Virus record (IMG/VR): IMGVR_UViG_3300050121_000020
Span: 1-24,649 of that record
DNA from: a virus
DNA: 24,649 nucleotides
Direction: 5' to 3' (one strand)
Part shown: positions 1 to 24,649 of the stretch, piece by piece
How positions within the stretch are numbered: position 1 is the first letter of the stretch
How the letters are laid out: every line of letters starts with the position of its first letter
Notes under the pieces: generated by a model
The model's input: only the letters and a program-made list of their open reading frames with translations
Told to the model about the DNA's origin: nothing
Databases searched by the model: none
Made by a program: the position numbers and the translations under genes

Positions 1-356
1 TGGGCCACCAACACGTAGGTAATTAACCCAACACACAAACTAAACAGACTGCCCATAATTAATGATGTCGCCCACGTTGGTCTGCCAAGAGCCACATTGT
101 CCAACTTATTAAATATTTTTTCAAATTTTGGATCTAAATTGTCCATCCGGCGATTTACTTCTGATTCAAAGCTGGACTGCTGATTCTTGATCATATTTAC
201 TTCCGTTCCCAGTACCGCTATCGTGGTCAGTACGGTTGCGTTTTCCTTTGCTAACACCAAGGCCGCAGCCGAAGCGGCCTCTGACACAGCCGAAGCCGTT
301 GCAGTTGCTGCCTGTGCTACTATTCGTGCTGTAATTTGTTCCTGAGTTTCATCCAA
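1..356 (-). CDS. XhlA-like phage membrane protein (lysis module), 3' end cut by window edge
   Basis: The visible part (about 118 residues) has an Ala-rich N-terminal helix, a polar coiled-coil-like stretch with KNQQSSFESEVNRRMDNL, and a C-terminal hydrophobic segment (ATSLIMGSLFSLCVGLITYV) that runs to the window edge. This coiled coil followed by one membrane helix is typical of XhlA/haemolysin-type proteins that sit beside the holin and endolysin in Bacillota phages, and the position downstream of the tail genes fits. The reading frame also has an ATG at 374, but the G-rich ribosome binding site (about 366-371) lies just after that ATG, so the TTG at 356 is the more likely start. The stop codon lies outside the window. 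The family call rests on architecture and context only. Confidence 0.6.
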   Translation of the reverse strand, partial: MDETQEQITARIVAQAATATASAVSEAASAAALVLAKENATVLTTIAVLGTEVNMIKNQQSSFESEVNRRMDNLDPKFEKIFNKLDNVALGRPTWATSLIMGSLFSLCVGLITYVLVA

Positions 357-385
357 TCTCAACCACCCCCTCATAAAGTAATTAA

Positions 386-401
386 ACCGCCCGGAGACGG
401 T
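386..401 (-). terminator. short hairpin between the 67-aa gene and the XhlA-like gene, possible leaky terminator
   Basis: Read on the minus strand, ACCGTC and GGCGGT form a 6-bp stem (one G-U pair) around a UCCG loop of the UNCG type, followed by TTTAATTACTTT. The U-tract is weak, so it may attenuate rather than stop transcription into the lysis module, or it may only stabilise an mRNA end. Confidence 0.3.
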
Positions 402-437
402 CTGATAACTAATGTTTTTGCTGCATATCATCAGTCT

Positions 438-641
438 TTATTTTTTCTTGCTAAGTGATATCCCGGCCCACCATCTTTGATTGGTACATTCAGCTTTAAG
501 CCATTTCACAACACCCATTTGGTGAACTTCTTTTTGAAGGTCCCTTACTTCTTTTCTTGGATGATCTGGAAATTCAAGAAGCATCGACAAAGAATCTATT
601 GCTCTTTCTTGAGTTCCAAAATAACAATCATAATTAGTCAT
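438..641 (-). CDS. small conserved-looking phage protein of unknown function (67 aa)
   Basis: The product starts MTNYDCYFGTQERAIDSL and contains VVKWLKAEC near residues 44-52. Short proteins with a YFGT.ERAI start and a WL.AEC element recur in Bacillota phages, often in the early region or near lysis genes; no function is known to me. An AGAGG ribosome binding site lies about 9 bases before the ATG. It is on the same strand as the late genes but downstream of the tail-operon terminator near 1350 and beyond the opposite-strand SLATT gene, so it needs its own promoter or readthrough. I could not find a convincing minus-strand promoter in the AT-rich gap at 642-783. Confidence 0.6.
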   Translation of the reverse strand: MTNYDCYFGTQERAIDSLSMLLEFPDHPRKEVRDLQKEVHQMGVVKWLKAECTNQRWWAGISLSKKK

Positions 642-697
642 GCTTCAATCCTCTTTCTGACACATCATGGGTCAAATGCGTAATAGGTAACTATATA

Positions 698-706
698 TGT
701 TATAAT
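698..706 (+). promoter_or_regulatory. extended -10 promoter for the SLATT-like gene
   Basis: TGTTATAAT is a perfect TGn-TATAAT extended -10 element in an AT-rich stretch. No good -35 box lies 16-18 bases upstream, which extended -10 promoters do not need. Transcription would start near 713, leaving a leader of about 70 bases before the TTG start at 784. The gene is on the opposite strand to the rest of the late genes, so it must have its own promoter. Confidence 0.55.
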
Positions 707-783
707 TTCCATATATTAAGGATAAATGATAATATTTTCTTAAATTTAAAAGGAATAAAGTAGCACACACAGGGGGAATTTAA

Positions 784-1248
784 TTGCCGTTAAAAACCGA
801 AGATAAATTAAAGAATCTAGTTCTGGAAATAAATTCAACTATGAAGTCATTAACTGAACAAACACTGAAAAGCGTTAAAATGAGGCGACGGATGGCGACA
901 ATACAGATAGTGTTAATGACTAGTACTACTATTTTACTTGGTTTGAAGTTGGGTCAAGTGGGACAATCTATAGCATTTGTTTTTAGTGCAATGGCAACGG
1001 GCCTATCTTCATGGTATAACATGGAGGTTAATAGAAAAAAACAAGTTGGAGTCATTAACTATTTGTATAAACTCGGAACTTTAGCATCTGAGGTACTCTT
1101 TTATACAATTAACTTTGATCCGCTAGAAGAAGAAAAGTTTTTAGAATATACAAAAATGTATTACGATCTTAGAAAAGAATTTGCAGAATCAATATCAATT
1201 CTATTGAATGGTAATTCTATAAAAGAGGATTCTAAATTGAATAATTGA
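784..1248 (+). CDS. SLATT-like two-TM membrane protein (cargo/moron gene)
   Basis: This 154-aa protein has a charged N-terminal helix (residues 1-38), two adjacent membrane segments (about 40-57, IQIVLMTSTTILLGLKLG, and about 62-80, SIAFVFSAMATGLSSWY), then an amphipathic, acidic C-terminal helical region. A basic RRR cluster precedes TM1. The layout matches SLATT domains (SMODS- and SLOG-associating two-TM effectors), which are thought to form pores or channels in defence systems; no partner nucleotidyltransferase or SLOG gene is visible here. The start is TTG behind a GGGGGAA ribosome binding site about 7 bases away. It is the only confident plus-strand gene, is clearly more AT-rich than its neighbours, and has its own promoter, so it is most likely lysogenic cargo such as superinfection exclusion or anti-phage defence. 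Function is inferred; a holin-like role is a possible alternative given the nearby lysis gene. Confidence 0.65.
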   Translation: MPLKTEDKLKNLVLEINSTMKSLTEQTLKSVKMRRRMATIQIVLMTSTTILLGLKLGQVGQSIAFVFSAMATGLSSWYNMEVNRKKQVGVINYLYKLGTLASEVLFYTINFDPLEEEKFLEYTKMYYDLRKEFAESISILLNGNSIKEDSKLNN

Positions 1249-1330
1249 AATCCATGGTCCCACACAAACATCGTATTATTCAGAAATGGATTTTACGGTG
1301 TTTTCACGTCACAATACAAAAGAAATTGTA

Positions 1331-1372
1331 AGGGCAAAGAAAAAACACCCTCTATGGTGTCTGCTTTGCCCT
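1331..1372 (-). terminator. rho-independent terminator of the late/tail operon, nested hairpin
   Basis: On the minus strand ACACC and GGTGT (1360-1345) form an inner stem with a 6-base loop, followed at once by a run of T (opposite the A-run at 1340-1345). This lies directly after the XkdX-like stop codon, where the tail operon should end. An outer pair, AGGGCAAAG (1331-1339) with CTTTGCCCT (1364-1372), encloses the whole element and gives a 9-bp second stem. In the plus direction no U-tract follows, so its effect on the convergent SLATT transcript is uncertain. Confidence 0.7.
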
Positions 1373-1378
1373 ATTGAA

Positions 1379-1528
1379 TTAAGCTACTATAGATAATGTT
1401 CCAGGAGTTTGTGAAGTGGCAAGGATTACCGCACATTGTTCAGAAGAAATAAATTTAGGTACTCTGTCCATAACCCATTGCTCAGTAACTCTCGCCATGA
1501 TCCATTGGTTTAAGATATAGCCATACAT
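1379..1528 (-). CDS. XkdX-like small tail-region protein (49 aa)
   Basis: The 49-aa product starts MYGYILNQWIMARVTEQWVM and ends in a short Thr/Pro-rich tail. The pattern (Tyr/Trp-rich start, a central V-P-K-F/Y-I element at about residues 23-27, then a Gln/Ile-Leu-Ala stretch) is that of XkdX-like proteins, found directly after tail-fibre genes in Bacillota siphoviruses and PBSX-like elements; their role is unknown. A near-perfect GGAGGTGAT ribosome binding site precedes the ATG. It is the last gene before the operon terminator. Confidence 0.75.
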   Translation of the reverse strand: MYGYILNQWIMARVTEQWVMDRVPKFISSEQCAVILATSQTPGTLSIVA

Positions 1529-1541
1529 AATATCACCTCCC

Positions 1542-1808
1542 TTACAACATAGTTAAGACCATATTTATTGCATCTTCCGCTGATGCTATTCTCTCCGTGT
1601 TAATTTCTTCAACCGTCTTCGGAATGTTTTCCAATGTAGCTACATTCGGCGTAACTGATACATCTACACCTATTCCATCTGTAATTTTAATTTGTTTTCC
1701 TGCTGGTATTTCTGCCCATATAAACGGTATTCCTTGAGGCTCTCTAACTGATCCGCTCATTAGGGAAATTATATAGCCCGTATTGTCATAAATTAATAGG
1801 GTATTCAT
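1542..1808 (-). CDS. tail-tip associated protein of unknown function (88 aa)
   Basis: The product starts MNTLLIYDNTGYIISLMSG and has the segment PQGIPFIWAEIPAGK at about residues 24-38, followed by a polar helix ending AEDAINMVLTML. Proteins with an IPFIW.EIP.GK core and a predicted C-terminal helix occur next to tail-fibre genes in many Clostridia and Negativicutes phages and are annotated as hypothetical. It lies 17 bases downstream of the fibre gene and 14 bases upstream of the XkdX-like gene, in one operon. An AGGAGG-like site (tcctcctt complement at about 1813-1820) supports the ATG. It may bind or help assemble the fibre; that is inference. Confidence 0.65.
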   Translation of the reverse strand: MNTLLIYDNTGYIISLMSGSVREPQGIPFIWAEIPAGKQIKITDGIGVDVSVTPNVATLENIPKTVEEINTERIASAEDAINMVLTML

Positions 1809-1824
1809 CTCAAGTCCTCCTTAA

Positions 1825-2787
1825 TTATTCATACGCCAACCATTGCCATGTGTTAGTGTAACCTTCATTGTTGCACGTAGCAGTAAATCCAGTTGGATTA
1901 AAACTGTAAGCTAGATTATGGGCTCCCATTATATAACTTCCTGATCCATATTTATATTCTGCTCCATTAAGTAATGCCATATCGCCTGATAATCCTGCTA
2001 CAATACTGCGCCTATAAAATAGTGTACCGCTCGTACTACTCGTTGTATACATCACCACACACGAGGGCTGAAAACTTAATCCTGTAACGGTTAAAGTTGC
2101 ATTTGGTGTTACAGAAGCACTACCAGTTGCCCATTGTTTGCCTGCGACAACACTTCCTGCTACCCCAAATATATTGACTCCGCTCAAAATATTTGGGGCA
2201 ATAAGATCATCATCGCCCGAAATTATCTGAGTTTCAACTAAAAATTGACCCGATGTAATCGTTTGGACTATTGTTCCCGGCGTGTAGGTCTGAGCTGTCT
2301 TGTTTGGTATCGTGCCAGTAATGTCTCCTGCATCCGTACTCGCCGTTTTACCAAGGAGAAGGTCGGATGCTATGGCGTTACCACTTGCCCCTTCACCCTG
2401 TAATATAAAATTTGTGCCATCATACCTCATCGTGTAAATTCCTATTGCCTTTAGATTAGTTACATTAGCCCCTGTTGATTTTTTGATCCCCTTTGCTCCC
2501 TTGCCATTCCAATTGAGCGTCGATACGCCTGTACTGTCTAGGTTGAACTTTACACTTACCGCCATACCTGTTGTGAGTGCTGTTATAGGAGTTGCGATTG
2601 CATAAGTGTTTGCTGTCCCTGTGGTTATTCCAGCATAAGGCACTTGTAGCGTATAATCCGCCTGATGCGTAGTAAGGGCCGTGTCCAATTCAGCCGTCTT
2701 GTTCTCGTTATTATTCAACCGTGTAGCGCTGATACCAGGTGCTGATCCATTGACGTAAGTTGTTTTTGCATAATCGCCTAAAGCCAC
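1825..2787 (-). CDS. tail fibre / receptor-binding protein
   Basis: The 320-aa protein begins MALGDYAKTTYVNGSAPGIS, a start typical of Bacillota phage fibres. Residues about 10-50 carry the attachment segment. About 50-135 is a Thr/Gly-rich beta region. About 140-225 has the shaft-like pattern LLLGKTASTDAGDITGTIPN followed by IISGDDDLIAPNILSGVNIF, known from tail needle and fibre repeats. The C-terminal 100 residues (ATGSASVTPNATLTVTGLSF onward, with CNNEGYTNTWQW near the end) are likely the globular host-binding tip. The gene sits 5 bases after the 158-aa tip protein gene. Host specificity cannot be predicted. Confidence 0.75.
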   Translation of the reverse strand: MALGDYAKTTYVNGSAPGISATRLNNNENKTAELDTALTTHQADYTLQVPYAGITTGTANTYAIATPITALTTGMAVSVKFNLDSTGVSTLNWNGKGAKGIKKSTGANVTNLKAIGIYTMRYDGTNFILQGEGASGNAIASDLLLGKTASTDAGDITGTIPNKTAQTYTPGTIVQTITSGQFLVETQIISGDDDLIAPNILSGVNIFGVAGSVVAGKQWATGSASVTPNATLTVTGLSFQPSCVVMYTTSSTSGTLFYRRSIVAGLSGDMALLNGAEYKYGSGSYIMGAHNLAYSFNPTGFTATCNNEGYTNTWQWLAYE

Positions 2788-2792
2788 TCAGT

Positions 2793-3269
2793 TCACCCCC
2801 TCGATATGATATCCGTCCGTCGTATTGTCCAGGATTCCGTTGTTAACTTCTGCCGACTATAGAGCACACGGGCGATCATGATGCCGGTGTTTGCTGTTGC
2901 GCTTGCTGCCGCACCTGCAAAAAATCCGATCTCCTCGCATTTAAAAGCGTTTGCTTCGGTGTCGGCAACATAAAGCTCTGTGTAGAGCTCGCCCGCCGTT
3001 ACCGGATCATTAGTCTGGCTAGTGACGATCTTGCGGAATCGCTCGACTCCAAGTTGATGATCGCCGTTGGCTGGTGCCGTGGTGCCGGTGCCCAAGGCGA
3101 TATATTTAATTTTGCCATCGGTAACAGCGCCATTGAGGAAGTTCCGCATCATGTTCAGCCCGTCGTCTGTTATCAGGTTGTGTCTGAGCAGGATTACCTC
3201 ATCCTGGCCAGTTACATTGTCATGGATCACAAGGCTCCATTGTCCGATCCATTTTGTAGTTTCTTTCAA
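2793..3269 (-). CDS. tail tip / baseplate-associated protein, fibre-adaptor-like (158 aa)
   Basis: The sequence has the pattern KWIGQW, then HNLITDDGLNMMRNFLNG at about residues 30-47, then IKYIALGTGTTAPA at about 54-67, an acidic ELYVADTEAN element and CEEIGFFAG, closing with RVLYSRQKLTTESWTI. This N-LIT-GL...MALGTGTTAP pattern is very common in proteins located between the hub and the fibre in Clostridia and Negativicutes phages, where it is probably a structural adaptor for the fibre. Only structural association is supported by context. It lies 15 bases after the downstream hub gene. Confidence 0.65.
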   Translation of the reverse strand: MKETTKWIGQWSLVIHDNVTGQDEVILLRHNLITDDGLNMMRNFLNGAVTDGKIKYIALGTGTTAPANGDHQLGVERFRKIVTSQTNDPVTAGELYTELYVADTEANAFKCEEIGFFAGAAASATANTGIMIARVLYSRQKLTTESWTIRRTDIISRG

Positions 3270-3284
3270 TTTGTTTCGCCTCCA

Positions 3285-4301
3285 TTAACCTGGATATAAT
3301 GTATCGCCGGGATATAGATTGTCTGCTGGCAAAGGCAATGCTAGAGCAGTCATCGATACAGATTCACTCCATAACTCCGGCTCCTGAAACATGATCGGAA
3401 CAACCGCTGCAACCTGCTCCCGCCACCACGTCCACTCCTGCACGGGTATTGGCCCCGGTACATCTACAACTTCCTGCCAAGGCATTGGTTCATTCACCGA
3501 AACGTATTTCTCCAGCGGACTCTGGCTGTCTTTCTGTTGCATTTTTTCAATTGCGGCCAACCGCTTGTTCAGGTCTTTCAGGATGTGGCTGATATCCTGC
3601 TCGATGGAATCAAGTTTAAGTGTGATGTTTGTCGGCATTCCTCCCGGCTGGCTATCATACGATACCTCAGAAATATTCATGTACTGGCTAATTTTGAGGC
3701 CAGGGATGTCAACCATGATCAACTCGCCCGGCATATAATTACCCCGGAAAGGATCAATCGTCCCTGAATATATCGGCTCGCTGAATTGATATAGATGCTG
3801 TATACCCAGCTCCAGGGCAGTTGTTTCATCAGTTGCATCAACTGTAAGGATGTCATCGAATATGCCATGGGCTTTAATAGAGCTGGCATCCTCAATGACA
3901 AACCGGATCGGGTACTCATAACTATAGACGATGGTTCCTGATCCGCTGGTGCAAAGATCCGGGACGAGAAGCTTTTCAGTCGCATTCAAGAGGAAGTCAT
4001 AGCTCCCAGGCTGATCGATGTTTTGTATCCCGAGACTCTTAGCAGTTCCCCCGATGGTAATAGTTATGGAGCCACCGGATGCCGGGTCTCTTGGCACATA
4101 ATTCAGGGGTATCGGATCCGCTCCGATGGTGATTGCCTGGGTATAGGGGTCTGAAAGGGCCATGCCGCCCTTGACCGTGAGCCGGTTTACTAACTTGTCG
4201 GCGTTAGGGGTGAGATTGGCGGTGCCTCTTTTATAGGTTCCCGGTCTTAACACCGCTGGGTTGATCCGACTGCCTATAGGGAAAAAGTGTATCACAAGCA
4301 T
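3285..4301 (-). CDS. tail hub/baseplate protein, C-terminal portion of a split hub
   Basis: This 338-aa protein starts MLVIHFFPIGSRINPAVLRP. The ATG at 4301 has a GGGGGGTGATTC ribosome binding site, so I chose it over an in-frame ATG at 4388 that lies inside the upstream gene. The IHFFP start, the NRLTVKGG segment (about 38-45), the central beta-rich part and KLDSIEQDISHILKDLNKRL (about 235-254, helical) match the middle and C-terminal part of single-chain siphovirus hub proteins. The C-terminus is Pro/Trp-rich and ends PADNLYPGDTLYPG, nearly repeating the end of the preceding gene product. It would act with that protein at the tail tip, below the tape measure protein. Confidence 0.65.
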   Translation of the reverse strand: MLVIHFFPIGSRINPAVLRPGTYKRGTANLTPNADKLVNRLTVKGGMALSDPYTQAITIGADPIPLNYVPRDPASGGSITITIGGTAKSLGIQNIDQPGSYDFLLNATEKLLVPDLCTSGSGTIVYSYEYPIRFVIEDASSIKAHGIFDDILTVDATDETTALELGIQHLYQFSEPIYSGTIDPFRGNYMPGELIMVDIPGLKISQYMNISEVSYDSQPGGMPTNITLKLDSIEQDISHILKDLNKRLAAIEKMQQKDSQSPLEKYVSVNEPMPWQEVVDVPGPIPVQEWTWWREQVAAVVPIMFQEPELWSESVSMTALALPLPADNLYPGDTLYPG

Positions 4302-4314
4302 TGAATCACCCCCC

Positions 4315-4941
4315 TTATCCCGGGAATAGATTTTCACCCGGATAAAGATCATCCGCCGGCCTCGGTGAAATGCAACTGAAGATGTCAACCTTCTCAGACC
4401 AACCAGCTTCCCCTAGTCCTGGGTCAACTGTGACTGGCATCGGCTCGCTGATGTACCAGTTATATGTGCCCCCGGCCAACTGACAAAGGTTCTCGATGCA
4501 GTTGAACAGGAACTGGTCCCGGAACTGGATCGTGATCACTTTGGTACAGGCCACAACACTCTCCAGATTGATCTCCGGGTAATTCTTTGTAAACAAGTCC
4601 TTAATGATGAAGTCGATGGTCTGATTGGTGTAATCTTCGTTGACTAATATTTTCTGAGTTCTCCCAGTGTAACATGGCCCGGATAATTCAATGTACTTCA
4701 CCGGACCGTTTATGTTCTTGGCGGGGTTTAAAACCCAGCCCCGGAATATGTGACCATCCTGGTCAATCCTCACGTCGGAACCGTAAGGAAAAGCATCAAT
4801 CAGGTCGCTGGTGGACTTAGGGAGAATAAGACTAAACGACCCTGCCCGGTTGGCTACCGAGAGGGTCGTTTTACAGGTCTGATATGCTGCTACCGTGTAT
4901 GGGATTCCCCCTGGCGGTGTGATGACGATTGAGGTGGCCAT
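4315..4941 (-). CDS. tail hub/baseplate protein, N-terminal portion of a split hub
   Basis: This 208-aa protein has SIVITPPGGIPYTVAAYQTC at its start, a beta-rich body including IDQDGHIFRGWV (about 79-90), and LCQLAGGTYNWYIS near residues 152-165. Hub proteins placed just after the tape measure gene typically run on from a 'NWYI' element into an 'IHFF' element. Here that continuation is found at the start of the next gene, while this protein goes on with a Pro-rich tail that ends PADDLYPGENLFPG. Its ATG overlaps the tape measure stop by one base (TAATG), which suggests translational coupling. LYPG-type tail ends are known in Bacillota phage tail proteins, but their role is unclear. Confidence 0.65.
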   Translation of the reverse strand: MATSIVITPPGGIPYTVAAYQTCKTTLSVANRAGSFSLILPKSTSDLIDAFPYGSDVRIDQDGHIFRGWVLNPAKNINGPVKYIELSGPCYTGRTQKILVNEDYTNQTIDFIIKDLFTKNYPEINLESVVACTKVITIQFRDQFLFNCIENLCQLAGGTYNWYISEPMPVTVDPGLGEAGWSEKVDIFSCISPRPADDLYPGENLFPG

Positions 4942-7721
4942 TAGAACGACCCCCCAACGGACCGCCCAAATGTCTGAGCCACCTTGCGGCTCACTGTGGT
5001 TGCAAATTCATCCATACCCCGGCTTCCTACGATGGTGCCCTGGTTAATGATCGTTATCGAGGGTCCGTAGGTATTTCCTGCCATACTGCCGGAGACCGTC
5101 GCTGCGGCCATCGATGGGATTGCGGTGGCATGTATCCCGACGTTCATATCCGCACCGAGCCCAGTAATGGCATCGGTGACCAGACCCTTGCTTTTCTGAA
5201 TGCCCTTGGCCAGGCCGGACATCATATCTGGCATCCAGCTCTCATAGTCGGCAAGCGGTCCTTCATCAGGAACAGAGAAGTGAAGGAATTTTCTTATATC
5301 CTGTGCAACACCATTAATTGCCGCTCCGACTGCACCAGCAGCGCTTTTAATCCCAGATACTATTCCATTAATCATATCTTTGCCCCACTGAACCATCTGG
5401 CCCGGTAATCCCCTTATAAAGCTTATGGCGCCATCGAAGCCGCTTGAAACAGCGGATCCTATTGTACCCATTACGGAAGTTATGCCACTTTTCAAGCTGT
5501 TGAAAGCAGATACCCCCAAGCCATACAAAGTACCAGGAAGATTACGGAAAAAATTAACTACTCCGTTAAACGTATTTATCGCTCCGGTCACTAAGAGGCC
5601 CACTATACTAATTACTGCATCTTTAAGACTATTCCATGCTGATATAGCATCGTTTTTGATCCCTGTCCATAGCAACGTTAAAAACCCAGATATGGCCTGG
5701 CCTGCGCCAGTGAAGATCTGTTTTATGCCATCCCAGATCTTGCCGAAGGCATCCGACAGGTTATTAAATATCCCTTCTGCATCAGTTTTTAGTTTCCCAA
5801 AGTTCCCGGTTACTAGGTCAAGAATTAGCAGAATTGCACCTAAAAAGATATTTTTAATGACATCCCAAATCCCACCGAATACATTGCTTAACCCCTGCAT
5901 GATTAGATCTAGACCGTCTTTCATGCTGTTAAAAATATTAGTTATGCCATCTACGAAACCATTAACAATGCCCATTACCACCGAGACGATGTCGTTCCAT
6001 ATCGTAGTTAAGAAAGTTTCGATCCCTGTCCATACAGAAGTTAAGAAATCTTTGATCCCATTCCATAAGCCAACAAAAAACGCGCTTATTGGACCCCAAT
6101 TCTGGATTATTAAAAGGGGTATAAGTAAAAGACCACCTGTCAAAATCCCTAAGATCTCTGGATACCATGTAATAAAGAAACCTTTGAGCCAAGTCCAGAA
6201 CGATGAGAATGCATCGCTTACCGTTTTCCACAGATCAATAAAAAACTTACTTATCGTACCCCAATTCTTAGTAATTTCAAAAGCTATGAAAACCAATGCC
6301 GCAATCGCCAAAATAACCAGTCCTATGGTAGGCAACATAGATAATTTTAGCGTTATACTAAATGTCTGTGTAGCCATATTTAATATTGCTAACCCACCGA
6401 CCAGTATGCCTACAACAGTTACAATTGCAAGAACTGCCGCTGTAAATCCTGGGTTTTTTGAAATAAAATCAATTATTGGTACTAACATCTTTGTGAGGCT
6501 TCCTAATAGTTGTGTTATAACTGGCAGCAATGCGACTCCGATAGTTTCCTTCATAGTTTTAAATTCATTGCTCATTTGCTTTTGGTGCCCTTCAAAGGTA
6601 TTCGCTGCAGCCGATGCCTGGCCCCCAAATTTCTTATTAAGTTCATCAATAATTAATCCTTGTGCTCCAGCAGTGTCGCCTGTTTTAACCATCGTTTTAA
6701 TTGTTTCTTTTTGAGAAGACGAAAATTGTATTCCCATTTTCCCCAATGCCCCTAGCCCAGCGACAGGGTCATTAAGAGCCTTACCCAACGCCTTCGCAGT
6801 AGTCGGCAAATCTTTTCCCATTTTTTGAGATACATCTAACATCGCCTGGCTGGCCTCAGGGAAAACCTTCTTGCCAATGTTTGTAAATGTTGCAAGCACT
6901 GCTTCCCCTGATACGATGGTATCCTTAGAAAAAGTAGAAACTCCCTGCTCTTTTTGTGCCAGATCTTCCATTTGCTTCGCTGATAATCCGCAAGCATCGC
7001 CAGTTGATTTCACCGTCTGTCTTAGGGCTGCTTCTGAGCTTTCCATTTCCCCAGCACTATCAATTGCACTTTTTAAAAATCCTCCTACCGCTAGACCGAT
7101 AGCACCGAATGCAGGCTTGAGGTTATCCATGTTCAAGCCCATCTTCTGAGAGGCCTGGGCAAAAAGGCCTTGCTTTTTAGTGCCTTCATCAAGCTTGTTG
7201 CCTACAGTAGTCAAATCACTTTCCATAGTCTTTAATTTTCCAGTGGCATTATTTAGCTGGGTGGCATTGCCCTCAACTGCCTTGCTATTGCTCAGCACGA
7301 CTTTTTCAGAACTACTATATTTTGCAGCTAAATCATCATAGTCTTTTTTCAACTTCAAAGTGGCAGCATCGTTCTCGCCAAGGGTTGCCTTGCTTTGTTC
7401 CCATGCTGTTTTTGCAGACTCAACTTTCCCTTTTAAGTCCATCATAGCTTGGGAATTTTTTTCTAAGCTTGTTTTTGATTTATCCAGTTGTGCTTGGTAT
7501 TGCTCTACTATTTGCTTTTGAATATTGATTTTCTCGCCAAGAGCAGTGGCATTGGCTTTTAATCCATCAAGGCTGGTCCCCCAATCCTTAACACCGGCTA
7601 TACTTGATTTAAAACCACTGTCAATTGTACCTAGTTGTGCTTTTAGACTTTGCATACCTTGGGTGAATGAGCTATCTTCCATAGATATACGGATCGCCAT
7701 ACCTTGTACGTCTTCGCCCAT
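4941..7721 (-). CDS. tail tape measure protein (TP901-like)
   Basis: The 926-aa protein begins with a short globular segment, then a long coiled-coil region (about residues 50-190) rich in Lys, Gln and Glu. Around 200-400 is the TP901-type core (AFGAIGLAVGGFLKSAIDSA, then GEAVLATFTNIGKK and ALGKALNDPVAGLGALGK). Hydrophobic membrane-like helices follow between about 420 and 550, and a repetitive Trp/Phe-rich region (about 480-720) where the unit NWGxISxFFxxLW appears twice. The C-terminus has an amphipathic FLHFSVPDEGPLADYESWMP stretch often seen at the ends of such proteins. The length of this protein sets tail length, and its membrane helices may help DNA pass the host membrane. It follows a cargo insertion with its own terminators, so its transcription needs readthrough or antitermination. 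Confidence 0.92.
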   Translation of the reverse strand: MGEDVQGMAIRISMEDSSFTQGMQSLKAQLGTIDSGFKSSIAGVKDWGTSLDGLKANATALGEKINIQKQIVEQYQAQLDKSKTSLEKNSQAMMDLKGKVESAKTAWEQSKATLGENDAATLKLKKDYDDLAAKYSSSEKVVLSNSKAVEGNATQLNNATGKLKTMESDLTTVGNKLDEGTKKQGLFAQASQKMGLNMDNLKPAFGAIGLAVGGFLKSAIDSAGEMESSEAALRQTVKSTGDACGLSAKQMEDLAQKEQGVSTFSKDTIVSGEAVLATFTNIGKKVFPEASQAMLDVSQKMGKDLPTTAKALGKALNDPVAGLGALGKMGIQFSSSQKETIKTMVKTGDTAGAQGLIIDELNKKFGGQASAAANTFEGHQKQMSNEFKTMKETIGVALLPVITQLLGSLTKMLVPIIDFISKNPGFTAAVLAIVTVVGILVGGLAILNMATQTFSITLKLSMLPTIGLVILAIAALVFIAFEITKNWGTISKFFIDLWKTVSDAFSSFWTWLKGFFITWYPEILGILTGGLLLIPLLIIQNWGPISAFFVGLWNGIKDFLTSVWTGIETFLTTIWNDIVSVVMGIVNGFVDGITNIFNSMKDGLDLIMQGLSNVFGGIWDVIKNIFLGAILLILDLVTGNFGKLKTDAEGIFNNLSDAFGKIWDGIKQIFTGAGQAISGFLTLLWTGIKNDAISAWNSLKDAVISIVGLLVTGAINTFNGVVNFFRNLPGTLYGLGVSAFNSLKSGITSVMGTIGSAVSSGFDGAISFIRGLPGQMVQWGKDMINGIVSGIKSAAGAVGAAINGVAQDIRKFLHFSVPDEGPLADYESWMPDMMSGLAKGIQKSKGLVTDAITGLGADMNVGIHATAIPSMAAATVSGSMAGNTYGPSITIINQGTIVGSRGMDEFATTVSRKVAQTFGRSVGGSF

Positions 7722-7743
7722 TTATGTCACCTGCCTTTTAGAC

Positions 7744-7773
7744 AAAATAAAAAAGCCTTATTTCTAAGACCTT
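7744..7773 (-). terminator. second of two tandem terminators before the tape measure gene
   Basis: On the minus strand AAGGTCTTA and TAAGGCTT pair (8 bp, two G-U) around a GAAA tetraloop, followed by TTTTTTATTTT. It lies 23 bases before the tape measure start codon. Confidence 0.6.
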
Positions 7774-7781
7774 TGAACATG

Positions 7782-7807
7782 AAAAAGAGCCTATCTCTAA
7801 GCTCTTT
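7782..7807 (-). terminator. first of two tandem terminators after the cargo gene
   Basis: On the minus strand AAAGAGC and GCTCTTT form a 7-bp stem with a 10-base loop, and the second arm runs into a T-tract. It begins 6 bases after the stop of the cargo gene ending at 7813 and probably ends that transcript. Confidence 0.65.
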
Positions 7808-7812
7808 AGTGA

Positions 7813-8001
7813 TCATTTATCAAGTTTTTTGCTTATTTCTGCTAGTTTGTTAATTGTAACCCATTGATTCAAAAATGGTATTCTTGTAACTTCATTCATT
7901 TTTCCCAAAGTGCTCAAATCTGGTCTTACTGAAAATATTTTTCCCAAATTTTTCTTGTCAGACTCATTTAGAGAAAAAAGTTCAAACTCATTGATGAACA
8001 T
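7813..8001 (-). CDS. small cargo protein of unknown function (62 aa)
   Basis: The product is MFINEFELFSLNESDKKNLG followed by a short Leu/Ile-rich C-terminal helix ending AEISKKLDK. I do not recognise a family. The reading frame stays open upstream of the ATG for about 20 more codons (…FQGKDKKLEEDVE) without a standard start codon, so the true N-terminus could be longer and use an unusual start. The only ribosome binding site before the ATG is a weak GAAGAAG. It is AT-rich, lies between a promoter-like element and two terminators inside the tail operon, and so fits the definition of a moron gene. It could be a regulator, an anti-defence factor or an exclusion protein; nothing in the sequence decides this. 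Confidence 0.5.
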   Translation of the reverse strand: MFINEFELFSLNESDKKNLGKIFSVRPDLSTLGKMNEVTRIPFLNQWVTINKLAEISKKLDK

Positions 8002-8029
8002 TTCAACATCTTCTTCTAGTTTCTTATCC

Positions 8030-8194
8030 TTACCTTGAAACGTCTTTATCGCCCCCTTTATTTAAATACAATTCTTTACGCTTATTCCGGTTCCTTTTTA
8101 GTAAAAAGCATACAACTACAGCAAGTATTAATAGTGCAGGAATCGTTATTATCCCTCCACCAATGAATAATAGAATCATCACTATCACTATCAA
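8030..8194 (-). CDS. possible small single-pass membrane protein (about 54 aa)
   Basis: A minus-strand frame encodes a strongly hydrophobic helix (FIGGGIITIPALLILAVVV) followed by a basic tail (KRNRNKRK) and GGDKDVSR. The hydrophobic then positive layout is that of a small membrane protein. The start is unclear: TTG at 8194 lies about 15 bases after a GGGGG stretch (8210-8214), and an ATG at 8216 lies in another frame. If the G-run were four rather than five bases, that ATG would read directly into this frame as MGIIIIILIV. So this is either a real gene with a poor start, a gene with a phase-variable or mutated G-run, or a remnant. Confidence 0.35.
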   Translation of the reverse strand: MIVIVMILLFIGGGIITIPALLILAVVVCFLLKRNRNKRKELYLNKGGDKDVSR

Positions 8195-8228
8195 TATTAT
8201 TATTATAATCCCCCATTTCCTATTTCAT

Positions 8229-8255
8229 ATTATAGTGAAAAAAGGAAGATTGCAA
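8229..8255 (-). promoter_or_regulatory. promoter of the cargo island between chaperone and tape measure genes
   Basis: On the minus strand TTGCAA (8255-8250) and TATAAT (8234-8229) are separated by 15 bases. The -10 is a perfect consensus; the -35 matches four of six and the spacing is short. The -35 box lies immediately after the stop codon of the chaperone T frame, exactly where an inserted transcription unit would start. Together with the terminators at 7744-7807 it makes an independent unit. Confidence 0.5.
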
Positions 8256-8522
8256 CTATATCTGATCAATATATGCCGAAGGTTTATCCCATTCGCTTTT
8301 TTCATTTGTTGAGTTGTACAACATCAAATCAAGGTAGTAGAAAAAGTCCATCTCGTCGATAGATTCTAACGTCCACCCTGCATCATTTATTAAATCAAGA
8401 TATATTCCCTTGATAAAATCTGATGGAGATACAAGCTCATCCTCACCTACTTCCCCGTCTCCGTTGCGTTTGGGAATTGTTCGAGTTTTGCTCCCATCGT
8501 GCCCACTATGCCACCTACGCAT
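8256..8522 (-). CDS. tail assembly chaperone T extension, made by -1 frameshift from the upstream gene
   Basis: This frame is read as the C-terminal extension of the preceding chaperone rather than as a separate gene. The ATG at 8522 has no ribosome binding site and lies inside the upstream frame. The frameshift product runs from 8794 to 8256: 109 residues of the G protein, then 70 residues starting RNGDGEVGED. The T part has SPSDFIKGIYLDLINDAGW (about residues 15-33) and DFFYYLDLMLYN, a compact helical pattern seen in tail assembly chaperones. Such G/GT pairs bind the tape measure protein and recruit tail tube subunits during assembly, and they occur just upstream of the tape measure gene, as here apart from the cargo island. 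Confidence 0.8.
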   Translation of the reverse strand: MRRWHSGHDGSKTRTIPKRNGDGEVGEDELVSPSDFIKGIYLDLINDAGWTLESIDEMDFFYYLDLMLYNSTNEKSEWDKPSAYIDQI

Positions 8523-8794
8523 TCAAGTAACGTAGACTGTATTTTGTCAGCATCTAAGCCATCGTATATGTCATCAATAGTAAACTGCCTGCCGAAAAGG
8601 TCAACGATATAATTCATTAAACTATCTACATCAGCAGTTTTCATATTCTTAGTATCTATGATTTCAGTCATTGCAAGAGCGTTTCTGACTATTCGTGCTT
8701 TTGGACTTGGAGCAATGTACATCTTTTTCTCGGTTTTCTCTTTCCCGTTTTCATCAAACCCGACTGACTTTTCAAGAGTTAAAATGATAGCCAT
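8447..8794 (-). CDS. tail assembly chaperone G
   Basis: The 115-aa product begins MAIILTLEKSVGFDENGKEK and has a helical body with VDSLMNYIVDLFGRQFTIDD at about 55-74. Small acidic-to-neutral proteins of this size directly after the tail tube gene are the standard tail assembly chaperones of siphoviruses. The gene ends in ATETGK and a TAG stop; six codons before the end lies the slippery CCCAAAC. The unshifted form should be the more abundant product. Confidence 0.8.
   Translation of the reverse strand: MAIILTLEKSVGFDENGKEKTEKKMYIAPSPKARIVRNALAMTEIIDTKNMKTADVDSLMNYIVDLFGRQFTIDDIYDGLDADKIQSTLLECVGGIVGTMGAKLEQFPNATETGK
8468..8474 (-). promoter_or_regulatory. -1 programmed ribosomal frameshift site CCCAAAC
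   Basis: In the chaperone frame the codons read TTC CCA AAC. The last C with the next two codons gives C CCA AAC, which fits the X XXY YYZ rule. After a one-base backward slip the ribosome reads CCC AAA CGC and enters the open T frame. The frame then stays open for 70 codons. No separate Shine-Dalgarno exists for the T frame. Confidence 0.85.
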
Positions 8795-8851
8795 TATTAT
8801 TCATCCTTTCAAAGTAAAAATTAGATGGGGCCAATTAAGGCCCCCACAATG

Positions 8852-9751
8852 TTAAGCAACAGTTGTAAATGTTTCGTTGACCTGTACTAGGTGATTGCCT
8901 GCAAGGTCTGTTACAGCGCTATCTGCAATAGCCAGATACTTCGTTGAAGCGGCAAGCTGTGTTATTGGTGTAAGTGTAACTGTCTTGGTGGTATCATTGT
9001 AAACAACATTTGCAGGAACCATTGAACCATCCACTGTACTAACAAGATAGAAATTATTAGGAGTAACTACAGAAGGTAGTAGGCTTTCGCTAAATGTCCA
9101 AACAAACGTTGAGGCACGAGATACCGCTGCGGCATCAGTTACCGGGACTGTGGATATGATCGTCGGGGCTATAACATCTGCTGTTTGTTCAACCGAAGTA
9201 AACCAATTCGCACCGATCGATGAAACATAGTCTACTGAGTCTGTATCACTCTGCTTAGAAGCATTGCCATCAAAAATACGGTTATAAAATTCCCCTTTTA
9301 AAGTTTTGTACTTCGGGGTAACTTTTTCACCGAGACTTTCATGGTCTTTAGCAGGATCCTCAAATTTTCCCTTGAAATACCAATCATACTCATATGCCCC
9401 GTTATTTTTTTTACTCATATATCCCATTGCAATTTCTGGAGCAATATCAGCACTATTGCGTATCATGACGCCGGCAACAATTTGATGCCCCAGCATTTCT
9501 GCCTGTGCTTCAAGTGGGATGTTCTTCTGTTGAAATTCGATTGAGGTCGTACCAGTGAAATAAACCATTTCACTGACTGCATCATCAGATGATATTGGTG
9601 TCGAACTAACCTTAGGTGCTATTTTGGCGGTCATAGCACCTACCAGTGGTTTAACCGGACCATATACTACACCAGTAGCATCGTCTTTCGTAAGCAGTGC
9701 ATAGACAACATTTTTTAAGCCTACAACCGGGGCTGTCCCTGCATTTATCAT
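8852..9751 (-). CDS. major tail tube protein with C-terminal Ig-like domain
   Basis: The 299-aa protein has an N-terminal part (residues about 1-190) with the tail tube pattern of Bacillota siphoviruses: GLKNVVYALLTKD start, a central QQKNIPLEAQAEMLGHQ helix (about 74-90), and YEYDWYFKGKFEDPAKDHES. Residues about 193-299 (APTIISTVPVTDAAAVSRAS onward, with WTFSESLLP and TVTLTPITQLAASTKYLAIA and DLAGN) match a Big_5/SbsA-type Ig-like domain. Ig-like domains on tail tubes decorate the outside of the tail and are thought to bind cell-surface polysaccharide. The gene sits 4 bases after the tail completion gene. The fusion boundary is inferred from the pattern change. Confidence 0.85.
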   Translation of the reverse strand: MINAGTAPVVGLKNVVYALLTKDDATGVVYGPVKPLVGAMTAKIAPKVSSTPISSDDAVSEMVYFTGTTSIEFQQKNIPLEAQAEMLGHQIVAGVMIRNSADIAPEIAMGYMSKKNNGAYEYDWYFKGKFEDPAKDHESLGEKVTPKYKTLKGEFYNRIFDGNASKQSDTDSVDYVSSIGANWFTSVEQTADVIAPTIISTVPVTDAAAVSRASTFVWTFSESLLPSVVTPNNFYLVSTVDGSMVPANVVYNDTTKTVTLTPITQLAASTKYLAIADSAVTDLAGNHLVQVNETFTTVA

Positions 9752-9754
9752 AAT

Positions 9755-10099
9755 TTATCCCTCCGTTTTAATTTCTTCTACACAAACAAAACGCATCGCC
9801 TTATGAAATATTTTACTGTTGTCCTCGTAGAGATCCTGCGAAACCGTATCATAGAATTCTACTGCGATCATTGCAGACTTTATCTGATCGGCTAGGGCGT
9901 CATAATCTCCCGTCTTGCTCCAAATATCGACTTGTACATAATATCCTATTGCGGCTTGCTTATCATCTGCCTTGCCTTCGCCCTGCTCGTTATAACAAGA
10001 ATAGGTGATATAAGGGAAAACTATTGAGGTAGAGTGCTGAAAGAATAATGGAGTTTTTAATGGGTCGAGTGCATCTTTTATTATTTTCTTATAGTTCAT
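9755..10099 (-). CDS. tail completion / terminator protein (DUF3168-like)
   Basis: The 114-aa protein begins MNYKKIIKDALDPLKTPLFF and continues with VFPYITYSCYNEQGEG, YYVQVDIWSKTGDYDALADQ at about 53-72, and FHKAMRFVCVEEI at the end. The order of a start helix, a 'FPYITY' strand, a 'VQVDIW' strand and a C-terminal 'MRF' strand is that of tail terminator proteins (DUF3168 and relatives). They cap the tail tube and join it to the head. Its place between the HK97-gp10-like gene and the tube gene is the standard position. It overlaps the preceding gene by 4 bases. Confidence 0.75.
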   Translation of the reverse strand: MNYKKIIKDALDPLKTPLFFQHSTSIVFPYITYSCYNEQGEGKADDKQAAIGYYVQVDIWSKTGDYDALADQIKSAMIAVEFYDTVSQDLYEDNSKIFHKAMRFVCVEEIKTEG

Positions 10100-10479
10100 C
10101 CCTTCAGCGCCTCCTCAATAGAGGATTGTATTATTTTTTGGATGTTTTGCTTATTGTGCTCGTATGCAGGACTCATAAAAGGTTTTGCAGTCATCTTGCT
10201 TGTACCAAATTCCAGAAACTTAGCTCTCCAAGCTGTTTTTACAGGGCCAACATCTACATATTTAACGCCTGCCTTGGTCTTAACATTAGAAATCTGTATA
10301 TCGTCTTTGATATGCAACTCGTTTATATTACTGAATTTTACAAGACTTCGCATATCTGCTGCGACTGGTTCGGCTGCGGCTTTGAGTGCAATTCCTTCAA
10401 CCTTAGAGACTTTTAATCCCATTGCTTCTACCTTTGCCATCAGTTCATCCATGCCTGACATCTCAACATTAACCGCCAT
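10096..10479 (-). CDS. HK97 gp10-like head-tail joining / tail protein
   Basis: The 127-aa protein starts MAVNVEMSGMDELMAKVEAM. The ATG at 10479 has a GGGCGGTG site about 8 bases before it and is preferred to an in-frame ATG at 10557 deep in the upstream gene. The family signature is visible: GMDEL near the start, ALKAAAEPVAADMRSL at about 31-46, and the closing stretch WRAKFLEFGTSKMTAKPFM (about 83-101), which contains the typical 'FLEFGTSKM.A.PFM' motif of HK97-gp10 proteins. These act at the head-tail junction or in tail completion. Confidence 0.85.
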   Translation of the reverse strand: MAVNVEMSGMDELMAKVEAMGLKVSKVEGIALKAAAEPVAADMRSLVKFSNINELHIKDDIQISNVKTKAGVKYVDVGPVKTAWRAKFLEFGTSKMTAKPFMSPAYEHNKQNIQKIIQSSIEEALKG

Positions 10480-10816
10480 TTGTAAGCACCGCCCTTGCAT
10501 GAATGTCAATCCATTGCCTGCTACCGTCAGTGTCAAAAGGTGGAAGTTTAACCTCAAATGTCTCCCAACCGTCTAGGATCTGCATATCAGCCCTTATATC
10601 CTCACGATAACGAATTGTGAACAAAACATCATCTTCTGCTTGTATGGCTGCAGCTTGAAAATAAAGAAAACCCTTCAACATAACTTTCTTTGCCATAGCA
10701 GTGACAAGTAGTTGCCAGTCTGGCCATGGGTTGCCATCAGTATCCGTCCGGGCAGGCTGTGCATTGTAATTGATTATGATTTTATGAGTTAATTGGCCAA
10801 CACTGATCTTGCTCAT
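10469..10816 (-). CDS. head closure / head-tail adaptor protein
   Basis: The 115-aa protein begins MSKISVGQLTHKIIINYNAQ and has GNPWPDWQLLVTAMAKKVML at about 28-47, FTIRYREDIRADMQIL and the C-terminal WIDIHARAV strand. The small beta-barrel pattern 'VGQLTHKI.I', 'W..L.T..A', 'F.IRYR.DI...M.I' is that of head-tail adaptors (SPP1 gp16 / phage H-T join family). It overlaps the next gene by 11 bases and the preceding connector by 4, so the four joining genes are translated together. Confidence 0.8.
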   Translation of the reverse strand: MSKISVGQLTHKIIINYNAQPARTDTDGNPWPDWQLLVTAMAKKVMLKGFLYFQAAAIQAEDDVLFTIRYREDIRADMQILDGWETFEVKLPPFDTDGSRQWIDIHARAVLTNGG

Positions 10817-11109
10817 GGCGTCACCATCTGCAGGACCTTGGCATGAAGCTGGCCAACCAGACTTTTAACCCCGATGTCATTATCTGATACACTGCCGACT
10901 TGGCCCGGGTCATCAAACCATCGGACAGTCAATGCGGAAGCCAACATCTTCGCGGTCGGGTCAATCGTTGCGTCTGCCGCCCAGTCATGGCCGGTTGATG
11001 TTTCAATGTAGTCATCAACAAAAGGCAACAGGATACTGAGTTGCGGGTAGTCATCCGCGTTCGGCAGACGTAGCATATCAGCCGCTTCCTGGTTCGTGAG
11101 GATACTCAC
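10813..11109 (-). CDS. head-tail connector, gp6-like
   Basis: The 98-aa protein is mostly helical: MSILTNQEAADMLRLPNADD, LSILLPFVDDYIETSTGHDW (about 24-43) and KMLASALTVRWFDDPGQVG. Connector proteins of the HK97 gp6 type share the 'D...L.ILLPFVD.YIE..TG' helix and the 'A...LV..WY.DP' element. It follows the head protein gene by 12 bases and sits at the normal connector position between capsid and head closure genes. Confidence 0.8.
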   Translation of the reverse strand: MSILTNQEAADMLRLPNADDYPQLSILLPFVDDYIETSTGHDWAADATIDPTAKMLASALTVRWFDDPGQVGSVSDNDIGVKSLVGQLHAKVLQMVTP

Positions 11110-11121
11110 GTTATCACCGCC

Positions 11122-11718
11122 TTAGACGTATAGATAGATGTCAACCACGCTGCCGTTGAGGGTACTGGCCAGGGACAGTGTGTTACTCTCGATGTTTGCG
11201 GTATCAGTTGTCACGGTCGGCGCAGTGCTTTCTACCACATTGTTGAGATAAGCCGCCCGTACCGTGTTGTGGGGCAACTTATACCGCAGACCGAGTTTAC
11301 TTCCCAGGCCAATGCTCACGGTATCAGTGCCGGCATGGGTCTGAATCGGCAGGTCAACTTCGGTAATTGTTTTAAATGCCCTGCCGCCTGCAACCGTGGT
11401 CACGCCGTTCAGTGCGATTGTCTCAGTTATCGCTGCTCCGGCGTAGTTGGTACCCTTGATGGTGACATTCCCAGCGATCCCAGCCGCGTTGCCTATGATT
11501 GAGACGTTCCGGGGTGTTCCGGGGTTTGTAATGCCTACGATTATTGCCTGCACAGCGACGGTTAATGCAGTCGCAACCAGGACACCGGCAGCATTCAGGG
11601 CCACTGCACTGGCGGCCGGTATCTGTATGTGAGCCAGGAAGGCCTCAATAGCGGAAACGCCCGGTGCATCTGTGCTCAGTAGTTCGCCCATGCTTCTATT
11701 GAAAGGTGCAAGTCCCAT
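11122..11718 (-). CDS. head-associated protein, possible decoration protein (198 aa)
   Basis: The 198-aa protein begins MGLAPFNRSMGELLSTDAPG. It is rich in Ala, Val and Thr with many short beta-type segments (NVSIIGNAAGIAGNVTIKGT at about 71-90; LGLRYKLPHN at about 141-150). It has no Cys and resembles small beta-rich virion proteins. It lies between major capsid and the first connector gene, a position often used by capsid decoration or head-stabilising proteins in siphoviruses. I do not recognise a named family, so the role is inferred from position. A gap of 67 bases holding a hairpin separates it from the capsid gene. Confidence 0.6.
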   Translation of the reverse strand: MGLAPFNRSMGELLSTDAPGVSAIEAFLAHIQIPAASAVALNAAGVLVATALTVAVQAIIVGITNPGTPRNVSIIGNAAGIAGNVTIKGTNYAGAAITETIALNGVTTVAGGRAFKTITEVDLPIQTHAGTDTVSIGLGSKLGLRYKLPHNTVRAAYLNNVVESTAPTVTTDTANIESNTLSLASTLNGSVVDIYLYV

Positions 11719-11738
11719 GATTTTACCTCCTAAAATTA

Positions 11739-11763
11739 GAGGCAGAGCATTTAACTCTGCCTC
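11739..11763 (-). terminator. strong hairpin after the major capsid gene, possible partial terminator
   Basis: GAGGCAGAG and CTCTGCCTC form a perfect 9-bp stem with a 7-base loop, 22 bases after the capsid stop codon. The following bases on the minus strand (TAATTTTAGG) give only a short U-run, so it may be a leaky terminator or a 3' stabiliser that raises capsid mRNA relative to downstream genes. Confidence 0.5.
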
Positions 11764-11785
11764 ATTGTTCTTGTCTACCTACCAA

Positions 11786-13108
11786 TTAAGCGGCTTGTGT
11801 CATCTTCACGAAGGCCTCCGATAATGCGGGTTTCCCATCAGCGATCAACAGACCACGATAGAGGATACTGGCAGAACCGAATCCTGCGCTCTTGTCGGCC
11901 TCAATGACCGGAGCTTGAGAGAAGTTCATGTAGTAGTAATCCAGCCGGGCCAGCAGAACAGTCGCATCCGGGATGTAGTCATCAACCAGATACGGAGTGT
12001 TCAGGATCTTCTGGATGAATCCGTTCTGAGGATCCTGAGTAAAGATCGGTTTGCCTGTGCTCGTCTTAATCTTAAACAGTTGAGCCTCCATGCCACTGTT
12101 CATGATGATCTGAGAGCCAGGGCGGTACACGGTACCGAGTTTTGCCCGTAGGTTAACAAAATCATCATAGGCCAGTCCAGTTGTGGCGCTATAAGTCAGG
12201 CTGTTGGTGCCATCCCATGCGACACCGGTCAGAATGCCAGTCGGTTGTGGCTTATTGCCGCCACCTGGCGTCGGACCAAGACCATTCAGGATGGCGTTTT
12301 CAACTGCGATAGCCAGTTGATTGCCAATCTGGTTGACGATGTACGCCTCAAACGCATCGATGGTCATTACCTGGGTAGCGATGGACAACTGGGCATATTT
12401 GGCGAGAGTAAACCCTGCCAGGGAAACCGGCAGTACGGTATCATCACCATATACCGCGGCCTGTGCTTCGTCATCCCAGACGGCAGCCGTTACCGCGTTG
12501 GCAACTGGCAGTACAACGTTACCAGGGATGTAGGTAGCCTGAATCAACGGGAATAATACGCTAGTCTGGCGCAGTTTCTCGATGATCTTGTCATAGGTCG
12601 TGGTCGGAACGGCTGCACCGGCAGAACCAGCACCGGTGGTCATGGCGCGCTTCTCAGCCTCAGCAACGATGGCACGGTTCTCGATCTCGTTCAGTGTCTT
12701 GCCCTGCAATCTCTTCAGATAGGCAGAACGGTATTCAGGTGCTCCGCAAACTTCCTGGTAGTCCATTGGTGCGAAGTCAGATGTTCTCTTCTCTCCAGGA
12801 GCATCAGGCAGTGTTCTCACCTGATAGGTGCCCAGAGGACTAAACTGACCTTGCGGAATCTGTGCACTTCTCTGTTGCGGTTCTCCAGCCGGCGGAGTCG
12901 GGTCCTGATGACTGGGATCGGCAGGTATGACCTCATCGGGGGTCTCTGCAATCATGTTGCGGATTTCTGCAATCTCACCATTCAAGGTTTCCATTTCGAT
13001 GCTGATGCTGCGGAGTTCAGCGACATCTTCCGAGGTCGTAGACTTCGTGACCAGTTCTGTTTTTCTCTGCTCTTTTTTGGCGAGCATGGCCAGTAATTTC
13101 TTTTTCAT
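11786..13108 (-). CDS. major capsid protein, HK97 fold
   Basis: The 440-aa protein starts with a charged coiled-coil scaffold-like delta region (MKKKLLAMLAKKEQRKTELV to about residue 60), a Pro-rich linker (about 65-90), and then the HK97-type coat. Recognisable coat elements are TTTYDKIIEKLRQTSVLFPL (about 168-187), AVWDDEAQAAVYGDD (about 210-224) and the N-arm to A-domain stretch near YRPGSQIIMNSGMEAQLF (about 333-350), then GFGSASILYRGLLIADGKP near the end. In this family the delta domain is removed by the prohead protease; the adjacent gene encodes one. The cleavage site is not obvious but should be between about 90 and 125. Confidence 0.93.
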   Translation of the reverse strand: MKKKLLAMLAKKEQRKTELVTKSTTSEDVAELRSISIEMETLNGEIAEIRNMIAETPDEVIPADPSHQDPTPPAGEPQQRSAQIPQGQFSPLGTYQVRTLPDAPGEKRTSDFAPMDYQEVCGAPEYRSAYLKRLQGKTLNEIENRAIVAEAEKRAMTTGAGSAGAAVPTTTYDKIIEKLRQTSVLFPLIQATYIPGNVVLPVANAVTAAVWDDEAQAAVYGDDTVLPVSLAGFTLAKYAQLSIATQVMTIDAFEAYIVNQIGNQLAIAVENAILNGLGPTPGGGNKPQPTGILTGVAWDGTNSLTYSATTGLAYDDFVNLRAKLGTVYRPGSQIIMNSGMEAQLFKIKTSTGKPIFTQDPQNGFIQKILNTPYLVDDYIPDATVLLARLDYYYMNFSQAPVIEADKSAGFGSASILYRGLLIADGKPALSEAFVKMTQAA

Positions 13109-13109
13109 T

Positions 13110-13790
13110 TTAGGTTGTCTCCTTTGATATTATTTGTGCCCTCAATCGGAGCACTTCAATTTCCTTTTGCCTTACTTCCTGCTCGTTTTTTAAGCTATCC
13201 AGCTTTGACCGGGCACTCTCCAGTGCCCTTGCCGCACTATCCAGTGCGCGCTGATCCCGAGCATTTATATCAGTCCCGTCATAGGCGGGCATTGATACCG
13301 CAGCTACTTCAATGACTTTGGATATGTTGATGATATGGCGGGTAGGTATATCGGTGTCCAGACCTTCCCAACTATCCTCCCGGACACACATAATCAGCGA
13401 CATCCCGTTGATGTCACCCCTGCCGATAGAACCATAAAGCGCCTTTGCATCACCGTTATTCTCAATATCAAGTGTCGCCTTGGTATTAAGTCCCTGGTCG
13501 TCAACCTGCAACTGCAATGTTGAGTTTGCATTATTGTTGCGACTCCGAGCCAGTGGAATTTCGTCAAGATCGTGGTTGATGCTGAAAAGGACATCAGTAA
13601 AATCAGTCTTGTCGAAGGCGCCTCGCTCAATAATCTCATTAAACCAGCCGCCGATGCTTGCAACCTGATTGAACACGGCAGCATGACCTTGGATTACATT
13701 ACCCTCGGGATCCGCTGTCAGATCCGGCATGGAAAAACTACGCATTTCCGGCTCGTTTTTCACCGGTAGGTTTTTATTTTTTTTACTCAC
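13110..13790 (-). CDS. prohead protease, HK97 family
   Basis: The 226-aa protein has the S78/HK97 protease layout: an N-terminal strand region with VIQGHAAVFNQVA (about 32-44), GGWFNEIIERGAFDKTD, then FSINHD with candidate catalytic His73, LARSRNN at about 80-86, and GDINGMSLIM with candidate catalytic Ser131. The C-terminal 50 residues are a charged coiled coil (ALESARSKLDSLKNEQEVRQ), which is common in these proteases and is removed after maturation. It cleaves scaffold and capsid delta domains. It overlaps the portal gene by 4 bases and ends right before the capsid gene. Confidence 0.93.
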   Translation of the reverse strand: MSKKNKNLPVKNEPEMRSFSMPDLTADPEGNVIQGHAAVFNQVASIGGWFNEIIERGAFDKTDFTDVLFSINHDLDEIPLARSRNNNANSTLQLQVDDQGLNTKATLDIENNGDAKALYGSIGRGDINGMSLIMCVREDSWEGLDTDIPTRHIINISKVIEVAAVSMPAYDGTDINARDQRALDSAARALESARSKLDSLKNEQEVRQKEIEVLRLRAQIISKETT

Positions 13791-15043
13791 TGCTGTTTAC
13801 CTCCTTCAGGCGTTCCACTTTTTACTTTCGCCATCTGATATGTATTTGCCAGCGAAGCATCTATATAGTTAAGACTCATATGCCTCACGTTGCCATCCTC
13901 AAACGGTGTCATTCCAAACAGGGCCAGGATCTGGTTGTCAGTCAGAATGCCACGGTCGCCAAGTGACGTGACGAAAGCCACTTTATTTGCCGTCGTCATC
14001 AGTTCAAGGTTGGAATAATAAAATTTGATTTCATGGCCGATGTCCTGCTCCCGCTGGGTAAAGATTGCACTTGAGAAAGCCTGCCCTAAACTGATTGCCA
14101 CCGGCTCAATAGTCTTGTTGTAGAATGCCTGGTATTTCTCGTCAGTGTAATCCCCACTCAGGATGGCCAGCGACACCCCAAACCACCGTTGTACCTTGCT
14201 ATCCAGGAACTCCATTGTGTCTTTATCGATCACCCTTGGATCGATTGTGAGCGGTGTGTACTCACCTTTCATATCCGTTGCTAGGATTGCAGTACTAGCA
14301 TCACTGTCATTAATGGTTTTCTCAAACTTCATGCGCTCGGCTTTTTGCTTATCATCATCGAGCAGGGTATTGATTTTCATGATGCCGCGGACCGCCAGGG
14401 TTGTCTTGATCGCCTTGCCTATCCCTTGTATCACCGTGTCGTTAGTTTGCAACACACTCAGAAGCGACGCATTATCCGGCTGGCCATTAAACCCGCCGCC
14501 CATAACATCTGATATAGAGAATTTTTTTCTCAGGTGAATAACGTCAGCATAAGGTAATGTAAATTGACTGCCATTATAAAAGGTCATCCGGACAAACAGA
14601 GTATCTGTTATGTCCTGTAGAAACTCAACAGTGATCGGATTGAGCGGCCAGAAGGCTGTATAGTACCGGCTTTGATTTCCCCGGGCGTCCGTTGTCACAT
14701 AGTAGGTCGGATAGATAAAGGAGTTGTAATTGAGGTACAACTGCCAGATAACCTTTTCAATAAAGTCCCGGGTACTCATCATCGGGTTAGGAGCAAACCG
14801 AAATAGACGGTTGAAGTTATCCCCCTGCAGTGGCGTCGGCAACCCGTTGTCATCAATGGTGACGTGTTGGGGTTGTAATTTACTGCATTCGGTTGCGATG
14901 CAGTCGATACAGGTCTGCACCACATCAGATGCGTAGATAGAACGCCCAAACTGGGTGAAGATCGGGCTGTATGCATCGAGAAACTTCGCAGTTGTCATCC
15001 CGCCCGATTTCACATTGTTTTTAAATAGGGTTTGTAACAGCAT
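13787..15043 (-). CDS. portal protein, HK97 family
   Basis: The 418-aa protein begins MLLQTLFKNNVKSGG, with VQTCIDCIATECSKL near residues 42-56, FIEKVIWQLYLNYNSFIYPT (about 94-113), VIHLRKKFS at about 168-176 and DSKVQRWFGVSLAILSGDYT (about 281-300). This matches the HK97/phage_portal family that forms the dodecameric DNA gate at one capsid vertex. Length is normal for the family. The ATG overlaps the stop of the small membrane protein (TAATG) and has a GAGGTGG site. The C-terminus GTPEGGKQQ is polar. Confidence 0.93.
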   Translation of the reverse strand: MLLQTLFKNNVKSGGMTTAKFLDAYSPIFTQFGRSIYASDVVQTCIDCIATECSKLQPQHVTIDDNGLPTPLQGDNFNRLFRFAPNPMMSTRDFIEKVIWQLYLNYNSFIYPTYYVTTDARGNQSRYYTAFWPLNPITVEFLQDITDTLFVRMTFYNGSQFTLPYADVIHLRKKFSISDVMGGGFNGQPDNASLLSVLQTNDTVIQGIGKAIKTTLAVRGIMKINTLLDDDKQKAERMKFEKTINDSDASTAILATDMKGEYTPLTIDPRVIDKDTMEFLDSKVQRWFGVSLAILSGDYTDEKYQAFYNKTIEPVAISLGQAFSSAIFTQREQDIGHEIKFYYSNLELMTTANKVAFVTSLGDRGILTDNQILALFGMTPFEDGNVRHMSLNYIDASLANTYQMAKVKSGTPEGGKQQ

Positions 15044-15216
15044 TATTTACCACCACCTCTTGCTGCTGCCTTGGCAAACATAAAAGAGTATGTCATGAGA
15101 CAGATACCTAAGATGCCAAACCCTGCCGGTATATAAATCAGAAACCCGCCGAGAGATAAAGAAATCACCCCGAGGGTGAAGAGAATATCGTCGATATATT
15201 TGATTATTTTTTTCAA
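15043..15216 (-). CDS. small two-segment membrane protein upstream of portal (57 aa)
   Basis: The 57-aa product starts MKKIIKYIDDILFTLGVISL from a TTG codon at 15216 with a GGCGGTGATGA site before it. It has two hydrophobic segments (about 10-30 and 32-48) and a Gly/Lys tail (AKAAARGGGK). Small membrane proteins with a 'KYIDDILF..G' start are common directly before portal genes in Bacillota phages; their role is unknown. The gene is tightly packed, overlapping the portal start by one base. Confidence 0.75.
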   Translation of the reverse strand: MKKIIKYIDDILFTLGVISLSLGGFLIYIPAGFGILGICLMTYSFMFAKAAARGGGK

Positions 15217-15228
15217 ATCATCACCGCC

Positions 15229-16944
15229 TTAACCATTTACCAGGTTCATATATTCTGTCCTGTATTGCATGAGGACCGCGTAAGCAATGATCATGGTCAC
15301 CGCTCCGTCGATCCGGTTTATGGCTTCCCCTTGTACTTTGACTGGCATTATCAAGCCCATAGAATCAATTTTGAATGCCGTGTTGGACAAACACCATCTG
15401 TCGATTGGGTTGTTATTGTAGTTGATCAGATTGCCCCGCAGGTCGGCCTCTACTAACTTCATTGGGCTGGACATCACGTGCCGCTCCTGCGGGATACGTT
15501 CCATGTCGAAGCCCATATCGGACATATCCTTTACCCAGTATTTAGCCAGGGCATTATCGTAGCCGATCTTGTATGGCCGGATGCCTAACTGCTTAACCAC
15601 ATATATAAACCAATCAGTAATCAAACTAAAGTCATTGTCATTACCAGGCGATATTTGAAGCAATCCATCACGTGCCCATTGTAGATAATCCATATGATCA
15701 TCGCTTAGGTCTTGCTTTACTTCCGGGATGAAATACTGTTGTATCATATATTTGTGCGGGTCTCCCGGGCGCATGACCATCATCCTTGCCGATACCAGGT
15801 CAGTGGTTTCTGCCAGGTCAACGGCGCCGATTCCAACACAACCACGCAGAATTTCAGGGTCAAACGTTTCCACATTAGTGATTTCCGTATCACTCAACCA
15901 GGCTGTTGCATTGTTCTGCTTAATATTAAAATCTTTGGCCAGCACGAAAGCTCGAGTCGATTTATCTGTCTTTGCTTCTTCAACCAGGCGCCGCAGGAAT
16001 GACCACTTCTTGATCGTACCTAGGCCTGGATTACTCTTCACCCAGGACTTTTCATCCTGCCATATCTCGGCCTCATTATCCTGTGTATAAATCCATATCA
16101 ACCAGCGGGGCCGCTCAAGTTGGCCGTCTAGGACCTGCCGAGCCTCAATCAGTCGGTGGTCCAGGTAGCCGTCGTTCGTAAACCCTTCTGTGGTCAACTC
16201 GAAGTACAGCGGTTCGTCCTGCGTTGATAAGGCCTGGCGGATCGGCATGATTGAGGTATCATCCCTCAGTTCGTGGCATTCATCAAACGAACCTACGCCA
16301 ATGTTACGACCCTCTTTTGCACCTGTCTTTGATGATATCTTCCTGATATTGCCCTTGTTCTTGTAGGAGAACTTGCCGCTGTGCTTCGGTTTTTTGGGGT
16401 TGCCGAAGAATATTCCCTTAATATTCTTACGGGTTACCCTGCTGACAACTGGTGATTCCTCCCGCATTGCATCAATGGCCTGAAACATCAGATCCGCTTG
16501 CTCATAGTCATTGCTACTGCAAAGAATTTTAATTCCAAGTGGGCCACAAAAAAACTCCGCAAGGTCGATGGCCCCGACCAGTGGAGTCTTACCGGATTTT
16601 CTGGAGATCAGGAGAAGGATGTCCTGGTATTTTCTTACCCAGCGACCAACCTCATCATCATAAATCTTAAAGATGTAAATGGCTTCGATAAATGCTTTCT
16701 GAAACAGCATCAGAATAAAAGGTTTGCCGGCAAAAGGCGCTTCGTAGAACTTACACTGAGTTTCGATGAACTTGATGCGCTTGTGGGCCTCAGTGAAGTC
16801 AATTTTGATGTTGGGGTTATCAAATTCATCCAGATGTATGTCCAACTGCTGCATCAATTCGTTGCCAACTATTATCTCCCCAGATTTGCACTTGGAAATA
16901 TATTCAAGCAACCAGGAGTGAGTACCATTGTGTTCAGTAATCAT
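15229..16944 (-). CDS. terminase large subunit
   Basis: The 571-aa protein is the packaging motor. The ATPase has ILLISRKSGKTPLVGAIDLA with Walker A SRKSGKT (about 114-120), a Walker B strand VGSFDE (about 217-222), and a TTEG coupling motif (about 251-254). The nuclease domain begins near VGIGAVDLAETTDL with candidate metal-binding Asp376. A second acidic cluster follows in the RNase H-like fold. It overlaps the small terminase by four bases (ATGA), so the two are co-translated. With the HK97-type head genes it suggests a cos or headful packager of the Terminase_1 type; the cut site was not identified. Confidence 0.93.
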   Translation of the reverse strand: MITEHNGTHSWLLEYISKCKSGEIIVGNELMQQLDIHLDEFDNPNIKIDFTEAHKRIKFIETQCKFYEAPFAGKPFILMLFQKAFIEAIYIFKIYDDEVGRWVRKYQDILLLISRKSGKTPLVGAIDLAEFFCGPLGIKILCSSNDYEQADLMFQAIDAMREESPVVSRVTRKNIKGIFFGNPKKPKHSGKFSYKNKGNIRKISSKTGAKEGRNIGVGSFDECHELRDDTSIMPIRQALSTQDEPLYFELTTEGFTNDGYLDHRLIEARQVLDGQLERPRWLIWIYTQDNEAEIWQDEKSWVKSNPGLGTIKKWSFLRRLVEEAKTDKSTRAFVLAKDFNIKQNNATAWLSDTEITNVETFDPEILRGCVGIGAVDLAETTDLVSARMMVMRPGDPHKYMIQQYFIPEVKQDLSDDHMDYLQWARDGLLQISPGNDNDFSLITDWFIYVVKQLGIRPYKIGYDNALAKYWVKDMSDMGFDMERIPQERHVMSSPMKLVEADLRGNLINYNNNPIDRWCLSNTAFKIDSMGLIMPVKVQGEAINRIDGAVTMIIAYAVLMQYRTEYMNLVNG

Positions 16945-17300
16945 TCGAACTCATCCAGACCGTCGTCACCATCATCAAGTGGATTCTTTGACAACACACC
17001 ATTGAGTGTTTTGATAATCACAGCGTAGGAATTGACGTTTTTCAGGTATTGCCGGGATGACTCGACCGGCTTCTGGATATCCGGGTAATTGGGATGTACC
17101 TTGACCATGCCGGTCTCAACCAATGACTGACGTAATATGGCATTCTCAGCGAAGAGGAATGCGGCGTCCATGATGAGACCACTGACTAATTGCCGTTTTG
17201 GTTCCTCAATGTCTTTGAATGTAATGGTTAATTTCTCCAATTCAGCCTGATATACGTCTTGTTTCATCTGGCCTTTTTGTGTTTCATCTGTTTTTGGCAT
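16941..17300 (-). CDS. terminase small subunit, P27-type
   Basis: The 119-aa protein begins MPKTDETQKGQMKQDVYQAE and has LVSGLIMDAAFLFAENAILR at about 38-57, NYPDIQKPVESSRQYLKNVN and a very acidic C-terminus (LDDGDDGLDEFE). A hydrophobic central helix, a 'KPVESSRQYLK.VNSY..II..L' helix and an acidic tail fit the P27 small terminase family, which binds DNA at the packaging site and hands it to the large subunit. It lies immediately before the large terminase with a 4-base overlap. Confidence 0.75.
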   Translation of the reverse strand: MPKTDETQKGQMKQDVYQAELEKLTITFKDIEEPKRQLVSGLIMDAAFLFAENAILRQSLVETGMVKVHPNYPDIQKPVESSRQYLKNVNSYAVIIKTLNGVLSKNPLDDGDDGLDEFE

Positions 17301-17404
17301 GTTTCCAAATTCCTCCAGCCGATTTGAGAATTTACGGTCTGCCCTCTACATGCAACCCTTCCACGGTCCCTTCGGATTGCTTACCATTACGTGACCGGGG
17401 GGGC

Positions 17405-18088
17405 CTAGGCCGTGTATCTATCAAACCATTGACCGATATACTTCGTCCACTCATCCTTGCGGCACCGTCTGCCCTCGTCCATCTCAAGTCTTGATAGGCA
17501 TTCCTCTTTGCTGACATCACAGAAGATTAACTCTGCCCCTAAGTTGTTGGCTAACTGATCTCTCTTGTAGTGGTCTGCATACCCTCCAACCACCCAGGCG
17601 CTTCCCCACTTGCCATACCTTGTTTTGATGTTATCTATCAGTTGATTGTGTATGCCCATCACGTTGCTGAGTAGGTTGTCGGGCTTGTCATACTCGGGCA
17701 GTAATGATACCGCCTCATACAACCTGTCCATATCAACAACCAGGTCACCCCGGTTCATGTACTGTCTGATATAGGTTGTCTTGCCTGACATCGGTGGACC
17801 GTAGACGATAGACACGCCATGTTCTGATTGATGACCGAACCGATGATGCAAACGGTCGTGACAGTCATGATCGACTATCAGGATGTTCTCGGGGTTCAAC
17901 GATACTGTTACGTCTGATACGTTCTCAGGTGTTAGTTCCTTGATGTGATGTAGTGTGCAGTCCATTGGACTACCTATCACTCTGCCGCACTCCTGGCACA
18001 CAGGGCCACGTTCTGCGATGACTACTGCCCTGAACCTCTGCCAGCATTCACGCGCATAGAATGACTTGATGATGCTATATTTCACCAT
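17405..18088 (-). CDS. HNH endonuclease fused to a P-loop kinase-like domain
   Basis: The 227-aa protein joins two domains. The N-terminal HNH part (about residues 1-90) has zinc-type CQEC (31-34), the HH pair (47-48), Asn69 and CHDRLHH (76-82). HNH proteins beside terminases are needed for cos-type DNA packaging in several phages. The C-terminal part (about 91-227) has a Walker A GPPMSGKT (97-104), VVDMDRLY (118-124) and a likely lid with Arg-rich GRRCRKDEW (206-214), as in AAA_33 or polynucleotide-kinase-like proteins. The substrate of the kinase part is unknown; DNA end repair is possible. It overlaps the preceding small gene by 7 bases. The two parts remain in one frame with no sign of a break. 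Confidence 0.85.
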   Translation of the reverse strand: MVKYSIIKSFYARECWQRFRAVVIAERGPVCQECGRVIGSPMDCTLHHIKELTPENVSDVTVSLNPENILIVDHDCHDRLHHRFGHQSEHGVSIVYGPPMSGKTTYIRQYMNRGDLVVDMDRLYEAVSLLPEYDKPDNLLSNVMGIHNQLIDNIKTRYGKWGSAWVVGGYADHYKRDQLANNLGAELIFCDVSKEECLSRLEMDEGRRCRKDEWTKYIGQWFDRYTA

Positions 18089-18267
18089 GAAGCATGAAGC
18101 CTGATCCAGGTGGTTTGCTCAATCAAGCATTTAAATGTTTCAATCGCTTGGCCCGGCGTTATCAGGTGCAACCGCACTAAACAAATAAGTGCTTTTGCAG
18201 ATAACCAGTTGATTATCTTACATGTTCTCACGTGAACTGATATCGTTAAAGATTCTGCTAACGCCAT
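18082..18267 (-). CDS. small phage protein of unknown function (61 aa)
   Basis: The product starts MALAESLTISVHVRTCKIIN and ends TTWIRLHASW. It has a hydrophobic central helix (LSAKALICLVRLHLITPGQA) that may lie in or near a membrane, and a 'TWIR' ending common in small Bacillota phage proteins. An AAGGAGATGATT ribosome binding site precedes the ATG by about 6 bases, which makes it a real gene despite its size. It overlaps the HNH-kinase gene by 7 bases. Confidence 0.6.
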   Translation of the reverse strand: MALAESLTISVHVRTCKIINWLSAKALICLVRLHLITPGQAIETFKCLIEQTTWIRLHASW

Positions 18268-18291
18268 TAAATCATCTCCTTGGTTATTCCA

Positions 18292-18744
18292 TCACCACGT
18301 TTTAAATTCGCTTTCCTGCTTTCGTATCTCCAACTCTTCCCGCTTTATATCCATGCCCTGCGGATTGTCTGCCCAGTTGTGTTTATCCTTGTTCTTCAGG
18401 AAGAAACACATGGCGGCTGTCTCTGGCCCTTTGAACTTCTTTAGCGTGACCTTTTCCACATGCTCCCCACCGTCTGGATCCTTGACGGTCTTTGCTTCGT
18501 CCGTATAATAATAATAACCAGTGGCTGCTTTAAAGAGAGAGTTTGCTACCTCTGTTACTTGCGTCTGCCGACCTTTTTTTAATACCTCAGTTAGTTCATT
18601 GTGTTTGTGTTTGTAGTTCTCCCAACTGGTCTTACCTATCCCCAGGTTCTTAATGATCTGCGCTTCAGAGAGGCCCTTATCCAGCCATTGCTCAATCTCA
18701 TAGAACCGGTCTTTAACCCGGCCCTTATATTTGCTTGTGGCCAT
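18292..18744 (-). CDS. helix-turn-helix phage protein, terminase-small-subunit-like
   Basis: The 150-aa protein has an N-terminal DNA-binding region with EIEQWLDKGLSEAQIIKNLG (about 17-36) and IGKTSWENYKHKHNEL, a homeodomain-like turn 'LSEAQIIKNLGIGKTSW'. The middle has VANSLFKAATGYYYYTDEAK (about 66-85) and the end has PETAAMCFFLKNKDKHNWAD, then an acid/basic tail. The 'ALFKAATGY.Y' and 'P.T.A..F.LKNR....W.D' elements occur in phage proteins annotated as small terminase or DNA-packaging proteins. A P27-type small terminase is also present at 16941-17300, so this is either a second DNA-recognition factor or a regulator. Ribosome binding site: AGGAGG, 7 bases before the ATG. Confidence 0.6.
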   Translation of the reverse strand: MATSKYKGRVKDRFYEIEQWLDKGLSEAQIIKNLGIGKTSWENYKHKHNELTEVLKKGRQTQVTEVANSLFKAATGYYYYTDEAKTVKDPDGGEHVEKVTLKKFKGPETAAMCFFLKNKDKHNWADNPQGMDIKREELEIRKQESEFKTW

Positions 18745-18836
18745 AGTAGTGCCTCCTGGTTATTTCTATACTGATCCGGCGTGAATGCCTTAATTGCTTT
18801 GCGATCAACTATCCGGTGCGGTTTGGGAAACATCAT
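18745..18836 (-). pseudogene. possible remnant of a phage HNH-type gene N-terminus
   Basis: A minus-strand frame starting at 18836 reads MMFPKPHRIVDRKAIKAF. The pattern FPKPhRi.D..aik is the usual start of small phage HNH nucleases, but no Cys, His or Asn motif follows; the frame runs instead into an unrelated frame of the next gene. No ribosome binding site precedes it. The end is set arbitrarily at the start of the next gene. It may be the stub of a nuclease replaced by the HNH-kinase fusion, or it may be chance. Confidence 0.25.
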
Positions 18837-19068
18837 GGAGATCACTGCCAACGCTATAAATGGTATATGGTTCTTCAACCCCGTGCCCACAGCATGCCGC
18901 CGTTGCGCCTTCGATATAGCCAAGGCAAGGGTCATAACCGTCAGGTGTTGGCATCCTACCGCACTTTATACAGGGCCTTCTGTCATCAAACAAATGGCCA
19001 TTGTCGGTATACCTCCAGATATAACCGTCCCAATAAATCTCATGGCCTCGTTGATGTGCTATTACCAA
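18805..19068 (-). CDS. small Cys-rich phage protein, putative zinc-binding (87 aa)
   Basis: The product has VIAHQRGHEIYWDGYIWRYT at its start, then PCIKCGRMPTPDGYDPCLGY and AACCGHGVEEPY. Proteins with 'YWDG..WRY.D', 'RPC..CGR.PTP.GYD.CLG' and 'AACCGHG' are widespread in phages of Bacillota. The CxxC, C and CC-H residues suggest a zinc-binding fold, but the function is unknown. I set the start at TTG 19068, which has a GAGG site 8 bases upstream; an in-frame ATG at 19113 falls inside the terminator hairpin and is not plausible. The last 15 or so residues overlap the possible HNH remnant. Confidence 0.75.
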   Translation of the reverse strand: MVIAHQRGHEIYWDGYIWRYTDNGHLFDDRRPCIKCGRMPTPDGYDPCLGYIEGATAACCGHGVEEPYTIYSVGSDLHDVSQTAPDS

Positions 19069-19090
19069 TGTCAAAACCTCGATTATTTCA

Positions 19091-19127
19091 AGTAAAATAA
19101 AAGAGCCGCCCATCTCGGACGGCTCTT
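19091..19127 (-). terminator. strong rho-independent terminator between early and late regions
   Basis: On the minus strand AAGAGCCGTCC and GGGCGGCTCTT form an 11-bp stem (one G-U) with a 5-base loop, followed by TTTTATTTTA. It lies between the late regulator gene and the first late gene, and directly downstream of a promoter-like sequence. It would stop early transcripts, and perhaps also new late transcripts unless an antiterminator acts. Confidence 0.85.
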
Positions 19128-19152
19128 CGTTGCACAGTTTTTCATCATAAAG

Positions 19153-19182
19153 AGTATAACACGGTCAATGTGCACGTGTAAA
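19153..19182 (-). promoter_or_regulatory. putative late promoter ahead of the terminator
   Basis: On the minus strand TTTACA (19182-19177) and TATACT (19158-19153) are 18 bases apart; each matches five of six consensus bases. A start near 19146 would place the terminator hairpin at about +20 to +46. The palindromes GTGCAC and CACGTG (19170-19178) overlap the -35 region, and TGCACA (19131-19136) with TGTGCA (19169-19174) flank the -10 as an inverted pair, so a regulator could bind here. The neighbouring ArpU/RinA-like protein is the obvious candidate. Confidence 0.5.
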
Positions 19183-19212
19183 GCATTATTTTTTCGCCCT
19201 GTTTTCTGTCGC

Positions 19213-19743
19213 TCAGAGAGCCTGCGCCCCATAGAACCAAACAGCCAAGATCCTGATAAGACGGCCTCTTTGACGGCACACGGTAGTCCGATCCCGTTTG
19301 ATGTCTACCCCTATATCGTCATCCGATACACCATCGAAATAATGCCTCTTGACAAGAAAATAATAAGCATCGTTTTCGATAATTTCTAGGCTTTTTTTTA
19401 TTGTGGCAATCTCATATTCGTCGGCAGCAATGGTGGCCAGGATATCCTGGATGAGCGCTTCTAGCTTTTCTTCCAACGTCAGCCGTACTCCTGAGCGGTT
19501 GAACCTGGCAATATCTTTGCTCCGTTCATGAAAACCTGACTGCTGCAGCTCTTCCAAGTGCTGTCTTTCGTCCTCTACCTTTTTGTATAGGGTAGGTAGT
19601 GCGTATAGGCGCCGCTCTGTAGCCCTGTAGGCGTCAACTGGAGCTTGTCCGGCTTGTGTGCGGCCGGCTTCTATCCCTGCCTTGACTGCTCGCGCAATTA
19701 TGGCTTCGATATTTGACTGTTGCTTCTGCTTTTTGTTCTGCAT
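19213..19743 (-). CDS. ArpU/RinA-like late transcription regulator
   Basis: The 176-aa protein has DAYRATERRLYALPTLYKKV at about residues 38-57, a long helical middle (RFNRSGVRLTLEEKLEALIQ), and a C-terminal sigma-70-region-4-like helix-turn-helix: FLVKRHYFDGVSDDDIGVDI, then RDRTTVCRQRGRLIRILAVW. This is the pattern of ArpU/RinA/LtpA regulators that switch on late genes in Bacillota phages. The ATG at 19743 has a GGGAGGAG site 6 bases away and is preferred to an in-frame ATG at 19770. The gene is the last of the early run and sits just before the late promoter and terminator, where such regulators act. Confidence 0.8.
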   Translation of the reverse strand: MQNKKQKQQSNIEAIIARAVKAGIEAGRTQAGQAPVDAYRATERRLYALPTLYKKVEDERQHLEELQQSGFHERSKDIARFNRSGVRLTLEEKLEALIQDILATIAADEYEIATIKKSLEIIENDAYYFLVKRHYFDGVSDDDIGVDIKRDRTTVCRQRGRLIRILAVWFYGAQAL

Positions 19744-19803
19744 AGCGACTCCTCCCTCTCTTTTGCCCATTCCAACGCGCTACTGACGGCTATCTCAATC
19801 TCC

Positions 19804-19938
19804 TTAGTAATTACTAACTCTTGTGATAAACAACGGTATAATCCCAAAAAGAAACCAGCCGGTGCAAGTATATTTCGGCGCAAATCCAAGCAGGCCCGGA
19901 TACCCCTTTTTGCTATCCCATTCGCGCTTGATGATCAT
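19804..19938 (-). CDS. 44-aa small protein overlapping the RusA-like gene end
   Basis: The product is MIIKREWDSKKGYPGLLGFA followed by a Cys/aromatic stretch and a short hydrophobic segment (GWFLFGIIPLFI), then VSNY. The start codon is preceded by AGGAGG with 9 bases of spacing, a near-perfect ribosome binding site, and lies 26 bases inside the RusA-like gene. This signal is stronger than for the other open frame that covers the same bases. The function is unknown; one membrane segment is possible. Confidence 0.55.
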   Translation of the reverse strand: MIIKREWDSKKGYPGLLGFAPKYTCTGWFLFGIIPLFITRVSNY

Positions 19939-20317
19939 GATAGTTCACCTCCTCAATCTCGATCGCTGTCCTCGGGTTATCTTTATCGACACCGGCGATC
20001 CTTGACCCATCCCAACTCACGATGTCCCGATCATTTACGATTATCTTTGCCCTCTCCAAGATATCCGCGGTTGATTGTTCAAGTCCTATCAAATCCGGCC
20101 AACTCCTCCGGTTCGGCATCCAGTACGATACCGTCACATGCACCTGTCCAATAAAGCGTGGCGCCCGGAAACTCAGCAGATACCAGAGGCAGGCTTCTTC
20201 ATAGCGGCGATACTGGGGAGACTGAATGATGCCGGGTTTCCCAGACCTGGCGTTCCGGATGATCTGCTCCGAGTTCTTTTTCGTCATTGGCCGCCCGGGC
20301 AGTATCAACCGGGCCAT
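19913..20317 (-). CDS. RusA-like Holliday junction resolvase
   Basis: The 134-aa product starts MARLILPGRPMTKKNSEQII; the ATG at 20317 overlaps the previous stop codon as TAATG, which confirms it over an in-frame ATG at 20395. The family pattern is present: 'PGRPMTKKNS' at the start, SPQYRRYEEACLWYL (about 33-47), PNRRSWPDL with Asp75, then STADILERAKIIVNDRDIV with Asp85 and Asp96/98. These acidic residues are the likely metal-binding catalytic set. RusA-like enzymes cut branched DNA and help resolve phage replication intermediates before packaging. It is the usual length for the family. Confidence 0.85.
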   Translation of the reverse strand: MARLILPGRPMTKKNSEQIIRNARSGKPGIIQSPQYRRYEEACLWYLLSFRAPRFIGQVHVTVSYWMPNRRSWPDLIGLEQSTADILERAKIIVNDRDIVSWDGSRIAGVDKDNPRTAIEIEEVNYHDHQARMG

Positions 20318-20583
20318 TATGCGCTCTCTTTCTGCCGGTATTTCACTGTCACACATGTCCAGCCACCTCCCTCTGCCCCTGTATTTGGTACACACACCAC
20401 ATCTCGTATATCATCCATTGGTACCCGCACAGCTTCTTCCAGCACCGTCATCCCGAGCGGTAAAACCTCTTTAAGGCGTTTCGTTACCCAGCTGGACGTA
20501 AGATTATCCTGGCCACCCCGCTCCAGCCAACGCTGCCGAGCATGTTCTGATATTTGCACCCGTGATGCTTTATATTTCGGCAT
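20317..20583 (-). CDS. small phage protein of unknown function, HARxRWxER motif (88 aa)
   Basis: The product begins MPKYKASRVQISEHARQRWL and ends in a beta strand pair (GGWTCVTVKYRQKESA). The 'ISEHARQRWLERG' helix recalls small DUF4258-type or toxin-like proteins, but the rest does not clearly fit, so no function is assigned. The ATG at 20583 has GAGGTG about 6 bases before it and is preferred to a GTG at 20592 that lies in the ribosome binding site itself. It overlaps the RusA-like gene by one base (TAATG) and follows the replication protein by 10 bases. Confidence 0.6.
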   Translation of the reverse strand: MPKYKASRVQISEHARQRWLERGGQDNLTSSWVTKRLKEVLPLGMTVLEEAVRVPMDDIRDVVCVPNTGAEGGGWTCVTVKYRQKESA

Positions 20584-20593
20584 GGGTATCACC

Positions 20594-21376
20594 TCACGTC
20601 ACGTAGAGGTCTGTATATTTAGACTCTTTATTATCAACCGGTGCTATAGGAGCTGCCCTGGATTTATCCTCTTTCATTCGGACAACCACCCAATTCATGA
20701 TCGCCCCATAATCTGAGGCATAGTCTTTTTTTGTTACTCCTTTACCTGTTTCATGTTTCCAGCCGGATAATATTTCAATCATGCGACCAGTGTCGGCCGG
20801 GCCAAATTTATCAATCAATTTCGAATGTTCTGCTTCTGTCATTTTCACATTGTCGGCAAAAGAAACTTCCGTCACGGACGGGAGATCCTTACTCTCTTTT
20901 TTACTTTTCTTTTCTTTACTTTCCTTTACTTTACTTTGTCGGGTTTCTCCAGGGTTATCTCCGGGGTTTTCCTTATGGTTTTCCCTATAGTTTTCCTCCC
21001 GGCTCTCCTTACGTTTCCGCCAGTTTTCTCTTATTTTATTAACTTCAGTAAACCGTTTTCTAATACCATTGCTAGTCAGGACACAGCGATTTTCATATTG
21101 CTCACGATCTAAACAATTAATATCGAAAGCTGTTTCTAATATCTCATTAAACTTATCCATACTGACCCCAATTTTCTTAATCAGGGCAGCTAATATAGCA
21201 GTTTTTGATACATCCAGTTCCGCACTAGATGTTCGATAAATGCGCTCCAGAAGGATGAAATAGAAGGCATATCCATCATTGCCATGTAAAGCACGCAGCG
21301 CCTCTATTTTTTCATCATTTGCGGCATCGGTATCATGAGGAAAATAATCCATGCCTTCTTTTAATGGTCGTGCCAT
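20594..21376 (-). CDS. Lin1244/Lin1753-type replication protein (DUF4373)
   Basis: The 260-aa protein begins MARPLKEGMDYFPHDTDAAN, with KIEALRALHGNDGYAFYFIL (about 23-42), the classic start of the Lin1244/Lin1753 N-terminal domain found in phage replication initiators. A low-complexity charged linker follows (about 117-165), with ENYRENHKENPGDNPGE and then a Lys/Ser run, which looks like short tandem duplication. The C-terminal 90 residues contain MTEAEHSKLIDKFGPADTGR, like the C-terminal DnaD-type part. It probably recruits the replicative helicase to a phage origin; no loader or helicase gene is in view. The ribosome binding site is AGGAGG, 7 bases before the ATG. Confidence 0.75.
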   Translation of the reverse strand: MARPLKEGMDYFPHDTDAANDEKIEALRALHGNDGYAFYFILLERIYRTSSAELDVSKTAILAALIKKIGVSMDKFNEILETAFDINCLDREQYENRCVLTSNGIRKRFTEVNKIRENWRKRKESREENYRENHKENPGDNPGETRQSKVKESKEKKSKKESKDLPSVTEVSFADNVKMTEAEHSKLIDKFGPADTGRMIEILSGWKHETGKGVTKKDYASDYGAIMNWVVVRMKEDKSRAAPIAPVDNKESKYTDLYVT

Positions 21377-21433
21377 ATCTGGACCTCCTACTAATCACGC
21401 AATGATGGATGTTCCTCGTCACTGTCTGTATAT

Positions 21434-21703
21434 TTAATCCCTTTCCCGAAGCTCCTCGATTTCGCTGACCAACTCGCTCACCACCGCAGCCAGCCCGTCA
21501 GCTTGATGCTGTGCGGCCCAGAGCTCCTGGTCCTCGATTGCCAGGAACTTCCGCAACATCTCACGCTGGTACCAGAGCTCCTCGATTTCCGCCATCATCT
21601 TTTCCTTGCTTACGAGGAGCAAATACCGCAGAGGTATTGGTAGTTGAGTAGTCGACTGTTTCACCGCTTCATTTTCGGCCAGTTCTTTTGCTTCACTCAT
21701 CAT
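21434..21703 (-). CDS. small coiled-coil protein of unknown function (89 aa)
   Basis: The product starts MMSEAKELAENEAVKQSTTQ. Residues about 30-89 form a predicted coiled coil with acidic faces (MAEIEELWYQREMLRKFLAI, then ELVSEIEELRERD). Two ATG codons (21703 and 21700) follow a GAGGAGG site; either could be used. It overlaps the stop of the Spo0E-like gene by four bases. No family is recognised. It may be a regulator or structural accessory in the early operon. Confidence 0.6.
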   Translation of the reverse strand: MMSEAKELAENEAVKQSTTQLPIPLRYLLLVSKEKMMAEIEELWYQREMLRKFLAIEDQELWAAQHQADGLAAVVSELVSEIEELRERD

Positions 21704-21861
21704 GCCGCCCTCCTCAACCGCTCAAAATCAATAATCACATGATCTACTCTCCGGCTGTAGGCCAGGGTATGGGGATGGTTCACCCCGTACCTCTCGGCCA
21801 TCTTCACCAACCGTCCCTTCATCAGCTCGATGTGCATGTGGAGACGCAAAAGCTCACTCAT
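21700..21861 (-). CDS. Spo0E-like small protein (53 aa)
   Basis: The product is MSELLRLHMHIELMKGRLVK, then MAERYGVNHPHTLAYSRRVD and HVIIDFERLRRAA. It matches the compact two-helix layout of Spo0E aspartyl-phosphate phosphatases: a Leu/Met-rich first helix, a 'YGVNHPHTL' turn, and a second helix with S..(L/V)D..I..(Y/F) (S36, D40, I43, F46). The usual SQELD core reads SRRVD here, so phosphatase activity is uncertain. Spo0E proteins dephosphorylate Spo0A~P and delay sporulation; phage versions could affect host sporulation. The ATG at 21861 has a GGAGGCGG site about 6 bases away. Confidence 0.65.
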   Translation of the reverse strand: MSELLRLHMHIELMKGRLVKMAERYGVNHPHTLAYSRRVDHVIIDFERLRRAA

Positions 21862-21899
21862 AAGACCGCCTCCTCGCCACCACCAAATACTATGGACAT

Positions 21900-22052
21900 T
21901 TACCCCACCCCCGCAATTTTCTCCCTCTCAACCTTCAACCACTTGCATACCTCTCTGCCATACTTTCTCTGTTTAAACCAGCACTGGCACCCTCGACGCT
22001 TTATGTCCCATGCCATTAAATGCAATCCGTGCCGCTTGCAGTAGCCGGTCAT
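21900..22052 (-). CDS. small Cys-rich protein of unknown function (50 aa)
   Basis: The product begins MTGYCKRHGLHLMAWDIKRR and continues GCQCWFKQRKYGREVCKWLK. Cys5, His8, Cys22, Cys24 and Cys37 could bind zinc. A GGGGGTGGGG site precedes the ATG, whose A overlaps the preceding stop (TAATG). It is basic and may bind nucleic acid, but no family is recognised. Confidence 0.5.
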   Translation of the reverse strand: MTGYCKRHGLHLMAWDIKRRGCQCWFKQRKYGREVCKWLKVEREKIAGVG

Positions 22053-22249
22053 TACCCCACCCCCAGCCCATCATCCAGGGTACTTTGCTCCCACCGATAC
22101 CCCCGCCAATACTCCTCCGGGTACATCTGCCTGATCATATCGGCCAAGGAAGTACCTGCGTATTTGCCCTTCGCATCACGCACCAGACAGGCGGTGCAGT
22201 ACATTCTCAGGTTTTCGGTTTCGGCTCCACAGGATAGGCATTTAGACAT
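22052..22249 (-). CDS. small zinc-ribbon-like protein (65 aa)
   Basis: The product starts MSKCLSCGAETENLRMYCTA, with Cys4/Cys7 and Cys18/Cys21 forming a CxxC-x10-CxxC zinc-ribbon. The rest is a Tyr/Trp-rich tail with ADMIRQMYPEEYWRGYRW. It lies 6 bases after the helicase-methyltransferase gene and runs into the next gene with a TAATG overlap. The role is unknown; a nucleic acid or protein binding function is likely from the ribbon. Confidence 0.65.
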   Translation of the reverse strand: MSKCLSCGAETENLRMYCTACLVRDAKGKYAGTSLADMIRQMYPEEYWRGYRWEQSTLDDGLGVG

Positions 22250-22255
22250 CTGCGA

Positions 22256-24523
22256 TCATCCCTCCAACACATCATCAATGGTCATCTGCTCATTAAGCCT
22301 TTTGGCTCCCTGTAGGTTCTTGGCCGCCGCCCGGAAGTAACTCTCTTTTAGTTCGATGCCGATAAATCGCCGACCTAATTTAATAGCCTCATAACCAGTC
22401 GAGCCAATGCCAGCAAAGGGATCTAACACTATATCATCCGGAGCCGACCATAGCATCACTGCCCGCTCAATCACCCCCAGTTGCAGGGGGCAAAGGTGAC
22501 GCTCGTCGTCGGCATCCCGGGCCTGCTTTACGTTGAGCACGTCAGTTTCCCGAATACCTCCCGGGTAGTCTTTCGTCTGTCTGTACCACACCGGAGCCGC
22601 CCATTCAATCCATTGCTCCTCAGTGATCCAACCGCCCATTGGGTTATATTTCTTTGATATCCCTGCATGAATCGGAACTGGGTTATCTCCAGGTTTCCGG
22701 AAGTAAATTAGGTAATCGGCCAGTGCCATCCGCATCATCGAAGAATCAGTGGCAAGGGACTTGAATAGTAGGCCTCGCTCCTTATTCCTGACGGCCTGGA
22801 CCTGAGGATTCTTGTCGATGGTCACTTCACCGGCGTAAATCCAGCCGGCCTCATTCATAACCTCGATCACTCTGCCCCGGTAGTCGTGGAGTCCAATATA
22901 TCCTTCCCTGGACTTCATGGCCGTCAGCTGGCACAGATGGATGCAGCAGAGGCGCCCGGGCATTATTACCCGCATGAGTTTATCCTTAGTCACTAGGTAT
23001 TTAAAGTGCTCAACCATCTGGTCTATCGTGGTTGTGTTTCCTATGTCATGAGGTGAGTTTGTATAGGCATACATCCCCGGAAAAGGCGGTGAAAATATCG
23101 TCAGGCCGCAGGAGTTATCCGGAACCTGATCAATCATTTCCACGCTGTCCCCCATGTAGAGCTGCCAGCCCTTCCCCTTCTCCTGATCCACTGTATAAAT
23201 CATCTCCTCTCTGTTCGACGGTCCGTAAAGCTGCAGGCCGTCCATGTTTTTCACAATCTCGTCGAACATCTCCTGAGCCTGCAGTTCTTTCCGTTGGATG
23301 TTCTCTTTGACCTTTCCTTCGGTTTCGGCAATCACTATATGGACGTTGACCCGATTCTGCTGCCCAAACCTCCAGCACCGGCGTACTGCCTGATAGAACT
23401 GCTCATAACTATCGGACAACCCGACAAATACGACGTTGCTACAGTGCTGCCAGTTCATTCCGAAACCTGCGATACTCGGTTTGGTGATCATAATCCGGTT
23501 CGCTCCGGAGGAAAATCCCTGCAGGGCCTTTTCCTTATACTCCGGAGTATCGCTCCCCTTCACTTCGATGGAGCCAGGGATCGCCTTCCGTAGGGCTTCG
23601 CTCTCACGGTTCAGGTCACACCATATCAGCCAGTTTTCATCCGGTTTCTCAGCAACAATCCGAGCGGCCTCAGTCACTCGCAGGCTGGTCGATCCCTTCC
23701 GGGCTTCCCGGCGCTCTTCTAAGGTCTCCGCTTCGACCGCAAAGAGCCGGCCAATAGGCTTCCCCACCTCGACGGTATGCTGTATCAGGTTGAGCGGTGG
23801 CAGGATAAAACCATCATCGTCGTACCCAATGTCAGATGGCTTCCGAATTGCCACGCACCAGGTAGCCACCCACTTCCAAAATGCTTTCTTTGCGTGCCCC
23901 TTGAGGCGCCAGTGGTGAGTCGTATTCCCATCCTGCGTGAAGTACAGGGCGATAATTTCTTTCCCGCTCATCACCCCGAGGAATTCAGCGTGATTGGTAA
24001 TCTCTATCAGGTCGTTGGGTGCCGGGGTCGCTGTGCATGCCAGTCGGTACTCAATCTGACTGCCAAACTTCGTGATCTCTTGTCTATATTTACCGGAGAA
24101 TGCTTTCAGGATGCTGGACTCATCCAGCACTATTCCCTGAAAAGCTTTCGGGTCGAAGTGGTGTAGCATCTCATAGTTTGTGATATTAATCCCCGGTTTC
24201 ACGTTCGCCTGAGTCCGGCAAATCGTGATAGAGATCCCCAACTTCCCAGCTTCGGTCCTGGTCTGAGTAGCAACGGCCAGGGGAGCCAGGATTAGGACAC
24301 TGCCACCAGTGTAATTACAGACCAGCCGGGCCCACTCCAGCTGTTGGAACGTTTTTCCAAGCCCGCAATCCTCGAAGAGAGCAGCCCGGCCTCTGCGAAG
24401 AGCCCAGCCGACAATAATTTGCTGGAATGGATAGAGGATTTGATTGATCTCGTTTATGTCAGAGTTGATTCCGTGGAAGTCGTTTTTCGGACGCTTCGAC
24501 TGAAGGAAATCCTGATATGTCAT
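22256..24523 (-). CDS. SNF2-type helicase fused to DNA methyltransferase
   Basis: The 755-aa protein has two enzymes. Residues about 25-425 are an SF2/SNF2-type ATPase: Walker A GLGKT (54-58), a DEAH-like box LDESS (133-137), TATPAPN (164-170), and motif VI QAVRRCWRFGQQNR (378-391). Residues about 450-740 are an amino-methyltransferase of the beta class: SPPF (478-481) comes first, then a long target-recognition region, and the SAM-binding DPFAGIGST (701-709) near the end. SPPF leaves N4-cytosine or N6-adenine both possible. Such fusions occur in Bacillota prophages; roles may include DNA modification against host restriction or remodelling during replication. No restriction endonuclease gene is visible. 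It overlaps the 3D-domain gene by 4 bases. Confidence 0.9.
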   Translation of the reverse strand: MTYQDFLQSKRPKNDFHGINSDINEINQILYPFQQIIVGWALRRGRAALFEDCGLGKTFQQLEWARLVCNYTGGSVLILAPLAVATQTRTEAGKLGISITICRTQANVKPGINITNYEMLHHFDPKAFQGIVLDESSILKAFSGKYRQEITKFGSQIEYRLACTATPAPNDLIEITNHAEFLGVMSGKEIIALYFTQDGNTTHHWRLKGHAKKAFWKWVATWCVAIRKPSDIGYDDDGFILPPLNLIQHTVEVGKPIGRLFAVEAETLEERREARKGSTSLRVTEAARIVAEKPDENWLIWCDLNRESEALRKAIPGSIEVKGSDTPEYKEKALQGFSSGANRIMITKPSIAGFGMNWQHCSNVVFVGLSDSYEQFYQAVRRCWRFGQQNRVNVHIVIAETEGKVKENIQRKELQAQEMFDEIVKNMDGLQLYGPSNREEMIYTVDQEKGKGWQLYMGDSVEMIDQVPDNSCGLTIFSPPFPGMYAYTNSPHDIGNTTTIDQMVEHFKYLVTKDKLMRVIMPGRLCCIHLCQLTAMKSREGYIGLHDYRGRVIEVMNEAGWIYAGEVTIDKNPQVQAVRNKERGLLFKSLATDSSMMRMALADYLIYFRKPGDNPVPIHAGISKKYNPMGGWITEEQWIEWAAPVWYRQTKDYPGGIRETDVLNVKQARDADDERHLCPLQLGVIERAVMLWSAPDDIVLDPFAGIGSTGYEAIKLGRRFIGIELKESYFRAAAKNLQGAKRLNEQMTIDDVLEG

Positions 24524-24649
24524 CTCCCCGCCTCCCCCTCAATCCTCACTATCACTATCCGCCGACCCCAGCTTATGCACTCGCCTCGGCTGGCCATGTA
24601 GAGGTCTACTTTCTTCCCCCGTATGGCGCCCCCGGTATCACACGCCACT
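24520..24649 (-). CDS. 3D-domain protein, C-terminal end only (5' end beyond window)
   Basis: About 42 residues are visible: VACDTGGAIRGKKVDLYMAS, then GECISWGRRIVIVRIEGEAGR and a stop overlapping the helicase start (ATGA). The 'DTGgaI.G...DLY' and 'WGrR.v.v' elements are the signature of 3D domains, found in RlpA/MltA-related cell wall proteins; two of the three conserved Asp are visible (in DTGG and VDLY). In phages such proteins occur in the early region; their role is not established. Only the C-terminus is available, so signal peptide or other domains cannot be judged. Confidence 0.75.
   Translation of the reverse strand, partial: VACDTGGAIRGKKVDLYMASRGECISWGRRIVIVRIEGEAGR

What the first reader, a model, noticed from the sequence alone, without database searches (positions are those of the whole stretch)
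660..1250. Opposite-strand SLATT-like membrane gene as phage cargo
A two-TM protein with SLATT-like layout is the only confident gene on the plus strand. It is AT-rich, has a perfect extended -10 (TGTTATAAT) and lies between the tail-operon terminator and the lysis module. SLATT proteins are known as membrane effectors in bacterial defence systems, usually with a SMODS or SLOG partner. Here it stands alone in what looks like a prophage, which suggests superinfection exclusion or stand-alone anti-phage defence. It could be a previously undescribed prophage defence gene.
Basis: partly seen in the sequence, partly recalled or inferred. Interest (0 to 1): 0.7.

Follow-up and report, generated by a model that had tools for sequence, protein, structure and literature searches.

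The report
Stand-alone phage SLATT membrane gene
A small membrane protein, carried as a self-contained extra gene by a bacterial virus, is a distant relative of the SLATT proteins that bacteria pair with alarm-signal enzymes in anti-virus defence, but no such enzyme was found beside it, which makes it a good test of whether SLATT proteins can act alone.

Summary
ORF 784-1248 (+, 154 aa, TTG start) is an accessory gene on the opposite strand between tail and lysis genes of an IMG/VR virus record, with its own extended -10, ribosome-binding site and terminator hairpin. SLATT similarity is real but remote: no family member reaches a curated cut-off, and single-profile E-values near 1e-6 also hit unrelated proteins. 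The stronger evidence is profile-profile comparison with two accepted SLATT families, which gave values as good as between those families, with clean controls, and a bridging protein. Three homologues (35-46% identical) come from other viral contigs; all four share the promoter motif and a 3' hairpin. Phage-borne SLATT is already published, paired with TIR. No TIR or SMODS gene was found in the four records, so a partner-less phage sub-family is the new part. Most likely it is a lysogen-expressed membrane effector acting against competing phages; that function is inferred, not shown. Holin and late-gene readings are disfavoured. The most novel reading not excluded: a self-sufficient effector, or a decoy that poisons a host SLATT effector.

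The parts
784..1248 (+). SLATT-superfamily membrane protein gene, 154 aa, TTG start
   Evidence: ORF; remote SLATT profile matches and homologues
874..1020 (+). Helices 31-53 and 57-79, the hydrophobic hairpin
   Evidence: AlphaFold model, mean pLDDT 66; hydropathy peaks
698..706 (+). Extended -10 promoter motif TGTTATAAT; no good -35 by eye
   Evidence: same motif before the gene in 4 of 4 family members
771..776 (+). Ribosome-binding site AGGGGG
   Evidence: sequence
1266..1303 (+). Terminator-type hairpin directly after the gene, clostridial type
   Evidence: -15.8 kcal/mol and 85% identity over 39 nt to L003 5092-5129
1343..1362 (-). Terminator-like site that closes the tail block
438..641 (-). 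67-aa gene of unknown function beside the SLATT gene, shared with other phages
3..431 (-). Lysis-position gene (runs off the window), flank of the insertion
   Evidence: tblastn to L017, 30%, E 7e-9; layout
1379..1808 (-). Last small ORFs of the tail block (1379-1528, 1542-1808), flank of the insertion

Best explanation
A moron-type cargo gene encoding a divergent SLATT-superfamily membrane protein without a co-encoded signal enzyme. Shown by sequence and prediction: a helical protein with a hydrophobic hairpin in the middle, remote SLATT homology, an autonomous promoter-gene-terminator unit, and relatives in three other viral contigs at different places. Inferred: it is made in the lysogen while late genes are silent, oligomerises in the inner membrane with its N- and C-terminal helices in the cytoplasm, stays closed, and opens or otherwise disturbs the membrane when a second phage infects, so that the infected cell stops supporting that phage. 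What triggers it is unknown: direct sensing by its cytoplasmic helices, or a nucleotide signal made by an enzyme of the host.
For: SLATT relation: a SLATT model is the best NCBIfam hit of all 4 members; hhalign of three members to SLATT_4 and DUF4231 sets gives 77% and 74%, against 63% between those two sets, with reversed, shuffled and lysis-protein controls at 1% or less; 84.5% and 92.1% with four members; bridge protein L109. Autonomous unit: promoter motif in 4 of 4 and a hairpin after the stop in 4 of 4, that of L003 with a different loop. Cargo: AT-rich, no gene at this junction in relative L017, different places in the four contigs. The closest SLATT reference by single-sequence score is one paired with TIR beside the integrase of a 43-kb staphylococcal phage-like record. 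SLATT is required for DRT10 defence (PMC12632851, passages) and predicted as a membrane effector in other systems (PMC9503650, PMC7159879, passages).
Against: No curated SLATT cut-off is reached by any member. In a search of 398 genomes with NCBIfam SLATT_1 the C. puniceum member (E 7.8e-6) ranked below a hit in an ABC-transporter-like ORF (L026, E 6.8e-7), so single-profile E-values of this size are not decisive. In the single-sequence hhalign test 10 of 15 SLATT references did not stand above all other ORFs. No PADLOC model matches. The hydrophobic segments are weaker than in most references. Foldseek matches to annotated SLATT models have E 0.016 or worse. Nothing here measures expression, membrane insertion or defence.
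Confidence: 0.5

Rival explanations
1. Superinfection exclusion at entry: a two-helix membrane protein that blocks DNA injection by related phages without harming the cell, using the SLATT fold only as a membrane scaffold.
For: Autonomous promoter and terminator; position near the integrase in L002 and L003, where exclusion genes of Gram-positive temperate phages usually sit (recalled).
Against: SLATT relatives are described as parts of intracellular systems (PMC12632851, PMC7159879 passages). The predicted cytoplasmic helices make up most of the protein, which suits sensing more than blocking a channel.
Confidence: 0.2
2. Counter-defence decoy: the phage SLATT joins the oligomer of a host SLATT effector (CBASS-like, DRT10 or TIR-SLATT) and keeps it from opening, protecting the phage.
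For: SLATT without a found enzyme that would activate it; weaker hydrophobic segments than in most references.
Against: No decoy SLATT is known to me. The similarity to known effectors is very remote, so co-assembly would have to tolerate great divergence. The lysogeny-type promoter fits defence of the lysogen at least as well.
Confidence: 0.12
3. Effector that borrows a host signal: it binds a nucleotide made by a chromosomal SMODS, TIR or similar enzyme of the host. This overlaps with the best explanation and differs only in the trigger.
For: Partner not found in the four records, although SLATT is predicted to respond to nucleotide signals (PMC7159879, PMC9503650 passages).
Against: The host of the window phage is not known, so no enzyme could be looked for; the records may be fragments.
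Confidence: 0.12
4. Lysis gene: a holin, anti-holin or lysis regulator on the opposite strand.
For: Two hydrophobic segments and a place near the lysis-position gene 3-431 (-). In L002 a weak, below-cut-off holin-family match lies about 4 kb from the SLATT gene.
Against: The late genes run on the other strand and a terminator-like site lies before it. No holin family is listed for it, and hhalign to the neighbouring lysis-position protein pair is near 0. No lysis gene was seen next to the homologues in L002, L003 and L074 (by eye and partial Pfam scans).
Confidence: 0.06

Closest known systems
TIR-SLATT pair of firmicute phages (PMC9503650); SLATT = phrog_7395, TIR = phrog_6988 by my scan
   Same: Phage-borne 145-aa SLATT between repressor-type genes and the integrase in a 43-kb staphylococcal phage-like record. 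It is the best single-sequence SLATT reference for our family, and phrog_7395 is the best PHROG of L002 and L003, at E 0.0034 and 0.0035 only.
   Different: No TIR match in 4 of 4 records. The window protein itself hits no PHROG.
SMODS-SLATT systems (SLATT_4)
   Same: Similar helix layout; hhalign 77-84.5%. A nucleotidyltransferase lies beside SLATT in 5 of 5 annotated SLATT_4 plasmid regions fetched.
   Different: No SMODS match in 4 of 4 records. Of the two unannotated phage records fetched, L062 has a nucleotidyltransferase-like ORF beside SLATT by eye, L063 has none in the stretch shown, so a SLATT without SMODS beside it is not unique to our family.
DRT10 (UG17 reverse transcriptase, ncRNA, SLATT; PMC12632851)
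   Same: A SLATT protein needed for phage defence (passages read).
   Different: No reverse transcriptase among the 30 ORFs scanned with Pfam; the upstream region 690-790 folds no better than its shuffles (z 0.31).
   Same: Found with our family profile at E 2.6e-6; matches our family at 73% and the DUF4231 set at 95.9%; no signal enzyme in its 3.4-kb stretch by eye.
   Different: Not seen in a phage context; 188 aa. It shows that SLATT genes standing alone also occur outside our family.
Phage morons / superinfection-exclusion genes
   Same: Own promoter and terminator, foreign composition, absent from a relative.
   Different: Expression and function not measured.

Membership tests
SLATT superfamily | Profile similarity to established SLATT families above controls | tested here: met
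   hhalign 77% and 74% with 3 members, 84.5% and 92.1% with 4. Controls: reversed, 5 column shuffles and a lysis-protein pair at 1% or less; 60 block shuffles with maximum scores 18.6 and 28.5 against 45.9 and 41.0. Bridge L109. Weaker test: single-sequence ranking, 5 of 15 references above all non-family ORFs.
Named families Pfam SLATT_1, SLATT_4, DUF4231; NCBIfam SLATT_1, SLATT_4 | Curated bit-score cut-off | tested here: not met
   Pfam SLATT_1: 14 bits for the window, 16.4-22.3 for the others, cut-off 26.3. NCBIfam SLATT_1: 18.4-31.5, cut-off 41; SLATT_4 best 33.9, cut-off 55. So it is not filed in any named family.
SLATT superfamily | Two transmembrane helices flanked by cytoplasmic helices | tested here: inconclusive
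   AlphaFold gives the helix order (mean pLDDT 66 window first, 82 L002 first) and there are two hydrophobic peaks, but weaker than in most of 15 references. No topology was measured.
SLATT superfamily | Membrane pore activity | not testable with these tools
   Needs an experiment; predicted in the passages read.
TIR-SLATT phage system | TIR gene beside SLATT | tested here: not met
   phrog_6988 and PF13676: 0 of 4 records at E <= 1; the records may be fragments.
SMODS-SLATT (CBASS-like) | SMODS nucleotidyltransferase beside SLATT | tested here: not met
   PF18144: 0 of 4 records at E <= 1; the records may be fragments.
DRT9/DRT10 | Reverse transcriptase and ncRNA | tested here: inconclusive
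   No reverse transcriptase among 30 ORFs scanned (10 each of window, L003, L002); whole records were not scanned. Rfam at gathering cut-offs: 0 families in the window.
Phage moron | Own promoter and terminator, inserted between phage operons, absent from relatives | tested here: met
   the comparison with relatives rests on one informative locus, L017, of three fetched.
Phage moron | Expressed in the lysogen | not testable with these tools
   No RNA data held.
Holin / lysis protein | Holin-family match and late-operon position | tested here: not met
   No holin family listed; opposite strand to the late genes.

The most novel reading that the evidence does not exclude
The four genes define a SLATT sub-family that temperate phages carry without a signal enzyme, either as a self-sufficient one-gene abortive-infection effector or as a decoy that enters and silences the SLATT pore of host defence systems. 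Either would show that the SLATT module can work, or be subverted, without its nucleotide-making enzyme.
Probability: 0.3. Interest if true: 0.72.

Novelty: new variant of a known kind. Interest (0 to 1): 0.47.

Why it matters
SLATT proteins recur in several bacterial conflict systems, yet in the passages I read their trigger and their action in the membrane are still predictions. A natural one-gene version, with its own promoter and terminator and no enzyme found beside it, is a simple object on which to test whether a SLATT protein protects cells alone, needs a host signal, or interferes with other SLATT systems.

Tried and rejected
Searches that found nothing or little: tblastn of the window protein and of the L003 protein in the phage and plasmid collections; PADLOC; the first genome scan. 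Genome searches with the family profile: 1 of 68 Clostridium genomes and 1 of 391 class-level genomes, in both cases the C. puniceum genome itself, and 2 of 206 family-level genomes, the second being the remote bridge L109. The family looks rare.

SLATT models run over genomes gave few and partly doubtful matches: Pfam SLATT_1 2 of 147 genomes, none over the cut-off; SLATT_4 3 of 147, two over it; NCBIfam SLATT_1 28 of 398, two over it, with long unrelated-looking ORFs among the weaker ones. I therefore leaned on profile-profile comparison.

Structure: the window-first model is poor (pLDDT 66); its viral Foldseek list holds 4 annotated SLATT proteins among 50 rows at E 0.69 or worse, and its solved-structure list is uninformative. 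The L002-first model (pLDDT 82) has 7 annotated SLATT proteins among the 50 viral rows shown, best E 0.016; no match of any kind reached E 0.001. The solved-structure second look shows helical proteins such as BAR domains and designed bundles, Z 10.8 at best, within the range the tool warns of for helical models. A sequence search of solved structures gave no match better than E 0.39.

Cargo-cassette idea: I first took the shared 3' hairpin for a marker of phage cargo cassettes, since it lies 17-142 nt after a same-strand ORF in 12 of 15 viral stretches (of the other three, L066 has no such ORF and L068 and L070 are cut off). A scan of 67 Clostridium genomes found 27 copies in 14 genomes against 0 for the reversed pattern, mostly after ordinary chromosomal genes by eye. 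It is therefore a widespread clostridial terminator type, and the claim was dropped to that.

67-aa neighbour as obligate partner: rejected. It occurs in L009-L013, where no SLATT ORF was seen in the fetched stretches (by eye; ORFs of L009, L011 and L012 also went through the hhalign ranking, L010 and L013 did not), and it gave no match in the stretch fetched around the L002 gene.

Literature: searches for SLATT with prophage, superinfection exclusion, TIR and SMODS, for 'SLATT domain' and for DUF4231 listed no paper on a stand-alone phage SLATT that I recognised; I saw listings and passages only, and the library lacks most subscription papers.

Full report
What is there. The window is an IMG/VR virus record of 24,649 bases. 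Its phage genes run on the minus strand: a terminase-like gene (15229-16944, tblastn matches in 2127 phage records), then portal-, capsid- and tail-like genes by eye and in part by PHROG, then small tail-end ORFs (1542-1808, 1379-1528), then a lysis-position gene at 3-431. ORF 784-1248 lies between them on the plus strand. It has an extended -10 at 698-706, AGGGGG at 771-776, a TTG start at 784, and a hairpin at 1266-1303 (-15.8 kcal/mol) after the stop. On the minus strand a terminator-like site at 1362-1343 closes the tail block. The gene has 31.4% G+C against 46.1% for the window, and the two 500-base blocks around it are the lowest of those tabulated. So it has the anatomy of an autonomous transcription unit of foreign composition.

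Is it an insertion? Three viral contigs with the neighbouring tail protein were fetched. In L017 a 78-aa ORF ends at 9067 and the homologue of the lysis-position gene (30%, E 7e-9) starts at 9138, leaving no room for a gene. L015 has a similar layout, but its ORF at that place gave no tblastn hit. L016 ends before the junction. One informative relative of three therefore supports an insertion, which would include the 67-aa gene.

Homologues. The viral scans gave L002 and L003 (37% and 39% identical overall; 40% and 44% in the best segment). L003 has the same length and match as L006, a contig of Clostridium puniceum DSM 2619. A fourth, L074 (46%), was found by DNA alone: it is the gene directly before a copy of the shared hairpin. 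The four share blocks such as TTILLGLKL and SIA. L002 and L003 are 60% identical to each other. All four have TGNTATAAT ending 33-77 nt before the start and a hairpin soon after the stop; in L003 the hairpin has a different loop. They lie in different places: the tail-lysis junction (window), near an integrase (L002, one ORF between; L003, directly before it), and between a 150-aa and a 50-aa ORF (L074).

Is it SLATT? By single profiles the window protein is marginal (Pfam SLATT_1 E 0.051; NCBIfam SLATT_1 E 0.0017). The others are clearer: NCBIfam SLATT_1 E 1.6e-6 (L003), 3.4e-7 (L002), 1.4e-7 (L074), and SLATT_4 E 2.6e-8 (L074). None reaches a curated cut-off, and in a genome-wide search with the same NCBIfam model an ABC-transporter-like ORF scored E 6.8e-7, better than the C. 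puniceum member at 7.8e-6. Single profiles are thus not decisive. hhalign of the three-member family gave 74% (E 3.3e-6) and 77% (E 2.4e-6); the two reference sets against each other gave 63% (E 9.5e-6); reversed, shuffled and lysis-protein controls gave 1% or less. With four members the values were 92.1% and 84.5%, and 60 block-preserving shuffles stayed below in score. Against 187 ORFs of eight sources (three of them the family itself), the five best non-family matches were SLATT proteins, while the other 10 of 15 references mixed with unrelated ORFs. A protein from a genome of the same family as C. puniceum, found with the family profile (L109, E 2.6e-6), matches the DUF4231 set at 95.9% and our family at 73%. 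I conclude it belongs to the SLATT superfamily, outside the named families.

Partners. No TIR (phrog_6988, PF13676) or SMODS (PF18144) match at E <= 1 in the four held records; control genomes rang in each search. Pfam scans of 10 window ORFs, 10 of L003 and 10 of L002 showed no nucleotide-signal enzyme or reverse transcriptase. The window ORFs not scanned were taken as structural from position. The records may be fragments. Stand-alone SLATT is not unique to this family: L109 and the phage record L063 show no signal enzyme in their fetched stretches by eye.

What is known. The reading of SLATT as a nucleotide-responsive pore is stated in passages I read (PMC7159879; PMC9503650). PMC9503650 says that firmicute phages carry TIR typically next to SLATT, sometimes with an HTH gene or a zincin-like peptidase; I saw that layout in a 43-kb staphylococcal phage-like record. 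DRT10 needs its SLATT gene for defence (PMC12632851 passages). DRT9 occasionally carries one (PMC12483538 passages). An RT-SLATT pair sits in a P4-like satellite (PMC9122126 passage). A DUF4231 gene is noted near a phage anti-CRISPR (PMC10799925 passage). SLATT as phage or satellite cargo is thus known; a partner-less phage form did not appear in my searches.

How it most likely works. Shown: gene, remote homology, transcription signals, cargo layout. Inferred: expression in the lysogen, membrane insertion with both ends inside, oligomer formation, activation during infection by another phage, membrane damage. The trigger is open. I give 0.5 to this reading, 0.2 to exclusion at entry, 0.12 each to a decoy and to a borrowed host signal (the latter overlaps with the first), and 0.06 to a lysis role.

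Against my reading. Cut-offs are missed; hydrophobic peaks are 1.15-1.85 in three family members against mostly 1.6-2.4 in the references, though two references have a peak below 1.3; the best structural matches to annotated SLATT models are weak; the promoter's -35 is poor by eye, and about one such -10 is expected by chance in a window of this size.

Noticed in passing
Viral: L067, L069, L071-L076, L079, L080, L002, L003; Clostridium genomes: L088, L095, L100, L101, L103, L104: Many clostridial genes that end in the hairpin AATACCGTATTATTCAGAAATGAATTT also begin with a box close to TCTTTGAAAAYTGAATAATACGGTATT, whose second half is complementary to the hairpin's first half by 6 to 17 bases. 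With up to 2 mismatches the 15-base box was found within 2.2 kb upstream in 10 of 15 viral stretches (4 of the other 5 have under 350 bases upstream; L078 lacks it) and in 6 of 27 genome loci, against 8 of 720 mononucleotide-shuffled 1.5-kb stretches. The first half looks like a boxA antitermination site (recalled); the pairing would compete with the terminator. No Rfam match lies at it in the five loci scanned, and one literature string search found nothing. The box is not recognisable in the window.
   Followed up: partly
window 438-641 (-): A 67-aa gene of unknown function, 76-79% identical in DNA to genes in L003 and L009-L013, beside the SLATT gene in the window and 0.4 kb before it in L003.
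   Followed up: partly
L003:3165-5078: A 247-aa protein of unknown function followed by an HTH-IrrE (zincin) protein, beginning near the 5' box and ending in the shared hairpin; it looks like a second cargo unit in the Clostridium puniceum phage.
   Followed up: no
window 22256-24523 (-): A 755-aa fusion of a SNF2-type helicase and an N6/N4 DNA methylase (Pfam) within a phage.
   Followed up: no
L080:11904-12791, L072:5944-6660, L069:12522-13121, L079:6087-7004: Single uncharacterised genes between the 5' box and the hairpin in viral contigs, two of them (L069, L072) with membrane-like segments by eye; no Pfam match over a cut-off. Candidate cargo or defence genes.
   Followed up: no

What the first reader, a model, noticed from the sequence alone, without database searches (positions are those of the whole stretch)
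7740..8255. Independent cargo island inside the tail operon, with own promoter and tandem terminators
Between the tail assembly chaperone and the tape measure gene, normally adjacent, lie about 500 AT-rich bases. The island has a TATAAT/TTGCAA promoter immediately after the chaperone stop, one or two small genes, and two consecutive rho-independent terminators before the tape measure gene. This is the textbook structure of a moron (autonomous promoter-gene-terminator), and the location is an unusual insertion point. The encoded 62-aa protein has no family I recognise.
Basis: partly seen in the sequence, partly recalled or inferred. Interest (0 to 1): 0.65.

Follow-up and report, generated by a model that had tools for sequence, protein, structure and literature searches.

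The report
Phage cargo-gene slot before tape measure
This phage carries a small self-contained gene cassette, probably for a membrane protein that keeps rival phages out, in a recurrent insertion slot just before its tail-length gene, the same slot where the well-known E. coli phage HK97 carries its exclusion gene.

Summary
The island is real. On the minus strand, 534 AT-rich bases (30.5% G+C; window 46.1%) lie between the tail assembly chaperone (G/GT) and the tape measure gene (TMP). They hold a promoter-like site starting one base after the GT stop, a 54-codon transmembrane ORF, a 62-codon ORF (open for 82 codons) and two terminator-like hairpins. Relatives show an insertion. In 44 of 66 distinct chaperone-TMP junctions the two genes lie less than 40 nt apart, with no terminator; 22 have wider gaps, 19 of them with a terminator just before TMP. 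The occupied sites hold unrelated cargos, mostly membrane or secreted proteins. So 'moron' is well supported. 'Unusual insertion point' is not: in HK97's own record the 62-aa membrane moron gp15 and a terminator sit in exactly this slot, and gp15 blocks DNA entry of other phages. Most likely the window's cassette is a prophage-expressed superinfection-exclusion moron. That function is inferred by analogy: no sequence homology, no expression data, unclear start codons, and decay is not excluded. The 62-82 aa protein is an orphan. New to me: the TMP-proximal terminator is a near-identical ~25-bp element at several module borders of clostridial phage late operons.

The parts
8447..8794 (-). tail assembly chaperone G (115 aa)
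   Evidence: Pfam Phage_TAC_19, E = 4e-20
8256..8522 (-). GT extension frame (88-aa ORF), read by -1 frameshift; its stop is the left border of the island
   Evidence: slippery heptamer C CCA AAC at 8474-8468 lies in both frames (reading); 44-55% identical to the second chaperone ORF of relatives
8468..8474 (-). slippery site CCCAAAC
8229..8255 (-). promoter-like site TTGCAA-15-TATAAT, expected start near 8222
   Evidence: sites scoring 9.5 or more at the GT stop in 7 of 14 occupied junctions, none in 34 empty ones
8030..8194 (-). cargo ORF 1: 54-aa transmembrane protein with a basic C-terminal tail; TTG start uncertain
   Evidence: best 19-residue hydropathy 2.94
8052..8059 (-). AAAGGGGG: ribosome-binding-like site for ORF 2 or a +1 slip site; an ideally spaced ACG codon follows at 8043-8041
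7813..8001 (-). cargo ORF 2: 62-aa orphan protein; its frame is open back to 8061 (82 codons)
   Evidence: no homologue
7784..7807 (-). terminator-like hairpin 1 (GAGA loop), then T5
   Evidence: its 3' half GGCTCTTTTTCATG resembles the terminator of L047 and L049, the closest TMP relatives
7744..7774 (-). terminator-like hairpin 2 (GAAA loop) with U-rich tail; recurrent late-operon element
4941..7721 (-). tape measure protein (926 aa)
   Evidence: PHROG 58, E = 1e-78; 41% identical to L047 over 884 aa

Best explanation
The island is a moron: a cassette with its own promoter, one or two small genes and its own terminator(s), inserted between the GT chaperone gene and the TMP gene of a temperate clostridial siphophage. 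Shown: the anatomy, the empty site in relatives, the interchangeable cargos and the borders. Inferred: the weak sigma-A-type promoter lets the resident prophage make the 54-aa membrane protein (and the orphan 62-82 aa protein, either separately or fused to it) while the late operon is silent, and the terminators keep this transcription out of the TMP gene. The membrane protein then most likely acts like HK97 gp15, interfering at the cytoplasmic membrane with the TMP-dependent entry of DNA from a related superinfecting phage.
For: Junction survey: 44 of 66 distinct junctions have less than 40 nt between GT and TMP and 0 of 44 a terminator; of 22 wider ones 19 have a terminator just before TMP (Fisher p = 9e-14, not corrected for kinship). 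Cargos differ from phage to phage: DUF4429+SHOCT, OB-fold-like lipoprotein (PHROG 9170, with a weak hit to Sie-like PHROG 8545, E = 2.4e-4), membrane-anchored DUF4352, DUF4064 multi-span protein, 63-aa TM protein, LamG protein, HNH endonuclease. By my count 7 of 10 cargo families in the slot are membrane or secreted, against about 1 of 26 genes before the same terminator at other sites. HK97's record shows GT frameshift, gp15 'moron product' of 62 aa, terminator, TMP. [quoted passage not shown]); TP-J34 Ltp also targets the TMP (PMC3952083).
Against: No sequence similarity to gp15 or any defence family. The promoter is suboptimal. ORF 1 needs a TTG start 15 nt after its purine-rich stretch, and ORF 2 has no standard start at a good distance from its AAAGGGGG, so translation may be weak or the cassette may be decaying. 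Some cargos in the slot are not membrane proteins (HNH, SHOCT, CxxC proteins). No RNA or lysogen data; the phage is known only from one IMG/VR record, and its nearest relatives' contigs end before the island.
Confidence: 0.5

Rival explanations
1. The hairpin just before TMP is a late-operon control element (attenuator or RNA-processing site that lowers TMP expression relative to tube and chaperone). The cargo lies upstream of it by recombination, and only hairpin 1, if any, belongs to the moron.
For: Five junctions (L051, L145, L149, L162, L169) have the hairpin and no cargo. The same ~25-bp element recurs at terminase-portal, pre-scaffold and pre-TMP borders with unrelated flanks, 36 flank clusters; both host-genome hits lie between a terminase-like and a portal-like gene.
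Against: 0 of 44 tight GT-TMP junctions carry it, so it is not needed to set TMP dosage. Cargo-less hairpins could be scars of lost morons.
Confidence: 0.25
2. The cassette is a moron in decay: both frames are leftovers that are no longer translated well.
For: Non-standard or badly spaced starts for both ORFs; no homologues; ORF 2 lies in another frame from ORF 1 across a G5 run.
Against: Two long open frames at 30% G+C, with no internal stop, are unlikely by chance (0 of 2000 shuffles); promoter and terminators are intact.
Confidence: 0.2
3. The two ORFs make one protein: +1 slippage on GGGGG (8056-8052) joins the transmembrane segment to the 62-82 aa domain (126 aa).
For: The frames overlap for 32 nt in the right register for a +1 slip of GGG on GGGGG; a membrane anchor plus a soluble domain is a common layout of other cargos in this slot.
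Against: No conserved relative to test it, no known +1 motif or stop codon at the slip site, low-confidence fold (pLDDT 57.6). Simple overlapping genes also fit.
Confidence: 0.1
4. The cassette acts inside the cell rather than at the membrane, for example like Tab of phage JBD26, an 83-aa moron that blocks tail assembly through the TMP.
For: [quoted passage not shown]).
Against: tab lies between the terminase genes, on the opposite strand, with an anti-Tab gene; no similarity test to Tab was made here.
Confidence: 0.1

Closest known systems
HK97 gp15 moron (NC_002167)
   Same: Same slot (after the frameshifted GT chaperone gene, before TMP), same order gene-terminator-TMP, small protein with one hydrophobic segment and a charged tail
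   Different: Gram-negative host; no sequence similarity; one gene and one terminator, against two ORFs and two hairpins here; exclusion shown only for gp15
Ltp superinfection-exclusion lipoproteins (phage TP-J34)
   Same: Moron-like, membrane-attached exclusion protein of Gram-positive phages that targets the TMP (PMC3952083)
   Different: The window's ORFs have no Pfam family and no lipobox seen by eye; TP-J34 orf42 overlaps tmp by coordinates, so nothing sits in that slot
Cargos at the same junction in related clostridial phages (L030, L053, L055, L137, L139)
   Same: Slot, TMP-proximal terminator, membrane or lipoprotein cargo
   Different: Unrelated proteins; only the TMP-proximal terminator matches at DNA level (L026 and L053)
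Tab of phage JBD26
   Same: Small moron protein acting through the TMP (PMC10884400)
   Different: Different slot, opposite strand, partner anti-Tab gene

Membership tests
moron (autonomous added transcription unit) | lies between two genes adjacent in relatives | tested here: met
   44 of 66 junctions under 40 nt
moron (autonomous added transcription unit) | own promoter | tested here: inconclusive
   TTGCAA-15-TATAAT at the border; 5-7% of shuffles as good; similar sites in 7 of 14 occupied and 0 of 34 empty junctions
moron (autonomous added transcription unit) | own terminator | tested here: met
   two hairpins with T tracts; terminators go with wide gaps; termination itself not measured
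moron (autonomous added transcription unit) | atypical composition and sporadic, interchangeable content | tested here: met
   30.5% vs 46.1% G+C; different cargos in relatives
moron (autonomous added transcription unit) | expressed from the repressed prophage | not testable with these tools
   no RNA data
HK97 gp15 family | sequence homology to gp15 | tested here: not met
   BLASTP score 9.2 bits, E = 7.1
HK97 gp15 family | small membrane protein in the GT-TMP slot followed by a terminator | tested here: met
HK97 gp15 family | blocks DNA entry of superinfecting phage | not testable with these tools
   needs a lysogen assay
Ltp / host cell surface-exposed lipoprotein | match to a known lipoprotein family | tested here: not met
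   no Pfam match above cut-off for either ORF
DUF4429+SHOCT cargo of the closest TMP relatives | SHOCT and DUF4429 domains | tested here: not met
   present in L024, L047 and L049, absent in the window ORFs

The most novel reading that the evidence does not exclude
Clostridial phages use a shared, nearly invariant ~25-bp terminator (AAGTCTTAGAAATAAGGCTTTTTTATTTT) as a portable border at several late-operon junctions, so that cargo cassettes are exchanged between it and the upstream gene. The slot before TMP is reserved mainly for membrane proteins that act on TMP-dependent DNA entry, making it a searchable shelf of undiscovered exclusion systems in which the window holds an orphan two-component or frameshift-fused example.
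Probability: 0.25. Interest if true: 0.65.

Novelty: new member of a known kind. Interest (0 to 1): 0.38.

Why it matters
If right, the chaperone-TMP junction is a predictable place to look for phage-exclusion genes in Bacillota phages, as in HK97, and the gene next door (TMP) suggests the target. It gives a short list of untested families (DUF4352, DUF4064, OB-fold lipoproteins, DUF4429+SHOCT, small TM proteins) to assay. The recurrent terminator also raises a simple open question: how late transcription passes such terminators to reach TMP, portal and scaffold genes.

Tried and rejected
Searches for the 62/82-aa protein in IMG/VR, phages and plasmids by tblastn (the phage hit at E = 3 is chance), PDB sequences, eight host genomes of relatives, 83 and 391 genomes of the classes of G003 and G004 (one marginal hit, E = 0.008, inside a 619-aa frame, judged chance), Pfam, PHROGs and PADLOC. 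Near-identical relatives (L037, L062, L063; 91-97% DNA identity) end before the island, so strain-level comparison was impossible. Rfam: one sub-threshold match to a plasmid antisense RNA (E = 0.65), rejected. AlphaFold of the hypothetical +1 fusion: pLDDT 57.6, too poor for a fold search. BLAST of the terminator in annotated phages gave only weak partial hits. The ATG ORF 8216-8082 (44 aa) was considered and rejected as low-complexity and out of frame with the transmembrane reading. The Fisher test used hand-entered counts (20 of 23) and was replaced. The cargo-family count (7 of 10 against 1 of 26) was assembled by eye and is post hoc.

Full report
What is there. The window is a whole IMG/VR record. 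All relevant genes run on the minus strand: major tail protein 9751-8852, chaperone G 8794-8447 (Phage_TAC_19), GT frame 8522-8256 joined by a classic -1 slip site CCCAAAC at 8474-8468, then the island, then TMP 7721-4941 (PHROG 58). The island spans 534 nt and is near the G+C minimum of the window (30.5% against 46.1%).

Anatomy. TTGCAA begins at the base after the GT stop codon and TATAAT follows after 15 nt. A 54-codon ORF with a TTG start encodes a strongly hydrophobic segment and a basic tail (best 19-residue hydropathy 2.94). An AAAGGGGG stretch at 8059-8052 looks like its ribosome-binding site, but the codon at ideal distance is ACG and the first ATG lies 50 nt downstream. A +1 slip on the G5 run would fuse both frames. 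Which of these the phage uses cannot be told from sequence. Two hairpins with T tracts close the island.

Chance. Each signal alone is modest: the promoter score is reached in 5-7% of shuffles, and terminator-like hairpins occur about twice per 3 kb in shuffles. The pair of long open frames was not reached in 2000 shuffles. The strong evidence is comparative.

Comparison. Chaperone and TMP relatives were collected from IMG/VR and bacterial genomes. In 66 junctions with distinct DNA next to TMP and an identifiable GT end, 44 have less than 40 nt between the genes and no terminator, 5 have 51-56 nt holding just a terminator, and 17 have 150-2151 nt, 14 of them with a terminator next to TMP. L003/L039 and L056, found, are further occupied cases outside that count. 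Cargos are unrelated. The closest TMP relatives, L047 and L049, carry DUF4429+SHOCT proteins there. The only island DNA shared with any relative at good significance is the TMP-proximal terminator (L026 and L053, 83-89% over 35-42 bp). The first hairpin's 3' half resembles the terminator of L047 and L049. My reading, an inference, is that the tandem terminators record two rounds of cassette insertion or exchange.

Precedent. HK97's record places gp15, annotated as a moron product and 62 aa long, between the frameshifted GT gene and TMP, followed by a terminator. [quoted passage not shown] PMC3952083). The original gp15 paper was not held. SPP1, by contrast, has an 11-nt gap between 17.5* and gene 18 in its published gene table (PMC6316719). 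A C. difficile phage isolate (OR397123) has a small protein in the corresponding place, before a very long gene annotated 'Smc' that I take to be TMP.

Function. Direct evidence is lacking. Three things point to exclusion: the hydrophobic cargo, the slot next to TMP, and the dominance of membrane or secreted cargos in this slot compared with genes before the same terminator elsewhere. That comparison is post hoc, mixes cargos with some core genes and uses a crude hydropathy cut-off. I put the moron reading alone at about 0.85 and the exclusion function at about 0.5.

The recurrent terminator. The exact element occurs in 42 further viral stretches; 38 distinct occurrences with enough flank fall into 36 groups by their flanks. 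The core is invariant because it was the search pattern, but the U-rich tail beyond it is also conserved while the flanks are not. It precedes portal, scaffold-like, TMP and other late genes; gene identities there were judged by eye. The two hits in 118 class-mate genomes lie between terminase-like and portal-like genes. The conserved loops fit GNRA tetraloops. Whether it is a passive terminator, a processing site or a recombination border is open.

Verdict. New member of a known kind.

Noticed in passing
window 7774-7744; L087-L128, L218, L219: Near-identical ~25-bp terminator AAGTCTTAGARATAAGGCTTTTT(T)ATTTT recurs at late-operon junctions (terminase-portal, pre-scaffold, pre-TMP) of clostridial phages with otherwise unrelated flanks.
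   Followed up: partly
window 8474-8468: Canonical -1 frameshift heptamer CCCAAAC joining chaperone G and GT; the residues FPN encoded there recur in most relatives.
   Followed up: partly
window 784-1248 (+): Lone plus-strand ORF of 154 aa with hydrophobic segments near the left end, opposite to all structural genes; no Pfam match. Could be another moron.
   Followed up: no
window 9751-8852: Major tail protein with a C-terminal bacterial Ig-like domain (Big_5, E = 4e-15).
   Followed up: no
window 24523-22256: Single 755-aa ORF combining an SNF2-type helicase and an N6/N4 DNA methylase domain.
   Followed up: no
window 18088-17405: 227-aa ORF with weak HNH and AAA/kinase-like matches in one frame just upstream of the terminase genes.
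   Followed up: no
L003/L039 4447-5779: Same slot in Ruminiclostridium sufflavum holds a signal-peptide LamG protein followed by a transposase-like ORF; TMP is not reached on the contig.
   Followed up: no
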